DNA of 64,000 nt. Origin: Granulicella mallensis MP5ACTX8 (GTDB lineage: Bacteria; Acidobacteriota; Terriglobia; Terriglobales; Acidobacteriaceae). Location of the stretch: assembly GCF_000178955.2 (NCBI RefSeq), contig NC_016631.1, forward strand, positions 2,914,001 through 2,978,000, given 5' to 3'. The stretch's first letter is position 1; every line of letters begins with the position of its first letter. Under the pieces are notes generated by a model that worked only from the letters and a program-made list of their open reading frames with translations, was not told the DNA's origin and did not search any database. The position numbers and the translations under genes were made by a program. This document shows positions 1 through 64,000 of this stretch, piece by piece.

Positions 1-1793
1 TCGGCGGAGCGAATGACGTCGGGATCGTGCTCGACGACGAGGATCGTATTGCCGAGGTCGCGGAGCTCTTCCATGATCGTGACGAGCTTCGCGGTATCGC
101 GTGCATGCAGGCCGATGGAGGGCTCGTCGAGCACATAGAGTGCACCGACCAGCCGCGAACCCAGGCTCGTCGCGAGTTGAATGCGCTGCGACTCGCCGCC
201 GCTCAAGGTGGAGCTCAGGCGGTCGAGCGTCAGGTACTCCAGCCCGACCTGCTCGAGAAAGTGCACTCGCTGGCGCACCTCTTCGAGGATCTTTCCTGCG
301 ATCTCAGTCTGTGCAGGCGTGAGCTTCAACCCGTCAAAGAACTCTTCGGCAGCTGTGATCGTCAGAGCGCTGACTTCACAGATATTCCGGCCTTCGATCA
401 GCACGGCACGAGCTTCGGCGCGGAGACGCTGGCCCCGGCAATCAGGGCAGGTGGCGTAGCCGCGATAGCGCGACAGGAAGACGCGCACATGCAGCTTGTA
501 CTTCTTGCGTTCGAGGTCGGCGAAGAAGCCGCGGATGCCGGACCAACTGCCTTGTCCGTCTTCGATGAAGCGCTGCTGTGCCTCGGTCAGGTCGTACCAC
601 GGCACGTCGGTCGGAATGCCGGCGGTCTTAGCCGCGCGCTTCATCTCTCCGTGGTGGGCGCGATACTTCGGCTTCGTCCACGGATCGATCGCACCTTCAT
701 CGAGGGTCTTCGACTTGTCGGGAATGATGAGCCCGGGATCGAAGTCGATGGTGTTGCCGAAACCCTGGCAACGCGGGCACGCGCCGAACGGGTTGTTGAA
801 GCTGAACAGTCTCGGCTCCGGCTCGCGATAGGCGCGATGGCAGGTGGAGCACTCGAATGCTGCTGAGAACCGCAGTGTCTCGGCCTGCTCGTCGTCCTCG
901 CGCGGAACGGTGCGGAAGACGATCTCGCCGGCCTCGCGATAACCCGTCTCGATGGCATCGACCAGGCGGCTGCGAATGTCGATCGACAATGCGAGCCGGT
1001 CCGTGAGCACGTAGATCGGCCGCTTTTCTACAGCACGGAAATCGAGTTCCAGCAGCGATTCGGGGGTAGAGAACTCAACGATACGACCGGAACCTTCACC
1101 ATCTTCAGAGGCCTGCCAGAGCCGGTTGTAGCCACGGCGGCGAAGCTCTCCCAGCCGCTCCTTGATGGCATCAGTTACATCGACCGCGACGGGTGTGGTT
1201 TCTTTCTTTGCCTTGGCTGTTTTCTTTGGAGCCTTCTTTACAGGCGCTCCAGCAGCGGCTTCGGCATCTACAGAAGGCCCCTGCATGGGCTCGAACTTGA
1301 TCTCGCGTCGCACGACAGGGAAGAGTGCATAGACGCGTGTGCCTTCCGGCTGTGCGAGTACGCGGGTTACGATCTCATCCACCGTGTCGTGGCGAACGAT
1401 GCCGCCGCAGTGCAGGCACGTTACCGTTCCGCAGCGGGCATAGAGCAGGCGCAGATAGTCATAGATCTCGGTCGCAGTGGCTACCGTGGAGCGAGGATTG
1501 CGAGTCTGGTTCTTCTGCTTGATCGCAATCGCCGGAGCGAGGCCGTCCATGTGGTCGACGTCGGGCTTTTCGATGCGTTCAAGAAACTGACGAGCATAGG
1601 CCGACAGGCTTTCGACATAGCGGCGCTGACCTTCGGCATACACCGTGTCGAACGCGAGCGAGGATTTGCCCGAGCCGGAGACGCCGCTGACCACGGTCAG
1701 CGAGTTATGCGGAATATCGACGTCGATGCTCTTCAGATTGTGCGTTCGCGCACCGCGAATGACGATCTTGTCGTTAGCTGCCGGTGTTGCCAT
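1..1793 (-). CDS. uvrA: UvrABC excinuclease subunit A (3' end outside window)
   Basis: ATPase subunit that recognises DNA damage in nucleotide excision repair. About 597 codons are visible of a usual ~940; the C-terminal part lies beyond base 1. The start [20 protein letters not shown] leads into the Walker A motif GVSGSGKSS and the typical [17 protein letters not shown] stretch. Two CxxC pairs (CSTC, CPRC) form a zinc module, and [13 protein letters not shown] with a Walker B is read near the edge. Around residues 175-200 (about bases 1195-1270) there is an Ala/Lys/Pro-rich insert, [18 protein letters not shown], which UvrA normally lacks. It starts 3 nt after the lspA stop, so it is last in an ileS-lspA-uvrA chain. 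Identity is secure. Confidence 0.97.
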
Positions 1794-1796
1794 GGA

Positions 1797-2300
1797 TTAG
1801 TTTGCCCTCTGGGGCCGCAGGATCTCAATCAGCAACAGGCACGCGCCCACCACGATGGCCGAATCGGCCACATTGAAGTCCGGCCAGTGATAGTGCACGA
1901 TGTGGACTTCGAGAAAGTCCACGACATGCTTATAGAGAATGCGGTCATAGAGATTGCCGATTGCGCCGCCCAGGATCAGCGCCAACGCAACGGACGTAAG
2001 TGTGAAACTGCGCCCCAGCTTCCACAGGAGCACGAGCACGAGCACGATAGCCGCAACCGAGAAACCGACGAGCAGGTTTCTTACGAACAGGGGAGACTTG
2101 GCGCTCTCAAACATGCTGAAGGCCGCGCCCGTGTTCAGTACATGTGAGAGCCGAAAGACCTTCGGGATGACAACAATCGTGTGACCAATCTTGATATGGG
2201 CTTCGATCCAGGCCTTGGTCAAGCGATCGACAAGAACCACGAGTGCCGACAGTATTAACAGTAACCAGCGCGAGTCGCGCCCCACTGTGCGAGTCGTCAT
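1797..2300 (-). CDS. lspA: Lipoprotein signal peptidase II
   Basis: Inner-membrane aspartyl protease that removes the signal peptide of diacylated prolipoproteins. At 167 aa it has the normal length, with four predicted membrane segments. The family motifs are visible: NTGAAFS near residue 58, then [10 protein letters not shown] with the first catalytic Asp and FNVADSAI with the second. Its ATG shares one base with the ileS TAA stop, implying translational coupling, and uvrA follows after 3 nt. Lipoproteins that would be its substrates occur in the window (at 12.3-12.6 kb and 57.2-59.1 kb). Confidence 0.97.
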
Positions 2301-5179
2301 TACACAGCCTCCCCGGACATTGCCGGAAAATCAATTGCTTCAAGCGCCTCAGCGCAACGCCCGCAGACCGCGGGCCAACGGGCATCAACACCCACATCGG
2401 GAACGACGCGCCAGCAGCGGCCGCACTTGGTGCCTTCGGCAACAGTGGCCCGGATGAGGATCACTTTGTCTTCATTGGTCGCGCCCACAACCTGCACGCT
2501 GGCTTGCGACACGTTGAAGAACTCCGGCAGAGCCTCTTCGTATTTCACGAGCAGGATGGCATCCGCAGAGCCTTCTTGCGCCATGATTTGGATGCTTGCT
2601 TCGAGAGATTTGCCGATAGCCTTCGATAGTCGCAGAGCCTCGAGTTCGACCATGACAATCGAACGAATGGCCAGCAGCCGTTCCCAGTCAGCCTCGATTC
2701 CCGAGACGGTTCCGGGCACGATCTCCTGCATGGCCGGAAACAACGCCAGATGAACGCTGGAAACACGATCCTCCATCTTCGGCAGGTACTGCCAGACCTC
2801 CTCGGCGGTGAACGAGAGGATCGGTGCGATGAGACGGGTCAAGGCTTCGGCGATGCGCCACAGAGAGGTCTGCGCGCTGCGCCGAGCCTGGCTGTTGGGG
2901 GCAAAGGTGTAGAGCCTGTCCTTGATGACATCGAGGTACATCGCGCTGAGATCGGTGTTGATGAATTCATTCAACGCCTGGTAGGCACGATGGAACTCGA
3001 AGTGGTCATAGGAGTTGCGAATCTTCGCATCGAGCTCGGCCGTACGCGCCAGAATGTACTGATCGAGCGGCTGCAGCGCAGCCCACTCCACCGCGTTCTT
3101 TGCTGGATCGAAGTCGAACAGGTTCGAGAGCAGGAAGCGCAGCGTGTTGCGGAGCTTGCGATAGTTCTCACTCACGCGCTGCATCAGACCTTCGCTGGCG
3201 GCAACATCCTCACGGAAGTCGACGCTTGCCACCCAGAGCCGAATGATCTCGCCGCCCAGGCGGTTCGCGACATCGACGGGATCGACGCCGTTGCCCAGCG
3301 ACTTGGAGAAGGCGCGGCCCTGCTCATCGAGCGTCCAGCCGCTCGTTGCCACGTACTTGTAAGGCGCGGAGTCGCGAATGCCTACGGAGCTCAGCAGGGA
3401 AGAGTGGAACCAGCCGCGATGCTGGTCGCCGCCTTCGGTATAAAGATCGGCGGGCCAGTGCAGTTCAGGTTCGACGTCGAGCACGGCATGCCAGCTCGCA
3501 CCGCTCTCGAACCACACGTCGAGAATGTCCATCTCCTTGCGGAACTGCATGACAGCGCCGCAGCTCTTGCATGAGGTTCCCGCCGGAAGCAGTTGCTCGG
3601 CCGAGTGGGAGTACCAGGCGTCGGCGCCTTCGCTCTGAAACAGCTTGACGATGCTGGCGTTGATCTTTGCGTCGTTCAAGGGCTCGTGGCACTTCTCGCA
3701 GAGGAACACGGCGATGGGCACACCCCAGATGCGCTGCCGCGAGATGCACCAGTCGGGTCGCGTGGCGATCATGTTGGAGATGCGTTCTTCGCCCCACGAT
3801 GGGTCCCAGACCACGCGTTTGATCTCGTCGAGCGCACGCTCACGGAACGTCGTGCCCGCGCCCTTGGGCGAGAGTACGGGCGTCTCCATGCCGATGAACC
3901 ACTGCTCCGTTGCACGGAAGATCAGCGGATTGTGGCAGCGCCAGCAGTGCGGATACTTGTGCTCCAGGTTGTGTCGGCCCATCAGCGCGGTTTTTGTCGC
4001 CACCAGCTCGATGATCGGCGCATTCGCCTTATGGACGAACAGGCCGTCGTACTCCGGAAGGCCGTTGCGCAGCTTGCCGTGAGCATCGACGTTGCAGGTC
4101 AGAGGCAGATCGTAGCGCTGGCCTGTTGTAAAGTCGTCCGGGCCGTGCGCGGGAGCGGTATGTACGGCTCCGGTGCCTTGTTCGGTGGTGACGTAATCGG
4201 CGTTGACACCGAGAATCTGGCGATCGAGGAACGGGTGCGCGAAAGTCACGCGGTCCAGCTTCGATCCGGGGAAGCTGGCGATCTCGACTGCGGTCTTCAG
4301 ATCACCGATGAGATTGCACGGTAACCGCACGTCTTCCAGGAGGGCTTTTGCGACAATGTAGACGCCTGAAACGTCATCAATCGCGACGTACTCAATCTCC
4401 GGATTGAAGGCGACAGCCACCGAGGCGGGCAGAGTCCAGGGCGTCGTCGTCCAGATGATGGTGTAGACCTCTTTGCCCGCCAGCCGGGGATCGATATTCT
4501 CGGGGGCGCTCGTCAGCTTGTAGCGGACATAGACGCTGGGCGAGGTGTGCATCTCATACTCCACCTCGGCCTCAGCCAGCGCCGTGTGGTCATGAGAGCA
4601 CCAGTAGACCGGCTTCAGTCCCTTGTAGACGTAGCCCTTTTCGTAGAACCCGTAGAACGTCTCGAGGATGCTGGCCTCATAGGGGAAGTCCATGGTGGCA
4701 TAGGGTTTAGCCCAACGCCCGAAGACCCCCAGCCGCTTGAACTGCGAGCGCTGCAGGTCGATAAACTTCGCCGCGTACTCGCGGCAGGCCTTGCGGACGG
4801 CGACCGGGTCCATCTCCAGCTTTTTGCCGCCCAGCTTCTCGTCGACCTTGATCTCGATGGGAAGGCCATGGCAGTCCCAGCCGGGAACGTAGGGGGCATC
4901 GAAGCCGGCCATCGTCTTAGTCTTGACGACGAAGTCTTTGATGCACTTATTCAGGGCGTGGCCCAGGTGAATCGCGCCATTGGCGTAGGGCGGGCCATCG
5001 TGCAGGATGTACTTCGGGGCGCCTTCGCGCGCGGCCCGAATCTTGGCATACAGATCGTCGGCGTCCCACTGCGCCAGACGTGTAGGCTCATTCTGCGGAA
5101 GGTTCGCCTTCATGGCGAAATCCGTCTTCGGCAGGTTGAGCGTGCTCTTCAAGGTCTTCGTTTCAGGAACTTCCGGCAT
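2300..5179 (-). CDS. ileS: Isoleucyl-tRNA synthetase
   Basis: Charges tRNA-Ile with isoleucine in the cytoplasm. The class I signature HLGH is in PYANGAIHLGHALNK. The KMSKS loop reads AFSKSLGN, with Phe for Met. The editing (CP1) domain is complete, and a C-terminal zinc module CGRCW...CGRC closes the protein. I place the start at MPEVPETK (959 aa) because GGAG lies 7 nt upstream; an in-frame ATG at 5209 would add ten residues with no clear ribosome site. First gene of the ileS-lspA-uvrA chain; no T-box-like leader was recognised in the 260 bp upstream. Confidence 0.97.
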   Translation of the reverse strand: MPEVPETKTLKSTLNLPKTDFAMKANLPQNEPTRLAQWDADDLYAKIRAAREGAPKYILHDGPPYANGAIHLGHALNKCIKDFVVKTKTMAGFDAPYVPGWDCHGLPIEIKVDEKLGGKKLEMDPVAVRKACREYAAKFIDLQRSQFKRLGVFGRWAKPYATMDFPYEASILETFYGFYEKGYVYKGLKPVYWCSHDHTALAEAEVEYEMHTSPSVYVRYKLTSAPENIDPRLAGKEVYTIIWTTTPWTLPASVAVAFNPEIEYVAIDDVSGVYIVAKALLEDVRLPCNLIGDLKTAVEIASFPGSKLDRVTFAHPFLDRQILGVNADYVTTEQGTGAVHTAPAHGPDDFTTGQRYDLPLTCNVDAHGKLRNGLPEYDGLFVHKANAPIIELVATKTALMGRHNLEHKYPHCWRCHNPLIFRATEQWFIGMETPVLSPKGAGTTFRERALDEIKRVVWDPSWGEERISNMIATRPDWCISRQRIWGVPIAVFLCEKCHEPLNDAKINASIVKLFQSEGADAWYSHSAEQLLPAGTSCKSCGAVMQFRKEMDILDVWFESGASWHAVLDVEPELHWPADLYTEGGDQHRGWFHSSLLSSVGIRDSAPYKYVATSGWTLDEQGRAFSKSLGNGVDPVDVANRLGGEIIRLWVASVDFREDVAASEGLMQRVSENYRKLRNTLRFLLSNLFDFDPAKNAVEWAALQPLDQYILARTAELDAKIRNSYDHFEFHRAYQALNEFINTDLSAMYLDVIKDRLYTFAPNSQARRSAQTSLWRIAEALTRLIAPILSFTAEEVWQYLPKMEDRVSSVHLALFPAMQEIVPGTVSGIEADWERLLAIRSIVMVELEALRLSKAIGKSLEASIQIMAQEGSADAILLVKYEEALPEFFNVSQASVQVVGATNEDKVILIRATVAEGTKCGRCWRVVPDVGVDARWPAVCGRCAEALEAIDFPAMSGEAV

Positions 5180-5439
5180 CCAGCTCTCCATCATTCGCGC
5201 GGCACCCATAGAACAGAGCCAGGCAACCCAACGCGCAAACTCTTATTGTAAAGTCAGCGGAGACATAGTTGCTGCGAGGGAGACCTCTTGCGGGTACTCT
5301 GCGTCTAAAAGAAAGCAGGAACGGGGACATAGTTTGTAGAATGAATCCCTGTGTGCGAATACCTTTCCGGTGCGGCATGGCAGACCGCAGTACACAAAAT
5401 ATTGTTTCAGTCTGGAAGAAGCTTCTCGTTTTGTAACTT

Positions 5440-6417
5440 ATGGCCGATACCGATATCCTCCCCCCCGACAACCCCCAACACGCTGACGCGTCCCTTCGTC
5501 CAGCCGATGAAGCACTGCATCTGACCGGCGAGATCAAGGAAGAAGGCGTCTTTGCCTCTCTCGTATCCAGCTTTCGCGATGTTTTTTTTCCGGTTAAACT
5601 GCCTCCTCTCGTGCTCCAGTCCAAGCCGGTGGCCGTCGTGGATCCCATGGCTACCAAGCGGAGCCCTGCCTCGACCGCGGGTGCGGTGGCCCTTCACGTC
5701 GTCGCTATTCTTCTGATCGCGCTCCTGATAGCGCATCAGGTCCATATCGCGCCGCCGGTCAAGAAGACGATGGTTCTGACGGATATCGTCCCACCCCCAC
5801 CGCCCCCTGTAGCTCCGAGACCCTCCCAGATTGGCGGCGGCGGCGGACAGCATGACCTTGCACCGGTGACGCAGGGGCATCTGCCGAAGCTGGCTCAGCA
5901 GCAGATTGTTCCACCCAAGGCTCCTCCCACCATCGCTCCCAAGCTGGCTGTTGAGCCTACGGTCGTCGTTCAGCCCGACCTGAAGATGGCCAACAACACG
6001 ATGCCGAACATTGGCGCGCCTAATTCGACGCTCAAGGGCTTTTCGATGGGCAACGGCAACGGCTCTGGCATCGGTTCAGGCAATGGCAACGGCATTGGGC
6101 CGGGTTCCGGAGGCAATACGGGCGGTGGCGTTATGCATCCGGGCGGCGCGGTCAAGGCTCCCATCCCAATCTTTACTCCTGACCCCGAGTTCTCGGAAGA
6201 GGCCCGCAAAGCCAAGTTTTCAGGCAATGTTGTGGTCTATCTGTGGGTCGACGAGCAGGGAAATCCGTCCCATATCAAGGTCTCTCGCGGCGTAGGCATG
6301 GGACTGGATGAGAAGGCTATCGAAGCCGTTCGCCAGTACAAGTTCAAGCCGGCGATGCTCAACGGCAAGCCTGTCAAGGTAGATATGTACGTTGAGGTGA
6401 ACTTCCAGATCTTCTAA
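5440..6417 (+). CDS. TonB-family energy transducer
   Basis: 325 aa. A cytoplasmic N-terminus of about 75 residues is followed by one membrane helix (AVALHVVAILLIALLIAHQV), a Pro-rich periplasmic stretch, a Gly/Asn/Ser-rich linker around residues 200-225, and a C-terminal TonB domain. The last 80 residues have the FTPDPEFSEEARKAKFSGNV and LDEKAIEAVRQYKFKPA signatures. It should couple the proton-motive force to outer-membrane receptors; the Oar-like receptor at 36-39 kb is a plausible type of client, but no exbB/exbD is adjacent. The 80-residue cytoplasmic extension is longer than in classical TonB. A strong hairpin terminator follows the stop. Confidence 0.88.
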   Translation: MADTDILPPDNPQHADASLRPADEALHLTGEIKEEGVFASLVSSFRDVFFPVKLPPLVLQSKPVAVVDPMATKRSPASTAGAVALHVVAILLIALLIAHQVHIAPPVKKTMVLTDIVPPPPPPVAPRPSQIGGGGGQHDLAPVTQGHLPKLAQQQIVPPKAPPTIAPKLAVEPTVVVQPDLKMANNTMPNIGAPNSTLKGFSMGNGNGSGIGSGNGNGIGPGSGGNTGGGVMHPGGAVKAPIPIFTPDPEFSEEARKAKFSGNVVVYLWVDEQGNPSHIKVSRGVGMGLDEKAIEAVRQYKFKPAMLNGKPVKVDMYVEVNFQIF

Positions 6418-6437
6418 GGTATTGATGCCAGTACAAG

Positions 6438-6483
6438 AAAAAGCCAGGTTTCGCCATACCACGATGGCGAAACCTGGCTTTTT
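6438..6483. terminator. Bidirectional intrinsic terminator
   Basis: A perfect 20-bp stem (AAAAAGCCAGGTTTCGCCAT and its complement) with a 6-nt loop ends in T on both strands. It separates the convergent TonB-like gene (+) and CYTH gene (-) and can serve both. Confidence 0.92.
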
Positions 6484-6491
6484 CAGGGAAT

Positions 6492-7082
6492 CTATCCGTG
6501 AGTTACGAGGGCTCCGGCCTCTGCGAAGGTCAGGTTTTCAGCAGGACTGCCCGTTGCTTCCTTCCAGGCGTTGAAGAGTGCCCCATAGCTCAGGGTGGAG
6601 CAGGTCTCGGGATCGATGCCTAGTTGCTGCAGTACAGCATCAATCCAGGCCGGCTCGCCCTCCAGTTCGGCCCACACGCCGATAGGGGTTTCGTCAAGCA
6701 CAAGGTGTCCGCCGCCTTCCGCTACCCACTCGGTTCGGTACTTCTCATAACGGAATACCGAAGCGTAACCCAACTGGTTGAAGATCTCTGCAAGCGCCTC
6801 GGCATCTTCTACGACACTCTCGGTCTCGATCCGCGTCTTATAGCGCGCACCCGCGTCCCCATTGGTCGATTGCCGTTTGTGGGTCACCGTATTGCGAGTG
6901 CCGTATTGCCGCAATCGCAAGAGTTGTTTGCCGGCACGCAACGTGCGTTCCGGGGTGTCATAGAGAGTGTTGCTCTCGAAGGTTCGTTCCGTTTCGAGCC
7001 GAAAACCAAGCTCACTTGCGGATGACCGGAACCTCCGTTCATCCGTCACAGGAAACTTCAGTTCGATCTCCGCACCGTGCAT
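6492..7082 (-). CDS. CYTH-domain protein (CyaB / triphosphatase-like)
   Basis: 196 aa, a single CYTH domain. The defining ExExK motif is at the extreme N-terminus (EIELKFP). The alternating basic and acidic tunnel strands are recognisable: LLRLRQYG, THKRQ, YKTRIETE, RYEKYRTEW and LVLDETPIGVWAELEGE. The family includes class IV adenylate cyclases and thiamine/inorganic triphosphatases, and the sequence alone does not decide between them. Shares the terminator at 6438-6483 with the convergent TonB-like gene and is divergent from sua5/tsaC, with 84 bp between starts. Confidence 0.85.
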   Translation of the reverse strand: MHGAEIELKFPVTDERRFRSSASELGFRLETERTFESNTLYDTPERTLRAGKQLLRLRQYGTRNTVTHKRQSTNGDAGARYKTRIETESVVEDAEALAEIFNQLGYASVFRYEKYRTEWVAEGGGHLVLDETPIGVWAELEGEPAWIDAVLQQLGIDPETCSTLSYGALFNAWKEATGSPAENLTFAEAGALVTHG

Positions 7083-7166
7083 GCGGTTCAGTATACGTTC
7101 GGTTGGGGCATGATAGGCCCACTATCCTAAAAGAAACATAGAGAGCCGGATATCCTGAAAGAACCT

Positions 7167-8198
7167 ATGACGACGCTCCACCTCCACGCCGAAGACCCAG
7201 GGGATGTCTCCCGTGCCGCCGACCTGCTGCGTTCCGGCGGAACGGTGGCCTTTGCCACGGAGACGGTCTACGGCCTGGGCGCCGATGCGCTTTCCGAGGC
7301 GGCTGTGGCCAGGATCTTCGAGGCCAAGCAGCGCCCCTCCTGGGATCCACTCATCGTTCATCTTGCCTCTGCGACGGAGATTTCTTCGATTACAAACGTG
7401 GAAGGGGAATTGCAGCGCCGTGTCAATCTTCTGGCGGAGACGTTCTGGCCTGGGCCGCTTACGCTTCTGCTGCCGCGTAAAGTTGTTGTGCCGGACTCGG
7501 TTACAGCGGGCAGGCCGCTCGTAGGAGTGCGCGTCCCCTCGCATCCAGCGGCACTTGCTTTGCTTCAGGCTGCTGGCTTACCCATCGCCGCCCCCAGTGC
7601 CAATACCTTCGGTCATACGAGCCCTACGACGGCTGCCCACGTCCTGGCCGATCTGGAGGGGCGCATCGACGCGGTGCTCGACGCAGGCCCCACGTCCGTT
7701 GGGTTGGAATCTACAGTGCTCGATCCGGCACAGACGCCGATGGTGCTGTATCGCCCGGGTGCCGTCACGGCAGAACAGATTGCTGCTGCGACGGGCGTGC
7801 CCGTTGAAATCTTTCGCGTGGCTGGAATGTCGACAGCGCAGCCGAAAGAATCCCTGCCTTCTCCGGGCGTCGGTATTCGGCATTATGCCCCGCGGGCACG
7901 GTTGATCCTGGTGGAAGGTTCTGAGGAGGCGTTGAGGCAGACGTTGCGGGAGGTGTTGTCTCAAGGGGGAGAACGGGTCGGCGTGCTTCTACCCGATGGC
8001 TGGCGGCTCGATGCCGTAGCCCTGGTTGAACCCTGGGCTGCGTGGGAGGATCAGGCTGCTCTGGCTGCTGCGTTGTTTGCCGGTCTGCGGGCGCTCGACG
8101 ATCGTGGAGCCACGATCATTCTCTGCCCGCTGCCGCTCTCCGGTGGTCTCAAGGACGCGATTCGCGATCGGTTGGAGAAGGCGGCGCGACAGGCGTAG
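7167..8198 (+). CDS. L-threonylcarbamoyladenylate synthase (Sua5 type)
   Basis: Makes threonylcarbamoyl-AMP from threonine, bicarbonate and ATP for the t6A37 modification of ANN-decoding tRNAs. At 343 aa it has the YrdC domain (about 10-200) plus a C-terminal Sua5 domain joined by SPGVGIRHYAPRA, so it is the long Sua5 form rather than the short TsaC. Motifs include GGTVAFATETVYGLGADA, KQRPSWDPLIVHL and APSANTFGHTSPT. Its TAG stop forms the first bases of the palindromic element at 8196-8310. Confidence 0.93.
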   Translation: MTTLHLHAEDPGDVSRAADLLRSGGTVAFATETVYGLGADALSEAAVARIFEAKQRPSWDPLIVHLASATEISSITNVEGELQRRVNLLAETFWPGPLTLLLPRKVVVPDSVTAGRPLVGVRVPSHPAALALLQAAGLPIAAPSANTFGHTSPTTAAHVLADLEGRIDAVLDAGPTSVGLESTVLDPAQTPMVLYRPGAVTAEQIAAATGVPVEIFRVAGMSTAQPKESLPSPGVGIRHYAPRARLILVEGSEEALRQTLREVLSQGGERVGVLLPDGWRLDAVALVEPWAAWEDQAALAAALFAGLRALDDRGATIILCPLPLSGGLKDAIRDRLEKAARQA

Positions 8199-8310
8199 AG
8201 CAAATCTCCTGGAGGTGTATCGCGAAACCACGATACTTATGGCCGTTTTTCCCCAGAAAAACGGTACTGCACGCCCGATTCAACTTCCCAGCCACAGGAG
8301 ATTTGCTCTA
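8196..8310. repeat. Nested palindromic intergenic element
   Basis: A perfect 16-bp outer inverted repeat, TAGAGCAAATCTCCTG (8196-8211) with its complement at 8295-8310, encloses two smaller hairpins: GTATCG/CGATAC (8217-8222, 8231-8236) and CCGTTTTTC/GAAAAACGG (8243-8251, 8256-8264). It fills the gap between the convergent sua5-type gene and hfq and includes the stop codon of the former. There is no open frame inside. It looks like a small mobile or REP/MITE-type element, or a complex bidirectional terminator; only the structure is directly visible. Confidence 0.8.
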
Positions 8311-8314
8311 GACG

Positions 8315-8704
8315 CTACTTCATGACGCTCTTGCCCGCCAAGGCTTCACTGGCCTTGTACATGTACTTGATGCCGCTCTTGTAGATCATCATCCGCCGCC
8401 GTCCGGCCTTGAGCTTTACGACGCACTTGTCGTACCACTCAATGACACCGTTGATCTCCTCGCCATCTTCGAGCACGACGGTCATCTCGGTGTGCTGCTG
8501 CACCTGCTTCTGGAAGTAGAAGACTTCGGCGTGGGAGCTCTCAGGAACGCTATGCGTATCGGACATCGCATGGGTTAACGGATCGTCGCTGTGCAGGGAA
8601 TCGCGCCGCTGATTGCCAATCGGCAGATGGGGGCGCACGAGCTTGCGTGTCCCATTGAAGGCGCTAGCTTCGGCCTTGCGTGCGATCTCGGTCAAATCGT
8701 TCAA
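8315..8704 (-). CDS. hfq: Hfq-like RNA chaperone with N-terminal extension
   Basis: 129 aa. The last 70 residues form an Sm/Hfq fold: FYFQKQVQQHTEMTVVLEDG, then GVIEWYDKCVVKL (Sm1) and MMIYKSGIKYMYK in the place of the Sm2 YKHA motif. Hfq normally pairs small RNAs with mRNAs as a hexamer. Departures from the classical protein are an extension of about 60 residues that begins FNGTRKLVRPHLP, and replacement of the conserved YKHA by YKSG. The start is a TTG with GGAG 6 nt upstream; a later ATG (MSDTHSVPESS) would give a more usual length. Other Sm-like functions cannot be excluded. Confidence 0.78.
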   Translation of the reverse strand: MNDLTEIARKAEASAFNGTRKLVRPHLPIGNQRRDSLHSDDPLTHAMSDTHSVPESSHAEVFYFQKQVQQHTEMTVVLEDGEEINGVIEWYDKCVVKLKAGRRRMMIYKSGIKYMYKASEALAGKSVMK

Positions 8705-8873
8705 TATCCTCTCCGGTTCAAAACCTGCCCGCGTCTGGAGCGACGCGAAGCGGCGTGTTTCAGCACGGCGCGGGGCCGCACAAGATTAACGTTGTAGAGC
8801 AATCGTTGTACGGAAGACGCGCTACAGCGTCGAATGGTTTCGCAGAAAATGCGAAGTCTATACAAGGATATTC

Positions 8874-10007
8874 CTATAACCGGCCAGCTACTCCCAGCTC
8901 AGCCGCGAAGGCATCCAGGCTCAGGCTGCGCAGCAGGTTACGCCGCATCCCGCTCTGCACCGCGTCCAGACCTCGGACAGCCTCTTCAAGCCACGCAAAA
9001 TCAATGCTTTCTGAAAATCTCCGAAGTTCTTCTCGAATATCGGTATTGCGAATACGCTCGGGGGAACCGCCTTGCAGCAGCAGAACGTCCTCCAGCACGC
9101 TTGCCAGCGCCCGCAGCAGGGCCGTGGTCTTCGCCTGCCCCTCCGCCCCGGCGCGATAGGTCTCGGTCATCCGGAACAGGGAGGAGTGATCGCCGGTCTG
9201 CACCGCTCCGCGCATGATAATCAGCGCATCCGCTCGTGCTGCGACATATTCGGCAAGATTGAAGCCCAGGGCACGTCCGACAGCCCCTTCGCTCAGCCGC
9301 GCCAGCAGGGCACGTTCTGTCTTATTGCTCTCCGGCCGGAGCCGTGTCAGCAGGGTCTCGATCTCCTCTGCGGGAAGGGCCCCCAGGCGCACGATGGCAC
9401 AGCGCGATCGGATCGTCGGAAGCAGCTCGCCGAGGTTCTCCGCAAGAATCAGAATGTGCGCATAGGTCGGCGGCTCTTCCAAAACCTTCAGCAGGGAGTT
9501 GGCCGCCTCTTTCATGAAGGAGGCCGTGGTGATGATGAACACCTTTGCCGGGGCCTCGGAAGGCATGCGCTGGGAGCGGCCGATGAGTGTCCGCACCTGT
9601 CCGAGCTTGATCAGCAACTGCGGTGGATCGGGCGGCAGGATCAGCACGTCAGGATGCGTCTGCACCAGCACGCGCGTGTCTTTCTTGTCGGTCTCGCGCA
9701 TGTCCTCGCGCGCAGCGACGGCCTCTTCGACCTTCTGTTCCAGCTCCGCGCTTTCGGCGATGCGGGTGCAGTTGCGGCAGACGCCGCAGAAGTTTGCCAG
9801 GGGACGTCCATCGGGTGCGATCTCACGCGGTTGCTGTTCGCACTGCAGGGCCATCGTCAGCATGAGCGCGAGAGTGTACTTGCCCGCTCCACGCGGACCG
9901 GCCACGATCATCGAGTGCGGCAGACGTCCGGCAGCAATGGCCGCGCGCAGGCTTTCAACCGTCGAGGGGTTGCCGAGAAACTCCGCAAAGCTGGAAGGAA
10001 TTGCCAT
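8874..10007 (-). CDS. holB: DNA polymerase III subunit delta'
   Basis: Clamp-loader ATPase-fold subunit, 377 aa. It has a P-loop-like GPRGAGKYTLA, a zinc module CGVCRNC, the stretch NSLLKVLEEPPTYAHILIL, and the RSRC motif IRSRCAIVRL typical of clamp-loader subunits. A helical insert of about 25 residues rich in Glu and Lys follows the zinc module. It lies 10 nt downstream of a cytochrome P450 gene, which in turn abuts tmk; tmk and holB are often direct neighbours in bacteria. Confidence 0.92.
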   Translation of the reverse strand: MAIPSSFAEFLGNPSTVESLRAAIAAGRLPHSMIVAGPRGAGKYTLALMLTMALQCEQQPREIAPDGRPLANFCGVCRNCTRIAESAELEQKVEEAVAAREDMRETDKKDTRVLVQTHPDVLILPPDPPQLLIKLGQVRTLIGRSQRMPSEAPAKVFIITTASFMKEAANSLLKVLEEPPTYAHILILAENLGELLPTIRSRCAIVRLGALPAEEIETLLTRLRPESNKTERALLARLSEGAVGRALGFNLAEYVAARADALIIMRGAVQTGDHSSLFRMTETYRAGAEGQAKTTALLRALASVLEDVLLLQGGSPERIRNTDIREELRRFSESIDFAWLEEAVRGLDAVQSGMRRNLLRSLSLDAFAAELGVAGRL

Positions 10008-10017
10008 CCCTTCCAGC

Positions 10018-11463
10018 CTATCGCACCTGGCCGGGGTGTTCCGGCGCGGCTTGAGGAAAGCGCTCGCGCGGAATCATGATCATCGGAAATTTGGGCCGCA
10101 GCGTAATCTTTGCCTGGGCCACGACGGGATAGCGATTCACGAACTCCAGCCGCCACTTCTGCGCGATGGTCGCGAGAGAAAGTACCCCCTCCATCCACGC
10201 AAAGCCTTCTCCGATGCATTGCCGGCGGCCGCCGCCAAAGGGGAAGTACACGAATCGCGGTCGCTCCGCCTTGGCTTCAGGAGTGTGGCGCTCGGGCCGA
10301 AACGCCTCGGGTTCGTCCCAGAACTCGGCGGAACGATGCATGACATATTGGCTGAAGAAGAAATGTGCTCCCGGAGGAATCTTGTACGGGCCAAGCTCAA
10401 CGGCCTTCGTCGATCTTCGTCCCATTGCCCAGGCTGGAGGATAGAGCCGCATCGCCTCCGCAAAGACCATCTCCGTATAGCGCAGGTTGGGATACTCCTG
10501 CATCGTGACGGGCCGGCCTCCAAGCACCTGGTCAATCTCCGCCTCCATACGCTCGGCGACATCGGGATTCTGGCTCAGGAGATACCAGGTCCAGCTCAGT
10601 GCATTGGCAACGGTTTCGTAACCGGCAAGAAAGATCGTCAGCGTCTCATCGCGGAGCTGCTTGTCGCTCATGCCGTCGGGATCGCCTTCTGCCGCCGCTT
10701 CATCTCGCGCGGCCACCAGCTCGGAGAGCAGATCGCCCCGGCTCTCCAGATCTTCCCTTGAGAGCGCCCTGCGACTGGCAATCATGCGCTCCACAATCAC
10801 ATCCAACCGTGCGCGCGAGCGGCGAAACTTCATGACTCCCGGAATCGGCCAGTGCAGCACCCTCTCCAGTCTTGGAAAGGCGACCAGGTAGTTGTAGAGG
10901 CCCATGATTGTGTCGACCTCATCGGCCACAGACAGGACCTCCGGTGTTACCTCGGTATCGAACAGGGTGCGCGCTACGATGCGCAGGCTGAGCTGCATCA
11001 TCGACTCGGCGATATCGAACTCCGTGTCTTTCTTCCATCCTTCGCGCGTCGTGGCCGCACTGGCGGCAATCTGTTCGGCGTAGCCCGCGATCCGCTGGCG
11101 ATGAAAGGCCGGCGCGGCGATGCGCCGTTGGCGCATGTGGATCGGGTCGTCGGAGGTGATCAGCCCTTCGCCCAGCAGGATCTTCATCCGTTGCAGCGTC
11201 CGCTCTTTGACGAAGCTGCCTGCCTGGTTGATCAAGATCTCCTGAATCCAGGCGGGGTCGTTCACAAAGACGATCAAGGTTCCCATGAACCGGTAGTGCG
11301 CAATCGGTCCGAAGGTTTTATGCAGGTGCTCGAACAGGGGAATGGGCTCGCCAAAATTGACCCAGGCGCGCCGCATATAAAAGGGAAGCGCCTTGCGCAG
11401 GCCAGGGGGCAGCCGCCAACTGCCTTCTTCCTTCGCCTGAACGTAATCGTTATTTTCAGCCAT
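10018..11463 (-). CDS. Cytochrome P450
   Basis: 481 aa haem-thiolate monooxygenase without a fused reductase or a membrane anchor. The I-helix reads FLAGYETVANALSW, the K-helix ExxR is EAMRLYPP, the PERF-like motif is FRPERH, and the haem loop FPFGGGRRQCIGEGFA carries the Cys ligand. The pattern resembles the CYP102/CYP4 type that often hydroxylates fatty acids, but substrate cannot be read from the sequence. Its ATG follows the tmk stop codon with no spacer, so it should be translated by coupling to tmk. No ferredoxin or reductase gene is nearby. Confidence 0.95.
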   Translation of the reverse strand: MAENNDYVQAKEEGSWRLPPGLRKALPFYMRRAWVNFGEPIPLFEHLHKTFGPIAHYRFMGTLIVFVNDPAWIQEILINQAGSFVKERTLQRMKILLGEGLITSDDPIHMRQRRIAAPAFHRQRIAGYAEQIAASAATTREGWKKDTEFDIAESMMQLSLRIVARTLFDTEVTPEVLSVADEVDTIMGLYNYLVAFPRLERVLHWPIPGVMKFRRSRARLDVIVERMIASRRALSREDLESRGDLLSELVAARDEAAAEGDPDGMSDKQLRDETLTIFLAGYETVANALSWTWYLLSQNPDVAERMEAEIDQVLGGRPVTMQEYPNLRYTEMVFAEAMRLYPPAWAMGRRSTKAVELGPYKIPPGAHFFFSQYVMHRSAEFWDEPEAFRPERHTPEAKAERPRFVYFPFGGGRRQCIGEGFAWMEGVLSLATIAQKWRLEFVNRYPVVAQAKITLRPKFPMIMIPRERFPQAAPEHPGQVR

Positions 11464-12129
11464 TTACTGTGCCATGCGCTCGCGAACGATGGCGCGGATA
11501 CGCTCTGCAATCGTCTCGATGCTGGCTTCCTCCGCAATCGTTACGACACGCTCGGAGTCTCGCCGGGCGATCTCGACGTATTGGTCATAGATCCGCCGAT
11601 AGAACTCGTCGCCTTCGCGTTCAAAGCGATTCTCGTCCGTACCGCGAGTCCGGACGTTGCGTTCATTGCGGCGTCTGGCGCGGGCCAGGGAGCCTTCCAG
11701 CGGTGGAAGGAGAAGAATGGTCAACTCTGGCTGGAAGCCGTCGCAGACGGCAGTATGCATCGCCCGAATCCGCTCGCTCCCGAGCCCACGCCCCGCTCCC
11801 TGGTAAGCCTCGGAGGAGTCGGTGTAGCGGTCGCAGAGCACTACCGCACCCTCAGCCAGTGCAGGATGAATCACGTGTGCCAGCGACTGTGCACGGTCGG
11901 CGAACATTAGCGCCATCTCGGCTGTCGGAGCGATGCCGCCCAGTTCGGATTCGGTGCGGGAGTCCAGCAGGACGCTGCGAATACGATCTCCCAGGGCCGT
12001 TCCTCCCGGTTGGCGCAGTGTAACGACGCGAAGGCCTTCGGCCTCCAGCGCTGCGGCCAGACGCCGCAACTGGGTCGTCTTGCCTGACCCATCCAAACCC
12101 TCAAACGTAATGAAAAAACCTCGGCTCAC
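11464..12129 (-). CDS. tmk: Thymidylate kinase
   Basis: Phosphorylates dTMP to dTDP. 221 aa with P-loop FEGLDGSGKTTQLRRL, the DRYTDSSEAYQGAGRG motif for substrate binding, and a LID region rich in Arg (LARARRRNERN). The start codon is GTG. Its TAA stop is immediately followed by the ATG of the P450. First gene of a tmk-P450-holB chain. Confidence 0.96.
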   Translation of the reverse strand: MSRGFFITFEGLDGSGKTTQLRRLAAALEAEGLRVVTLRQPGGTALGDRIRSVLLDSRTESELGGIAPTAEMALMFADRAQSLAHVIHPALAEGAVVLCDRYTDSSEAYQGAGRGLGSERIRAMHTAVCDGFQPELTILLLPPLEGSLARARRRNERNVRTRGTDENRFEREGDEFYRRIYDQYVEIARRDSERVVTIAEEASIETIAERIRAIVRERMAQ

Positions 12130-12160
12130 GAAGCTGAGTTTACTGCACAGGAGTCGAAGG

Positions 12161-12222
12161 GCTTGTTTTTCTGGTTGTCATTCCTCGCTACGCTCGGAAT
12201 GACAACCAGAAAGGCAAAAGCT
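12161..12222. repeat. Palindromic element (GTCATTCC type)
   Basis: A perfect 16-bp inverted repeat, TTCTGGTTGTCATTCC (12169-12184) and its complement (12196-12211), with an 11-nt loop TCGCTACGCTC. The arms continue imperfectly outward through GCTT...AAGC. It lies in the 145-bp gap between tmk and the lipoprotein gene. It resembles dispersed palindromic repeats rather than a plain terminator, though it may terminate transcription. Confidence 0.75.
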
Positions 12223-12274
12223 ATAAAGCTAAGGCTTCTCACTGTTGTGGGTAAGGCCTTAAGAGGAAATGCTT

Positions 12275-12634
12275 TTAGCGATGCAGCTGCGTGTTCCACG
12301 TTGCGCTGCTAGCAGAGAGAGCCACCGTGAGACGGCCCTGCAATCCCTCCTGCAACTCCGGCCCTGCCACGGTGTGTTCCTGCCGTGCAGAATCCGTCCA
12401 AATCACCTTGGTGGGACCATTGCCAAGAATCTTGAACCGGTAGTGATACTCGCCCCCTGCGGCCAGGGTTTCGGTCCCAAAGCTGGCGCTTGGATAGTCC
12501 AGCTCAACCAGCGATACGGCAGCGCCGGAATCGTTCCGCACTACAGCTTCGACGTAGGCTGAATGGCAGCCTGAAGCCGCCAGCAAAACAAATCCCGCAA
12601 GCCCACTGATTGCAAAAGATCTCCGTCTATCCAT
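12275..12634 (-). CDS. Small lipoprotein, unknown function
   Basis: 119 aa from MDRRRSFAISGLAGFVLL, with a lipobox LAASGC, so it should be lipidated and membrane anchored after LspA cleavage. The mature part is about 95 residues with a beta-rich pattern (YVEAVVRNDSGAAVSLVELDYP, then YHYRFKIL and RLTVALSAS). I recognise no family. It begins 17 nt after lpxD and is probably co-transcribed; a GTG two codons upstream is an alternative start. The frame extends further upstream into lpxD, but the lipobox position argues for the short start. Confidence 0.75.
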   Translation of the reverse strand: MDRRRSFAISGLAGFVLLAASGCHSAYVEAVVRNDSGAAVSLVELDYPSASFGTETLAAGGEYHYRFKILGNGPTKVIWTDSARQEHTVAGPELQEGLQGRLTVALSASSATWNTQLHR

Positions 12635-12651
12635 AGCCACAAGCCTACCAG

Positions 12652-13674
12652 TCACTTCGGATCTCTTTCGCTGGACTTCAGGCGGCGCAGCAGTTCGGGC
12701 AGTCGATTCACGGCAGCTACCGTTCGCAGCCATGCCCGGTTGTCCATCGCAGGATATCCGCTCACCACGGCTCCCGGTGCGACATCCGAAGGAATCCCAC
12801 TCTGTGCTGTGGCCACAGCCCCATCGCCAACCGTCAGATGTCCGGCAACTCCCACCTGGCCGGCAAGAATGACGTTCTTGCCGATGGTGGTCGATCCGGC
12901 GAGCCCTACCTGGGAGCAGAGCAGCGTATTCTCGCCGACAGTGGAACCATGACCGACCTGCACCAGGTTATCGACCTTGGCGCCTCGCGCGATCCGCGTC
13001 TCGCCGATGGAGGCCCGGTCGATGCAGGCGTTGGCTTGTACTTCAACCGCGTCTTCCAGAACGGCAGGTCCGGACTGCACGATCTTGACCCAACGTCCCT
13101 CTGCTCCCTTGGCAAAGCCGAAGCCGTCCGCTCCCACGATCGCTCCGTTCTGGAGCACGACGTCATTTCCCAGCCGGCAACCCTCGCGGACCACGGCATG
13201 CGCATGTGCAAAGAAACGGTCGCCGATCGTCACCTCCGGATAGATCACCACATGGGGAAGCAGAACCGCATCATCCCCGATGACGCATCCGGCAGAGATT
13301 ACGACATAGGCCCCAATATGCGCTCCGCTACCGATGCTGGCGCTGGGATCGATCACCGCTGTCGGATGAATGCCGGGGGCATACACCGGGGGCTTGTAGA
13401 AGACCTCAATCGCTTTGGCAAATGCCAGATAAGGATTCTTGATCCGCAGCGTGGGAACGCCGATGGAGGCAAACTCCGGTTCCACGATCACGGCCGCTGC
13501 CCGGGTCGAGCGGGCCAGTCCGGCGTACTTGGGATTGGCGACAAACGTCACGTGGCCGGGACCGGCCTCTTCTATGCCGGCGATTCCCGTAATCTCTACT
13601 TCGCCTGGAGCTTCCTGCCCGTCGCCCACTACCAGTTCCGCGCCCAGACGCTCTGCCAAATCCTTCAGCTTCAT
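12652..13674 (-). CDS. lpxD: UDP-3-O-acylglucosamine N-acyltransferase
   Basis: Third step of lipid A synthesis: adds the 2-N acyl chain to UDP-3-O-acylglucosamine. 340 aa with the N-terminal uridine-binding domain (about 1-100), then left-handed beta-helix hexapeptide repeats (HPTAVIDPSASIGSGAHIGA, VGHGSTVGENTLL, KNVILAGQVGVAGHLTVGDG) and a C-terminal helix. The motif NGAIVGADGFGFA and the conserved VGHG His are present. It implies an LPS-bearing outer membrane. Other lpx genes are not in the window. Confidence 0.95.
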   Translation of the reverse strand: MKLKDLAERLGAELVVGDGQEAPGEVEITGIAGIEEAGPGHVTFVANPKYAGLARSTRAAAVIVEPEFASIGVPTLRIKNPYLAFAKAIEVFYKPPVYAPGIHPTAVIDPSASIGSGAHIGAYVVISAGCVIGDDAVLLPHVVIYPEVTIGDRFFAHAHAVVREGCRLGNDVVLQNGAIVGADGFGFAKGAEGRWVKIVQSGPAVLEDAVEVQANACIDRASIGETRIARGAKVDNLVQVGHGSTVGENTLLCSQVGLAGSTTIGKNVILAGQVGVAGHLTVGDGAVATAQSGIPSDVAPGAVVSGYPAMDNRAWLRTVAAVNRLPELLRRLKSSERDPK

Positions 13675-13701
13675 GTTGGCGATTGTATCGAAGGCTTGGG
13701 T

Positions 13702-14211
13702 CTACTCTCCGAAGAGCTGGGTCTGGATCGTGCTTGAGGCGCGCGCCATTGTCTTCTGCTTGGAGGCGGCACCGATAAAGCCCAGCACCTGAACCGAAAT
13801 CAGGGCCGCTCGGGGAACGAAGAGGCGCTGGGTGTTCGACCGTGCATCGGGCGGTGAAACAGTAAGTCCGCGATCATCGAGAAGAGACTCAATAAAACCC
13901 AGATCGAAGTTCGCCAGCCCTTCGAGCGAATCGTTGTCCCGGAACCCGAGCTTGAGCCAGAGACCATCGGCACGCGGCCTGCTCAGAAAGCTGCGCCGCC
14001 CAATCTGTTCCGGATCGGTTCCACCCTCAAGATTGAAATCCTTTACATAAGCAATGGTCTTGATCTGGTTCAAGGCGAGGGGGATCACGCGTCCCGAGGT
14101 GTCGAGGACCTCAACCGTTTCGCCGGTAACAAAGCCGTTCTGCGGCAGATAGCCCCAGGTGACAGAGCCGTCGAACTGACGAACCACCGTTTTCTTCTGT
14201 GCGATTGCCAT
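13702..14211 (-). CDS. Conserved hypothetical protein
   Basis: 169 aa from MAIAQKKTVVRQFDGSVTWG. There is no signal peptide or membrane segment. The protein appears to hold two small beta domains: the first (VRQFDGSVTWGYLPQNGF, then TIAYVKDFNL) and a second that echoes it (LWLKLGFRDNDSLEGLANFDLGF). It ends with a region containing SNTQRLFVPRAALISVQVLGF, suggesting a duplicated fold. The frame is open back to 14577, but that region holds the promoter of the divergent gene, so I use the internal ATG. I cannot name a family. Confidence 0.7.
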   Translation of the reverse strand: MAIAQKKTVVRQFDGSVTWGYLPQNGFVTGETVEVLDTSGRVIPLALNQIKTIAYVKDFNLEGGTDPEQIGRRSFLSRPRADGLWLKLGFRDNDSLEGLANFDLGFIESLLDDRGLTVSPPDARSNTQRLFVPRAALISVQVLGFIGAASKQKTMARASSTIQTQLFGE

Positions 14212-14487
14212 AGGGCAGAATTGCCAGTTTGTCGGATTGTCGCATAGGGATCGTAAACAGCCAAAATAGTGAATTTTCGGGTAAAGCGAGCCCTCCACCG
14301 GGGGAGCTGGAGGGTGTCCTGCGAAACCGTAGCAAAAATGGTGCAAAAAACTGGTAAAAGCAGTGGCCATCGTGTAGAATCTAGGTTTGCGTCGAGCCTT
14401 CAGCGCTCTCCAAATAGTTGATTCGCCGCAAGTTACACCACGGTTCAGAAGCGCCTCAGAACCATCCGGAGCGAAGAGCAAAAAACG
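14212..14487. promoter_or_regulatory. Divergent promoter region
   Basis: A 276-bp gap between two divergent genes. A possible sigma70 pair for the plus-strand gene is TGGTAA (14352-14357), 17 nt, TAGAAT (14375-14380); the -35 is weak. An imperfect hairpin CCCTCCA/TGGAGGG lies around 14290-14315. No open frame of its own is convincing. Confidence 0.4.
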
Positions 14488-16284
14488 ATGGCTGATTACA
14501 TCTATCTGCTGCAAACCCGACTGACAGGCGCACAACAACAGGCTCTGGCAAAGGTTCGTGATGTCGCGCGTGCGCACGGCATGACTGTTTTTCTCGTTGG
14601 TGGGGCCGTCCGCGACCTTACGAGCGGTTCACCCATCCGTGATCTTGACGTTACAGTTCAGGGAAACGCATTAAAGCTCAAGAAAGACCTGCAGCATGCC
14701 GGTGCAGTCCTGGTCGGCGAGTCCGATCTCATGCAGGCGCTTTACTTTACGTTTCCGGGTGGCATCCGCCTGGAGGTAGGTTCGACCCTCTCGGTCACCT
14801 ATCCGAAGCCGGGTAAGCCTGTCGTGCATGCATCGACCATCCTCGACGACCTGCGCCGCCGCGACTTTACCGCGAACGCCATGGCCATCTCGTTGAATGA
14901 GGGTTCCTATGGCTTGCTGATGGACCCGCTCAATGGCGTTGCCGATATCGACAACCGCGAACTGCGGCTGGTGTCCAACTACGGGTTCATCGAAGATCCT
15001 GCTCGCATGATCCGTGCGGCACGTTTTGGCGCACGCCTGGGCTGGCACATGGAAGAGAAGACCCAGCAGCGCTACGACACAGGCAAGGCTGAAGGCTATA
15101 TCTCCGCCATGGACAGCGCTGAGCGCGGCTACGAGACCGAAGAGATCTTCCACGAGGAAGACCCACTTCGGGTGTTGCGCCGCCTGGAGTCCGAGGGCTG
15201 GAACAAGTTCCTGTTCCCGGCATGGACATCGGCAAAGGCCAACGAGAGCGAATTGACCCGCCTGCGCGACACGGTGGGTCAGCTTGAAGCTATGGGGATC
15301 CACCCTGATCCTTCCGCCGCCTACTTCCCGCTGCTGACCGCAAAGCTTGCACCCAAGGACGTCGCGGATCTCAAGGCGAGCTTTGCACGTCCCGGATTTG
15401 TCGATCAGATCGCCGCACTTGAGGGCGAGACAAAGAACTTTGCCACACAGTTTACGAGCAAGGCGGCTGCCGCTCCTTCCGATGCCTGGAAGATGCTGAT
15501 GTCTGCCGTTCCCGAACAGGTTCTGTGGCTGGCTCACAGCACCAAGACCGCGGCTATTCAGGCACGCTTCAAGGCTTTTTTTGAGGAATGGCCGCAAGCC
15601 CGTCAGCGCATTCCATATCAGTTGATGCAGGAGATGCGCATCACCCCCGAACTGCCCGGCTATGACGACCTGATTGGCGAGCTTTTCTTTGCCATTATGG
15701 ACGGCAAGCTCGATACCCCTGAGACAGCCAGGGCCTATCTGGAGCCGTATTCTCCCCCAGCACCGCCGCCGCCGGTAAATCTGCGTCGTCGTGCTGTGAA
15801 GAAGGAAGCGAAGGTTCCCAAGTCTCGGAGCAAGAAGGTTGTGGCCGAGTCTGAGGATTCCAGCGACGTTGAATCCGAGACCGCGACTGCCGCACACAAA
15901 GAACCGGCAGTCGCTCCGGTGAAGGCGAAGCCTGTTGCCGCGAAAGCTGAGACTGCCAAGCCTGCGGTTAAGGCTCCGGAGAAGAAGGTTGTGGCTGGAA
16001 AGAAAGTGGAAGCCAAGGCTGCAGTCAAGAAGGCTGCGCCGAAACCCGCTCCCGCCAAGAAGGCTGTGAAAGCCCCGGCGAAGGCGGTCAAGGCACCGGC
16101 AAAGGCGATCAAGCCAAAGACCGTCAAGGCTCCCGCGAAGAAAGCGGTCAAGGCAGCGCCTGCAAAGAAAGCCGCTCCGAAGAAGAACCTGAAGCCAGCT
16201 CCGAAGCCAAAGGCCAAGGTTCCGGCGAAGGCCAAGCCTAAGGCTCCTGCCAAGAAAAAGGCGCCCGCAAAGGCTCGTCGCTAA
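14488..16284 (+). CDS. tRNA nucleotidyltransferase/poly(A) polymerase-type enzyme with H1-like tail
   Basis: 598 aa. The class II nucleotidyltransferase head has FLVGGAVRDLTSG, then the metal-binding pair in IRDLDVTVQG, the RRRDFTANAMAI motif, LMDPLNGVADIDNRELRLV and the ERxxxE-like helix DPARMIRAARFGARLGW. Such enzymes add CCA to tRNA 3' ends or poly(A) to RNA. From about residue 428 a proline run (PPAPPPP) leads into a tail of about 165 residues built of KKA, PAKK and KAPAK repeats, like a histone H1 C-terminus, with an acidic island ESEDSSDVESE in between. The tail is probably disordered and may bind nucleic acid. CCA versus A specificity is not decidable here. Confidence 0.87.
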   Translation: MADYIYLLQTRLTGAQQQALAKVRDVARAHGMTVFLVGGAVRDLTSGSPIRDLDVTVQGNALKLKKDLQHAGAVLVGESDLMQALYFTFPGGIRLEVGSTLSVTYPKPGKPVVHASTILDDLRRRDFTANAMAISLNEGSYGLLMDPLNGVADIDNRELRLVSNYGFIEDPARMIRAARFGARLGWHMEEKTQQRYDTGKAEGYISAMDSAERGYETEEIFHEEDPLRVLRRLESEGWNKFLFPAWTSAKANESELTRLRDTVGQLEAMGIHPDPSAAYFPLLTAKLAPKDVADLKASFARPGFVDQIAALEGETKNFATQFTSKAAAAPSDAWKMLMSAVPEQVLWLAHSTKTAAIQARFKAFFEEWPQARQRIPYQLMQEMRITPELPGYDDLIGELFFAIMDGKLDTPETARAYLEPYSPPAPPPPVNLRRRAVKKEAKVPKSRSKKVVAESEDSSDVESETATAAHKEPAVAPVKAKPVAAKAETAKPAVKAPEKKVVAGKKVEAKAAVKKAAPKPAPAKKAVKAPAKAVKAPAKAIKPKTVKAPAKKAVKAAPAKKAAPKKNLKPAPKPKAKVPAKAKPKAPAKKKAPAKARR

Positions 16285-16341
16285 TCGATACTGATTGAGA
16301 CACACCCTGACGCGAAGTCATCTCGCAAAGGTGGAGAACTC

Positions 16342-17340
16342 ATGCAAGGTCTGCGACGGTCCGACTGGGGAGATCTGATGGCTCTCCTGGTAAGCGTGGT
16401 AGCTGCGGCTGTGGCTCCGCTACAGGTGCTTATCCTCTCGTACGCCTTTCTTGGACCCTTTCACTACCTCACCGAAATTGCCTGGCTGCGCGGAAAGCAG
16501 TTTTACTTCGGCAAAGGCCTGGTTTCGCCGCGTGTCTATGCGCTGCTGGCTATCGGCATGTCGATCCTGGCGCTGGTCGAGGGCCTTGCGAAGAGGGCTG
16601 ACTTCGCCTTCTGGATCGTCGGTGTTCTGCTGTTCCTTTCTCTCACAGTATGGGTACGTAATCCCTATCTCCTCGTCATGATTGCGTTAGCCGCTGTAGG
16701 CGTGTCCTTTGTTCTGCGGACCTGGGTGTATTTCATCAGCACCATGGTGCCGACGCTGGTGCATGTCTTCTTCTTTACCCTGGCCTTTATGGTGAGTGGT
16801 GCGCTGCGGGACAAGCGGACGACCCTGTTGAAGTGGCTTAACCCTGGACTGCTGGCCGTTTTTCCGCTGCTGCTGCTCTTCCTGCCGATGCACTATTCCG
16901 CTCCCAATGGTTTCTGGTTATGGGCTGAGTCGGCAAGCTTCGCCGCGATCCACGCAAAACTCGCAGGCGATCTGCATCACACGCTGCTATTGAACTCGAA
17001 GCTGTTCAACGATCCCGTGGTTGCAGGCCTGCTGAGGCTGTTTGCGTTCATCTACCTCTACCACTATCTGAACTGGTTTGCGAAGACCGAGCTGCTGCAG
17101 TGGCATAAGACTTCGAGACGAGGATGGACGGGGATCCTCACGCTGTATGTCGCATCGATCGCAATCTATGCGTGGAACTTCCGCATAGGTCTCGTGGTGT
17201 CGACCTTTCTAAGCGTGCTGCACGTGCTGTTGGAGTTTCCGCTGAATTGGCACACACTACGGTTTCTGGCTCTTCGATGGCGTGGGGAACGTGTGGAGAC
17301 TGCGACCGGTAGCCGGACGCAGCTTCAGGTTCCTCTTTAG
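16342..17340 (+). CDS. Polytopic membrane protein, unknown function
   Basis: 332 aa with about eight to nine hydrophobic segments and very few charged residues between them. His-containing motifs sit at membrane edges: LGPFHYLTEIAW near the N-terminus, GDLHHTLLL in the middle, LYHYLNWFAKTELLQWHK and LHVLLEFPLNWHT near the end. The regular spacing of His suggests metal or cofactor binding in the membrane, as in membrane oxygenases or desaturases, but no family pattern is met convincingly. GGTGGAGA lies just upstream of the ATG, 57 bp after the nucleotidyltransferase stop. Confidence 0.8.
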   Translation: MQGLRRSDWGDLMALLVSVVAAAVAPLQVLILSYAFLGPFHYLTEIAWLRGKQFYFGKGLVSPRVYALLAIGMSILALVEGLAKRADFAFWIVGVLLFLSLTVWVRNPYLLVMIALAAVGVSFVLRTWVYFISTMVPTLVHVFFFTLAFMVSGALRDKRTTLLKWLNPGLLAVFPLLLLFLPMHYSAPNGFWLWAESASFAAIHAKLAGDLHHTLLLNSKLFNDPVVAGLLRLFAFIYLYHYLNWFAKTELLQWHKTSRRGWTGILTLYVASIAIYAWNFRIGLVVSTFLSVLHVLLEFPLNWHTLRFLALRWRGERVETATGSRTQLQVPL

Positions 17341-17352
17341 GGTGTGTCATCA

Positions 17353-17428
17353 AACTTCGTTCTAGGTTTCTTGCTTTGAAGGGGCGGGGCTTCAGCCCCG
17401 CCGTAGGAACAAAGCAAGAGTCTAAGTT
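17353..17428. repeat. Nested hairpin between convergent genes
   Basis: The inner stem GGCGGGGC-TTCA-GCCCCGCC (17383-17402) sits inside the outer stem CTTGCTTTG/CAAAGCAAG (17370-17378, 17410-17418), which continues imperfectly to AACTT/AAGTT at both ends. It lies between the membrane-protein gene (+) and the response regulator (-). It can terminate both strands; the nested form is like the other palindromic elements of the window. Confidence 0.72.
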
Positions 17429-17446
17429 CACCCCTATAGGGACTAA

Positions 17447-18892
17447 TTAATCCCGAATACGCTTCTTGACCTCAACGCTGAGCCGCTTGATCTTCTGGTT
17501 CAGGGTTGAGAGGGGAATCCGGAAGTACTCCGCTGCTTCTGTCTGGTTCCAGTTGCAGCGCTCAAGACGGTCGGCGATGATGCGCCGTTCAATCTCTTCC
17601 ATGACATCGAACAGGGAGGCATCAGGCTTCTGTTCCAGCAGGCTCGTCGAGTAACTGGTCCCGCGAAGTTGTGCGGGCAGAAGTTCGGGCGTGATCTCCG
17701 TGCTGCTGGAGAGTACAACGCCGCGCTCCATCGCATTCTCCAGTTCGCGCACATTGCCGGGCCACTCGTAGTCCATCATGACGCGCAACGCTTCCGAAGA
17801 AAGAATGCGCGCGGGGAAACCGTTTTCTTCCGCGTAGAACTTTAGATAGTGCGCCGCAAGCAAGGGAATGTCTTCTTTCCGAGCGCGAAGCGGCGGCAGT
17901 TCGAGGCAGATGACATTCAGGCGGTAGAAGAGGTCTTCGCGAAAGCGGCCTTCTTTGACGGCGTTCTGAAGGTTCACATTCGTAGCCGCGACGATGCGGA
18001 CATCCACCTGGATCTCATGCGTTCCACCCAGATGCATGAAGCGGCGATCCTGGAGCACGCGCAACAGCTTGGCCTGCATGTCCATGCTCATGGTGCCGAT
18101 CTCGTCGAGGAAGAGTGTTCCACCATCGGCGACTTCGAAGAGACCCTTCTTCGCGGCGACCGCTGAGGTAAACGCTCCGCGCTCATGGCCGAACAGCGTC
18201 GACTCAAGAAGATCCGACGGTACTGAGCCCGTGTTGACAGGGATGAAGGCGTGGTCGCGGCGGGGCGAGTTCGCATGGATGGCTTTGGCTATGAGTTCCT
18301 TGCCGGTGCCGCTTTCGCCCTGGATCAGCACGGTCGAACGGCTGGGAGCTACCTGGGCCACCATGTCGAAGAGCCGCAACATGACGTCGCTTTTGCCGAC
18401 GATATTGTGGAAGGAGTAGCGCTGCTTGAGCGTGCGCTTGAGCTGCACAACCTCCTGCTCGGCGAGGTTGCGGCCGATCGCCGCACGAATGTCGGCCAGA
18501 AGCTTTTCATTGTCCCAGGGCTTCTGAACGAAGTTGGAAGCGCCGGCGCGGATGGCATCCACGACGTTCCCAACGGTGCCATAGGCCGTAATCATGATGA
18601 CCGGAAGATCCGGCACGAGAGACTTGATGCGTGGCAGCAGGTCGATGCCGCTATCGCCCGGCAGAGCTAAATCCAGCAGTAGTAAATCGTAGTGGTGACG
18701 CCCCAGGAGATCGAGCCCTGAAGATCCATCCACGGCCATCTCAACCGTAAAGCCTTCCAGCATCAGCAGGGTTTCGAGGGAGTCACGAATACCGGCTTCG
18801 TCGTCGATGATGAGGATCCGCTGACTACGCGCACTGCCTCCTGCCTGGGATGAATCGGGTGCGTTTCGTTCTGTTACAGCGGTATTAGACAT
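17447..18892 (-). CDS. NtrC-family sigma54-dependent response regulator
   Basis: 481 aa: receiver domain (about 25-140, phospho-acceptor Asp in LLLLDLALPG), AAA+ sigma54-interaction domain (Walker A GESGTGKELIA, Walker B GGTLFLDEIG), and a C-terminal Fis-type helix-turn-helix (NQTEAAEYFRIPLSTLNQKIKRL). The sigma54-contact loop reads GAFTSA instead of the canonical GAFTGA. Its start overlaps the end of the histidine kinase gene by 8 nt, so the two form a cotranscribed pair. It should activate RpoN promoters; the targets are unknown. Confidence 0.95.
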   Translation of the reverse strand: MSNTAVTERNAPDSSQAGGSARSQRILIIDDEAGIRDSLETLLMLEGFTVEMAVDGSSGLDLLGRHHYDLLLLDLALPGDSGIDLLPRIKSLVPDLPVIMITAYGTVGNVVDAIRAGASNFVQKPWDNEKLLADIRAAIGRNLAEQEVVQLKRTLKQRYSFHNIVGKSDVMLRLFDMVAQVAPSRSTVLIQGESGTGKELIAKAIHANSPRRDHAFIPVNTGSVPSDLLESTLFGHERGAFTSAVAAKKGLFEVADGGTLFLDEIGTMSMDMQAKLLRVLQDRRFMHLGGTHEIQVDVRIVAATNVNLQNAVKEGRFREDLFYRLNVICLELPPLRARKEDIPLLAAHYLKFYAEENGFPARILSSEALRVMMDYEWPGNVRELENAMERGVVLSSSTEITPELLPAQLRGTSYSTSLLEQKPDASLFDVMEEIERRIIADRLERCNWNQTEAAEYFRIPLSTLNQKIKRLSVEVKKRIRD

Positions 18893-21800
18893 GTACTACC
18901 TTTCCTTCCAAACCAGCCGCGGTGCTGGAGTCACTGGGACGCGGACGCTCATTCTCGATAGCGGGGAACAACAGTCTGAAGGCCGTGCCCTCGCCGACTG
19001 TGCTGCTCGCCTCGATCGTTCCGCCATGCTCCTGCACGATGCCATAGGTCACTGCAAGCCCAAGCCCCGTGCCTTTGCGCTGGCCTTCTTTCGGATTGCT
19101 CTTGGTGGTGAAGAACGGATCGTAGATCTTGCGCAGTACCTCCGGCGGCATTCCAGGGCCGTCGTCCTCGAAGAGGATCTCTACACTATCTGACGTTCGC
19201 GAGGTCGAAATCTTGATACGTCCCGAGCCCTTGTCCTGCAAGGCGTCCTTGGCATTCATCATCATGTTGACCGCAACCTGCTGCAGCTTGCCCAGGTTGC
19301 CGGAGATCGCTGGCAGCTGCGGGTCCAGGTGCATCTCCACGGCGACGCGGCCGGAGCGCAGCTGATGCTCTAACAACAGAGCTGTATCGCGCAGCATCGC
19401 ATTGACATCCACCCGCGCAAAGTCCACGGTGCCCATGCGTGCGAAGTTCAGCAGGCCATTCACGATCTCCGAGGCACGGAAGGTCTGTTGCGTAATCTTT
19501 TCGAGTACGGGCTGCAGGCGCGCATGATTGGCTTCGTCACCGCGAAGCTGCTTGCCGAGCATCTGGGTATAGCTGGAGATCACAGCCAGAGGTGTGTTGA
19601 CTTCGTGCGCAACGCCGGCAGCCAGCAGGCCGATGGAAGACAGTTTCTCCGACTGCGTGAGCTGCTTCTCCATGTTGATAGAGTCGGTGATGTCATCGAT
19701 GATGATGATGCGTCCCACCGCGCGGAAGTCGCGGTTGAGCAGTGGCGCGATGGTGATGTTCGCTGTGCGGGACTCGCCCGTCGGTGTCGGGAGCCGAAAC
19801 TTGTAGAGCGTACAGAGACCCTGTTCGGCGCGCAGGCGGTCGAACTCCTGCAGGAACTCGGCAGGGAAGACTTCGTTCAAAGGACGGCGCAGGGCTTCGG
19901 CACGCGGCGTGGCGTACATGACCTCCATCTGCGCGTTCCAGCTCTCGATCCGGTCCTCAAGATCGACCGCGAACACACCGATGTTGATCGACTCGACGAT
20001 GTTTTCGTTGAAGTCGCGCAGCCGCTCGAAGTCGAAGATCTTCTGTTCCAGCCGGCGATAAAGTTGCGCGTTCTGGATGGCGATACCGATATAGCTGGCG
20101 AGCGATTCGAGCAGTTCGACGTCTTCGCTGGAGAGGAAGTCGCCTTCGCCCGTGCGGCCCAGTCCGAGTACTGCGATGGTGCTGAGACCACCACCTTCAT
20201 GCCTGGCTACGCGACAGGGAACATAGTAGTTGAGATCGAGTGTTGCCACGGTCTGCCGTTGAGGCTCGGGCAGTCGAAGCGCTGCCTGGGGGCTCTCGAA
20301 GAAGATGTGGTTATCGGCATCGCGGCGGTCGAAGTCCAGGAAGCCAAGATCGAAGCGATCGCTGGTATCGCTGATCGCCTTGGACAGGCCATGCGATGCG
20401 ATCAGTTTGAAGTGCGTACGCTGTCCGGGCAGCTCATCATCGGCCAGGAATACGGCGACCCTCGTCAGCAGCAGGGTCTGGGGCAGGCGCTCGACGATAG
20501 AGCCGACCAGCGCGCCAAGATCTGTCTGGGCGTTCAGCTCGCGGCCAAACTCCACCAGCGTTTCGCGGTAGTCGAGACGCTTCTGGTCGAAGACACGGTC
20601 GACCCGTGCCTGAATGGCACGCTTCAAGGGATCGAAGAGGAGTGCTGCTGCAATGATGGCGGCCACCAGGCCCCATTCGCGAAGGCCCGGCGGCAGCCGG
20701 TCAGCCGCCATGGCCGATGCCATCTTGGCCGTGAGCCCAACGACTCCGAAGTAAAGTCCGACCAGGGCCGCGGTCGCCAGCGTGTATGTGACACCACGCT
20801 TGAAGATCAGGTCGACGTCCATCAGGCGGTAACGCACAATCGCCCAACTGAACGTCAGTGGCAGCAGAATGATCGACAGTAGCGCTACCTTCGTCAGCGC
20901 GCCAGGAACGTTCGCATCGAGCAGGAGCGGAATGACGTAAAAAGCAGTGAACGGAAACACTGTCATCAGCGTTCCGCGCGAGAGCCATTTCAGCTGTTGC
21001 CGTTGCAGGGGCTGCTGCTCGCGGCGATAGCGTATCCAGAAGACGAGCGCGGCAATGATGTAATAGGCCGCGAGGTACGCATAATCGATCTGATCCAGCC
21101 GATGTTGCAGGCGTCCAGTGCTTGACCAGAGATGGAACGAAAGAAAACGCAGCACCAGCAGGGCTGCTCCAGGCAGATAAAGCAGCGAGTAGAAAAACCG
21201 CCACGTTTTCTGCCGGGAACCCTCTCCTGTAAAGCTCACGGCAAAGTGCAGAAAGAGGGCCGGTTGCACAGCCATCGCCAGAATGTTGGCCCACAGAATG
21301 ACCTGATCCAGGCCATCCAGCACTCCGGAGTAATGAAAGGCATAGAGGATGAAGGAGTCGAGGCAGAAGACATAAAAGTGCATCGACTTCGGCGCTGTCC
21401 AGCGCCGTAAGAGGACATAGAGGCCGATCGCCAGATAGACCAGTGCGATGAGCCGCTGCACATAGTGATCTGTGCGGTCGGTCGGTTCGAGGTAAACGAC
21501 GGCAGCGATCTCCCGAACCATCGGCCTGCCGTTGCTAACAGTGTTTCTCAGCAGCGAATAGCTTGCATGGGACCAGACGCCACTGCGTTCAATCTCTCGC
21601 TCGAAAGATGAAAGCTTGAGCATCGGAACAGACTCTCGTTCGGAGGGGCGTTCCAGGGGCATCGGGACGTCTCCTCCGAAAGCCACATCTCCGTGCCGGA
21701 TAGCGGTCAGCACATCGCCTGTGCGAATGCCCGCACGGTACGCCGGGGTATCCTTGGGAACGATGTAGGCGCGCAGACCACCTTCCGTTTCAGCCCAGTG

Positions 21801-21926
21801 AACACCGTCGGTAGGTGCGGCGTAGGAACTCTCCTGCATCAAGTTGGCAATCGACAGCCCGAACGCGGCGAGTGTAACAACCGCGAGCAGAATGGCCAAC
21901 AGACGAGTTTGAGACCCAGTTTTCAC
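18885..21926 (-). CDS. Membrane histidine kinase with PDZ-like, GAF and PAS domains
   Basis: 1013 aa. N-terminal membrane helix, then an extracytoplasmic PDZ-like segment (YIVPKDTPAYRAGIRTGDVLTAI), six to eight membrane helices (about 165-420), a GAF domain (about 455-620), a PAS domain (about 640-760), then HisKA with phospho-acceptor His in GVAHEVNTPLAVISSY and a HATPase_c with N and G boxes (MMMNAKDAL, EDDGPGMPPEV, GTGLGLAVTYGIV). The start is GTG with AAGAG 7 nt upstream. It should phosphorylate the overlapping NtrC-type regulator. The PDZ part suggests sensing of envelope peptides, which is an inference. Confidence 0.92.
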   Translation of the reverse strand: MKTGSQTRLLAILLAVVTLAAFGLSIANLMQESSYAAPTDGVHWAETEGGLRAYIVPKDTPAYRAGIRTGDVLTAIRHGDVAFGGDVPMPLERPSERESVPMLKLSSFEREIERSGVWSHASYSLLRNTVSNGRPMVREIAAVVYLEPTDRTDHYVQRLIALVYLAIGLYVLLRRWTAPKSMHFYVFCLDSFILYAFHYSGVLDGLDQVILWANILAMAVQPALFLHFAVSFTGEGSRQKTWRFFYSLLYLPGAALLVLRFLSFHLWSSTGRLQHRLDQIDYAYLAAYYIIAALVFWIRYRREQQPLQRQQLKWLSRGTLMTVFPFTAFYVIPLLLDANVPGALTKVALLSIILLPLTFSWAIVRYRLMDVDLIFKRGVTYTLATAALVGLYFGVVGLTAKMASAMAADRLPPGLREWGLVAAIIAAALLFDPLKRAIQARVDRVFDQKRLDYRETLVEFGRELNAQTDLGALVGSIVERLPQTLLLTRVAVFLADDELPGQRTHFKLIASHGLSKAISDTSDRFDLGFLDFDRRDADNHIFFESPQAALRLPEPQRQTVATLDLNYYVPCRVARHEGGGLSTIAVLGLGRTGEGDFLSSEDVELLESLASYIGIAIQNAQLYRRLEQKIFDFERLRDFNENIVESINIGVFAVDLEDRIESWNAQMEVMYATPRAEALRRPLNEVFPAEFLQEFDRLRAEQGLCTLYKFRLPTPTGESRTANITIAPLLNRDFRAVGRIIIIDDITDSINMEKQLTQSEKLSSIGLLAAGVAHEVNTPLAVISSYTQMLGKQLRGDEANHARLQPVLEKITQQTFRASEIVNGLLNFARMGTVDFARVDVNAMLRDTALLLEHQLRSGRVAVEMHLDPQLPAISGNLGKLQQVAVNMMMNAKDALQDKGSGRIKISTSRTSDSVEILFEDDGPGMPPEVLRKIYDPFFTTKSNPKEGQRKGTGLGLAVTYGIVQEHGGTIEASSTVGEGTAFRLLFPAIENERPRPSDSSTAAGLEGKVVHV

Positions 21927-22503
21927 ACGAATACTCTTTTAGAGACGATGTCCCCAGTGGACTGAGAGCAACCCAGGGGCCAAAGGCCTTTTTGTTGCAA
22001 TTGCGGGTACTTACAAGGTTTAGGGAGAACGTTATGCTTGGATTCATAGGCAAATACGGTTTTCTGGAGGCCTAAGTTCCATCTCTTCTTCTATTTTGCC
22101 GTATCCCGTGTGATTCCGCACGGACTTTAAACAGTTGTCACGGACGCGTTATTCGACGTGGTATTCGTTCCGATATCCTGATTTTTAGGAAGTCGTTGCA
22201 GTTGAAACCCAATGGGGCAAGGATTGTTACAAACGCTTGAACTTACCAGTTTCGGACAGCCCATTGCAGAGGCTGCTTCTCTCGGAGAGAAGTTCTGCTC
22301 AATAGGCTGCAAATAAAGATGTTAGGGTAGCCACCCACCTGCCTGGCGAAGAGGGAATAGGTAGACTTTACGAGCGAGTTAATTTCACGTATTATTAACA
22401 CAACGAGCGATAGGGAGTGGGTTCGCCGTCTGCGCAGGATCAAGTTGAGGCCAATGCCGAAGTGATGGTTCCCGCTGCAGTTTAGTTAAAAGACATATGC
22501 GAA
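21927..22503. other. Intergenic region between divergent genes
   Basis: 577 bp without a convincing gene. It is AT-richer than its surroundings (for example near 22380-22400). It should hold the promoters for the histidine kinase (-) and the alpha/beta hydrolase (+). Short frames inside have no ribosome sites or recognisable products. Confidence 0.55.
22367..22395 (+). promoter_or_regulatory. Putative sigma70 promoter for the alpha/beta hydrolase
   Basis: TTTACG (22367-22372), a 17-nt spacer and TATTAT (22390-22395) lie 109 nt before the start codon at 22504. The -35 matches consensus at 4 of 6 positions. Confidence 0.4.
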
Positions 22504-23439
22504 ATGCTGGAACGGCACCATTTAGACCTCGACGGACTTCGCCTCTCGTACCTTGAAAAAGGTACGGCGACTGCGGATGCGCCTTCGTTCGTGCTCCTGC
22601 ACGGTCTGATGGGATCGGCCGAGACCTTCCAGCCACTGCTTGCGGAGATGCCCTCACACTGGCATGTGATCGCGCTCGATATGCCCGGCTCAGGACTCTC
22701 CGAACGCCGCGACGATCTTGCTGCCACCATGCCCGCCACAGCCGCCTTCATTGAGCGGTTCCTCGATGCTCTCGGTCTCGAAAAGCCCTGTTTGATAGGC
22801 CATTCGCACGGTGGAGCGGTTGCCTTGCGTCTTGCCCGGACCTCTCCGAACCGCGTTCGTTCGCTGGTTCTGCTGGGTCCCGCGCACCCTTATTTCAACG
22901 AAGCCGACCAGATCATCAAGTTTTATCTCTCGCTTCCGGGCAGGATCTTTGCGTACACCATGCCCTGGTATCCGCAATGGTTCCAGATGATGGGGCTGCG
23001 TCGTATGGCTGGTCCTCAGAGCTGGGACACGCCGGAGCGCCTCATGCCCTATCGGGCGAATCTCCGCATCCGCGGTACGATGTCACATCTTCTGCGCCTT
23101 TTGGGCACTTGGCATGAGGATATGGCAGACCTGCGCCACCTGCTGCGCAAGCCGATTACCCAATCCACGCTGATTCTCTGGGGAGACTGCGACCGGGCCG
23201 TTCCTGTGCGCACCGCCGAGAAGCTGCGCGCGCACCTGCGCCAGTCCGAGCTGCATGTTCTGCCAGGCGTCGGACATCGTCCCGCTGAAGAGCAGCCTGA
23301 GCTTACTGCCGGGTTGATCGAGTCGTGGATGTTGCGCGCCGAAGCTGCGGCCCACCAACAGCACTACAAGCCGAACTCCTCTGCAAGCCAGAGCCGGATT
23401 CCTGCATTCATGGTTCCCAGCTTGGAAGCCGGCGACTGA
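22504..23439 (+). CDS. Alpha/beta-fold hydrolase
   Basis: 311 aa. The oxyanion region is LLHGLMGSAETF, the nucleophile elbow GHSHGG, the acid is in LILWGDCDRAVP, and the His is in LPGVGHRPAEEQPE, giving a full Ser-Asp-His triad. The substrate class is open (esterase, epoxide or haloalkane hydrolase-like families share this pattern). The last ~25 codons (YKPNSSASQSRIPAFMVPS...) are read antisense to the end of the next gene and look unrelated to the fold, as if an original stop had been lost. Confidence 0.88.
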   Translation: MLERHHLDLDGLRLSYLEKGTATADAPSFVLLHGLMGSAETFQPLLAEMPSHWHVIALDMPGSGLSERRDDLAATMPATAAFIERFLDALGLEKPCLIGHSHGGAVALRLARTSPNRVRSLVLLGPAHPYFNEADQIIKFYLSLPGRIFAYTMPWYPQWFQMMGLRRMAGPQSWDTPERLMPYRANLRIRGTMSHLLRLLGTWHEDMADLRHLLRKPITQSTLILWGDCDRAVPVRTAEKLRAHLRQSELHVLPGVGHRPAEEQPELTAGLIESWMLRAEAAAHQQHYKPNSSASQSRIPAFMVPSLEAGD

Positions 23440-24056
23440 GCGGTTCCCGCGAAGAAGTGGTCGGCACCCTCGACCCAGATCACACGCTTCGGTTCCTGCG
23501 CCGAGACCAGAACAGATTCCAGCACATCTTTAGGTCCGAACTGATCGTGGTCGCCACTGATGAAGAGCTTGGGTACAGCGCGGCAGGCAGGTAGAAACCC
23601 ATACGTATAGTCGCGCCCCTCGGCGCGCACCGGCAGACCCAACCCCACCAGCCCTCGTACTCTTGCGTCGCCACAGCAGGCGCGAAAGCCGACGTTCGAT
23701 CCGAACGAAAAGCCCGCAAACAAGATCGGCAGCCGATATCTTTCGGACATCCAGTCGAGTGCAGCGCGTACATCGTCGACCTCGCCGCGTCCTTCATCGT
23801 GCACACCTTCGCTCAGGCCGGTTCCGCGAAAGTTGAACCGCAGCACTGGCAGGCCGAAGCTGGAGAACGCCTTGGCCGCGTGATAGACGACCTTGTTGTG
23901 CATGGTGCCGCCGCCGAGCGGATGCGGATGCGCGACGACGGCGGCGTAGAGAGCGTCCTCACGTCCGGTGTTGAGGATAGCTTCGAGCCGTCCGACTGGA
24001 CCGTGCAGGTCTTCGACGGCTTTTACATGAGACTGAAAGGGAAGTGCGTCAGACAT
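23364..24056 (-). CDS. Alpha/beta hydrolase, small dienelactone-hydrolase-like
   Basis: 230 aa. The layout matches short hydrolases of the KANL3/Tex30 or DUF-type group: HPHPLGGGTMHNKVV, then LRFNFRGTGLSEG, nucleophile GFSFGS, ISGDHDQFGP with the acid, and VEGADHFFAG with the His. It converges with, and overlaps by 76 bp, the hydrolase at 22504-23439. It is divergent from the M20 peptidase, with 107 bp between starts. Confidence 0.85.
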   Translation of the reverse strand: MSDALPFQSHVKAVEDLHGPVGRLEAILNTGREDALYAAVVAHPHPLGGGTMHNKVVYHAAKAFSSFGLPVLRFNFRGTGLSEGVHDEGRGEVDDVRAALDWMSERYRLPILFAGFSFGSNVGFRACCGDARVRGLVGLGLPVRAEGRDYTYGFLPACRAVPKLFISGDHDQFGPKDVLESVLVSAQEPKRVIWVEGADHFFAGTAQSPASKLGTMNAGIRLWLAEEFGL

Positions 24057-24163
24057 AGAGCTAGTTTAGAAGAAAGCGACCTCCGCGCCCTCTGCGTTAA
24101 AGAAGGGTGATAAGTCGCAGCTCTCGCCGTCAAGATTCATCGGCTCGGGTATTCTGGACTCGC

Positions 24164-25201
24164 ATGGCAATCGACCCGATCCAACTCACGAAGCAGCTCG
24201 TCGACATCGAATCGACCACCTATCACGAAGCCCCAGCGGGCGAATTCCTCGCGGAGTTTCTGGCGAAGCAGGGCTATTCTGTGGAGCGCCAGCCCGTGCC
24301 CCAGCCCGATCCGTCGAAGACACCGAATGGCGCCAGCGGCCCTCGCTTCAACGTGTATGCCGTGGAGCAGGGGATTACCCCCGATGTCGTGCTCTCGACC
24401 CACATGGATACCGTGCCCCCGTTCCTCGGCCCCTGCCGTGAGGACGCCGACTTTCTGTACGGTCGTGGGACCTGTGACGCGAAGGGCATCATCGCCGCCC
24501 AGATCGCCGCTGCCGAAAAGCTGCGTGCTGCCGGTGTTCGCGTAGGCCTGCTCTTTGTCGTGGGCGAAGAGCGCGACTCCGCAGGTGCGAAGATTGCGAA
24601 TGAGAATCCACGTGGATCGCGCTTTCTGATCAATGGCGAACCGACGGACAATCGTCTCGCGGTTGCCTCAAAGGGCTGCCTGCGCGTTGAGCTCTACGCG
24701 CACGGCAAGATGGCGCACTCGGCTTATCCCGAACTGGGCGAGTCAGCCGTCGACAAGCTCCTGGCTGCGCTGCACGATATCCAGGCACTGCCGCTGCCTG
24801 TCGTTGAGGGCATCGGCGACTCGACGATGAACGTAGGCATCATCAAGGGCGGTGTGGCTCCGAACGTGATCGCCGATAAGGCAGAGGCGCATCTGCTGAT
24901 CCGCCTCGTGGGGCCAGCGGACGAGACACAGGCTGCGATCCTCAAGGCAGCTGCTGGGCGCTGCGAGGTGAATTTTTCGCTGAAGCTACCGTTCATCCAG
25001 ATGCGCACCGTCGAAGGCTTCGAGACGATGGTCGCGAAGTTCACGACAGACATCCCATCGCTCACCAACTGGGGCGAGCCCTTCCTGCTGGGGCCGGGAA
25101 GCATCCACGTCGCGCATACGCCGGACGAGAAGATCAGCAAACGTGAGTTGCTGGAGTGTGTGGACTTGTATGTGCGGCTTGCAACGCAGCTCGTCTCGTA
25201 A
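24164..25201 (+). CDS. M20-family metallopeptidase/deacylase
   Basis: 345 aa from MAIDPIQLTKQLVDIEST. The zinc-site motifs are STHMDTVPPF (His), GRGTCDAKGIIAAQ (bridging Asp) and VVGEERDSAGA (catalytic Glu pair), followed by the dimerisation domain and a final GPGSIHVAHTPDEKISK carrying the last His. ArgE, DapE and carboxypeptidase G2 share this layout; nearby genes do not tell which substrate it uses. A start 19 codons further upstream is open but lacks family similarity. Confidence 0.9.
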   Translation: MAIDPIQLTKQLVDIESTTYHEAPAGEFLAEFLAKQGYSVERQPVPQPDPSKTPNGASGPRFNVYAVEQGITPDVVLSTHMDTVPPFLGPCREDADFLYGRGTCDAKGIIAAQIAAAEKLRAAGVRVGLLFVVGEERDSAGAKIANENPRGSRFLINGEPTDNRLAVASKGCLRVELYAHGKMAHSAYPELGESAVDKLLAALHDIQALPLPVVEGIGDSTMNVGIIKGGVAPNVIADKAEAHLLIRLVGPADETQAAILKAAAGRCEVNFSLKLPFIQMRTVEGFETMVAKFTTDIPSLTNWGEPFLLGPGSIHVAHTPDEKISKRELLECVDLYVRLATQLVS

Positions 25202-25270
25202 GGGTGTGATGGGCGAGTACTCAATATTTCTTTTAAATCCCCCGACGTTGTCTCTATGAGAACCGCTGCA

Positions 25271-25642
25271 TCAATCGCGACCAATCTCAAAGGGAAGAGC
25301 CTCGTCGTTAGGCATAGCGATCATCTCGTCCGGATCCCTCGCGTTATAGCGAACCAATAAAGTCGCAGGTTTCTCTGAATGGTTCAGAAACTCGAGGGCC
25401 GGATAATCACCCATGCCGACACTGTGCAGCAGACCATAATGCCGATGACCATCCACAGTGATCGCGAGTGTGGCTCGAATCTGTAGAGAGTCGTCGTTCG
25501 ATGCGCCACCGTGTGCCGGGATCATAGCCCAGTCGAAGACATCGGCGACTGCGGTGGGCCAGCCTGTTGGTGCTTCCTGCCCCTTCAAATGTAGAAGTTT
25601 GCCTGCAAGCTGAGATATCGCGCCAACGAACGTGTCACTCAT
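25271..25642 (-). CDS. Hypothetical protein
   Basis: 123 aa from MSDTFVGAISQLAGK. No signal peptide or membrane segment. The composition is mixed, with short beta stretches (LQIRATLAITVDGHRHYGLLHSV). I recognise no family. It is divergent from dnaE with 91 bp between starts; an upstream in-frame ATG (25717) would bring the start within 17 bp of dnaE and is less likely. Confidence 0.6.
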   Translation of the reverse strand: MSDTFVGAISQLAGKLLHLKGQEAPTGWPTAVADVFDWAMIPAHGGASNDDSLQIRATLAITVDGHRHYGLLHSVGMGDYPALEFLNHSEKPATLLVRYNARDPDEMIAMPNDEALPFEIGRD

Positions 25643-25733
25643 GAGCGGGATTCTAGCATTCGCACGAACGAACCCTATTTGGTTCAGGTTTTCCTCTGCC
25701 TCATCCCTGTTGACCAAGCAGTAAACTAGCTAC

Positions 25734-28700
25734 ATGGCCGCTGAGTTTACGCACCTCCATCTGCATACCGATTACTCCCTCCTCGACGGAGCTTGCGACG
25801 TCGACAAACTGGCCAAGCATCTCGTCAAAATCGGGCAGACGTCGGCCGCCATGACCGACCATGGCAACATCTATGGAGCCGTTCACTTCTTCGACGCGAT
25901 GAAGAAGAAGAACCTGAAGCCCATCCTCGGCTGCGAGCTCTATGTCTGCAAAGAAGACGACCATCGCCGCGAGTTCGCGAACCCTGACTCCAAGTACAAC
26001 CACATGCTGGTGCTGGCTGAGAACGAAGCCGGTTACCGCAACCTTGTTCGCCTGACCAGCGAGGCGGCGCTGCATGGCTTCTACAAGAAGCCGCGTGTCA
26101 GCAAGAACTTCCTCGCCAAACATGTCGAAGGTCTCATCGGCTTCTCCGGCTGTCTCGCCGGCGAGGTCAGCCAGCACCTGATGGAAGGGGACTACGAGAA
26201 AGCAAAGAAGGCTGCCGGCGATTACGAGACGATGTTTGGTCGCGGTAACTTCTTCCTCGAGATCCAGGACCACGGACTCGAGCCCGACAAGGCTGTGACC
26301 GAGGCGATGTTCCGGCTCGAAAAGGACCTAGACATCCCGCTGATCGCGACCAACGATTCGCACTACATCGAAGACCAGGACTCTCGCGCACACGAGGTGC
26401 TGCTCTGCGTGCAGACCGCCGGGTCGATGAACGATCCCAAGCGCTTCAAGTTCGATACGCAGGAGTTCTACATCAAGTCGGCGGATGAGATGCACCGTCT
26501 CTTCAGCCATGCGCCCGAGGTCTGCACTCGCACCATGCAGTTTCCGGAGCGCTGCCAGCTAGAACTCAAGGCCGTCAAGAACCCGTTCCCGAAGTTCGAC
26601 GTGCCCGAGGGCGAAGACCTCGACAGCTACTTCGAGCAGGTATGTCGTGCAGGCTGGAGACACCGCCGCGAGACTGCGGTCAAGCACCTTGAAGACCGCG
26701 GCATTCTGCGCAAGTCCATCGCCGACTACGAAGCCCGTCTGAACCGCGAGATTGACTGTATCAAGCAGATGAAGTTTCCCGGCTACTTCATGATCGTCTG
26801 GGACTTTATCCGCTACGCCAAGCAGCAGAGCATTCCCGTCGGCCCAGGCCGTGGATCGGCGGCAGGATCGCTGGTCGCCTACGTCATGGAGATCACTGAC
26901 GTCGACCCGCTACAGAACGATCTGCTCTTCGAGCGCTTCCTGAACCCCGAACGCGTCTCCATGCCTGACGTCGATATCGACTTCTGCATGAACCGCCGCG
27001 GCGAGGTCATCAAGTACGTGCGCGAGAAGTACGGCGAGGATCAGGTCGCGCAGATCATCACTTTCAACACCATGGCTGCGAAGGCCGCGATCAAGGACGT
27101 TGGCCGTGCGCTCGACATGCCCTATGGTGAAGTCGATCGCATCGCCAAGCTGATCCCCGCGACCATCGGCATCACCATCGAGCAGGCGCTGAAGGATTCG
27201 CCTCCGCTGGCCCAGGCCTACGAAGATCCCAAGATCAGGGAACTGATTGACACCGCTCTGCGCCTTGAAGGCCTTGTGCGTGGCGCGGGCGTTCACGCTG
27301 CCGGTGTCGTGATCGCACCGCAGCCGCTCACGGAACTCGTCCCCGTCACACGCACCAAGGACGACGCCATCGTCACCAGCTACGACATGAAGGCCGTCGA
27401 GAAGATGGGCCTGCTGAAGATGGACTTCCTCGGCCTGACGACGCTGACCGTCATCGATGACTGCCTCAAGCTGATCAAGTCCAACCGTGGCGTCGATGTG
27501 GACATGGCGACCATCCCGCTTGACGATGCCGAGACCTACGAGAAGGTCTATCACCGCGCTCTTACCAGCGGCGTGTTCCAGTTTGAATCCGGCGGCATGC
27601 GCGACGTTCTGCGCCGCTACAAGCCCACCACGGTCGAAGACCTCACCGCTCTCAACGCACTCTATCGTCCCGGCCCAATTCAGGGCGGCATGATCGACGA
27701 CTTCATCGAGCGTAAGTGGGGGCGTCGCGCCGTTGAATATCTCTTCCCCGAGCTTGAACCGATCCTCAAGGAGACGCTGGGCGTCATCGTTTACCAGGAA
27801 CAGGTGATGCAGATCTCGAGTGCTATCGCGGGCTACTCGCTGGGTGGCGCCGATCTGCTGCGCCGCGCGATGGGTAAGAAGAACGCCGAGGAGATGGCCA
27901 AGCAGCGTGTCTTGTTCATGGCCGGCGCGGCCGAGCGCAAGTTCCACAAGGATCGCGCCGGACAGCTCTTCGACCTCATGGAGCAGTTCGCCGGATACGG
28001 CTTCAACAAGTCGCACTCGGCTGCCTATGCGCTACTGGCGTACCACACGGCCTGGCTCAAGACGCACTACCCGGTCGAGTTCATGGCCGCGCTACTGACC
28101 TCGGAAACCTCGAAGCCGGAGAACGTCGTCAAGTACATTGGCGAGTGCCGAGAGATCAACATCCCGGTCGTTCCGCCCGATGTCCAGATCTCTGCTGCCA
28201 ACTTCACTCCGGCGGGAGACAGCATTCGCTTCGGCCTCGCTGCGATCAAGAACGTCGGCCACAACGCGATCGACTCCATTATCAAAGCTCGCGAAGAGCT
28301 GCAGGCCGCAGGGAAGCAGGGCTTCGTCAGCCTGTGGGAGTTCTGCGACAAGGTCGATCTTCGCCTGATGAACAAGCGTGTACTGGAGTCTCTGTGCAAG
28401 GCCGGTGCTTTGGATGCCTTCGGCCCCCGTGCCCGGGTCTTCGCCGCGCTGGATAAGGCGATGGAGCGTGCACAGAAGTCGCAGCGCGATGCCGCTGCCG
28501 GACAGTCCGGACTCTTCGGCATGTTCGACGACCCCGGTCCCTCCTCCGCCTCCACTGGAGGAGAAGAGACGCTGCCGCCAGCGCCGGATTGGGACGAGCA
28601 CACCCGCTTGCAGAATGAGAAGGACGTGCTCGGCTTCTTCGTCTCCGGCCATCCGATGGACAAGTACCGTGAGAAGCTGCGCAATATGAAGGTCGTCGAT

Positions 28701-29267
28701 ACGGCGACAGCCTGCGAGATGAAGCCCGAGCCCCAGGTCTTCCGTCGTGGACAGGCTGAGCAAGGGAACGAGATTCAGATTGCCGGTGTGATCACCGGTC
28801 TGAAGGTCGCGAAGTCCAAGCGCTCCGGCGAAATGTACGCGCAGGCATACCTCGAAGACACCGTCGGCAAGATCGACCTCATTGCCTTTCCGCAGAGCTA
28901 CGAGAAGCTCGCCGAGAAGCTTCGCATCGACGTGCCCGTACTGGTCCGTGGCTCGCTGCGCGGTGAAGAGGACTCGGCGCCGAAGCTGGCGATCTCCAGC
29001 ATCCAGGCGCTTGAGGATGTAAAGATCAAGCTGCCGGATGCGCTTCGTATCCGCATTCCACTGCATAGCCATGATGAGACGCTGCTGGACAAGCTGCACA
29101 CGCTCTTCCTGAGCGCTCCCGGCAACGGCAAGCTGTTGCTCAACCTCGAAGAGCCGGGCCAGTTCTGTGCCGTGCTCGAACCGAGCGGTTTTCATGTTGC
29201 CGCGGACGTGGCCTTTATCGAAGGGGTTGAAGCCCTTGTCGGCCGTGGTGCGGTGCAGGTGATCTGA
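25734..29267 (+). CDS. dnaE: DNA polymerase III subunit alpha
   Basis: Replicative C-family polymerase, 1177 aa. PHP domain at the start (HLHLHTDYSLLDGA, TDHGNIYG, LKPILGCE), palm with the catalytic Asp motif MPDVDIDFCMNRRGE and PGRGSAAGSLVAY, the YQEQVMQI and FNKSHSAAYALLAYHTAW finger motifs, helix-hairpin-helix, and a C-terminal OB fold (IQIAGVITGLKVAKSKRSG). PHP metal ligands look intact. It is the DnaE1 type by length and layout. A cupin-protein gene follows after 25 bp. Confidence 0.98.
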   Translation: MAAEFTHLHLHTDYSLLDGACDVDKLAKHLVKIGQTSAAMTDHGNIYGAVHFFDAMKKKNLKPILGCELYVCKEDDHRREFANPDSKYNHMLVLAENEAGYRNLVRLTSEAALHGFYKKPRVSKNFLAKHVEGLIGFSGCLAGEVSQHLMEGDYEKAKKAAGDYETMFGRGNFFLEIQDHGLEPDKAVTEAMFRLEKDLDIPLIATNDSHYIEDQDSRAHEVLLCVQTAGSMNDPKRFKFDTQEFYIKSADEMHRLFSHAPEVCTRTMQFPERCQLELKAVKNPFPKFDVPEGEDLDSYFEQVCRAGWRHRRETAVKHLEDRGILRKSIADYEARLNREIDCIKQMKFPGYFMIVWDFIRYAKQQSIPVGPGRGSAAGSLVAYVMEITDVDPLQNDLLFERFLNPERVSMPDVDIDFCMNRRGEVIKYVREKYGEDQVAQIITFNTMAAKAAIKDVGRALDMPYGEVDRIAKLIPATIGITIEQALKDSPPLAQAYEDPKIRELIDTALRLEGLVRGAGVHAAGVVIAPQPLTELVPVTRTKDDAIVTSYDMKAVEKMGLLKMDFLGLTTLTVIDDCLKLIKSNRGVDVDMATIPLDDAETYEKVYHRALTSGVFQFESGGMRDVLRRYKPTTVEDLTALNALYRPGPIQGGMIDDFIERKWGRRAVEYLFPELEPILKETLGVIVYQEQVMQISSAIAGYSLGGADLLRRAMGKKNAEEMAKQRVLFMAGAAERKFHKDRAGQLFDLMEQFAGYGFNKSHSAAYALLAYHTAWLKTHYPVEFMAALLTSETSKPENVVKYIGECREINIPVVPPDVQISAANFTPAGDSIRFGLAAIKNVGHNAIDSIIKAREELQAAGKQGFVSLWEFCDKVDLRLMNKRVLESLCKAGALDAFGPRARVFAALDKAMERAQKSQRDAAAGQSGLFGMFDDPGPSSASTGGEETLPPAPDWDEHTRLQNEKDVLGFFVSGHPMDKYREKLRNMKVVDTATACEMKPEPQVFRRGQAEQGNEIQIAGVITGLKVAKSKRSGEMYAQAYLEDTVGKIDLIAFPQSYEKLAEKLRIDVPVLVRGSLRGEEDSAPKLAISSIQALEDVKIKLPDALRIRIPLHSHDETLLDKLHTLFLSAPGNGKLLLNLEEPGQFCAVLEPSGFHVAADVAFIEGVEALVGRGAVQVI

Positions 29268-29292
29268 TAAAGACCCTGGGATAGGTTCTCTG

Positions 29293-29973
29293 ATGAAGAT
29301 ATTGCCGTACATCGCAGCGTGTCTGGTCTTTGGTAGTGTGGGCGTGCAGGCTCAGTCCCTGCCGCCCAACTACAAGACGACGTTTGAGAACTCCGACTTC
29401 ATCGTGATGCGCGTGCATTACGGCGCGCACGAGTTTGTGCCGATGCACGACCACTCGACCTACCCAACGGTGTATGTGTACCTGAACAACTCCGGCGAGG
29501 TCGATCTCAAGCACGAAGGACCGAACGGCTTCACGGCGCACCGTCCGCCAACGCACACGGGAGCCTTCCGCATCAGTCCCGGCATGGCAGAGCGCCATAG
29601 CGTTACCAACCTGGGTGATGTTCCCTCCGACTTCCTGCGTGTGGAGCTGAAGAGCATTCCGCCGAACGATTTGAAGGAGGTCTTCCGTGGAGAAGCTCCA
29701 GCGCTACCGGCAACTCCTGGCACGCGGACCGAGTTTCATGATGGCGCGCTAAAGATTGAGCGCACGCAGTGCCCCACAACTGAGTCCTGCACGATATCCG
29801 CCGCTGGACCACGCTCGTTGCTGGTCTCTATCGGGACAGTCAAAGCATCGATTGCCGGAAGTGAACGCACTCTTACGCCGGGAGACACGGTCTGGGTCCC
29901 AGCGAGTAAGGACGGCTCGATTCGATTGAGTGCCGGAGCGCAGTTTCTGCGAGTGATTCTGCAATATCCATAG
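29293..29973 (+). CDS. Exported double-cupin protein
   Basis: 226 aa. The signal peptide ends at VQAQS. The first cupin barrel has the metal-binding pattern around HEFVPMHDHSTYPTVYVYLN and RHSVTNLGD; a second, degenerate barrel near the end reads LTPGDTVWVPASKDGSIRLS. The substrate is unknown. It sits 25 bp after dnaE but has nothing obvious in common with it. Confidence 0.75.
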   Translation: MKILPYIAACLVFGSVGVQAQSLPPNYKTTFENSDFIVMRVHYGAHEFVPMHDHSTYPTVYVYLNNSGEVDLKHEGPNGFTAHRPPTHTGAFRISPGMAERHSVTNLGDVPSDFLRVELKSIPPNDLKEVFRGEAPALPATPGTRTEFHDGALKIERTQCPTTESCTISAAGPRSLLVSIGTVKASIAGSERTLTPGDTVWVPASKDGSIRLSAGAQFLRVILQYP

Positions 29974-30075
29974 AGCGGTTCCAGCGCGAGGGCACGCACA
30001 AGCTAAAAAGATTCCTAGCCTTTATCTTTTGATTGCGTCGAACGAACATACGCAATCCGTGAAGAGGACTGAGAG

Positions 30076-30933
30076 ATGGCAAAGTGTATTGCCTATAGGT
30101 GTGGCGGGTTTCTACTATGCTTTGCCATGGTAGCGTGCGGCTCATCAACGGCGCTTCATGGCCAAACGTCTACATCTCCAAAAATAACCGGCTCGCAGAC
30201 AGAAGCCGGCTCTGCTCAGATGCCCGCGTTCGAGGTTTCTACGATCAAACCCCATGATTTTAATCATGGCGGAATGCTGGGATTTATCTCGTATCCCGGA
30301 GGCAGAGTCTTCGTTGGAGCTGCCAACTTGAAGATGCTTTTGTACTTTGCGTTCGACCTTCAGAGTTTCCAGATATCCGGCGTTCCAGCCTGGGCTGACA
30401 AGAATCGCTACGACATAGAGGCTTTGCCTCCCGCTTCCTCCGAATCACGCACTGCAGTACAACCTCCAATGAAAGCAACTCCCAGTGACGAGCAACGAAA
30501 GATGCTGCAGAATCTTCTGGTCGAGCGATTCGGATTAAAGTTCCATCGTGAGACGAAAGAAGGGCCGGTCTATCTTTTGCTCCGAGGAAAAGGGCAGCTT
30601 CGGCTGGAAGCCCCAGCGCACCCGGAGGGCGACTCCAGGGGAGGTGTGATCATGATGCAGGGCGGCATCGCCGATGGATCGGCGTTCGGTTTAAATATCT
30701 CCATGCCATTTCTGGCGAGACAGTTGAGTTCGAATCTTGATCTCCCGGTACTGGATCGAACCGGTTTACCAGGACTCTATGACTTCCAACTCGAACCGGA
30801 CGATCCTACGAATCACGACATGACCGCAGCTATTGTTGACGCCATGAATCGGCTAGGACTCAAGCTCAAGGCTGCAAAAGGTCCCGTCGAAACCATCGTG
30901 ATCGACAGTGTGACCGAGCCGACGGAAAACTAG
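30076..30933 (+). CDS. TIGR03435-family secreted protein
   Basis: 285 aa with a signal peptide of about 30 residues. The family pattern is clear: PAFEVSTIKPHD, GGRVFVGAANLKMLLYFAFDL, YDIEALPPAS, RKMLQNLLVERFGLKFHRETKE, DRTGLPGLYDFQLEP and a final PVETIVIDSVTEPTEN. The family is found mainly in soil Acidobacteriota, often in many copies; its role is unknown. A second member is at 55691-56506. It is followed by doxX, accA and a CPBP protease on the same strand. Confidence 0.88.
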   Translation: MAKCIAYRCGGFLLCFAMVACGSSTALHGQTSTSPKITGSQTEAGSAQMPAFEVSTIKPHDFNHGGMLGFISYPGGRVFVGAANLKMLLYFAFDLQSFQISGVPAWADKNRYDIEALPPASSESRTAVQPPMKATPSDEQRKMLQNLLVERFGLKFHRETKEGPVYLLLRGKGQLRLEAPAHPEGDSRGGVIMMQGGIADGSAFGLNISMPFLARQLSSNLDLPVLDRTGLPGLYDFQLEPDDPTNHDMTAAIVDAMNRLGLKLKAAKGPVETIVIDSVTEPTEN

Positions 30934-30979
30934 TCAGTGATGTTCGTCAACGGTGCGATTGCGTGCATCCAATTTAGCC

Positions 30980-31417
30980 ATGAGCGATCAACTTCCCAGC
31001 ATCGAACAACGCCGGGCTTATGTCCTCTTCCGGCTTCTCACTGGGTTGGATTTCTTTGGCCATGGCTTCGCGCGCATCTTCACCGGCGCCCACCTTTCGG
31101 GTTTTGCGCAGGGCATGGTGAAGAGCATGGCATCGACACCGCTACCGTCCTCGCTTACACTCGCCAGCGGCTATGCCATTCCATGCGTCGAGTTGTTGAT
31201 CGGGATCTTGCTCTTGCTTGGCCTGTTCACCCGGTACACGCTCATCCTTGCCTTCCTGCTCATGTTTGTGCTGATGTTCGGTATCACTCTCAAGCAGGAC
31301 TGGAGTATTGCGATGCAGCAACTGATGTACGGTCTTGTCCTGTTTCTTCTGCTCTTTGCCCGGGAACGCTACGATCTGTCCTGGCCGCAGTTCTTCCGCC
31401 GTCAGGACAGCTTCTGA
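30980..31417 (+). CDS. DoxX-family membrane protein
   Basis: 145 aa from MSDQLPSIEQRRAYVLFRLL, four hydrophobic segments. Typical features are LTGLDFFGHGFARIF with a His after the first helix, the GYAIPCVELLIGILLLLGLFTR segment and a last helix ending in LLLFARERYDLSW. DoxX-type proteins have been linked to quinone or redox reactions; the specific role is not clear. 46 bp after the TIGR03435 gene and 35 bp before accA. Confidence 0.82.
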   Translation: MSDQLPSIEQRRAYVLFRLLTGLDFFGHGFARIFTGAHLSGFAQGMVKSMASTPLPSSLTLASGYAIPCVELLIGILLLLGLFTRYTLILAFLLMFVLMFGITLKQDWSIAMQQLMYGLVLFLLLFARERYDLSWPQFFRRQDSF

Positions 31418-31452
31418 CCCCGGCTATCGCATACAATCGTTTAGGTACAAAG

Positions 31453-32301
31453 ATGGCCGAAAACATTCCTCAGAAGTCTGTCACTGCACCCGCACCAACG
31501 CCCGAGGCATGGATTAAGACCGAACTCGCGCGGCACCCACAACGTCCTTATCCAATGGACTATATCGAAGCGCTCTTTACCGATTTCAGTGAGATTCACG
31601 GTGACCGGCAGTTTGCCGACGACGCCGCGATGACCGCAGGCATGGCCTACTTCCATGGCGAGCCCGTCCTGGTTGTCGGCAACCTCAAGGGGCGCAGCCT
31701 CAAAGAGCGTGTTGCCCGCAAGTTTGGCCAGCCCGATCCTGAAGGCTACCGTAAAGCCTTGCGTGCCATGAAGATAGCCGAGAAGTTCGGGCGGCCGGTC
31801 TTCACCTTCATCGATCTCGCCGGTGCGAACCCCGGCCTGGGCGCTGAAGAGCGCGGCCAAGGCGAAGCCATTGCCCGCAACCTGCTGGAGATGTCTCGGC
31901 TGCGTGTTCCCACTATCGCCACCATCACCGGTGAGGGCGGCTCGGGCGGAGCGTTGGCGCTGGCCGTTACCGACCGCGTGCTGATGCTCGAGAATGCGAT
32001 CTATTCGGTGATCTCTCCCGAAGGCTGTGCGAGCATCACCTGGAAGGATGCCAGCAAGAAACAGCTGGCCGCAGCCGCTCTCCGATATACCGCCGATGAC
32101 GTCCAACGGCTAGGTTGCGTGGACGATGTGATCCGTGAACCCGAGGGCGGTACGCAGATGGACCCGGCCTACGCCATGGAACTGGTCAACGAACGACTGG
32201 AACGCCATCTCAACGACCTGAAGCGTCTCTCGATCGACGATCTGCTGGCTGCCCGGTATGCAAAGTTTCGTAATATCGCGCAGTTTTATACCATGGCCTG
32301 A
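31453..32301 (+). CDS. accA: Acetyl-CoA carboxylase carboxyltransferase subunit alpha
   Basis: Transfers carboxyl from biotin to acetyl-CoA in the first committed step of fatty acid synthesis. 282 aa from MAENIPQKS; a longer in-frame opening exists but crosses the doxX gene. Motifs: FTDFSEIHGDRQFADD, KGRSLKERVARKFGQPDPEG, FIDLAGANPGLGAEERGQGEAIA, TITGEGGSGGALALAV and VISPEGCASITWKDASK. Slightly shorter than the E. coli protein at the N-terminus. accD is not in the window. Confidence 0.96.
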   Translation: MAENIPQKSVTAPAPTPEAWIKTELARHPQRPYPMDYIEALFTDFSEIHGDRQFADDAAMTAGMAYFHGEPVLVVGNLKGRSLKERVARKFGQPDPEGYRKALRAMKIAEKFGRPVFTFIDLAGANPGLGAEERGQGEAIARNLLEMSRLRVPTIATITGEGGSGGALALAVTDRVLMLENAIYSVISPEGCASITWKDASKKQLAAAALRYTADDVQRLGCVDDVIREPEGGTQMDPAYAMELVNERLERHLNDLKRLSIDDLLAARYAKFRNIAQFYTMA

Positions 32302-32343
32302 GCCTGACCGCCGGCGGTGGAGTTCCTAAGGAGCCAGTCACTG

Positions 32344-33405
32344 TTGCAACCCAACCAGCCCCAACGCGCGATTCCGCGCTCCATGCAGTTCGCTCTTTTC
32401 ATCACGGGATTGCTGTGGCTTCTTGCCTCTCATTCGGTCGCGGATCACTCCGCGCAGGGCATTGCGAACCACCTGAACCTTGCTCTGATTCAGCCGCTGC
32501 TCAGCGAAGGCTTCTTTCTCTTCCTGCTGCTCGTTGGGTTCGCAACATTAAGCTGGATCGCTACACGCACCGGCAATCTTCGCAAAGATAATGCGCTGCC
32601 GCAGCGTGCGACGGCCCTTCGCGAAGGACAGCAGGGGATCGTGCTGGGTTGGGCCATGCTGCTGGTCGCCGTGCTTCCGATGATGCTCGTCGGCGATCTG
32701 CACCCAGAATTCTGGCTTGCTCCGCGGTCCTGGGGCCTTGCTCTGCTCTCTCTTGCCACGCTGGCTGTCGGCACACTCGCTTTGGAGGTCGCCTTTCGCG
32801 GATATCTCTACGCCAGGCTCATCGCAGCCGTAGGGCCCGTGTTCGCGACGATCCTGCTCTCCGGAATCTACGCGTTGTTCTCGAGCTTCCATCCCAACTC
32901 GACCAGCTCCAGCGTCGGCATCGCCTTTCTTTTGGGCATCCTGTTCTCTCTGGCTTATCTAAGAACGCACGGTCTCTGGCTCGGCTGGGGATTGCACTTC
33001 GCCTGGACTGCGGCCATGGGAGTTCTGCTGGGTTTGCCCGTCGGTGGACTGGAAACCTACAGCAGTCTCGTGACTACGGATAGCAGTGGAGCGGCCTGGA
33101 TCACAGGTGGACCCTATGGTCCTGAAGGCGCGTTGTTCACGGTGATTGTGCTGGTGGTTGGAATGATCGTGCTCTATCGCATGACCACTGACTATGCCTG
33201 GGAGTACACCCATCCGCCGATCGTCCCGGCTGGCTATGAGATGACCGTCGCTCCGCCTCCCGCGCACACTGCGATGGAAGCGGCTGCTGCGGCAAAGCCC
33301 GTACCGCTGGTGCAGATCCTCGGCACTACTTCGACGAGCGCTTCTACGATGCCGGTGATTGACGAGCATCTCAGGACGAACTCGAACTCCGACAAAGCAG
33401 AGTAG
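32344..33405 (+). CDS. CPBP-family intramembrane metalloprotease
   Basis: 353 aa from a TTG start with AAGGAG ten bases upstream; other in-frame starts (GTG at 32317, CTG at 32341) are possible. About seven to eight membrane helices. The CPBP motifs are LEVAFRGYLY (one Glu and the Arg of EExxxR; the first Glu of the pair is Leu), the SSFHPN His and LHFAWTAAMG His. The C-terminal ~110 residues are Ala/Pro/Thr-rich and probably cytoplasmic or periplasmic tail. The target is unknown. Confidence 0.85.
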   Translation: MQPNQPQRAIPRSMQFALFITGLLWLLASHSVADHSAQGIANHLNLALIQPLLSEGFFLFLLLVGFATLSWIATRTGNLRKDNALPQRATALREGQQGIVLGWAMLLVAVLPMMLVGDLHPEFWLAPRSWGLALLSLATLAVGTLALEVAFRGYLYARLIAAVGPVFATILLSGIYALFSSFHPNSTSSSVGIAFLLGILFSLAYLRTHGLWLGWGLHFAWTAAMGVLLGLPVGGLETYSSLVTTDSSGAAWITGGPYGPEGALFTVIVLVVGMIVLYRMTTDYAWEYTHPPIVPAGYEMTVAPPPAHTAMEAAAAAKPVPLVQILGTTSTSASTMPVIDEHLRTNSNSDKAE

Positions 33406-33444
33406 CGATAGAGATAGAGCGCTTTTTAGCGAATTACCCCTAAC

Positions 33445-33634
33445 TTGTCATCTCGACCGGAGGCGGCGCTTTTGCCGCCGTAGTAGAGAGACCTGCAGCT
33501 TGCTCGCGCCAGCAATATTGCCTCCATGCGCAAACTTCAGGTCTCTCCACTGCGCATAACATAAAGCCGTCATGCTTGCACCCCAGAGAACAAAGAACGT
33601 TCTCTGGGGGCCCGCGTTTCGGTCGAGATGACAA
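33445..33634. repeat. Large nested palindromic element
   Basis: A 15-bp perfect outer inverted repeat TTGTCATCTCGACCG (33445-33459) with its complement at 33620-33634. Inside are three hairpins: GGCGGC/GCCGCC (33462-33479), GAGAGACCTG/CAGGTCTCTC (33486-33547) and CCCCAGAGAAC/GTTCTCTGGGG (33581-33609). No open frame. It fills the gap between convergent genes. It is built like the element at 8196-8310 but with different sequence. Confidence 0.82.
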
Positions 33635-33682
33635 ATCTTGGGTGCTTCATCCCTTCCATGCCTGGCAGCGCATGGCTATTCT

Positions 33683-35533
33683 TCAATAGGCCAGAGCCAC
33701 GCCGTCCGCGCGCATCTCGCTGGCTGCCGCATACACGCGGTCATTCCCCTGCTTGCGATTTTCGATGCACTCGTAACGTCCATAACCACCATCGCTTTCG
33801 CCCATCGGCCAGCCCATGTCGACGAGAGCTTTACGTGTGGCCGCAGGAACACCGCTCTCCAGGCGCAGAATGCCGCGAGGGGCAAGGTGCGGCGGGTCTT
33901 CTCCCATGCTTTGCGACGAGCCTTCGTGGTGCCAGCGCGGACTGTCTCCAGCCGCCTGCACATCAATCCCGTAGTCGACGCGATTGATGATGATCTGGCT
34001 TTGGCCCTGGGGCTGCATGTCGCCGCCCATGACTCCAAAGGCGAGCCATGGCACACCATCTTTAGCCGCGAAACCGGGGATGATCGTCTGGAAGGGACGC
34101 TTGCCGGGCGCATAGATGTTTGGGTGGCCATCCTGCAGCGAGAACAACTGGCCGCGATCCTGGAACATGAAGCCGAGGCCATCGGCAACCAGGCCTGAGC
34201 CCATGCCGCGGAAGTTGGATTGGATCATCGACACCATCATCCCGTCCTTGTCGGCGGTAGAGAAGTACGTGGTGTCACCGTGGCTGGGGGCCTGACCGGG
34301 ATAAACCGGTTCGAGGATGCGGTCGAGCTGGATCAGCTTGGCGCGCTCCTTGGCGTACTCCTTTGACTTGAGCCAGTCGATCGGGATCTTCGAAAAGTGC
34401 GGGTCGGCGTAGAAGCGGGCACGATCTTCGTAGGCAAGTCGCTTCGCCTCGATCTGCACATGCAACGACTCTGGGGACTGAAAGCCGTATCCGCGCAGAT
34501 CGAACTGCTCGATGATGTTGAGCATCTGCAGGGTAGCGAGTCCCTGCGTGTTGGCGCCCATGGCATAGACGTCTACGCCGCGATACTTCGTCACCAGCGG
34601 CTCAACCCACTCCGCATGATGCTCGCGCAGATCGTCCGCCGAAAGCCAGCCGCCGATCCGCTTGAAGTACGCGTCGATCGTCTTCGCGATCGGGCCGTCA
34701 TAGAAAGCGTCACGCCCACCCGCTGCAATCATCCGATAGGTCTTGGCAAGATCGGGGTTACGCCGCACATCGTACTCGTTGGGAGAGATACCGCCGGGAC
34801 TGTAGGTCTTCACCGCATTGGCTGTCTCTTCGACGCCCGAGTGCGGCCTCAGGAAGATTGCCATGTTCCGCTTGATGTACCAGCCGATGATCTGCGGTGC
34901 GGGGTCGCCGGCTTCGCAATAGTGGATGGCCGGCTCGAAGAGTTCGGCCCACTTGAGCTTGCCGTAGCGTTGGTGCAGCGTCCACCAGCCGTCGAGCGCG
35001 CCGGGTGTGGAGACGCTGACCGCGCCCAGTCCGGGAAGCGCTCCGTTGACCGCGCGAGACCGAACCGTCGCGAGCGAGAGCGACTTCGGTGAGCGGCCCG
35101 AGCTCGCCATTCCGGCCAGCTTGCCCATCTTGGGGTCCCACACGAAGGCGTAGCAATCTCCTCCGAGCCCGGAGCTCGTCGGTTCGACAAAGCCCAGCAG
35201 GGCATTGGCGGCGATAGCCGCATCGACCGCCGATCCGCCGCGCTTAAGCATCTCGATAGCTGCCTGTGTCGCCAGCGGATGCGCTGTTCCCGCAGCCCCC
35301 GAGCAACCCAGTGCAGGGGAGCGCGAGGAGAAGCTGGCCCCGGCAGGCCGATCGCCTGCGTGGACATCAGGCCGAATGAACCGGTCTTCTCCAGGCGCCT
35401 GAAATTTAGGCAGCTTCGATAGTTCTTCTTCGCCGGGGAGGAGGGCCGGTTCATAAACACCGTTGTTAGTGGCGGCAACGAGAGAACCCGCAGTAGCCAG
35501 GGGAAGCGTTGCAAGAAACGTTCGACGGAGCAT
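33683..35533 (-). CDS. Gamma-glutamyltransferase-family protein, Tat-like signal
   Basis: 616 aa from MLRRTFLATLPLATAGS, a twin-Arg-like signal, with AAAGGAG 6 nt upstream. N-terminal-nucleophile hydrolase fold: GTAHPLATQAAIEMLKRGGSAVDAAIAA, SSGLGGDCYAF near the start of the large subunit, and the autocleavage site HGDTTYFSTADKDG, whose first Thr should be the nucleophile. Members hydrolyse glutathione or cleave gamma-glutamyl amides in the periplasm, others act on cephalosporins. It lies downstream of a GntR regulator and an Oar-like receptor on the same strand, suggesting peptide use. Confidence 0.9.
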   Translation of the reverse strand: MLRRTFLATLPLATAGSLVAATNNGVYEPALLPGEEELSKLPKFQAPGEDRFIRPDVHAGDRPAGASFSSRSPALGCSGAAGTAHPLATQAAIEMLKRGGSAVDAAIAANALLGFVEPTSSGLGGDCYAFVWDPKMGKLAGMASSGRSPKSLSLATVRSRAVNGALPGLGAVSVSTPGALDGWWTLHQRYGKLKWAELFEPAIHYCEAGDPAPQIIGWYIKRNMAIFLRPHSGVEETANAVKTYSPGGISPNEYDVRRNPDLAKTYRMIAAGGRDAFYDGPIAKTIDAYFKRIGGWLSADDLREHHAEWVEPLVTKYRGVDVYAMGANTQGLATLQMLNIIEQFDLRGYGFQSPESLHVQIEAKRLAYEDRARFYADPHFSKIPIDWLKSKEYAKERAKLIQLDRILEPVYPGQAPSHGDTTYFSTADKDGMMVSMIQSNFRGMGSGLVADGLGFMFQDRGQLFSLQDGHPNIYAPGKRPFQTIIPGFAAKDGVPWLAFGVMGGDMQPQGQSQIIINRVDYGIDVQAAGDSPRWHHEGSSQSMGEDPPHLAPRGILRLESGVPAATRKALVDMGWPMGESDGGYGRYECIENRKQGNDRVYAAASEMRADGVALAY

Positions 35534-35565
35534 GGAGCTCTCCTTTACCGCATAACGGTTGTTAT

Positions 35566-36267
35566 TCAACTGCGATTGGTAGAAAGGGCAAGACCGGCGT
35601 CTTCCTCATAGATGGTTAGGGGTTCTGTTGCCTTCAGCGAACGCAGCAGAGAGTTTCGAACGTATTGGATGTGATCTTTCATGGCCTGCTGGGCCAGGAC
35701 CCGCTCACCATCCTTCAGGGCAAGATAGATCCTGCTGTGACTTACCGGCGCCATTGTCGAAGAGAGATTAAAGGTCTTCGACCGGCATAGAAGACTCTTG
35801 TGGTTCATGTTTTCAAGGACGCGACGGAGCTCTTCATTGCCCGTAGCGGCGGCGATGAGATTGTGGAAGCGAATATCCTCTTCCACGTGCGCCATTCTAT
35901 CGCCTGCATCGAGATGCTTCCGGGTGTGCTCGATGCTCTCCGCGAGTGCGCCGAGGAACGCTGGAGTAATCACCGCCAACCCTACCGCATGCACCTCCAG
36001 CAGTTCGCGAAGGTCATACAGGTCGCTGACATCTTTGCTGTTGAAGCGGCGAACATAGGCGCCGCGCCTAGCTTCGATGTTGAGCAGGCCTTCGCTCTCA
36101 AGGCGGGTAAGGGCCTCGCGTATGGGGGATTTGCTGATGCCTAGTTGGGTGGAGAGAGATTCTTCTGTCAATCTCTGGCCCTCGCCCAGGGAACCGTCGA
36201 CGAGGGACTGCTTGACGCTGAGATAGGCGAGCTCTGTCAGGTTCGGTGGTTTAGAGATTTTGATCAT
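35566..36267 (-). CDS. GntR-family (FadR subfamily) transcriptional regulator
   Basis: 233 aa from MIKISKPPNLTELAYLSVK. N-terminal winged helix (LTEESLSTQLGISKSPIREALTRLESEGLL) and a C-terminal all-helical FCD ligand-binding domain (DLYDLRELLEVHAVGL, the HxxxH-like region VEEDIRFHNLIAAATGN). The FCD domain often binds a carboxylate with a metal. It is placed between the receptor and the gamma-glutamyltransferase (33 bp before the latter's start). A likely operator is the inverted repeat upstream of the receptor gene at 39701-39726. Confidence 0.92.
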   Translation of the reverse strand: MIKISKPPNLTELAYLSVKQSLVDGSLGEGQRLTEESLSTQLGISKSPIREALTRLESEGLLNIEARRGAYVRRFNSKDVSDLYDLRELLEVHAVGLAVITPAFLGALAESIEHTRKHLDAGDRMAHVEEDIRFHNLIAAATGNEELRRVLENMNHKSLLCRSKTFNLSSTMAPVSHSRIYLALKDGERVLAQQAMKDHIQYVRNSLLRSLKATEPLTIYEEDAGLALSTNRS

Positions 36268-36375
36268 TGTGTATGCTCGGAATCCAAAGATTCTCTGGTT
36301 CTCGGACGATATGGTAAAGGTTCGAGGGGAGACCGACATCCTGTTGCGTGGAAGAACCAAGAATAGCTTCGTAAT

Positions 36376-36420
36376 ACGTGTGCGCTCGACCGGCGAAACG
36401 GTTCGGTCGAGCGCACACGT
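36376..36420 (-). terminator. Hairpin after the Oar-like receptor gene
   Basis: A 17-bp perfect stem ACGTGTGCGCTCGACCG (36376-36392) and its complement (36404-36420), 11-nt loop, just after the receptor stop codon at 36427. No clear T-run follows, so it may be an mRNA-end or attenuation structure. Confidence 0.7.
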
Positions 36421-36426
36421 CACGAA

Positions 36427-39400
36427 CTAGAAGGTGAACTTACCACTGATCTGGAGTTGACGAGAGGACCCGCCATCGCTGGTAGCAAAGCGGGTGGCAC
36501 TGATCTGGCCAAAGGTCGAGGACTGGGTGTTGCCCGACGGCTGACCGAAGTTGGGGTGGTTGAGGATATCGAAGGCGTCGGCGCGAAGCGTGAACATCAC
36601 GTTCCTAAAGAGTTTGGTTTCTTTCTGCCCTGACAGATCGACATCCGCAAAGCCGGGGCCGGTAACACCGTTACGCTGCATGTTGCCGATGCCGGTATAG
36701 ACGATCGTCGAACTTCCAGCCGCCTGAGTCGCTTGAATCTGCAGGCTGCATCCGCTGGGCACCGCAAGCGTCGGCCCAATGGGGCAGACATTGGATTGCG
36801 GAATAAAAGTTACGTTTGTGATCCCCGTTTGAGATTTATGCGTGGAGACGTGGCCAACCTGGTTGGGGCGGATGGGGCCGGTAAGGCCGTTGAAGCTTGA
36901 GCTGCCTGCGGTGATGTTGACCGGGTTACCAGTCTGGTATTGAACAATCGTTGAAAGCTGATAGCCCGAGACCAGGCGGTTGCCTTTGAAGGGGAGAGCA
37001 TAGATCGCGGTGCCAGCGAAGTGATGGCGTACGTCGAAGTCCGACAGGCCATAGTTGCCGCTGGGGTTGTTGCTGTCCTGCGGTGCACCGCCTGCCGCGC
37101 TGAGACCCCCCTGTGATCCAAGCGAGTTGATGTCCATCGACTTCGCCCACTCATAGTTCATGTTGAGCTCGAGTCCGTGGTGCATGTTCTTGCTGAACAC
37201 GAGCCACAGGGCGTTGTAGTTCGAGCTGCCGATGCTGTTCACCTCGCTGATATTGGACGCGATCGTTACACCGGGATCGATGGGGCTGTTAGCCGAAAGG
37301 GTCTGGTACAGATGAGGTGATCCCGCTGGGCCGGTTGCCTGATTCTCGTTCGTGGCAATACGCAGGTGGCGTCCGACAGAGCCGTAGTAACCGAGCGAAG
37401 TGACGATACCGCCAGGGAGCGCCTGCTGTACGTTCAGATTGAAGCTTTCGATGTACGCATCTTTAAAGTTGGGGTTGATGGAGCTGATGGCTACGCCTGC
37501 GGCCTTTGCAGAGGCATACAGCGAGGAGACCGGGATGGCCGCCCCATTGTAAGAGACGGAAGTGCTGAAGGGAGGATTCGCTGCCAGTCCTGTTACGGTG
37601 TTCGAAGCTGGTTGGTCGACCAGGTAGGCATAGCCGCCACGCACCACGGTCTTGCTCGTTCCGAAGATATCGTAGGCGAATCCCAGGCGGGGCTCATAGC
37701 TGTAGCTCTGCTTGTAGGCGGAGTTAGCCGCAAGTCCGTTAGTCCCGACTCGTGTCAGCGTTGGGCCGCCATTGCCGTTTGGATTGAAGAGCACGAAGCG
37801 GTTCTCACCTTCGACTGGCGTACCATTCCACTCGAAGCGGAGACCGTACTCCAGTGTCAGTCTTTGCGTGAACTTGAAGTTGTCCTGGAAGAACGCTCCC
37901 AGTGCCCCATCGTAGACGCGACTGGATGAGATGTTGGGCTGGACGCTGAAGACGGTGGCGTTGTCCATCTCAAAGTTATTCGGGGTGCTTACAAAGGTGA
38001 GTGTGCCGATGTTCCCGGCAAAGCTGGCGCTGAGATAGCGGCGGAACTCGCCGCCAAACTTGAGGGTATGCTTGCCGCGCAACAGGGTTGCGGTGTCCGA
38101 GATGAGGCCCAGCGTGTCATTGCGTCCCTGCGGAAAACCCGAGGGGCCACCGAAGACGAGACCGATATCGGAGAGTGTGGTCTGAGGCAAGCCGACGTTG
38201 CCCATAAGGCCATCTCCAAGGCCGACGCTGGTCGGGTCGGTGAGATTGGCCGGGTTGAAGGCGATGGAGATGCGGTTGAAGCCGAGCCGCGCTTCATTGA
38301 CGAAGTTCGGGTTGAAGATATGAGTCTCGTTGAGGGTAAGGATCTGGCGATGCGCCGCACGGTGATCGCCCCAGCCGGGAATGGTGTCGCCCTGCAATGC
38401 GGGCTCTGTCCGAACATCCTTCTGGAAGGCATAGAACCCGTGCAGCGAATCATTGCTGCTGAACTGTTGCAGGACATCTCCAGTGTACTGATCGATGCTG
38501 ACCGGTCCCGGGGTGAAGGCTACATAGTTGTTTCCACTGTTTGGCAGTGGGATGAGCTTGGCCAGAGCAGCGGCGGCAGGGAAGAGGGCGGCATTGGCGG
38601 CGATGGTCGCCTGCTGGGTTGGGGTGAGCACCGTGCTGTTCTGCAGAATGCCCTGGTGCTGACGCAAACCTTCATAGCTGGCATAGAAGAAGGTCTTGTC
38701 CTTCCAGATGGGACCGCCTACAGAGCCGCCGAAGTTATTGCGCTTGAGTGGTGCCTTTTCCCCTGGAAGCCCGACGATCGGGAGGCCCGTGGTGGGGTTG
38801 AAGTTGCGATTGAAGTAGTTGCGTGCATCCAGCGCCTCATTGCGGAAAAAGTCGAAGACCTCGCCGTGGAACTGGTTGGTGCCGGACCGGGTGGCAACGG
38901 TCACAATCGATCCATCGCTGCGGCCAAACTCTGCACTGAACGTGGAGTTGTTGATCTTGAACTCGGAGGTCGTGCTGATCGACGGCTGAAAGGTGATCTG
39001 GTTCTGGCTGATGTCGTTGAGATTGACACCGTTGATCTGGAAGTTGACCGAGTCTTCGCGGTTGCCGGCAGTAATGAAAGAGTTCGCTCCAAGCCCACGG
39101 CTTGGAGCTGTGAGGCTACCCGACGTGGGAGCCACTACGCCGCCCGGCGTCAGCACCGTCAGGTCGAGGAAGTGACGTCCGTTGAGCGGAATCTCCTGCA
39201 CGGTCTTTCTGTCGATGACCTGGCCAACGGTCATGGTCTGGGTCTCGATCTGCTGTGATGTGCTCTCAACCTCTATGGTCTCGCCTGCGGACGAGACCGC
39301 CAGGTGCATGTTGACCGTAACGGTCTGAGATACGTCGAGGGTGACCTTCTGCACGGTGTAGTTGCTGAACCCCGATACGGTCGCCTGAACGGAGTAATCT

Positions 39401-39621
39401 CCGGGTTCCAGCGAAGGCACCACATAGATTCCGTCGGAGTCAGTATGGATGACACGATCAATTCCGGTCGCCAGGCTATGCACTTTTACCTGCGCGCTGG
39501 GAACGACTGCGCCGCTTGGGTCCGTTACGGTTCCCGTAAGTGTGGCTGTTGATTGGCCCCAGGCAGCAAAGCTGCACATAGAAAGCAGAATTGCGAGAGA
39601 AAACCACTTAAAGGACTTCAT
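36427..39621 (-). CDS. Oar-like TonB-dependent receptor with N-terminal carboxypeptidase-regulatory domain
   Basis: 1064 aa outer-membrane protein. Signal peptide ending SFAAWGQ, then a CarboxypepD_reg/Cna-B-like domain (TATLTGTVTDPSGAVVPSAQ, about 25-110), a plug with GQVIDRKTVQEIPLNGRHF, and a long beta-barrel ending in the typical FDILNHPNFG and a terminal Phe (SGKFTF). Such receptors are greatly expanded in Acidobacteriota and import larger peptides, glycans or other substrates. GGAGG lies 7 nt before the ATG. Upstream is an inverted repeat (39701-39726); downstream are a GntR regulator and a gamma-glutamyltransferase. Confidence 0.95.
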   Translation of the reverse strand: MKSFKWFSLAILLSMCSFAAWGQSTATLTGTVTDPSGAVVPSAQVKVHSLATGIDRVIHTDSDGIYVVPSLEPGDYSVQATVSGFSNYTVQKVTLDVSQTVTVNMHLAVSSAGETIEVESTSQQIETQTMTVGQVIDRKTVQEIPLNGRHFLDLTVLTPGGVVAPTSGSLTAPSRGLGANSFITAGNREDSVNFQINGVNLNDISQNQITFQPSISTTSEFKINNSTFSAEFGRSDGSIVTVATRSGTNQFHGEVFDFFRNEALDARNYFNRNFNPTTGLPIVGLPGEKAPLKRNNFGGSVGGPIWKDKTFFYASYEGLRQHQGILQNSTVLTPTQQATIAANAALFPAAAALAKLIPLPNSGNNYVAFTPGPVSIDQYTGDVLQQFSSNDSLHGFYAFQKDVRTEPALQGDTIPGWGDHRAAHRQILTLNETHIFNPNFVNEARLGFNRISIAFNPANLTDPTSVGLGDGLMGNVGLPQTTLSDIGLVFGGPSGFPQGRNDTLGLISDTATLLRGKHTLKFGGEFRRYLSASFAGNIGTLTFVSTPNNFEMDNATVFSVQPNISSSRVYDGALGAFFQDNFKFTQRLTLEYGLRFEWNGTPVEGENRFVLFNPNGNGGPTLTRVGTNGLAANSAYKQSYSYEPRLGFAYDIFGTSKTVVRGGYAYLVDQPASNTVTGLAANPPFSTSVSYNGAAIPVSSLYASAKAAGVAISSINPNFKDAYIESFNLNVQQALPGGIVTSLGYYGSVGRHLRIATNENQATGPAGSPHLYQTLSANSPIDPGVTIASNISEVNSIGSSNYNALWLVFSKNMHHGLELNMNYEWAKSMDINSLGSQGGLSAAGGAPQDSNNPSGNYGLSDFDVRHHFAGTAIYALPFKGNRLVSGYQLSTIVQYQTGNPVNITAGSSSFNGLTGPIRPNQVGHVSTHKSQTGITNVTFIPQSNVCPIGPTLAVPSGCSLQIQATQAAGSSTIVYTGIGNMQRNGVTGPGFADVDLSGQKETKLFRNVMFTLRADAFDILNHPNFGQPSGNTQSSTFGQISATRFATSDGGSSRQLQISGKFTF

Positions 39622-39700
39622 ATACGAACCTCCGAAGGGTGCTGCGCTGGAGCTAACTCAAGGCAAAGGCAAAGAGGTGTTTCGATGTCAAGGAACATAT

Positions 39701-39726
39701 ATGAGATATCACGTTTCATATCTCAT
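39701..39726. promoter_or_regulatory. Inverted repeat, candidate operator for the receptor gene
   Basis: ATGAGATAT, 8 nt, ATATCTCAT: 9-bp perfect arms starting about 80 bp upstream of the receptor ATG. It could be the binding site of the GntR regulator encoded downstream, although GntR sites are often shorter. Confidence 0.5.
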
Positions 39727-39854
39727 TGAAAGAACATTAATCTTCCTGAAACCATTTGTTTATAGGGCCGATAGAATTTTTCGATCAATCTGTGATTTGT
39801 CGGATGGGTAGGCAGTAGGAAACTGGACCTGGTGTGTCGGATGAAACCGTGTAG

Positions 39855-39899
39855 CAAACGAATTGGGGGCAGCCGGCCGGCTGCCCCCGATTCGTTTTG
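39855..39899 (-). terminator. Intrinsic-type terminator after the GH27 gene
   Basis: A long hairpin: CAAACGAAT/ATTCGTTTTG around an inner stem GGGGGCAGCCGG/CCGGCTGCCCCC (39865-39888), directly downstream of the GH27 stop. GC-rich core with A/T-rich base. Confidence 0.82.
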
Positions 39900-39906
39900 C
39901 TTTCTG

Positions 39907-42405
39907 CTACTTCGTTTCGGAAGTGTTGACGATCGTGCCGACATCGGCTCCCTGGTTCGAGGAGAAGACCGCATGAACGCCAAAACTGTTGTCCTTATTG
40001 CAGAAAGGGGAGAAGACAACAGGGACAGTGATGCTTCTGGAGCCGTTTGCCGGGATCGTGCCCAGGCTGAGTGGCCCAAGGAAGACTGCAGCGGCTCCGC
40101 AGCCGGAGCTGCTGTTGGTTGAGGCGACGGTGAAGCTATCGAGGGTGGTTTTCGTGGCCGCGCCACTGCCTGTATTGGACAGCGTAAGCTGCCAGAGACG
40201 CAGATCCTCTGGGCCTGATTTGCGGTTGATCACAGCACTAAGGTTGGCGCTGTTGACGACGGGGCCGACAGTGATACTGTCCAGACCGGGCGCGAAGCCG
40301 TTTGCATTCGGATTCGTAAACACAATGGTGTTGGCGCCCGCGTTTAGCTGCACTGGAGTAAGCAGGAACTGTGGCGAATCCCAGGAACTGCCGTTGACGT
40401 CGAGCTCGATGGGTGACCCGCCGTTGACGTAGACGAAGAAAGAACGTGGCCCGTTTTCGGTGTAGTCAACCTCAAGCTGATAGGTGCCGGCTTGCGGTGC
40501 CGTGACATTGTTAAAGGTGACGGCATTCTGCGTGCCCCCGCCGAAGCTGCCGACGTAAGCTCCGCCCGAGCAGTAAGAGCATCCGCCTGCACTGGCAGAG
40601 CCGGAGAGCTGTGCGGCCTCTGCTTCGTAGGTCGTGAAGCTGGGCGGAGGCTCGTTGCCGTTGCCGGAGATCACGATGCGGTCAAGATCGGCGCCGAACG
40701 TAGCCGGATTGTTGAAGGTGATGATGTTCACACCGGCTTTGAGGGTGACCGGAACCGTCGTTGCCTGTGGCAGGTTGAAGCTGCCGCCGCCCAGGTTAAG
40801 CGTAGCGGGAGAACCTCCGTTGATGGTGTAGACCAGGGCGCGAGGGCCTTGTGTCATGGCATCGACTTCCATGCGGTAGGTGCCATCGTGCTCGACACGA
40901 ACATTATTGAAGGTGACGGAGTTGGACGTGGTGGAGGCGCCGATATTGCCGGCCTTGGAGCCGCCGGAACAGGCGGTGCAGGCAACGACCGAGGCCGTGC
41001 CGTTGAGCACAGCAGATTCGGCTTCATAGCTTTGGCTGACGGTGGAGGGCACTGTGCCGGTGGGATAGACCCTCAGCAGGCGCACCCCATGGCCTGGAAG
41101 AATCGTGGTGAAGCTACTCGGAGTGGGGGAGAGGTTGATGCTGTTCCAGAGGTCGCGGACCTGAAGAGCTTGAGTGAAGCCGAGATCGCTCCAGGGAACG
41201 GTCACCTGCGAGGGCAGGCCATTCAGGTTGTACAGAGCGACATAGAAGCTTCCGTCACCGGCGTCGGCAACCCATACCGGCTGTGCGCCTCCAGTGACCT
41301 GGACGCCGGGGTGGCCGGACTGGTCGACCGCGAGGATCTCGTCGTTGGTGAAGGCAGCTTTAGCGAAGGCATCGAGCTGGGTAAGGTCGCCGCCTAAATA
41401 GAGTGGGGAATTCGCCATGGCCCAGATGGTCACGGCTGTCTGCTTCTCAGTGTCGCTGAGCCCGTCCTCGGTGCCCATGCCGATGTCGAGGGTGTCCATG
41501 TCGTTCCAGCCGAGCGTGGGGCCGGTGGCATGTTCCCAGCCTACGTCCTCGTACTCGCGCAGCACGATGCGCGGCCAGTTGGTGAGCGTGGCGCAGTCGC
41601 CCTCGCACTCGACGTCCTGGTCGATGCGGCGGGCGTTTGAGAACTGCTGCCACGTGCTGAGGTAATCCTGGTCGAGATCCCAGGAGACCGTGAACCAGAT
41701 GGGACGTCCGCTCAGTGCGATCGCCTGCGACCAGGCCGCGACGTCAGGACGATCGTCGACGGCCGTGCTATCGACATCCGAACCGGGTGCAACCGAGTCC
41801 AGTTTGATGAAGTCGATGCCCCAGGAGGCGAACAGAGCGACGACGGAGTTGATGTACTCCTGTGCTCCCGGCTTTGTGAAATCGATCTTATCGTGGAAAG
41901 GGTTCGGCAATGGTCCGGCGAAGGTGTTGCCTTGCGCAAGCGGTATAGCGACGATCTGCTGTGTGGTGTACGAGGTGCCGAGGATGGGATAGTTGCCATC
42001 GACTGCGGGTTGTTCAATGCCTGGAATCCAGTAGATGCCGGCCTTCTGTCCATTGGCGTGGATGTGATCGACCAGGGCCTTGATGTTTGGGAACGTGGAA
42101 GTGTTTGGAATGGGGCGACCGTTTGCATCGAAGCTGCCCTGCCAGCCGGAATCGATGTTGATGTAGACGAACCCGTGTTGCTGAAGGCCCGAAGCCTTCA
42201 GCGCATCGGACTGCGCCTGAATGTTTGCCTGGGTAAGAAAGCCGCTGTTGATGGTCTGTTCGCTGAAGGTCGACCAGCCAAGATACGGGCGTTGGCCAAC
42301 GCCGTTGACCTGCGCGGCAGCAGGGACGGAGGTCAGCACAGAGACGAACGCTGCAGCGAGCAACGGGCGAAAGGTGCGGTGCAGAAAGCTGGATAGTGGG
42401 GGCAT
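39907..42405 (-). CDS. Secreted GH27 alpha-galactosidase with two carbohydrate-binding modules
   Basis: 832 aa. Signal peptide ending VPAAAQ, then a GH27 (beta/alpha)8 domain (about 35-420): RPYLGWSTFSEQTI, GFVYINIDSGWQG, the nucleophile motif WGIDFIKLDSVAPG and LGWNDMDTLDIGMG. Two CBM35/CBM6-like beta-sandwiches follow, each opening with a YEAE motif (YEAESAVLNGTA, YEAEAAQLSGSA) and containing NAVTFNN-type repeats. A C-terminal domain of about 110 residues follows (residues 720-832). It should release alpha-linked galactose from plant glycans outside the inner membrane. The promoter region holds an operator-like palindrome. Confidence 0.93.
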   Translation of the reverse strand: MPPLSSFLHRTFRPLLAAAFVSVLTSVPAAAQVNGVGQRPYLGWSTFSEQTINSGFLTQANIQAQSDALKASGLQQHGFVYINIDSGWQGSFDANGRPIPNTSTFPNIKALVDHIHANGQKAGIYWIPGIEQPAVDGNYPILGTSYTTQQIVAIPLAQGNTFAGPLPNPFHDKIDFTKPGAQEYINSVVALFASWGIDFIKLDSVAPGSDVDSTAVDDRPDVAAWSQAIALSGRPIWFTVSWDLDQDYLSTWQQFSNARRIDQDVECEGDCATLTNWPRIVLREYEDVGWEHATGPTLGWNDMDTLDIGMGTEDGLSDTEKQTAVTIWAMANSPLYLGGDLTQLDAFAKAAFTNDEILAVDQSGHPGVQVTGGAQPVWVADAGDGSFYVALYNLNGLPSQVTVPWSDLGFTQALQVRDLWNSINLSPTPSSFTTILPGHGVRLLRVYPTGTVPSTVSQSYEAESAVLNGTASVVACTACSGGSKAGNIGASTTSNSVTFNNVRVEHDGTYRMEVDAMTQGPRALVYTINGGSPATLNLGGGSFNLPQATTVPVTLKAGVNIITFNNPATFGADLDRIVISGNGNEPPPSFTTYEAEAAQLSGSASAGGCSYCSGGAYVGSFGGGTQNAVTFNNVTAPQAGTYQLEVDYTENGPRSFFVYVNGGSPIELDVNGSSWDSPQFLLTPVQLNAGANTIVFTNPNANGFAPGLDSITVGPVVNSANLSAVINRKSGPEDLRLWQLTLSNTGSGAATKTTLDSFTVASTNSSSGCGAAAVFLGPLSLGTIPANGSRSITVPVVFSPFCNKDNSFGVHAVFSSNQGADVGTIVNTSETK

Positions 42406-42492
42406 CGGTCGGCTCCAGTGAATCGGTTTGAGAAGACAGGCGGCGCAAGAGGGCTGCGCAGCTCAAAAGTGGCAGCTTGTGCTGCGCCAGCC

Positions 42493-42522
42493 ATAAGACC
42501 GTGTACGAACACGTTTTGTCAA
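42493..42522 (-). promoter_or_regulatory. Sigma70 promoter with embedded operator-like palindrome
   Basis: On the minus strand TTGACA (-35, 42522-42517), 18 nt, then TCTTAT (-10, 42498-42493), about 90 bp before the GH27 ATG. The spacer contains the palindrome CGTGT-tcgt-ACACG (42500-42513 on the plus strand), a position expected for a repressor site. Confidence 0.6.
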
Positions 42523-42751
42523 TACAGAATCGTAAAATATGTTTATTTATCGGGGAAACTTTGAGCGTGAACGAGCACCGATAACACTCCTGCTTGAAAA
42601 CAGGTCCGAAATCTCAAAGAAGGGAGTGCGTGTTAAAGCGTGTGATCAATTTTTCGCTGCCGACATATGCAAGCACACTGCCCAGGCGCACCAAGCGGCA
42701 TGAAGGACTGCCGCTTGTCGTACATAAAGATCGCAAGGAGCGCTATGTAGA

Positions 42752-42895
42752 TCAAAGGTGCACGAGGATGGGGAGAAGCAGGGGAGTCAGCGCATTTGGG
42801 TAAAGCGATGAGCCCTGTATGGTCGGACCCAGCAGGTAATGGGAAAAGACGACCAGACACACGACGACGAACGCAGTCTCCAGAAAAGGCCACAA
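42752..42895 (-). CDS. Possible 47-aa membrane peptide or gene remnant
   Basis: A minus-strand frame from a TTG codon reads LWPFLETAFVVVCLVVF, then SHYLLGPTIQGSSLYPN and ALTPLLLPILVHL before TGA. It has a strong membrane helix and natural-looking codon use, but no good ribosome site and no family that I know. It lies after the OB-fold protein gene on the same strand. It could be a decayed gene end. Confidence 0.25.
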   Translation of the reverse strand: MWPFLETAFVVVCLVVFSHYLLGPTIQGSSLYPNALTPLLLPILVHL

Positions 42896-42975
42896 AAGCC
42901 TTCCATGCCATTACCCGGCACGTCATGGTGGACACGCGTCTGGTCGTTCACGATTTCAATATTCGCTAGGCGTGC

Positions 42976-43719
42976 TCATGGTTTTGCTGCGCTGATGTCC
43001 GCAGGGCTACGCGGATCGATCTCGTGATGCGTATCGTACTGGCTGCTAAAGCCGGTTACGCTTACCTCTTTCCCCGCAGCAAGGCTGTTCATGGAGATAC
43101 CAGTTTGCACGTTGACGAAGATCAGGGTTTCGCCGGAACCATCGTTGACGGAGAACTTGAAGCCATAAGGCCCATCGCCGGCCGGTGCCTGGGTGATCTT
43201 CCCGTGTACCCTGACGATCCGTCCCTCGTTGGCTTCGCCCACCTCCACGGTCTTGAGCGCCTTCGGCTCGATCACGCTGAAGTCGCCGGCATTCTTCAGG
43301 GGCGCCATCTTCACCTCCGTTGCGTCGGCTGGGATCACGACTAGCAGCCCGGCCTTATCTGTGAGCACGCCGCTGACCCGCGCGCGCCTGGGTGGCGTCG
43401 CGACATTTGGATTACCCGGTGTGCTGATGTAGATGCCGCCGCTGGAGTCCTGCAGGCCAAAGCCCTTGTCGTCAAAGCTCGACTCGAAGGCGCCTGCGGG
43501 CGTGGAGACGATCCCATCGATCGTGACGTGGGTGCCGAGGGGAAGGGAGCGCGCCTTGGCGATTGGGATGACGTTATCGACGGGTGCGGCAGCCGTAAGG
43601 GTGCCTGCAAAGAAGGAAAGCAGACCCAGGCTGACGACGGTCAAAATGCGGCGTCGCAGGAGAGACACTATCGTGCGTTCGAGCGGAGCCATCTGGTTTA
43701 AGCTCTTTCCAAGAGCCAT
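42976..43719 (-). CDS. Exported protein with OB-fold-like domains
   Basis: 247 aa from MALGKSLNQMAPLERT; GAGGA 5 nt upstream favours this ATG over one four codons earlier. It has a membrane segment/signal (LTVVSLGLLSFFAGTLTAAA) and two OB-like repeats: LPLGTHVTIDGIVSTPAGAF...FGLQDSSGGIYIST and GRIVRVHGKITQAP...FSVNDGSGETLIFVN, ending with GKEVSVTGFSSQYD. Such bacterial OB-fold proteins are exported and of poorly known function. It is the first gene on the minus strand before the GH27 region. Confidence 0.7.
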   Translation of the reverse strand: MALGKSLNQMAPLERTIVSLLRRRILTVVSLGLLSFFAGTLTAAAPVDNVIPIAKARSLPLGTHVTIDGIVSTPAGAFESSFDDKGFGLQDSSGGIYISTPGNPNVATPPRRARVSGVLTDKAGLLVVIPADATEVKMAPLKNAGDFSVIEPKALKTVEVGEANEGRIVRVHGKITQAPAGDGPYGFKFSVNDGSGETLIFVNVQTGISMNSLAAGKEVSVTGFSSQYDTHHEIDPRSPADISAAKP

Positions 43720-43731
43720 GCCTATCCTCAT

Positions 43732-44037
43732 TTCTGTTGCTCAAATGTGCAAGAAGATACTGGACCCGGAGTTCAACACGATACTCTGTGCGGATCAGCA
43801 TAGAGCAATTGCGATCCATCGCCGATTTATTTTTAGAGAATGCACAGCAGGCTCTCCACAGCAGGAGTCAGGCCCCCTGCGTACGAATGGTGTAGAATCA
43901 AGTTCGAGCTTTATCCGGTTTTCGCCTTCGCACTTTCCTGTTCGGCCCAGCCTCAAAGCCAGCCCACAGATAACGCAAGGTAGGGCTGTGTTCGACAACC
44001 GGGCAAGCCACTCATTCGTTTTCAGGGAGATTACACA
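43732..44037. other. Divergent intergenic region
   Basis: 306 bp before the zinc-ribbon gene. It contains TAGAAT (43893-43898), a possible -10 in the context GGTGTAGAATC that also occurs at 14375, but no good -35. No coding frame is convincing. Confidence 0.4.
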
Positions 44038-44217
44038 ATGGCGAAGATTGCCAAGACCGGCGACCGCAAGAAGATTATGGACACACAGAAGAGCACCGAT
44101 TGTCCGAAGTGCTCCAAGACGACCCGCATCGTAAAGCGCGTCAAGGATCGCGAGCGCGGGATTCCGGGCGGAGTTTACATCTCCTGCTCCGCATGCGACT
44201 TCTTTGAAAAGCTGTAA
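44038..44217 (+). CDS. 59-aa zinc-ribbon protein
   Basis: MAKIAKTGDRKKIMDTQKST opens the protein; it has two CxxC knuckles, CPKC (after STD) and CSAC near the end (YISCSACDFFEKL), separated by about 30 mostly basic residues. This is a treble-clef or zinc-ribbon layout like small ribosome-associated or RNA-binding proteins. No membrane segment. A good ribosome site (GGGAG) precedes the ATG and a hairpin terminator follows, so it is an independent unit. Too short for many gene callers. Confidence 0.85.
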   Translation: MAKIAKTGDRKKIMDTQKSTDCPKCSKTTRIVKRVKDRERGIPGGVYISCSACDFFEKL

Positions 44218-44236
44218 ATTTTTAGCAATCCACAAG

Positions 44237-44264
44237 AAAGGCTCACCCTTCGAGGTGGGCCTTT
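44237..44264 (+). terminator. Intrinsic terminator of the zinc-ribbon gene
   Basis: AAAGGCTCACC and GGTGGGCCTTT form an 11-bp stem with one T-G pair and a 6-nt loop, followed by TTTGCTTT, 19 bp after the stop codon. Confidence 0.85.
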
Positions 44265-44402
44265 TGCTTTGATCCTGCGTCTTACTTCCAGAGCCCGCAC
44301 TGGGGTTCATGTATCGAGTTTGGCACCCTCCACCGTCGGCACTTGACGATTGTTGTGTGGAGCGAGCAGACTCCCAGTCGGAAAGTAGGGAAACCAGGAA
44401 TC

Positions 44403-45305
44403 ATGGCAACCAGCATCATCGTTTCACCCTCCCCCCTCCCCGCCCTCGCCTCATCGCCTCACTACACCCGCCCCACATACCTGATGTGTCCGCCTGAGTG
44501 GTACGGCGTCGACTACGTCATCAATCCGTGGATGGCCGGCAACGTCCATCGATCCTCGCGCGATCTTGCCTTCGCGCAGTGGAAGGGTTTTCATAACGTC
44601 CTGCGTGGTGTCGCCGACGTTCGCCTGCTGCATCCCGAACCGGGCTGTCCCGACATGGTCTTCCTCGGCCACGGCGCCCTGGTACAGCACGGGGTGGCCG
44701 CGCTCTCCAGCTTCAACCATCCGCAGCGCCGGACCGAGACCCCGCACCTCAACAAGTGGCTCGAGAGCCAGGCCTTCCTGCTCTGGAAGACGCCGCGTGA
44801 GACAGCCTTCGAAGGGGAAGGGGATATCACCTTCAACGACGATGGCACGATCCTCTGGGCGGCCCACGGTGTCCGCACCTGCCGTGCGGCTCATCGCCAT
44901 GTCGCCGACGCCTGGCATACGCCGGTTCGCTCCCTGCACCTGGTCGACCCGCGCTTCTATCACCTCGACACCTGCTTCACTCCGCTGCACGGCGGCTTCC
45001 TGATCTATTATCCCGGGGCCTTCGACGCGGCTTCACTAGCCCTGATCGAGGCAGCCTACCCGGCAGAAAAACGCGTTGCCGTCTCAGAGCACGACGCTAC
45101 CCACATGGCGTGCTGCGCCCTGAACATCGGGCGGACGGTCTTCACGGGAGAGTTGAGCCGTGAACTGGCGGCGCACCTCTTCGATGTCGGCTTCGACGTC
45201 GTTCAACTGGAGCTGGGCGAGTTCATCAAGGGCGGAGGCGGCGCAAAGTCGCTGGCTCTGCGCCTGAGCGACCTGCGCGTTACCCACGCCACCGTCGGTC
45301 GCTAA
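44403..45305 (+). CDS. Arginine dihydrolase/amidinotransferase-like protein, active site seems altered
   Basis: 300 aa from MATSIIVSPSP. The layout resembles the N-terminal domain of cyanobacterial ArgZ/AgrE arginine dihydrolase: YLMCPPEWYGVDYVINPWM near the start, FEGEGDITF, RFYHLDTCFTPL, and a C-terminal GGGGAKSLALRLSD. In the family as I recall it, a Cys stands where the Ser of AKS is (the nucleophile), and an Asn-containing TANA-type loop stands where this protein has FLGHGA. If so, both are missing. The protein may be a non-catalytic relative or have a changed reaction. Ends at a hairpin shared with rlpA. Confidence 0.72.
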   Translation: MATSIIVSPSPLPALASSPHYTRPTYLMCPPEWYGVDYVINPWMAGNVHRSSRDLAFAQWKGFHNVLRGVADVRLLHPEPGCPDMVFLGHGALVQHGVAALSSFNHPQRRTETPHLNKWLESQAFLLWKTPRETAFEGEGDITFNDDGTILWAAHGVRTCRAAHRHVADAWHTPVRSLHLVDPRFYHLDTCFTPLHGGFLIYYPGAFDAASLALIEAAYPAEKRVAVSEHDATHMACCALNIGRTVFTGELSRELAAHLFDVGFDVVQLELGEFIKGGGGAKSLALRLSDLRVTHATVGR

Positions 45306-45310
45306 CAACA

Positions 45311-45357
45311 TAAGACAGCAATGCCTCCTTCTGGTTGAAGGAGGCATTGCTGTCTTA
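45311..45357. terminator. Hairpin between convergent genes
   Basis: A perfect 21-bp stem (TAAGACAGCAATGCCTCCTT plus one C, and its complement) with loop TGGTT. No T-run, but it stands exactly between the convergent 44.4-kb and rlpA genes. Confidence 0.8.
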
Positions 45358-45395
45358 GATATTTAACAAGCTTTTCTGGGGATGGGTGCGGAACC

Positions 45396-45941
45396 TTAGC
45401 GAACGACGATCGTCGGGCTGGAGAGGGGAGGCATCTCGGGCAGAGAAGCTACCAACGCCTGGGACATCTGCACATCGCCAGGGTTGACCTCTTCTACTTT
45501 GACTTTGCCAAGGCCCTGAATGCCCAGCTTCTTTGCTGCCGCATAGGACAGATCCATGATCAGGTTTCCGGCTACCGGTCCACGATCATTCACCCGCAAA
45601 AAGGTTGTTTTCTGATTGTGCAGGTTGGTCACCCGAACCCAGCTTCCTAGGGGAAGCGTGCGGTGTGCACAGGTCAGAGCATTCATATCGAAGCGTTCGC
45701 CGGTTGCAGTCCTGTGGCCCTGGAACCTGCCGCCATACCAGGAGGCCTTGCCGACCTGGAACCAATGATGCTTGATAGAAGCGGACGGTGTAGAAACGAT
45801 CTTTGCACTACCAGGGGCCGGGGGACTTGCTACGATAGTGGTCGTCAGGCCTAAAGCAGCTGCCAGCAGGACGACGCGATTGCGTCTCCGGCTTCCAGCA
45901 CTTAAGGTATTCTTTCGATCTCTCGTGTTGTAACCATTCAT
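45396..45941 (-). CDS. rlpA: RlpA-family septal-ring-type lytic transglycosylase
   Basis: 181 aa from MNGYNTRDRKNTL; an upstream start (45980) is possible. One N-terminal hydrophobic segment (VVLLAAALGLTTTIVA), then a double-psi beta-barrel: GKASWYGGRFQGHRTATGE, AHRTLPLGSWVRVTN with the conserved His and LRVNDRGP with the conserved Asp. There is no SPOR domain, so it should not bind septal denuded glycan by that route. It cleaves or remodels peptidoglycan strands. Confidence 0.88.
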   Translation of the reverse strand: MNGYNTRDRKNTLSAGSRRRNRVVLLAAALGLTTTIVASPPAPGSAKIVSTPSASIKHHWFQVGKASWYGGRFQGHRTATGERFDMNALTCAHRTLPLGSWVRVTNLHNQKTTFLRVNDRGPVAGNLIMDLSYAAAKKLGIQGLGKVKVEEVNPGDVQMSQALVASLPEMPPLSSPTIVVR

Positions 45942-46062
45942 ACATATATTGTCGAACGCCCGGGAGCCTAAGTCAAACATTTGAAAGGCTTTTTTCTTTG
46001 CTGAAGTGTTGACTCAACGGGTTCCCGCATGGTAGGAAATTAGAGAGGAATCAGGTCTTCTG

Positions 46063-46917
46063 TTGCCGCCACCGATAGCTCTTACCATTGCCGGCTTCGA
46101 TCCTTCGAACGGTGCTGGCGTCACTGCCGACCTCCAGGTCTTTGCCGCTCACGGGCTTTTCGGGGTCTCGGCAATTACGGCTCTCACCATTCAATCGACG
46201 CTTGGCGTTGCTTCCGTGGAACCCGTCTCGGCGCAACTTCTTACCCAGACTCTGGATCATCTAACCTCTGACCTGCCTCCGCAAGGGATCAAAATCGGTA
46301 TGCTGGCCACCCGGGAGATCGTTTCCGCAGTGGATGACTTTCTTCAAGCTTTTGCATATAAAAATGCTGCTAAACCACAGATTCCTGTTGTCTTAGATTC
46401 CGTCCTGGTTTCCAGCTCCGGCGCTCTGCTTCTCGACAAAGAGGGGGTTGGTCAGCTTCAGGAGAAGCTTCTCGGCCATGTCTCATGGGTTACCCCCAAC
46501 TGGGCAGAACTGGCTATCCTCACTGGTCTGGAAGTGTCCTCTCTAGCTGGTGCCGAAGCAGCATTGCACGCTTTGGGGGACCGTTATCCCAGTCTGCATG
46601 CTGTCGCTACTGGGGGAGATCAGGGTGGACACCCTATCGATCTTTTGCGAACGCCAAAGGGCGAGATTCATCGTTTTGCCGGCGAGCGCGTCGACACAAC
46701 GTCCACCCACGGAACGGGCTGTGCCTTCTCTTCAGCGCTACTTAGTCGTCTGGTTTTATGCGAAACGCCTCTCGCCGCCCTTGCCGGGGCTAAAAAATAT
46801 GTCGAAGGTGCCCTGCGATATGCCCCTGGAATAGGACATGGCCGAGGTCCTATAGATCTGCTTTGGCCTTTACGCCATCCCCCTGCTACCGGTGTTGAAA
46901 CTCCGGTGACCCCATAA
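46063..46917 (+). CDS. thiD: Hydroxymethylpyrimidine/phosphomethylpyrimidine kinase
   Basis: Phosphorylates HMP and HMP-P in thiamine synthesis. 284 aa from a TTG start; AGAGAGGA lies 12 nt upstream. Motifs: ALTIAGFDPSNGAGVTADLQ, the PFKB-like VTPNWAELAILTG and the active-site stretch TTSTHGTGCAFSSAL with the catalytic base and anion hole. The last 32 bp overlap the end of the convergent DUF1800 gene. thiS follows about 2 kb on. No TPP-riboswitch pattern is visible upstream. Confidence 0.93.
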   Translation: MPPPIALTIAGFDPSNGAGVTADLQVFAAHGLFGVSAITALTIQSTLGVASVEPVSAQLLTQTLDHLTSDLPPQGIKIGMLATREIVSAVDDFLQAFAYKNAAKPQIPVVLDSVLVSSSGALLLDKEGVGQLQEKLLGHVSWVTPNWAELAILTGLEVSSLAGAEAALHALGDRYPSLHAVATGGDQGGHPIDLLRTPKGEIHRFAGERVDTTSTHGTGCAFSSALLSRLVLCETPLAALAGAKKYVEGALRYAPGIGHGRGPIDLLWPLRHPPATGVETPVTP

Positions 46918-48940
46918 TGAGTCCCGCCGCCAGGGCCGCCTGAGTGTCCTCGCGTGCGGAATCTCCCATCTTTGTTCGGGCTTCGCCGGTCAAAAGGGGA
47001 TCGCGCTTCTTCACCGCTGAAACCTGCCGCAGCTCCGCCTCCTGTTGTTGAGGATCGGCAGAGGTCTGGGCGAGGATCAACTGCTCGGTCCTGGCGCTGA
47101 CGGGAACGTGGAGCAGCTTGGCCTCAAGGGTTTTGTCCTTGATCTCCGGAGACATCTCTGTCGCTTGCGGTCCCAGCAGGGCATCGAAATCGGTCGTCAC
47201 TCCCTGTACCCGGTTGGCCGCGAGGGCCAATGCAAAGTTCATCCTTGAGACCAGCGCGCTGGTGCTGTTCCAGGCATCGCTCTGCATGGAGTAGCCGTCG
47301 GGAGTCTGATGGCCGTAGAGCGGCATGCCTAGATCGGCGATTGCAGTGCTGAGGGCTGCGGTACTCTCCACGTTCGAGCCGGTGGCCCGAACGGCGGAGA
47401 CGACGTAGTCGAGCGGCGTCTTTACCTTGGAGCGAAAGACTCCCTGGGTAAAGAATTCCGGCGAGTTCACCATGGTCAGCAGCACGCGGCGGATATCTCC
47501 GTTTGTGCTCAGAAACGTTGCCGTCATGCGATCGATCATGGCCGGTGGGGGAGCATCGCTTACAAAACGGATGGCCAGTTTGGTAGAGATGAAGCGCGCA
47601 CACTGCGGGCTGCCGGCCAACAGCTTCAACACGGCGAACCCTTCGCTCGATCCGGCTTCTTTGATCGTATGGCCCATGACGACTTTATTACCTGGCTCAT
47701 GTTTGGTGGGATCGAAGTTGGCGAGATTGTTCTCTCCGTCTTCCTTGAAACGTTTGCCGACGGTCCAGCCGGTAAATACCTTGGCGACTTCGGTCACGTC
47801 CTTCTGGGTGTAACCGCCGTTGACGCCGATGGTGTGCAGCTCCATCAACTCGCGGGCGTAGTTCTCGTTCAATCCGCTGGCCGCGGGCTTCTTGCGCTGC
47901 GGCGTAAACAGGCCCGTGGCGTACGAAGAGTGAGGGCCAACGCTCTCGGAGTTGTCGAGATAGGTCAGCATCGCTGGGCTGATGGCTGTCGCCTTGAGCA
48001 GATTTTCAAAGTGCCCCAGGGCAAAGGGACGAATACTTTCACGCTCGTAAGCTGTTACGTAATAAGCCGCTTGTTGGTTCTTCTGAAGGTAAACGTTGAA
48101 GTGGTTGAGCCAGAAGTCAATCATGACCTCCTGAAGCTGCCGTTCGCTGTAGATGTCCCGTAGCAGTTTTACCTGGATAGCCTCGGCCATCACCACACCG
48201 CGCGGGCCGTTGAAGGCGGCGATCGCTTCTATCTGCTGCGCTGTCATGCCTGCGGTCAGTCGCGAACGATCTTCTTCCGATAAGGATTGCCGCAGTGCTT
48301 TCAACTGCGGAAGGGTCAGATGACAGAGGGCCTTGAATCGCGGCTCGGGTTGTAGCGCAAGGAACTCCGCCGGAGACATGGGAAGAGGAGCCGTGCCCTC
48401 CTCCTCAACATCTTTGCCCTTCTTCTTGTCGCGATAGCGTTCCTGCTGGTCGGCATAGATGGCATGCTCCGCGGCGCCGCCTGGGACGGAAACCCTGTTG
48501 TTCATCGCCGCCCGGATCTCTCCGTTGGTGGGGTAGAGCTCCATCAGCTTGTCGAGTGGCAACCGCATCGCCGGATAGATGGCCAGCCGCTCGTCGAGGG
48601 CCTTGTCATCAATGGAGTCCGGGTTCAACTGCTGGTTGAACCATGTACTCAAGCCCATGGCACGGACGCGCTCCAGGTCTCCTGGGCGAGGGCCATAGGT
48701 AAAGCGATTCAGCGCTTGCAGAATGGCGGCATCGTGACTGAGATACGCGTTGGAGGGCTCGGACGCTGGGCCGGCTTTCTGCATGGAGGACTCTTGCATC
48801 GTCGCAGACTGTGCTTCCATCTGCTGGCCCTGGGCGTACATGCCCGCGGGCAGGATGAACTGCAGGCACAGGAATCCGGCTGTGATCGGCCGAAGAGCGA
48901 AAGAAGGGAATTGCGAGCGCATGGCTTTCTCCAGCTTCAT
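46886..48940 (-). CDS. Exported DUF1800-domain protein
   Basis: 684 aa with a signal peptide (ITAGFLCLQFILPAGMYAQG). The DUF1800 pattern is present: AILQALNRFTYGPRPGDLERV, FWLNHFNVY, YLDNSESVG, SGLNENYARELMELHTIGVNGGYTQKDVTEVAKVFTGWTV and FFTQGVFRSKVKTPLDYV. Such proteins are usually paired with a DUF1501 neighbour; none is adjacent here. The role is unknown. Its 3' end overlaps thiD by 32 bp. Confidence 0.88.
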   Translation of the reverse strand: MKLEKAMRSQFPSFALRPITAGFLCLQFILPAGMYAQGQQMEAQSATMQESSMQKAGPASEPSNAYLSHDAAILQALNRFTYGPRPGDLERVRAMGLSTWFNQQLNPDSIDDKALDERLAIYPAMRLPLDKLMELYPTNGEIRAAMNNRVSVPGGAAEHAIYADQQERYRDKKKGKDVEEEGTAPLPMSPAEFLALQPEPRFKALCHLTLPQLKALRQSLSEEDRSRLTAGMTAQQIEAIAAFNGPRGVVMAEAIQVKLLRDIYSERQLQEVMIDFWLNHFNVYLQKNQQAAYYVTAYERESIRPFALGHFENLLKATAISPAMLTYLDNSESVGPHSSYATGLFTPQRKKPAASGLNENYARELMELHTIGVNGGYTQKDVTEVAKVFTGWTVGKRFKEDGENNLANFDPTKHEPGNKVVMGHTIKEAGSSEGFAVLKLLAGSPQCARFISTKLAIRFVSDAPPPAMIDRMTATFLSTNGDIRRVLLTMVNSPEFFTQGVFRSKVKTPLDYVVSAVRATGSNVESTAALSTAIADLGMPLYGHQTPDGYSMQSDAWNSTSALVSRMNFALALAANRVQGVTTDFDALLGPQATEMSPEIKDKTLEAKLLHVPVSARTEQLILAQTSADPQQQEAELRQVSAVKKRDPLLTGEARTKMGDSAREDTQAALAAGLIMGSPEFQHR

Positions 48941-49032
48941 CCTAATCGCGTTTGTTTACGGTTTGTTCACAGCGAAACGAGCCAGGCTGAAGTGTGAGCA
49001 GATCCTCAGAAAAGGTAGGATTGTTGTTAGCA

Positions 49033-49266
49033 ATGCTGACTGACATGACGCTTCAAATCAATGGACAAACCCGCAGCTTTCCCGAACCCGTTCCCTCAAC
49101 GCTCGACCAGGTGCTCCTGGAACTTGGCATGAAGGCCGACCGGATTGCAGTGGAACGAAACGGGGAGATCGTACCCCGGACGCAGTGGAGCGAAACTGCG
49201 GTGCAGTCCGGCGACCGGCTGGAGGTCGTCCATTTTGTCGGCGGCGGCTCGTCAGCTTCGAGCTGA
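49033..49266 (+). CDS. thiS: Sulfur carrier protein ThiS
   Basis: 77 aa (from MLTDMTLQINGQTRSFP; an ATG four codons later is an alternative). Ubiquitin-like beta-grasp: TLDQVLLELGMKADRIAVERNGEIVPRTQW and GDRLEVVHFVGGG. ThiS normally ends in Gly-Gly; here SSASS follows the Gly run, so a processing step would be needed for thiocarboxylate formation. Its last 15 bp overlap the end of the convergent glycosyltransferase gene. No thiF, thiG or thiE is adjacent. Confidence 0.88.
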   Translation: MLTDMTLQINGQTRSFPEPVPSTLDQVLLELGMKADRIAVERNGEIVPRTQWSETAVQSGDRLEVVHFVGGGSSASS

Positions 49267-50442
49267 CTTTGCCAGCAGATTCTGTAGAAGCCGCTCCCAG
49301 CGGTCTCCGTACTCGGTCCAGCCTCCGATAGCGTGAACACGAGCCAGAGCCGCCGCTCGCATCTTCGCTTGCAGCAGGGGATCGTCGGCCAATTGCTGGA
49401 GTCTTGCGGTAATGGCTTCAGGATCTCTGATCGCGACAATAAATCCTTCAACACCATCGCTGAAGAGGTCTTCCCCTCCGGTATTGGTTGAACAGATGAC
49501 CGGGCACCCGCAAGCCAATGCCTGAGCCTGTACCAGGGCCAGACCTTCCTCAATGCTGGGTAGTACAAGAGCGTGGCTGGTGCTCATCAACTCCGCAAGC
49601 CGTGACTGCGGAATGGCTCCTAGAAATTCGACATTCTCCTGCGGGCAGTTGGGCAGGACGGTGCGCAGATCTTCCTGCACCTGGCCTGCGATCAGCAGCC
49701 GTTTGTGCGGATGGCGCAGCGCTGCAAACGCCTGTAGCAGGTAGGGAACTCCTTTACGCAGTCCCGCAGCCCCTGCAAAGAGTACCTGGAATTCGTCCTG
49801 TGCCGGTTCGCCGGTAGGGTGGAAGTTTTCGAGGCGAACACCATAGGGAATCGTATGCACCTTCGAAGCCGGCACGCCCATCTCCACAAAAGAACGGGCC
49901 GCAACGCTGGACGGAACCGTGATGGCATCGGCCTGGGCGTAGATCGCCTCCTCGCGCACGGTATCGCGCTCATCGGAGACCTGCCGCTCGACACCCCAGC
50001 GGCGATACTCCTCGGCGACGATGTTCTCCTGATATCGCTGGTGCGTGGAGCCGCGGTCGCACACGAAGAGTCCACCGCGTTCCTGCAGATGTCTGCCAGT
50101 CAGTAGACCGGCTCCGGAGATGGCGATCAGGACATCGGGAGAAGGTTTGCCACGGCGCAGGTCACGCAGGAACTGAAGGTCGGTCCAGAGGTCGAAGGTC
50201 AGCGCGTTGGCGTACCCCAAATGGTCATCGAGGGCTGGCAGATCGAACGGGCTGCGCTGTAGCGCGAGCTGAGGAAGATGCAGCCAGGGAAAGGTCTTGA
50301 CCTTGTCGCGAGACAGGCATTCGCGTTTCAGCCTGGACCACGGCCAGGTTGAATAGACTCTTTCGAGGTGTCCACGCCGCTCGAGTTCACGGGCCAGTTC
50401 GAAGTGATGGAAGACGCCGAAGACGGCCTGGGCTACTCGCAT
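49252..50442 (-). CDS. Glycosyltransferase family 4
   Basis: 396 aa GT-B fold. N-terminal half begins MRVAQAVFGVFHHFELAREL; the C-terminal half has VLFAGAAGLRKGVPYLLQAF, LLIAGQVQED, EFLGAIPQSRLAELM, and the nucleotide-sugar site LPSIEEGLALVQAQALACGCPVI with the E(x7)E-type pair. It probably transfers a hexose to a cell-surface glycan or a lipid. No other cell-surface polysaccharide gene is adjacent. Confidence 0.9.
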   Translation of the reverse strand: MRVAQAVFGVFHHFELARELERRGHLERVYSTWPWSRLKRECLSRDKVKTFPWLHLPQLALQRSPFDLPALDDHLGYANALTFDLWTDLQFLRDLRRGKPSPDVLIAISGAGLLTGRHLQERGGLFVCDRGSTHQRYQENIVAEEYRRWGVERQVSDERDTVREEAIYAQADAITVPSSVAARSFVEMGVPASKVHTIPYGVRLENFHPTGEPAQDEFQVLFAGAAGLRKGVPYLLQAFAALRHPHKRLLIAGQVQEDLRTVLPNCPQENVEFLGAIPQSRLAELMSTSHALVLPSIEEGLALVQAQALACGCPVICSTNTGGEDLFSDGVEGFIVAIRDPEAITARLQQLADDPLLQAKMRAAALARVHAIGGWTEYGDRWERLLQNLLAKSARS

Positions 50443-50566
50443 GAAGAGTGTTGGGCTGCAGCTTTAGGATAACAAAGCTGCGTAAACCCTTGATCGTGCC
50501 ATGCTTGATTGCCTTTGATGACTGGAAGCAGAGGGGGAACTCATCGAGTCCCCCTGCTGTGAACGA

Positions 50567-53500
50567 CTATGGCAACACAAGCTTCCATGCCTGGGCTGCC
50601 GTTCCATTGCAGGTGTAGATATCCAGTTGCACACCGTTTGCGGTTGAGGCACTCGGAGTATCCAGGCAGAGACCGCTGCCTTGGCCCACAAAGTTGTAGT
50701 AGCCATTGCCCAACGGCACAGCTTCCCATTCTTCGTTGGGATTTCCTGCATAGGTCCACGTCTGCAGGAGACTGCCACTGGTGGTACCGCTGCCGGTTAC
50801 GTTCCAGGTTTCGGTTGGAGCATTGGCGTTGGCGACGTAATAATAGCCACTGGCGGTCCCGTTCAGGAACTCCCACTGCTGGTTGGGTTGGGTGCTGTTG
50901 GTGCCTCCACCGCAAGCCCACTGCTGAACGGCAGTTCCATTCGCCGTACCCGAACCGGTGTCGTCGATGCAGGAACCGCTGTTCTCATTGACGAGGTTGT
51001 AAAAGACGCCGGTGGTCAATGTAGATCCGCCACCTGAGCCACTGGAGGCAAAGGCTACAGAGTAGAGGTTGTAGCCGCCGTTGTCCTGGTTCCACGTCAG
51101 GACTTGTTGACCTGCGGGCAGGGTGACGCTGGCCGTCACGGTTGCCCAGGTTTGATAGCCGCCGGTCGCCGGAATATTGACCGACCCGGTCAGGTTTGCT
51201 CCCGAGGCGTTCGACAGGTGGAGCCCATCGGTCACTGCGTTTGGAGAGGCAACCGTGAAGGTGACGTTGTAGGTCCCCGCTGTGGCCACGTTCACCGTAT
51301 AGCGGAACCACTGTCCCGTGGCTGTCCAGCCGATATCATTACCGCCGCCACCAGCCGAGGTGGTCTCCAGATCGACGCCGTCGGATCGATAGCCGTTATC
51401 CGATCCATTGACGGTCGCGACGCTGTAGCCAACTCCCGGGCCGCCCGTGTCGTAGTTTTCGGCCAATACGGTTCCAGGGATGACTGCGGGAGTTCCGCCG
51501 TAGGGTTCTTCGGTTGTGCCACCACCGCTGCCGGTAATGGTCGTCCCGTTTCCTTGCGCAGAATTGGCAGATGTGCCGGCCGCATTCACCGCTTGCACGA
51601 CGTAGTAGTAGGTTGTCGTTGCAGCCAGACCTGAATCGATGAACGACGGCGCGGTCAGGTCCGAAGCGATCATATTGCTCGTCGAAGGCGTGAACCCGGC
51701 GGCCGTGCTGCGGAACAGGTTATAGCTCAACGTGCAGTTCGACCCCTCAGAGCTGGCGCTCCAGCTCACGTTGATCGTGCTGCCCGAAGTTCCTGCTCCG
51801 GAGGGTGTCCCTGGGGTTCCCGGTACACCGCCGCAATTACCGCTCGTGCCTCCCCAGGAGGTCACATAGCTATTGGCCCCAGCCGTCGTGCCGCCGTTAT
51901 CGACCGTGGCATTGTTGGAGGCGATCGTGTAGTTGATCTGACCGCCGGAGAGCGTCACCGACACCATGTCGTGGAAGGTGACTCCTTTGGCGACGGGTGC
52001 GGCTATCCCGCTGTTCGCAATGATGTTCACCCCCTGATCGAAGACAGAGTAAACACCCAGGCCGTAGGCCACATGGTTGGCGACCGTCGGCGCGACGTTG
52101 TAGGACGCATAACCGTCCACGCTGCCGTTCATCCACGCACCCTCACTGGGAACGTCGTAGGGCATCTCGCTCTGGTAGAAGATGGTTTCACCACCTTCGC
52201 CGTTCCAGACGACCTGCTCTTTTTCGTAGTGCTCCACAGCCAGACCGGTGGCGAGTACATTGTCCCCGTTTACGACCAATCCGTTATTGCAGACATTGAG
52301 AGCCCAGCCAACAGTCCCACCGTTTCCGTGGTCGGCGCGCCAGCTCCACATGTTGTCGATAATCACGTTGTCGCTGTCGATCTCCGTGGCTTCGCTGCAG
52401 GTTCCCAGGGTGGCTCCGCCAACACGGAAGTGCACATCGCTGATCGTGGTCGGATTGGTTGCATGGTTGACGCGCGGCGCTCCCTTGACTCCCACCTGCA
52501 GAAGCACCGAGGAGTTGACGGGGCCCGCATCGATGAGAAATCCGGCAAGCTGCACTCCGTCCACGTCGGCTACCGTGAGCGCGGGCGTTCCAGACTGCGG
52601 AACAAGATCAGCGTAGCCGAGTCCGAGCACTACGGTGTTCGCGTTCGTGACATTGATGGCCCCGCTGTACTTGTAGATGCCTGGGGTCAGGATGAGATTT
52701 TTGCCGGAGGACAGCGCAGTGTTGATCGTGGCTAGCGACGTGGAAGGGGTGGCGATCAGAAAGGTGCTGATCGAAAGGGAAGTACCGGCTTCTCCGCTGC
52801 CTACACCACCGCTGCCCCAGGTGATGCCTGACGTGTTCGTCCCATACGTCGGTGCGAAGACCCAATAGTTGCTGCTGCTATCCATATAAAGGAAGGGCTT
52901 CTCGCGGCTGACAGGAGTGGTCGCCAGAACAGTATGCGAACTTCCGCCGCCGCCAAAGGGGTTGCTTTGCGCGGGCGCGCCGGAGACTCCCGAAAAGACC
53001 ATGTTCCAACTGCCGCCCGTCCAGCTCCCGAGAGAGCTGTTGCGCGTATACCACTGCTGCTGGGAACAGGAGTTGAGTTGGCCGGTGATCTTGGTGTTGG
53101 CGATGAATCCGCCGCTCGAGTAGTTGCAGCCCGAGTCCGTCAGCTCTACCGGGTTATTGATCAGCATGCGCCGGATGGACGCTCCCTGCGAAACGCCCCA
53201 TTGCAGCGTGCCTGATCCCGGCGTGGTCATCTCCAGATTCTCCATCGAACGCCAGAAGGTCTGCGTGTCATTGCCGTTGATGAGTTCGTTGGATTCCAGG
53301 TAGCCCTGGCTGAGGTTGACGGCGCTTGGCGTCTGGCCGAGGCCGGCAATGGACTCATAGAACCCCACCTCGGATTCGACTCCGGTATAGGTGCCCGGCG
53401 CGAACAGCACCGCATAACGGTTGGTGCTGAACTGCCCGTTACCGGCCAGGGTAGCGAGCGTAGAGTTGATCGACGAGATCGAATTGCTGGGAGTAAAAAC

Positions 53501-53629
53501 GTAGACGTTGGGGCCAAAGATCGTGCTGTTCTGTGCGAAGGCCGAGGTGCCCAGGGCCAGGAGCCCCACGAAGGTCAGGCAAAGGAATAACTTGCCCACG
53601 ATAGTAGCTTCGAATATGCGATTTCTCAT
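50567..53629 (-). CDS. Large secreted beta-helix protein with FN3, carbohydrate-binding and ricin-type lectin domains
   Basis: 1020 aa from MRNRIFEATIVGKLF (CGGAG 9 nt upstream). Signal peptide ending TSAFAQ, then a right-handed beta-helix region (about 25-600) with NRYAVLFAPGTYTGVESEVG, SLATINTALSSGKNLILTPGIY and many Asn/Gly/Ser turns, similar to large actinobacterial secreted proteins and GH55- or pectate-lyase-like folds. A fibronectin-III domain (about 635-715), a CBM6/35-like sandwich (730-865) and a C-terminal ricin-type lectin (about 870-1020, QxW repeats such as NQQWEF and EEWEAV) follow. Function is probably glycan binding or cleavage; no catalytic residue could be assigned. Confidence 0.85.
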   Translation of the reverse strand: MRNRIFEATIVGKLFLCLTFVGLLALGTSAFAQNSTIFGPNVYVFTPSNSISSINSTLATLAGNGQFSTNRYAVLFAPGTYTGVESEVGFYESIAGLGQTPSAVNLSQGYLESNELINGNDTQTFWRSMENLEMTTPGSGTLQWGVSQGASIRRMLINNPVELTDSGCNYSSGGFIANTKITGQLNSCSQQQWYTRNSSLGSWTGGSWNMVFSGVSGAPAQSNPFGGGGSSHTVLATTPVSREKPFLYMDSSSNYWVFAPTYGTNTSGITWGSGGVGSGEAGTSLSISTFLIATPSTSLATINTALSSGKNLILTPGIYKYSGAINVTNANTVVLGLGYADLVPQSGTPALTVADVDGVQLAGFLIDAGPVNSSVLLQVGVKGAPRVNHATNPTTISDVHFRVGGATLGTCSEATEIDSDNVIIDNMWSWRADHGNGGTVGWALNVCNNGLVVNGDNVLATGLAVEHYEKEQVVWNGEGGETIFYQSEMPYDVPSEGAWMNGSVDGYASYNVAPTVANHVAYGLGVYSVFDQGVNIIANSGIAAPVAKGVTFHDMVSVTLSGGQINYTIASNNATVDNGGTTAGANSYVTSWGGTSGNCGGVPGTPGTPSGAGTSGSTINVSWSASSEGSNCTLSYNLFRSTAAGFTPSTSNMIASDLTAPSFIDSGLAATTTYYYVVQAVNAAGTSANSAQGNGTTITGSGGGTTEEPYGGTPAVIPGTVLAENYDTGGPGVGYSVATVNGSDNGYRSDGVDLETTSAGGGGNDIGWTATGQWFRYTVNVATAGTYNVTFTVASPNAVTDGLHLSNASGANLTGSVNIPATGGYQTWATVTASVTLPAGQQVLTWNQDNGGYNLYSVAFASSGSGGGSTLTTGVFYNLVNENSGSCIDDTGSGTANGTAVQQWACGGGTNSTQPNQQWEFLNGTASGYYYVANANAPTETWNVTGSGTTSGSLLQTWTYAGNPNEEWEAVPLGNGYYNFVGQGSGLCLDTPSASTANGVQLDIYTCNGTAAQAWKLVLP
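50570..51022 (-). repeat. Duplicated 453-bp ricin-lectin module, copy 1
   Basis: Codes for the last 151 residues of the beta-helix protein. It is equal in length to 62268-62720 on the plus strand, with no gaps; about 130 of 151 residues match by eye and long stretches match at DNA level (for example around CAAGGCAGCGGTCTCTGCC). Confidence 0.85.
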
Positions 53630-53909
53630 CAGATTCAACTCCGATCAACTCAGCTTGGGCGAGGGAAATCAGTGTCATAGTGCGCGAAGCAGGATGTGCT
53701 CCTGAGACAGCATCTTAGTAAGGAAGGTTTCGTAAGAAACAATATTCGGCTAAACCAAGGTTGTCAACAATTTTTCGCGTGTTTCTACTTCGAAAGTTTG
53801 GCTAACTCTGGCGGCAGGGGATTGAGACCCCTCTCTTAGAGGAAGGCCCGTTGCGAATAGCCATAGGCAATCTTCGGCTATCCGCGAGGGGTTCACTATA
53901 GGATGGCGT

Positions 53910-54827
53910 ATGCCTCTTGCAAATCCTGTTTTGTTGTTTCTCTCTGTTCTCAGCCTTCCGCTTGCAGCCCAAAGCACTCCTGCGCCAGCCTCGGTTGAGG
54001 CACCTGCAACAGCAACAACTCAGGCTCCAAAGGCCGCACCCAAAGTAATGATCCCTCTGTATATGTCGTCGAAGCGCGCGCTCCTGATGTTGCGTATCGG
54101 CGATCATCCTCCCGTGCCTGTTGTGTTTGATACGGGCACGAACGGCAACCTGATCGATCTCAAGCTGGCCACGTCTCTGCAGCTTCCCAAAGCAGGACCC
54201 TCTCCTTCGATCGATGGCAGCACAGGGAAGCCTGTACCCGGTTTCGACACCTTCATCAAGGGCGCAAGCCTTGGCGGAGTTCCCATCGCCGATGCGAGGG
54301 CGACAGCTCTCGCGTATGACAATACCGACGAGGTCGGCATCTTTGGGCCGAACAGCTTTCCCAACCATCTTGTGCGCATGGAAGGCCTCAAAAGCAGACT
54401 GGTCCTTCAGGAGAAGACCCCCGAGACGATTCCAAGCGGCAAACCCTTCGCCTATCTGGGAACGCACGATGACAGTCTTCCGTCTGCGGTGCTTGATTTT
54501 GGGGAGATCAAGGTAACGGCGATCCTGGACACCGGCAATGATGCGCCCATCATTCTGCCCATGATTTATAAAGATAAGCTGCCTTTGGATGGGGCTCCAG
54601 TACAGATCGGGTTCGCCGTATCGGCAGCAGGCAAGCAGCCGATCTATCAAGCCCGATTGAAAGGTTCCGTCCGGCTTGGGGATGTGAAGTTGGACCAACC
54701 CCAGATCCGCTTCATGGAGGGCGGACGTCCTAACATCGGTCTGCCCATCCTGCGAATGCTCACCGTGGTCTTTGACCCAACGGAATCACGTGACTGGATT
54801 CTGCCGACGGAAGCCCCAAAACCTTAG
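53910..54827 (+). CDS. Secreted aspartyl protease-like protein with two DTG motifs
   Basis: 305 aa. Signal peptide ending LPLAAQS, a Pro/Ala-rich linker, then two lobes each with a DTG: VVFDTGTNGNLIDL (about 75) and AILDTGNDAPIILP (about 210), as in pepsin- or retropepsin-like enzymes. Two lobes in one chain suggest an intramolecular active site. The C-terminal lobe ends with INIGLPILRMLTVVFDP-type stretch. It is probably a periplasmic protease; the substrate is unknown. Bacterial two-DTG proteins are uncommon enough to check. Confidence 0.82.
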   Translation: MPLANPVLLFLSVLSLPLAAQSTPAPASVEAPATATTQAPKAAPKVMIPLYMSSKRALLMLRIGDHPPVPVVFDTGTNGNLIDLKLATSLQLPKAGPSPSIDGSTGKPVPGFDTFIKGASLGGVPIADARATALAYDNTDEVGIFGPNSFPNHLVRMEGLKSRLVLQEKTPETIPSGKPFAYLGTHDDSLPSAVLDFGEIKVTAILDTGNDAPIILPMIYKDKLPLDGAPVQIGFAVSAAGKQPIYQARLKGSVRLGDVKLDQPQIRFMEGGRPNIGLPILRMLTVVFDPTESRDWILPTEAPKP

Positions 54828-54971
54828 GGTATGGAGCTGTTTTGTTCACGAGGTTTTGATCTTCGCTTCGTCAGGGGAGGATTAGATTGATCGGAGTTCG
54901 GATACTCGAACACTGAGCGTTCTGCTCAGGCACTGGCTTGGATAGTTGATCTAACACTAAGGAGAAATTAG

Positions 54972-55394
54972 ATGCCCTACAGCCCATTGCTTGTCAAACC
55001 CTTTCGCGACGAAGTCACCGAAGTTGACGTTCAGGAATTATTGACCTCTCAGGATGTAGATAATTTTTTCAATAACCAGACGGGCTCGGCTCTTCTGTTT
55101 ATCAACTCCGTATGCGGCTGTGCGGCAGGAACGGCGAGGCCGGCACTGCGTCAGGCAAAGGCAAACGGGAATGGAAAAACACCTGATAGGTGGGTGAGTG
55201 TCTTCGCCGGTCAGGACCTTGAGGCCACAGCAAGGGCCAGAGGTTATTTCCCGGATATACCACCTTCGTCTCCATCCATTGCATTATTCAAAGATGGCGA
55301 ACTTGTCTATTTCGTTCCCAAACATCGGATAGAAGGCCGGGATGCGAATGGTCTGGCAAATGATCTGACCAGCGCATTCAGTGAAGTCCTGTAA
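54972..55394 (+). CDS. Bacilliredoxin (BrxA/BrxB family)
   Basis: 140 aa. Thioredoxin-like fold with the CGC active-site motif in VCGCAAGTARPAL, preceded by LLFINSVCGCA, and the cis-Pro segment PSIALFKDGELV. In Bacillus these proteins remove bacillithiol from mixed disulfides; Acidobacteriota encode them as well. GGAGAAATTAG before the ATG is a good ribosome site. Stands alone. Confidence 0.92.
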   Translation: MPYSPLLVKPFRDEVTEVDVQELLTSQDVDNFFNNQTGSALLFINSVCGCAAGTARPALRQAKANGNGKTPDRWVSVFAGQDLEATARARGYFPDIPPSSPSIALFKDGELVYFVPKHRIEGRDANGLANDLTSAFSEVL

Positions 55395-55455
55395 AGGGCT
55401 GTTCTTTCACTTCATCCTAAGAATCAGCACATGACGTGAAAGCCCGTTTTCGGTG

Positions 55456-55489
55456 ATGGCAGCAGGGAAGAAAGCTCCCTCTGCCATCT
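55456..55489. terminator. Stem-loop downstream of the bacilliredoxin
   Basis: GATGGCAGCAGGGA and TCCCTCTGCCATC pair with one bulged C and a 7-nt loop. No long T-run, so termination is likely but not certain. Confidence 0.6.
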
Positions 55490-55690
55490 CATCCTTTTGG
55501 GGCAGCGTATCGATCAACGCCTGAACTGCCTGAGATGATGATCCGTGTGAAGATATCCCCATCGCATCCAGTCCACAAACGACATCGCGCCAAACAAAGA
55601 GTGATCGACGCGGGTCGACAGAAGTGCTCTAACTCGGCCAGGACATCAGCCCGATGCATGCGGCTCGATTATTAGGTTTGAAAGGCATCC

Positions 55691-56506
55691 ATGAAACGCA
55701 GCCAGAAGTGTTCTCAACGTCTCAGAGCGGGAGTCATTCTGCTGAGTTGCATTGGCCCATGTTTCGCGCAAAATCTGTCGAGCGGGTCAAAGGCTAAACC
55801 GCTGGCGTTCGAGGTAGCTACGGTGAGACCAACTCGGCCGGATTCCACGAACGAGGATTGGGACAGTGAAGGTAACCGCGTCACCATCAAGGGCTATTCT
55901 CTTCGTCAACTGATCAAGGCAGCATTCAACCTGAGGAGCGCCGCACAGATCCTGGGAGGGCCTGAGTGGCTAGACAAACAACGCTTCGACATATTGGCCA
56001 TAATAGACGAGGAACAGGCAACATCCTTTCATGCAGCGGGTGCCGATCGGGATGAGGAGGCTGAAATCCAAATGATGCTGCAGACTCTCCTTTCGGAACG
56101 CTTCAACCTTAGAGTCAAATCTGTTGAGAAAAAACTACCCATATTCGGACTGGTGGTCAGTAGCACTCATACACGGCTCGTTCCGGATTTGGCAAAGCCT
56201 CGCAGCTTATCAATCCGCAACGGACACATGGTTGCAGTCGCGACTTCAATGGACGACATGGCTCAGAGCTTGACACGAATGCGAGAGGTCGGCGATCGAA
56301 TGGTTATCAACCAAACCAGCCTCGTCGGAACCTATGATTTCGACCTCAGCTGGACTCCGGACCGTGGTGCCGGAGTTCCCGAACAAGCTGTTTACCCCGG
56401 CCTCTTCACGGCTCTCCAAGATCAACTAGGGTTGAAATTGAGGCCTGGAAAAGCTGACGCACCAGCTCTTGAAGTTCTCGCGGCGGAGCTTCCACATTTC
56501 GATTGA
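55691..56506 (+). CDS. TIGR03435-family secreted protein
   Basis: 271 aa with signal peptide (GVILLSCIGPCFAQN). Same family signs as the protein at 30076-30933: LAFEVATVRPTRPD, SLRQLIKAAFNL, GGPEWLDKQRFDILAII, MMLQTLLSERFNLRVKSVEKKLP, NQTSLVGTYDFDLSWTP and LGLKLRPGKADAPALEVL. The family's role is unknown. Confidence 0.86.
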   Translation: MKRSQKCSQRLRAGVILLSCIGPCFAQNLSSGSKAKPLAFEVATVRPTRPDSTNEDWDSEGNRVTIKGYSLRQLIKAAFNLRSAAQILGGPEWLDKQRFDILAIIDEEQATSFHAAGADRDEEAEIQMMLQTLLSERFNLRVKSVEKKLPIFGLVVSSTHTRLVPDLAKPRSLSIRNGHMVAVATSMDDMAQSLTRMREVGDRMVINQTSLVGTYDFDLSWTPDRGAGVPEQAVYPGLFTALQDQLGLKLRPGKADAPALEVLAAELPHFD

Positions 56507-57237
56507 TTGATATTGACGCTGCTAGGTTCAGTCCATACAGCGCGATTATCGTGGGATGCTCGCAACGGTCTATGGTCCGGTACGCGTCAATCACTTAGAT
56601 GGACTGTAGAGAGGGCAGTGACTGATTTGCTTTGCAGAAACCGACACTTCAACTTTGCGCTTACAGTGTCACTATACAGAATATCCGTTATCAGACATAG
56701 ATATGCTTTCTGCGCGTTACTCTACTAACGATGGCGCGCTCGATTTGCTCCAAGCGGAACATTCCGAGACTCTAATTGGCTGACCAGCCGCTGCCGTGAA
56801 CCTGAAACAGACGCAGCACGCTCCGAGAGCAAGGTCCGAATCTTTGCACGGTATGGTTCGCTTTCAGGGCGACTTTTCGATCGACTTTGCCTAACCGTGC
56901 GCATTTCCCAATGCTGACGAACATCCTTCTGGCTATTCGTCGCATCAAATTGGGTTGTAAATCCTCTTTCTCATGCGAAGTGAAAATGAGTGGGCGATGT
57001 CGTTCGACGATGCGCCAACGCTATGGTGGGCGTGACATCAAACGATGAGGAATGCTTCTCTTCCGATGTTAGTTTGAACTTCCGACATTGCATCCATGAT
57101 CAATCAGGATTGTCGGCTATGGCTACGGCTCCTACTTGCTCCGCCTACCAGGAAGTAACCGGGAAAAGCTATAGAAATGTGCACATCGAGTTCCAACAAG
57201 CTGCACAGATAGTTCAACATCTCAGGAGGATTCCGCA
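56507..57237. other. Intergenic region before the NHL lipoprotein
   Basis: 731 bp. Short frames (for example 56990-57241, plus) lack good starts and recognisable products. AGGAGG (57224-57229) 8 nt before the next ATG is the only clear signal. It may hold decayed coding sequence. Confidence 0.5.
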
Positions 57238-59133
57238 ATGAAGCATCTTCAATCCGCTCCTTTTTGTTTCGTACTTCTTTTTGGCTTCAGCGCAGGCCTC
57301 ACCGGGTGCAGCATGGGCTCCTTTCAGCCCAGCACCCCCAGCACCGATACTCCAACAGAGATGAGTGGGGCCATCCATGGTGGACAGCAGCCTATCGTGG
57401 GATCTACCGTCACGATGTACGAGACGAACACCAACGGTGCCCCCGGAACGGTGACCAATGGTAGCGTGGTGGTAGGCCAAGCACTTGCGCTCACCGATGC
57501 TAATGGAGCCTTCAATTTTGCGACGACATTGACGTGCAATCCGGGCGGTCAATTGTGGATCGAGGCCGCCGGGGGCGATCCGATAGACGGACCCAAGGGG
57601 ACGACCAACCACCCCGCGGTGCTCCAGGCTGCCGCGTTAGGACCCTGCCCTACTCTCGGAATAAACATTGGCGGTACCTACACTTACGTGTTCATCGATG
57701 AGGTCTCGACCGTGGCGTTCGCTTATGTAGCCGGGCCCTGGTATACCGGCAGCGCACTTAATAGTGCATGGCCGCAGACTACCGCAGGGCAGCTCGGAGT
57801 AGCGCAGGCCTTCGCCACCGCCGGAAACCTTTACGCTATATCGGGCGGCAGCGGTCAGGGATTGGCGAACACGACCACACCTAACGGCAACGGAACTGTT
57901 CCGCAGGCGACCATTCATACGATTGCCAATATCGATGCGGCCTGTATCAACTCCGCCGTCGGGTCTGCCACATGCTCCACGTACTTTGGGGCCACGGGCG
58001 GCAGCACGGCCACGACGAATACGCTGCAGGCGCTGGTCTACATGGCCCGGCACATCGGTGGCGTCCCCGTCGCGACCGTATACCCTCTTCAGCCGACCAC
58101 GCCTCAGTTCTCCCCCAATCTCTCCACCGCGCCCACAAGCTTCGCTCTCGAGGTTCTTTACACCGGCGGTGGAATCAAGGGCCCAGATGGCCCAGGGGGC
58201 ATAGCGATTGATGCCAACAACAATATCTGGATAGCATCGCAGAGTCAGAGTACGGCTGGCATTGGCGAATTTTCGAATCTTGGCGTTGTCAAATCCCCCC
58301 TTCCCAATGGCTGGACAGACTCTTCGCTCTCGGTGGGGACAACTTTCATCACTCTTGGTGGCAACGGCTCTCTCAATGCGATCACGCAAGGCAACAGTTG
58401 TCTTACCTCACTTAATAACAATGGTTCAATAATCTCTGGTGCACCCTGTAACACTGCAATGACGGATACAGAAGGGATCGCAGCGGGCAGCTCCCATCTC
58501 TGGATTGCAGACACCAATTTGAACGAAATCTCTGAGGTGACCACAAGCGCTTACACTGCCACCCTCTCGGGAAATGGACTGAACCATCCTTACGCAGTCG
58601 CAGTGGATGATAGTCAAAATGTGTGGGTCGCGAACTTCTTAGGTAATACGTACTCGAAGTTTACCAGCGCGGGCGTCGCGGTGAGCACCGGAGGCTCAGG
58701 ACTCAATCAACCGGGTTCTGTTGCCCTGGACAAAAGCAGCAACGCGTGGTTTGCCAACAGGAACAACACCAACATTGTTGAATTGAACAGCGCCGGCACA
58801 GCCGTCGCTGGTAGCCCGTTCACTTGTGGAGCCGGAAACGCGTCCGGAATTGCAGTGGATGGTGATGGCAACGTCTTCACCATGGGTTTCACCACGATCT
58901 CCGAGTATACGGCCGCCGGCATTTGCGAATTCCAGTCAGTTCCAGCGGTGGGTGGGGGCGGAACGAGAGGAATTGTCGCAGTTCTTAGCGGTCTGGCGAT
59001 CGACGGGTCCGGCAATATCTGGTTCTCAAGCTCTACCGGGAACCAAGTGGGGGAAATTATCGGCATGGCAGCCCCCGTGGTGACACCGCTTGCCCTCGCC
59101 GCCAACAACGGTACACTGGGTACCCGTCCCTAA
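57238..59133 (+). CDS. NHL-repeat (beta-propeller) lipoprotein
   Basis: 631 aa. Lipobox at LTGC (about residue 23), so it should be lipid-anchored. A Cna-B/carboxypeptidase-regulatory-like region (about 40-110; MSGAIHGGQQPIVGSTVTMY) is followed by a propeller of NHL-type repeats from residue 300 (GPGGIAIDANNNIWIAS, HPYAVAVDDSQNVWVAN, QPGSVALDKSSNAWFAN, ASGIAVDGDGNVFTMG, LSGLAIDGSGNIWFSS). It ends AAPVVTPLALAANNGTLGTRP, a Pro-rich, apparently disordered tail. It precedes the XrtJ-type exosortase genes on the same strand. AGGAGG is a strong ribosome site. Confidence 0.88.
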   Translation: MKHLQSAPFCFVLLFGFSAGLTGCSMGSFQPSTPSTDTPTEMSGAIHGGQQPIVGSTVTMYETNTNGAPGTVTNGSVVVGQALALTDANGAFNFATTLTCNPGGQLWIEAAGGDPIDGPKGTTNHPAVLQAAALGPCPTLGINIGGTYTYVFIDEVSTVAFAYVAGPWYTGSALNSAWPQTTAGQLGVAQAFATAGNLYAISGGSGQGLANTTTPNGNGTVPQATIHTIANIDAACINSAVGSATCSTYFGATGGSTATTNTLQALVYMARHIGGVPVATVYPLQPTTPQFSPNLSTAPTSFALEVLYTGGGIKGPDGPGGIAIDANNNIWIASQSQSTAGIGEFSNLGVVKSPLPNGWTDSSLSVGTTFITLGGNGSLNAITQGNSCLTSLNNNGSIISGAPCNTAMTDTEGIAAGSSHLWIADTNLNEISEVTTSAYTATLSGNGLNHPYAVAVDDSQNVWVANFLGNTYSKFTSAGVAVSTGGSGLNQPGSVALDKSSNAWFANRNNTNIVELNSAGTAVAGSPFTCGAGNASGIAVDGDGNVFTMGFTTISEYTAAGICEFQSVPAVGGGGTRGIVAVLSGLAIDGSGNIWFSSSTGNQVGEIIGMAAPVVTPLALAANNGTLGTRP

Positions 59134-59227
59134 CGGTGGCTCCAGCATCACAGTCTGCTTTCACAAGAACCTCTGTCCTTTCGTCGACCATAGCCGCGCA
59201 ACTATATGAATTCACAGGAGCCAATTA

Positions 59228-59419
59228 ATGAATGCCATACAATTCCGCTTTCTTGCAGCTCTATCGCTTCTACTCGCCGCTACATCTGCATATGCACAGG
59301 GAGGCTGCTCCGACTCACCGGAGGCTCCGACTTATGTCCTGATGTTGGTCGGCTCGGTCGGCATGTTCTACGGTTCTTCAGTGCTGATGAAACTTGTTCG
59401 CCGCAAGCGCAGCTGCTGA
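59228..59419 (+). CDS. Small TM-motif-TM protein, likely XrtJ-associated
   Basis: 63 aa. A signal-like helix (RFLAALSLLLAATSAYAQG), then SPEAPTYVLM with a short PEAP motif, a second membrane helix (LMLVGSVGMFYGSSVLM) and a basic tail ending KLVRRKRSC. This is the layout of a protein-sorting signal (motif, TM, Arg cluster) and fits the family described as XrtJ-associated TM-motif-TM proteins. It may be a substrate or accessory of the exosortase 158 bp downstream. The Cys at the end and GGC after the signal are extra features. Ribosome site AGGAG 8 nt upstream. Confidence 0.75.
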   Translation: MNAIQFRFLAALSLLLAATSAYAQGGCSDSPEAPTYVLMLVGSVGMFYGSSVLMKLVRRKRSC

Positions 59420-59577
59420 TATCTGAGGCTGGCGGCTCAATTGGACGCAGGTGATCTCGACAGTTGACTAACTCTAGTTGCAGAGTGAGGTCGAGTTGCG
59501 AGGGTACTATTCACAAACTAATTTTAAATCAGTTGAAGCCAGATCATGCTTCTGATTCTCGAGCCACTGATGACCCC

Positions 59578-61230
59578 ATGCCACCAGTGATCGCACGCAG
59601 CACTTACACGTGGGGCAGTCGTGATGGAATGTCCGCTTATGGCATCGCGGTACTGGTAACCATTGGTAGTGTGTCGTTGCTTCCTCTGTGGCTAATCATT
59701 GGACATCTTTGGGCGACCGACCCGCTCCGTTCGATCGGAGCATTATTCCCCTTCGTCAGTCTGATCGGCGTGGTGGCTGCTTGGCGACGGCTCGGTTGGA
59801 ATCTCGATGGAAGCTTGTGGGGAATACTGCTTGTGGGGCTATCCATTCTTCTCGCCCACGTGATAAGCGTATCGAATTTAGTCATCTTTTTTCAATCTGA
59901 ACGGATTGGCCTGTTGCATCCCGGCGCAGTATTGTTCCTCTATGGAGCCGGAGTTACGGTGCTTTTTGGCGGGGTCCGTCTCTTACGTGTCGGGATAGCG
60001 CCCCTTTGCCTACTGTTTTTCATCGATCCAGTACCGCAATTCTTTAATTCTGCGGTAGATCTACCGTTGCAGGAGCTTTCGGCTTTGACGGCGCGCGCAT
60101 TTTCCCATCTGATCGGGCTCAACCCGACTGGTGCTCAGCTTCGCATGATGTTTGCGCCGGATTTTGGCATGCTGATCGTGCCTGGCTGCAATGGGGTTCG
60201 AGGCTCGATTACTCTCGCGTACTTAGTACTGATCTTTGGCTACAGCCGACGCCTGCGCCCTCGCAATCTTGGTCTCATCACATTGGCTGCAGGTCTTCTG
60301 GGCTATGGACTCAACCTGCTCCGACTCTGTGTGCTCGTTCTCTATTACAAGCTTGGACTCGAGGTCCCCTCCATCCAGCGATATGGTGTCGAGATCGACT
60401 ACCTCATTGGTTGCAGTCTCTTCTTGATAACGACGCTTGGTCTCGGACTGCTTATCCGTTCGCTCGAGCCGCGTTTCGAAATTCACGATGTACGGGAAAA
60501 ATCCACGGTCGCAACCCATGTCCCGACTACTTCCAACAGCCGCCAAGCCACGGTAGTCCAGATCGCCTGCTTTGTCGCGCTCGTAATGGCGTTCATTTTG
60601 CCAGCGAGCCGCTCGCTCAAAGTTGCGCCCTCTATGCGTCCCAAAGAGTCGGAGATACTCGCGGCATTTCCGACGACAGTAGGGCCATATCGACTGATCC
60701 GTACTTACTCAGAACACGATAGTACAGGCATGATCGTACTTGGGCTGGGTGAGTATGAAGCGACGAATGCGACGACATCCGCGGCCACTCATCTTACATT
60801 AGGTCTTTGGGTCGCATCCGCCGACCACCTTGTTGCCCACAGCAAAGCAACTCAGGGATTACGGCCTGACTGGACTGGATCTTTCGATGCGACCGCGCTC
60901 CAGTCAATACCGATTGACTTCGCAAGCACCTTCTACGACGACGGTATCAGCCGACAGTACAACGCAGAGGCTATCTGTTCCGCCGGTGGCTGTGTGGCCC
61001 ATGTAATTGGCTCCGGCAAGCAAGGTGCATTCTTTAGCGCTACCGGGGTGCGAGATCTTTTGTTTGTCTCTTCCGGCAAGCGTTTGCCAATTTTTCTCCG
61101 TGGAGATTGGCCGGATAGTGACCCGACCCAATCGTCCAACCTACGAACTCAATTCGAATCTGATTCGCGAGTTTTCATGGAACACCTCGATATTTTGCCT
61201 CTTCTGATGTCACTTGGGTCCCGAACCTGA
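59578..61230 (+). CDS. xrtJ: Exosortase, XrtJ type
   Basis: 550 aa from MPPVIARSTYTWG; a TTG at 59464 in frame is less likely. About eight membrane helices. The exosortase core has the proposed catalytic Cys in IVPGCNGVRGSITLAYLV and the conserved Arg in LGYGLNLLRLCVLVLYY; the site where other exosortases carry a His reads IDYLIGCSLF. The C-terminal ~200 residues (from about 355) form an EpsI-like extracytoplasmic domain (VGPYRLIRTY, HLTLGLWVA). Exosortases process proteins with C-terminal sorting motifs, linked to surface glycans. XrtJ assignment rests on the partner and the Acidobacteriota context. Confidence 0.8.
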   Translation: MPPVIARSTYTWGSRDGMSAYGIAVLVTIGSVSLLPLWLIIGHLWATDPLRSIGALFPFVSLIGVVAAWRRLGWNLDGSLWGILLVGLSILLAHVISVSNLVIFFQSERIGLLHPGAVLFLYGAGVTVLFGGVRLLRVGIAPLCLLFFIDPVPQFFNSAVDLPLQELSALTARAFSHLIGLNPTGAQLRMMFAPDFGMLIVPGCNGVRGSITLAYLVLIFGYSRRLRPRNLGLITLAAGLLGYGLNLLRLCVLVLYYKLGLEVPSIQRYGVEIDYLIGCSLFLITTLGLGLLIRSLEPRFEIHDVREKSTVATHVPTTSNSRQATVVQIACFVALVMAFILPASRSLKVAPSMRPKESEILAAFPTTVGPYRLIRTYSEHDSTGMIVLGLGEYEATNATTSAATHLTLGLWVASADHLVAHSKATQGLRPDWTGSFDATALQSIPIDFASTFYDDGISRQYNAEAICSAGGCVAHVIGSGKQGAFFSATGVRDLLFVSSGKRLPIFLRGDWPDSDPTQSSNLRTQFESDSRVFMEHLDILPLLMSLGSRT

Positions 61231-61492
61231 CCCCGATATTGCTTTCTTATGTTCTATTAGAATCGGGAAAAGTCTAATGCGAGGTAATGGGGATCACAGG
61301 CCTGCTCTGCCAATAACGATAAGTCTCAGCCTATTGTTGCTTCGGGTTTGTAACTCTGCGAATGGTTTTGTCCATGTTCCCCTGCCCGCAATTTTCTGAG
61401 ACTTCCCTTACTTGTGCAAGACTTCTTTTGAAAGTGCGGATCGGAGGCATTGAATCGCGCCTCCAGAAGCACAAGAAACACTGTCAATCCTC

Positions 61493-61651
61493 TCATTCCC
61501 CGCCCTGTTTTTGCTGCGCGAGGTCAATCAAAATCGGGATGAGACCCAGGTCGCGCCACGGAGCGAGCAAGACAACCAATGCCCCCAGCCCGATAAAGAG
61601 GACCGTCGGAACCGCGACATCACGATCTTTTGCCGGAGCAGGAACGAGCAT
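61493..61651 (-). CDS. Possible 52-aa membrane peptide or gene remnant
   Basis: MLVPAPAKDRDVAVPTVLF, then IGLGALVVLLAPWRDL and GLIPILIDLAQQKQGGE: one strong membrane helix flanked by charged ends, with codon use like the neighbours. TGA stands just upstream, and the ribosome site is poor. It converges with the exosortase gene. No family recognised. Confidence 0.35.
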   Translation of the reverse strand: MLVPAPAKDRDVAVPTVLFIGLGALVVLLAPWRDLGLIPILIDLAQQKQGGE

Positions 61652-61935
61652 CTCTCAAGTGACTGTTGGTGGGCGCACCATGCAATTGAACGCAAGGCTA
61701 ACGTTCTGACTTACATATTAAACGTAAGTAATATTTAGACAATCGATTTACTAGAAGTAAATTTTATTGACACAGGGATTCTTCACCTGTTAGTGTTCGG
61801 GCTTACTAGACACAATGCGTAGGATCTTCTAGCGAAAAGACCTGAAAACTAGTCTGACGTGCGAGATCTCTGCGCGCTGAATGTCTCTTGTGTACGTTTA
61901 GCAATCTTGACTCCACACTCGAAGGAGCAACAAAG

Positions 61936-61986
61936 ATGCATATCTCACTCGTCTTCCCAGGTCTCAACCGAAGTACCGTCAGTTGA
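61936..61986 (+). other. 16-codon frame with strong ribosome site
   Basis: GAAGGAG 8 nt before ATG; codes for MHISLVFPGLNRSTVS and then stops. It could be a leader peptide, or the 5' end of a decayed gene. It lies about 165 bp upstream of the lectin/GH18 gene. Confidence 0.3.
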
Positions 61987-62150
61987 GGCCCACTCCCGCA
62001 CGATCGGGGAGATGATCTCTATTTAAACCCGAACCCAAAAACCAGGCCCCGAACTCTTCTTGACTCGGGCTATAGAGAGTTGTGCGCTCGAATACCCCTC
62101 TCTTCCCTGTCCACCACAACGCACATCCACCTACAGCAAAAGGAGGCAAC

Positions 62151-63650
62151 ATGTCACGCACCTGCAACTTCGCTAAGCTGGTCGGTCAAAAGCACTCCAT
62201 CCTTCGGTGTTCTCTCTTCCTCGCGATCGTTTTCCTAACGCCGCTCACATTACTTCACGCGCAAAGCACCTTGACCACCGGCACCCCCTACAACATCGTC
62301 AATGAGAACAGCGGTTCCTGCGTGGACGACACCGCTTCGGGCACGGCGAATGGAACCGCCGTGCAGCAGTGGGCTTGCGGTGAAGGCACCAGCAGTACCC
62401 AACCCAACCAACAGTGGGAGTTTCATAACGGGACCGCCAGTGGTTACTACTACGTCACCAACGTCAACGCTCCGGCCGAAGCCTGGAATGTAACCGGCAA
62501 CGGAACCACCAATGGCAGCCTCATCCAGACGTGGACCTATGCTGGAAATCCTAACGAAGAATGGGAGGCCGTGTCGCTGGGCGGTGGCTACTATAAGTTC
62601 GTAGGCCAAGGCAGCGGTCTCTGCCTGGACACGCCGAGCGCCTCAACCGCAAACGGTGTGCAACTGGAGATCTACACCTGCAATGGAACAGCTGCGCAGG
62701 CGTTCAAACTCGTCATACCTTCGTCGGGCACGGGCACCGGCACCGGTACTGCCACGAACCTCTTCGCGCCGTTCGAATATGTGGGCGACTTGGGCGATGC
62801 CAATCAAATTCCGGGCATCGTATCGGCTTCTGGAGCGAAGGCGGTCATACTGGCTTTCCTGGATCCAAGCAACAATGGCTGCAACTTGATCTGGCCTGGC
62901 GCAAGTGGGCCGTTGCCCAATGACACGGTGGGCAGCACCAGCATGGGCACTGCGATTGCCAATTTGCAGGCTGCTGGTGTAACCGTCGCCCTGTCACAAG
63001 GCGGCGCAGGCGGCCAGGAGGCTGCCGCACATTGCAGCACAGCGGCGGCGACTCAGGCTGTTTATCAGTCGCTGATCACCAAGTACCATGTCAATTGGCT
63101 CGACTTTGACATCGAATACTCCGAAACTTCCGGTCAGTCGGTCAGACGTGCTCAGGCGTTGGCTGCCCTGCAGGCGGCTAATCCGGGGCTGATCATCTCC
63201 TACACGCTTCCGCTCGGTCCAGGCGGACTTGATCCCGGCACCGGTGGCGGCCTCACGGACATCACCGACGCCAAAGCAGCCGGCCTTAATCTCAATATTG
63301 TCAATGGTATGGCCATGGATTTCGGTGGAACAAACGAGAATCAGCCGCAACTATCCGAAGAGGGTGCTGCCGCGTTGAAGTCACAAATTCAATCCGCTGG
63401 GTTAACCTCGACGGTTGGACTCACCTTTTTGCCCGGAACAAGTGACGATACCCCTCCGAACTCTTTCACCCTTGCCAATGCCACCACGATGTTGAACTGG
63501 GCAGAAACGAACAAATACGTCACGCTACTGTCCTTCTGGGAGCTCAATCGCGACAACGGCGGTTGCCCCGGCTCGACGGTAGACGAGGACACTTGCAGCG
63601 GCGTAAGCCAATCCAGCTACGAATTCTCCTCGATCTTTAGGACGTTCTAG
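62151..63650 (+). CDS. Secreted ricin-lectin/GH18 chitinase-like protein
   Basis: 499 aa from MSRTCNFAKLVG with AGGAGGCAAC before the ATG. Signal peptide ending LLHAQS, ricin-type lectin (about 40-190), a Gly-Thr repeat linker (GTGTGTGTAT), then a GH18-like (beta/alpha)8 domain: VAFE-type start LFAPFEYVGDLG, the catalytic signature VNWLDFDIEYSE (DxDxE) and the YTLPLGPGG and MAMDFGG strands. The Glu of IEYSE should be the proton donor. It should act on chitin-like or related glycans outside the cell. The lectin is a near copy of that in the beta-helix protein. Confidence 0.9.
   Translation: MSRTCNFAKLVGQKHSILRCSLFLAIVFLTPLTLLHAQSTLTTGTPYNIVNENSGSCVDDTASGTANGTAVQQWACGEGTSSTQPNQQWEFHNGTASGYYYVTNVNAPAEAWNVTGNGTTNGSLIQTWTYAGNPNEEWEAVSLGGGYYKFVGQGSGLCLDTPSASTANGVQLEIYTCNGTAAQAFKLVIPSSGTGTGTGTATNLFAPFEYVGDLGDANQIPGIVSASGAKAVILAFLDPSNNGCNLIWPGASGPLPNDTVGSTSMGTAIANLQAAGVTVALSQGGAGGQEAAAHCSTAAATQAVYQSLITKYHVNWLDFDIEYSETSGQSVRRAQALAALQAANPGLIISYTLPLGPGGLDPGTGGGLTDITDAKAAGLNLNIVNGMAMDFGGTNENQPQLSEEGAAALKSQIQSAGLTSTVGLTFLPGTSDDTPPNSFTLANATTMLNWAETNKYVTLLSFWELNRDNGGCPGSTVDEDTCSGVSQSSYEFSSIFRTF
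62268..62720 (+). repeat. Duplicated 453-bp ricin-lectin module, copy 2
   Basis: Inverted partner of 50570-51022; equal length, no gaps, about 86% of residues identical. The other parts of the two host proteins are unrelated. Confidence 0.85.
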
Positions 63651-63666
63651 CTGTGAAGTATCAATA

Positions 63667-63744
63667 GGTTGTCCATTCGATCTGACTGCTAGAAGCTGGT
63701 TCTGCGTCGAATCAGTAATCTCGGAGGAGATCGAATGGACAACC
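63667..63744. repeat. 17-bp inverted repeat around the start of a transposase remnant
   Basis: GGTTGTCCATTCGATCT (63667-63683) and its complement (63728-63744), 44 bp apart. The right arm covers the start codon of the IS481-like remnant. Confidence 0.7.
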
Positions 63745-63881
63745 ACCAGAATGCCCGGCTGACGGTTCATAGTCGAGAGCAGATAGCCAAGGCTCGTGTT
63801 CTGTCGAAGCGGGTGGCGAAACGTTGCTGCCTGGTGATTAGAGAACCCTTTCGGGAATGCGCTATCATGTCCAGCAATTAG
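63735..63881 (+). pseudogene. IS481-family transposase N-terminal remnant
   Basis: Translates to MDNHQNARLTVHSREQIAKA, matching the usual start of IS481-type transposases (MNxHxNARLTxxSR). After about residue 23 the similarity is lost and a stop follows at 48 codons. GGAGGAGATCGA is a good ribosome site. The catalytic part is absent within the window, so this is a decayed copy, or its rest lies beyond 64000 in another frame. Confidence 0.7.
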
Positions 63882-64000
63882 CATTTTGAAGCCACGATTG
63901 AACTGCGTCTGAACACCCCAGGTGGCAAACAAGCTAATGTTGAGGCATCTATGGGATCACAGGGCGATCGCTCCTCTGACAGGATGCACGCAAGGGCTGT

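Follow-up and report, generated by a model that had tools for sequence, protein, structure and literature searches.

Three genes lie in the same orientation on the + strand of the Granulicella mallensis MP5ACTX8 window (the whole stretch of DNA that was analysed, 64,000 nucleotides long), and re-reading the sequence placed each of them where an initial annotation, made from the sequence alone, had put it. The features, in window coordinates, are as follows.

57224..57229, + strand: AGGAGG ribosome-binding site of the lipoprotein gene, 5' of its ATG (sequence reading)
57238..59133, + strand: NHL-type propeller lipoprotein, 631 aa, with lipobox LTGC (sequence and profile scores)
59216..59220, + strand: AGGAG ribosome-binding site of the tiny gene (sequence reading)
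59228..59419, + strand: 63-aa PExPT-CTERM protein, with signal peptide, 11-residue ectopeptide, transmembrane helix and RRKR tail (TIGR04200; anatomy from sequence)
59297..59329, + strand: predicted peptide QGGCSDSPEAP after signal peptidase and exosortase, the putative cuts falling between AxA and Q and between PExP and T
59464..61230, + strand: exosortase J (XrtJ), with its stop at 61230 (TIGR04199, PF09721)
60187..60189, + strand: Cys of C-x-G, putative nucleophile (61 of 61 XrtJ)
60322..60324, + strand: Arg of N-x-x-R (61 of 61 XrtJ)
60397..60399, + strand: Asp of D-x-x-x-G, where exosortases have the His of H-x-x-x-G (Asp in 61 of 61 XrtJ)
60544..61227, + strand: XrtJ C-terminal domain, which may be distantly related to EpsI (all 52 of 52 aligned XrtJ share its His and C-x4-C)

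The lipoprotein gene has the ribosome site of its own that had been claimed for it, and the anatomy first proposed for the 63-aa protein can likewise be read in the sequence, which runs from a signal helix ending SAYA through QGGCSDSPEAP, T and a hydrophobic stretch to the RRKR-bearing tail KLVRRKRSC. XrtJ has three start candidates (TTG 59464, ATG 59578 and ATG 59629), and the XrtJ model begins at residue 61 of the TTG reading. The host of this XrtJ/PExPT system is a soil bacterium; exosortases are membrane enzymes that normally trim large surface proteins and anchor them.

Family membership and putative active site of XrtJ

The assignment of the window exosortase to the XrtJ type is borne out by the TIGR04199 (exosortase J) model, which matches it at 879.4 bits (E 9.6e-265) over model positions 1-522 of 522, far over the curated cut-off of 200 bits. 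The TIGR04178 signature places it in the exosortase/archaeosortase superfamily (37 vs a cut-off of 23) and PF09721 reaches 86 bits vs a cut-off of 25.7, while the TIGR02602 8TM_EpsH model stays below its cut-off on this protein (39.6 vs 105.55). Three XrtJ copies in the G. mallensis genome score about 880-916 bits and the next genome scores 720, suggesting that the G. mallensis genome was among the founding sequences of the XrtJ/PExPT NCBIfam models. Searches of the PDB with XrtJ gave no match by sequence at E 1 and none by fold at E 0.001; confidence in the AlphaFold2 model (mean pLDDT 84.9, pTM 0.85) is among its lowest around the Cys (residues 199-204 below 50).

The EpsH-type motifs C-x-G and N-x-x-R are kept in 61 of 61 XrtJ, and the expected Cys and Arg are present in the window copy. 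The H-x-x-x-G motif is absent, with D-x-x-x-G in its place in 61/61, whereas His occupies the third position in all of the 30 best-scoring other acidobacterial exosortases, the comparison being limited to this top 30 by score. The suspicion that another residue fills the usual His position was thus correct, and because Asp occupies the site in every XrtJ, the loss of His is no peculiarity of the window copy. The family-wide Asp rules out a degenerate enzyme in that copy, and a chance match is ruled out by the model E-values together with recurrence across loci. Cys, Arg and Asp make up an unusual predicted catalytic set for an exosortase, which counts against the processing role favoured below.

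The C-terminal part of XrtJ had been described as a fused EpsI-like domain. Its profile aligns with that of EpsI in hhalign weakly (probability 13.6, P 0.0021) but colinearly, through FPxxxG and HxxxxC, which speaks for the description; against it, neither EpsI model (PF11984, TIGR02914) matches any of six XrtJ at E 1, namely the window protein and five others. PF11984 gives no match in the own genome at E 0.001, and alignment with one single EpsI-like sequence was not significant. The H-x4-C element is found in 44/52 aligned XrtJ, and its Cys is missing in the other eight, including the window copy, which has Ser, and its two nearest relatives (L047 and L048). The domain is possibly a distant relative of EpsI.

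The PExPT mini-protein and its genomic setting

The 63-aa protein, first described as a dedicated tiny partner, belongs to a catalogued family of XrtJ targets: TIGR04200 'targ_of_XrtJ' matches it at 80.5 bits (E 5.6e-23; curated cut-off 40 bits), and no other NCBIfam model does so at E 0.1, the PEP-CTERM model TIGR02595 included. The XrtJ/PExPT pair is thus already named in NCBIfam (TIGR04199 with TIGR04200), and both window proteins are members with scores far over cut-off. Our literature search found no paper on the pair, consistent with the initial description of the subgroup as uncharacterised.

XrtJ is paired with the tiny protein. The recurring neighbourhood that had been expected is found at 50 of 60 XrtJ loci, and in 45 of these the tiny gene lies directly upstream of xrtJ on the same strand (43 by gap limit, with L047 and L106 added by reading). 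With the XrtJ model hit and this recurrence, neither of the two outcomes named at the start as refuting the annotation arose. Among 150 Acidobacteriaceae genomes, nine hold both genes, one the tiny gene only, one an XrtJ-like piece only and 139 neither (Fisher p 1.2e-12, kinship ignored). XrtJ is without the tiny gene at nine loci with readable upstream DNA, including L061 and L048, the locus of the window enzyme's second closest relative, and one XrtJ copy in the own genome also lacks it; a looser six-frame scan of ten loci without the gene (P-[ED]-x-P, helix and basic tail) returned only one doubtful frame, at L072. Further exceptions are genome G089, with a tiny gene and no XrtJ match at E 1e-20, and G011, where a tiny protein without Cys adjoins an exosortase that is not XrtJ; this enzyme, too, has Asp at the His position.

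The conserved core of the tiny protein, C-x-[DN]-S-P-E-x-P-T, lies C-terminal to the signal-peptidase site, and the two predicted cuts would typically leave 11 residues, exactly so in 31/48 distinct homologue signatures as computed with an automatic cut rule that in some of them set the signal-peptidase site wrongly or failed to find it. Across 50 distinct homologues, mean identity is 0.82 in the nine-residue core, 0.43 in the helix and 0.24 in the 16 residues before the core, with regions aligned ungapped from the motif, a choice that favours the core. The P, E, P and T of the motif are present in 50/50, and the Cys is at a fixed place in 49, standing one residue earlier in the remaining one.

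Because cleavage would leave almost nothing, the tiny protein had been proposed to act as a partner with a structural or regulatory role, not as cargo. In its fullest form this reading has it unprocessed, a small membrane subunit or an activator that acts as a pseudo-substrate occupying or shaping the active site, with the true cargo bearing other signals. The tight linkage to xrtJ in most loci and the near-constant length of the protein would fit, as would Flavobacterium XrtF, which, in the parts of the literature consulted, likewise has an adjacent partner and no known targets (PMC12188702, PMC10936215). However, it is the PExPT motif, rather than the helices, that is most conserved, some genomes carry the tiny gene in several copies, in G000, G064 and G140 it is not next to xrtJ, and paralogues away from any xrtJ include several that head polysaccharide operons. 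Tiny paralogues stand directly upstream of Poly_export/SLBB genes at five loci (L201, L202, L204, L205 and L207) and lead a run of nucleotidyltransferase and glycosyltransferase genes at L013 and its relative L203, and those that head polysaccharide operons have no xrtJ nearby. At three of the 11 retrieved tiny genes away from xrtJ (L206, L208 and L209), testing or reading the neighbours turned up no polysaccharide gene. The window genes that were tested next to the pair also include no polysaccharide-export gene, the link resting on the paralogues. An unprocessed subunit is therefore not the reading we favour, and we consider it rather unlikely. Since the region around the processing site is the most conserved, the Cys is conserved, copies are multiple and paralogues head operons, the balance leans towards the tiny protein as the complete substrate of XrtJ, as far as sequence comparison can indicate.

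A substrate of this kind might also be a tail shared with larger proteins. A genome-wide search for the motif, of the kind that had been proposed, yielded three matches in the own genome, all mini-proteins, and no PEP-CTERM protein over cut-off was found there. In 25 other genomes, 28 of the 30 matches read (of 37) are mini-proteins and the other two are without a helix; overall, 33 of the 40 matches from 26 genomes were read and none proved to be a longer protein with the motif, and a long cargo carrying PExPT was set aside within that scope. For two of the seven other matches (L207 and L209), the motif and its near surroundings were seen. The strict pattern found nothing in two of the 25 genomes that do have tiny genes (G343 and G360), and because it misses these known genes, a cargo with a variant signal may exist.

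The tiny protein may instead be the precursor of a secreted pheromone-like peptide, QGGCSDSPEAP or a near relative, freed by the two cuts. A short peptide that varies little in length, has one Cys and is flanked by two likely processing sites would suit such a role, but the peptide is almost identical across many species, and most pheromones vary between species. Moreover, no receptor- or regulator-like family recurs around xrtJ as judged by eye, most families there being unnamed by search, and the polysaccharide operons would be left unexplained; we regard a signalling peptide as improbable.

NHL lipoproteins and other neighbours

The lipoprotein was initially counted as the third member of the locus. 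On the window protein PF01436 (NHL) scores 14.7 vs a cut-off of 20 and Vgb_lyase 34 vs 50, while Reg_prop PF07494 exceeds its cut-off (24.1 over 20.4); a relative at L065 scores 68 with PF01436. NHL-family lipoprotein genes occur near xrtJ at 34 of 61 loci, and this recurrence upholds the claim for the family. It does not extend clearly to the window copy, one of at least 20 paralogues in its own genome and a long branch in the tree; a test of a group defined after the tree had been seen neither confirms nor refutes its placement among the common XrtJ neighbours.

The three genes could form a working unit in which the NHL lipoprotein receives the peptide from XrtJ or binds the processed peptide. 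Besides the 34 loci, this would accord with two Edaphobacter lichenicola genomes (G337 and G338) in which the sole homologue at E 1e-10 adjoins xrtJ, and with G089 and contig 36 of G070, where a tiny gene adjoins an NHL-type gene in the absence of xrtJ. Set against it are the many own-genome members, the long branch of the window copy and 17 loci with a BamA-like neighbour, none of which has an NHL-family gene in the DNA examined, and we think such a unit quite unlikely. The BamA-like protein was itself set aside as a partner: bamA is often located near frr, a gene that we named by eye among these neighbours, so the association with xrtJ may be positional.

A predicted mini-protein route to the cell surface

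On the reading we favour, XrtJ/PExPT is an exosortase system in which whole mini-proteins, and not large cargo with a sorting tail, are the substrates that can be recognised. The tiny protein would be exported by Sec and cut by signal peptidase I between AYA and Q, and its C-terminal helix would keep PExPT at the inner membrane's outer face. There XrtJ, with Cys, Arg and an Asp for His, would cut the motif, probably between P and T, and pass the 11-residue, single-Cys peptide QGGCSDSPEAP to an acceptor, most likely a component of the surface-polysaccharide export route or a lipid. The two cleavages, the transfer step, the identity of the acceptor and any part played in exporting or retaining polysaccharide are inferences, and we rate it just short of an even chance that XrtJ makes a short Cys-bearing peptide from mini-substrates for use in surface-polysaccharide export. 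In a bolder version, unlikely though not strongly so, XrtJ would have no protein cargo, and its Cys-Arg-Asp site would attach the peptide to a glycan carried on a lipid or polymer, or else to a lipid, giving the polymer a free-thiol tag, with several paralogues tagging the polymers of different operons.

The comparisons that follow draw on parts of the cited papers. The EpsH/PEP-CTERM system (PMC1569441) likewise pairs a multi-spanning enzyme containing C-x-G and N-x-x-R with substrates that have a signal peptide, a Pro-Glu motif, a helix and a basic tail, and it too has a polysaccharide link. Unlike EpsH, XrtJ has Asp for the His of H-x-x-x-G, and the substrates found for it are mini-proteins lacking any further domain, whereas PEP-CTERM signals occur on diverse proteins at a median of eight and up to sixty-five per genome (Haft 2006, PMC1569441). 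Archaeosortase A of Haloferax (PMC9263693) is of the same superfamily and also has a third critical residue that is not His (Cys173, Arg214, Arg253), but this residue is Arg and not Asp, its positional equivalence being presumptive, and its substrates are large, such as the S-layer glycoprotein. MYXO-CTERM resembles the mini-protein in a C-terminal signal with an invariant Cys, a helix and an Arg-rich tail, and its Cys is required for cleavage and proposed to be lipidated; myxosortase, however, is a CAAX/Rce1-type protease unrelated to exosortases, with dozens of tagged proteins per genome (PMC11980579). Flavobacterium XrtF is an exosortase with a dedicated neighbour and, in that account, no known targets, and deletion of XrtF or of its adjacent system-associated protein lowers biofilm and sand colonisation (PMC10936215). 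The moiety that exosortases attach to their substrates is described as unsettled (PMC11980579), and no exosortase study in Acidobacteria surfaced in our search of the literature, which was covered in part.

To the named pair the present analysis adds the invariant Asp, the recurrence and conserved core of the tiny gene, the finding of no longer protein among the motif matches read, the operon-heading paralogues and the recurrence of NHL genes. With a substrate of about 60 residues and a single short-peptide product, XrtJ would be a very small testable exosortase case, in which mass spectrometry could detect the product and the product's mass could reveal the acceptor. Its invariant Asp raises the question of whether His, Arg and Asp can each serve as third catalytic residue within one superfamily, and the paralogues before Wza-type export genes may provide a starting point for genetic work on a polysaccharide role of the system in Acidobacteria.

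The XrtJ locus in the window and its counterparts

In Granulicella mallensis, whose genome is a single contig of 6,237,577 bases, the locus comprises three genes:

57238-59133, + strand, NHL lipoprotein (NHL-type propeller)
59228-59419, + strand, tiny gene, encoding the 63-residue PExPT-CTERM protein 'targ_of_XrtJ' (NCBIfam, 80.5 bits, cut-off 40)
59464-61230, + strand, exosortase J, XrtJ (NCBIfam, 879.4 bits, cut-off 200)

These models recognize the XrtJ-type exosortase and the small PEAP-motif partner that the initial annotation had proposed, and because NCBIfam names both proteins, the pair is already catalogued. Upstream of the locus, the window encodes an aspartyl-protease-like protein (53910-54827), a bacilliredoxin of the BrxA/BrxB family (54972-55394) and a DUF3738/TIGR03435 paralogue-family protein (55691-56506). 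Genome-wide, three XrtJ genes and three tiny genes score over cut-off, with adjacent pairs in the window and at C1:242929-244774, an XrtJ gene without a tiny gene at C1:5897805 and a tiny gene without XrtJ at C1:5286324.

Scanning genome contigs with ten XrtJ queries gave 60 loci, by title almost all from Acidobacteria, which are not independent, as several are strains of the same species. A search profile made from 11 tiny proteins detects a relative at 50 of these loci, so that the recurring neighbourhood of tiny gene and exosortase envisaged for related genomes is indeed present. In 45 loci the tiny gene lies immediately upstream of xrtJ on the same strand: 43 of them, including the one at the second L081 XrtJ, have a gap between -250 and 300 bases, and reading adds L047 and L106. 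An NHL-family gene separates the two in four loci, and in L077 the tiny gene is on the opposite strand. The profile finds no tiny gene in L048, L061, L066, L069, L071, L072, L074, L078, L087 and L089; the L089 contig starts at xrtJ, and tiny genes occur at other places in the genomes that hold L048 and L066. Three loci (L066, L079, L104) are in bins labelled Verrucomicrobia or Rhodanobacteraceae, and their NHL proteins fall among acidobacterial ones; the bins are probably mislabelled, with transfer as the alternative.

Among 150 genomes of the family, counting XrtJ matches at E 1e-20 and tiny genes that pass their cut-off, nine have both, one (G089) has the tiny gene only, one (G141) has an XrtJ-like piece with no tiny gene over cut-off, and 139 have neither (Fisher p 1.2e-12, kinship not corrected for). 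XrtJ exceeds its own family cut-off in just 7 of the 150, and the nine include G011, whose exosortase is not an XrtJ. The G141 piece is an XrtJ C-terminal domain remnant (about 3400-4970 of L212, G141:C16:668000-678000), beside reading frames that by eye look transposase-like.

NHL lipoprotein relatives occur in 34 of 61 xrtJ loci, window included, by eye mostly immediately downstream of xrtJ, and in the two Edaphobacter lichenicola genomes tested (G337, G338) the sole homologue at E 1e-10 is the xrtJ neighbour. Tiny genes without xrtJ at hand in G089 and on contig 36 of G070 also have an NHL-family neighbour by BLAST, although that of G089 has no Pfam match. The family is a recurrent third gene, as first suggested, but the window's own copy sits on a long branch of the tree, and the test neither supports nor rejects placing it with the typical XrtJ neighbours (p-AU 0.465). 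Since the genome also holds many paralogues (38 matching pieces and, among those fetched, 19 genes read besides the window's), its position beside the pair may be meaningful or due to chance. Seven tandem paralogues, one with an internal stop, lie at C1:5134000-5150500, and most family members read share a C-terminus of the form P-V/I-x-T-P ... terminal Pro, often LGTRP. This ending may serve as a terminal signal or play a structural part. In a second kind of xrtJ locus (17 loci) a 1000-residue protein takes the place of the NHL protein; the G. mallensis example is POTRA/Omp85 by Pfam.

An aspartate variant of the exosortase motifs

The EpsH motifs reported as invariant by Haft 2006 (PMC1569441) are C-x-G, N-x-x-R and H-x-x-x-G. 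The first two are kept in all 61 XrtJ (window, 59 loci and the second L081 copy), and the third is D-x-x-x-G in all 61, which confirms the early observation that Cys and Arg are present and His replaced. Among other acidobacterial exosortases, the 30 with the best scores all have His at this position. Haloferax ArtA offers a precedent for a third residue other than His, its critical residues being given as Cys173, Arg214 and Arg253 (PMC9263693), though the third is Arg there and Asp in XrtJ. Asp also occurs in the divergent G070 and G011 relatives, of which the G011 one scores higher with the XrtA and XrtW models than with XrtJ. In G011 (C15:6000-20000) this exosortase adjoins a Cys-less PENPT mini-protein, with genes for a GNVR-type kinase, Wzy_C and DUF3485 (EpsI) close to it; Asp may track the mini-protein partner rather than the XrtJ model.

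In the XrtJ C-terminal domain, a His and a C-x4-C motif are invariant in all 52 aligned sequences. No EpsI model matches this domain, and of the EpsI-like domain first described there remains a tentative kinship.

The tiny protein as a candidate substrate

The 50 distinct tiny proteins all share the P, E, P and T of the motif, and Cys stands four residues ahead of P-E in 49, being shifted one residue earlier in L094; the motif is present in all 51 profile matches, the profile itself containing it. Mean pairwise identity, counted ungapped from the motif, is 0.82 over the 9-residue core, 0.43 over the next 16 residues and 0.24 over the preceding 16. Most tiny proteins have an AxA-type signal-peptidase site and then Gln directly before the core, and in 31 of 48 distinct signatures exactly 11 residues separate that site from P|T, the putative exosortase cut; both cleavage sites are predicted from motifs. 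A tandem pair of PExPT genes about 400 bases apart occurs at G352:C14, about 9796-10229.

In G. mallensis, one form of the genome-wide PExP-motif search initially suggested, reading the DNA for C-x-[DN]-x-P-E-x-P-T, gave three matches, each a tiny gene; no PEP-CTERM match exceeds cut-off in this genome. In 25 further genomes there were 37 matches, spread over 23, and 28 of the 30 read are mini-proteins, the other two (L163, L170) being without a helix. The reversed motif gave 0 matches in both searches. A structural or regulatory partner rather than a cargo, as the initial annotation thought it might be, survives as the alternative of an unprocessed XrtJ partner, but the weight of evidence favours a substrate.

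Polysaccharide context and a proposed role of the pair

Eleven tiny genes distant from xrtJ were fetched with their surroundings, and eight are of the PECPT type. In five of them (L201, L202, L204, L205, L207) a same-strand gene lies directly downstream whose product has Poly_export and SLBB domains, by Pfam in all five. Farther along, a GNVR protein in L202, a Wzz protein in L205 and Wzy_C in L201 score over cut-off; a Wzz/GNVR match in L207 and a Wzy_C match in L204 stay below it, and the third gene has no match in either L205 or L207. The solitary G. mallensis tiny gene (L013) heads a run of nucleotidyltransferase, hexapeptide transferase, glycosyltransferase 9 and sugar transferase genes, with one further gene without a match, and L203 has part of this run in common. 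L210 has an NHL protein nearby, and the genes tested or read around L206, L208 and L209 show no polysaccharide link. The polysaccharide context of the tiny genes and of G011 agrees with the published tie between exosortases and exopolysaccharide (PMC1569441, PMC12188702, PMC9850573).

Compared with EpsH and PEP-CTERM, the XrtJ pair is set apart by Asp in place of His and by a putative substrate without cargo. The family names are already in use, whereas the chemistry and role are without description in the literature searched, in which no publication on the pair was found, judged partly from titles and the opening of abstracts. On balance the evidence favours a tiny protein that is a complete XrtJ substrate and would yield a short Cys-bearing peptide serving surface polysaccharide.
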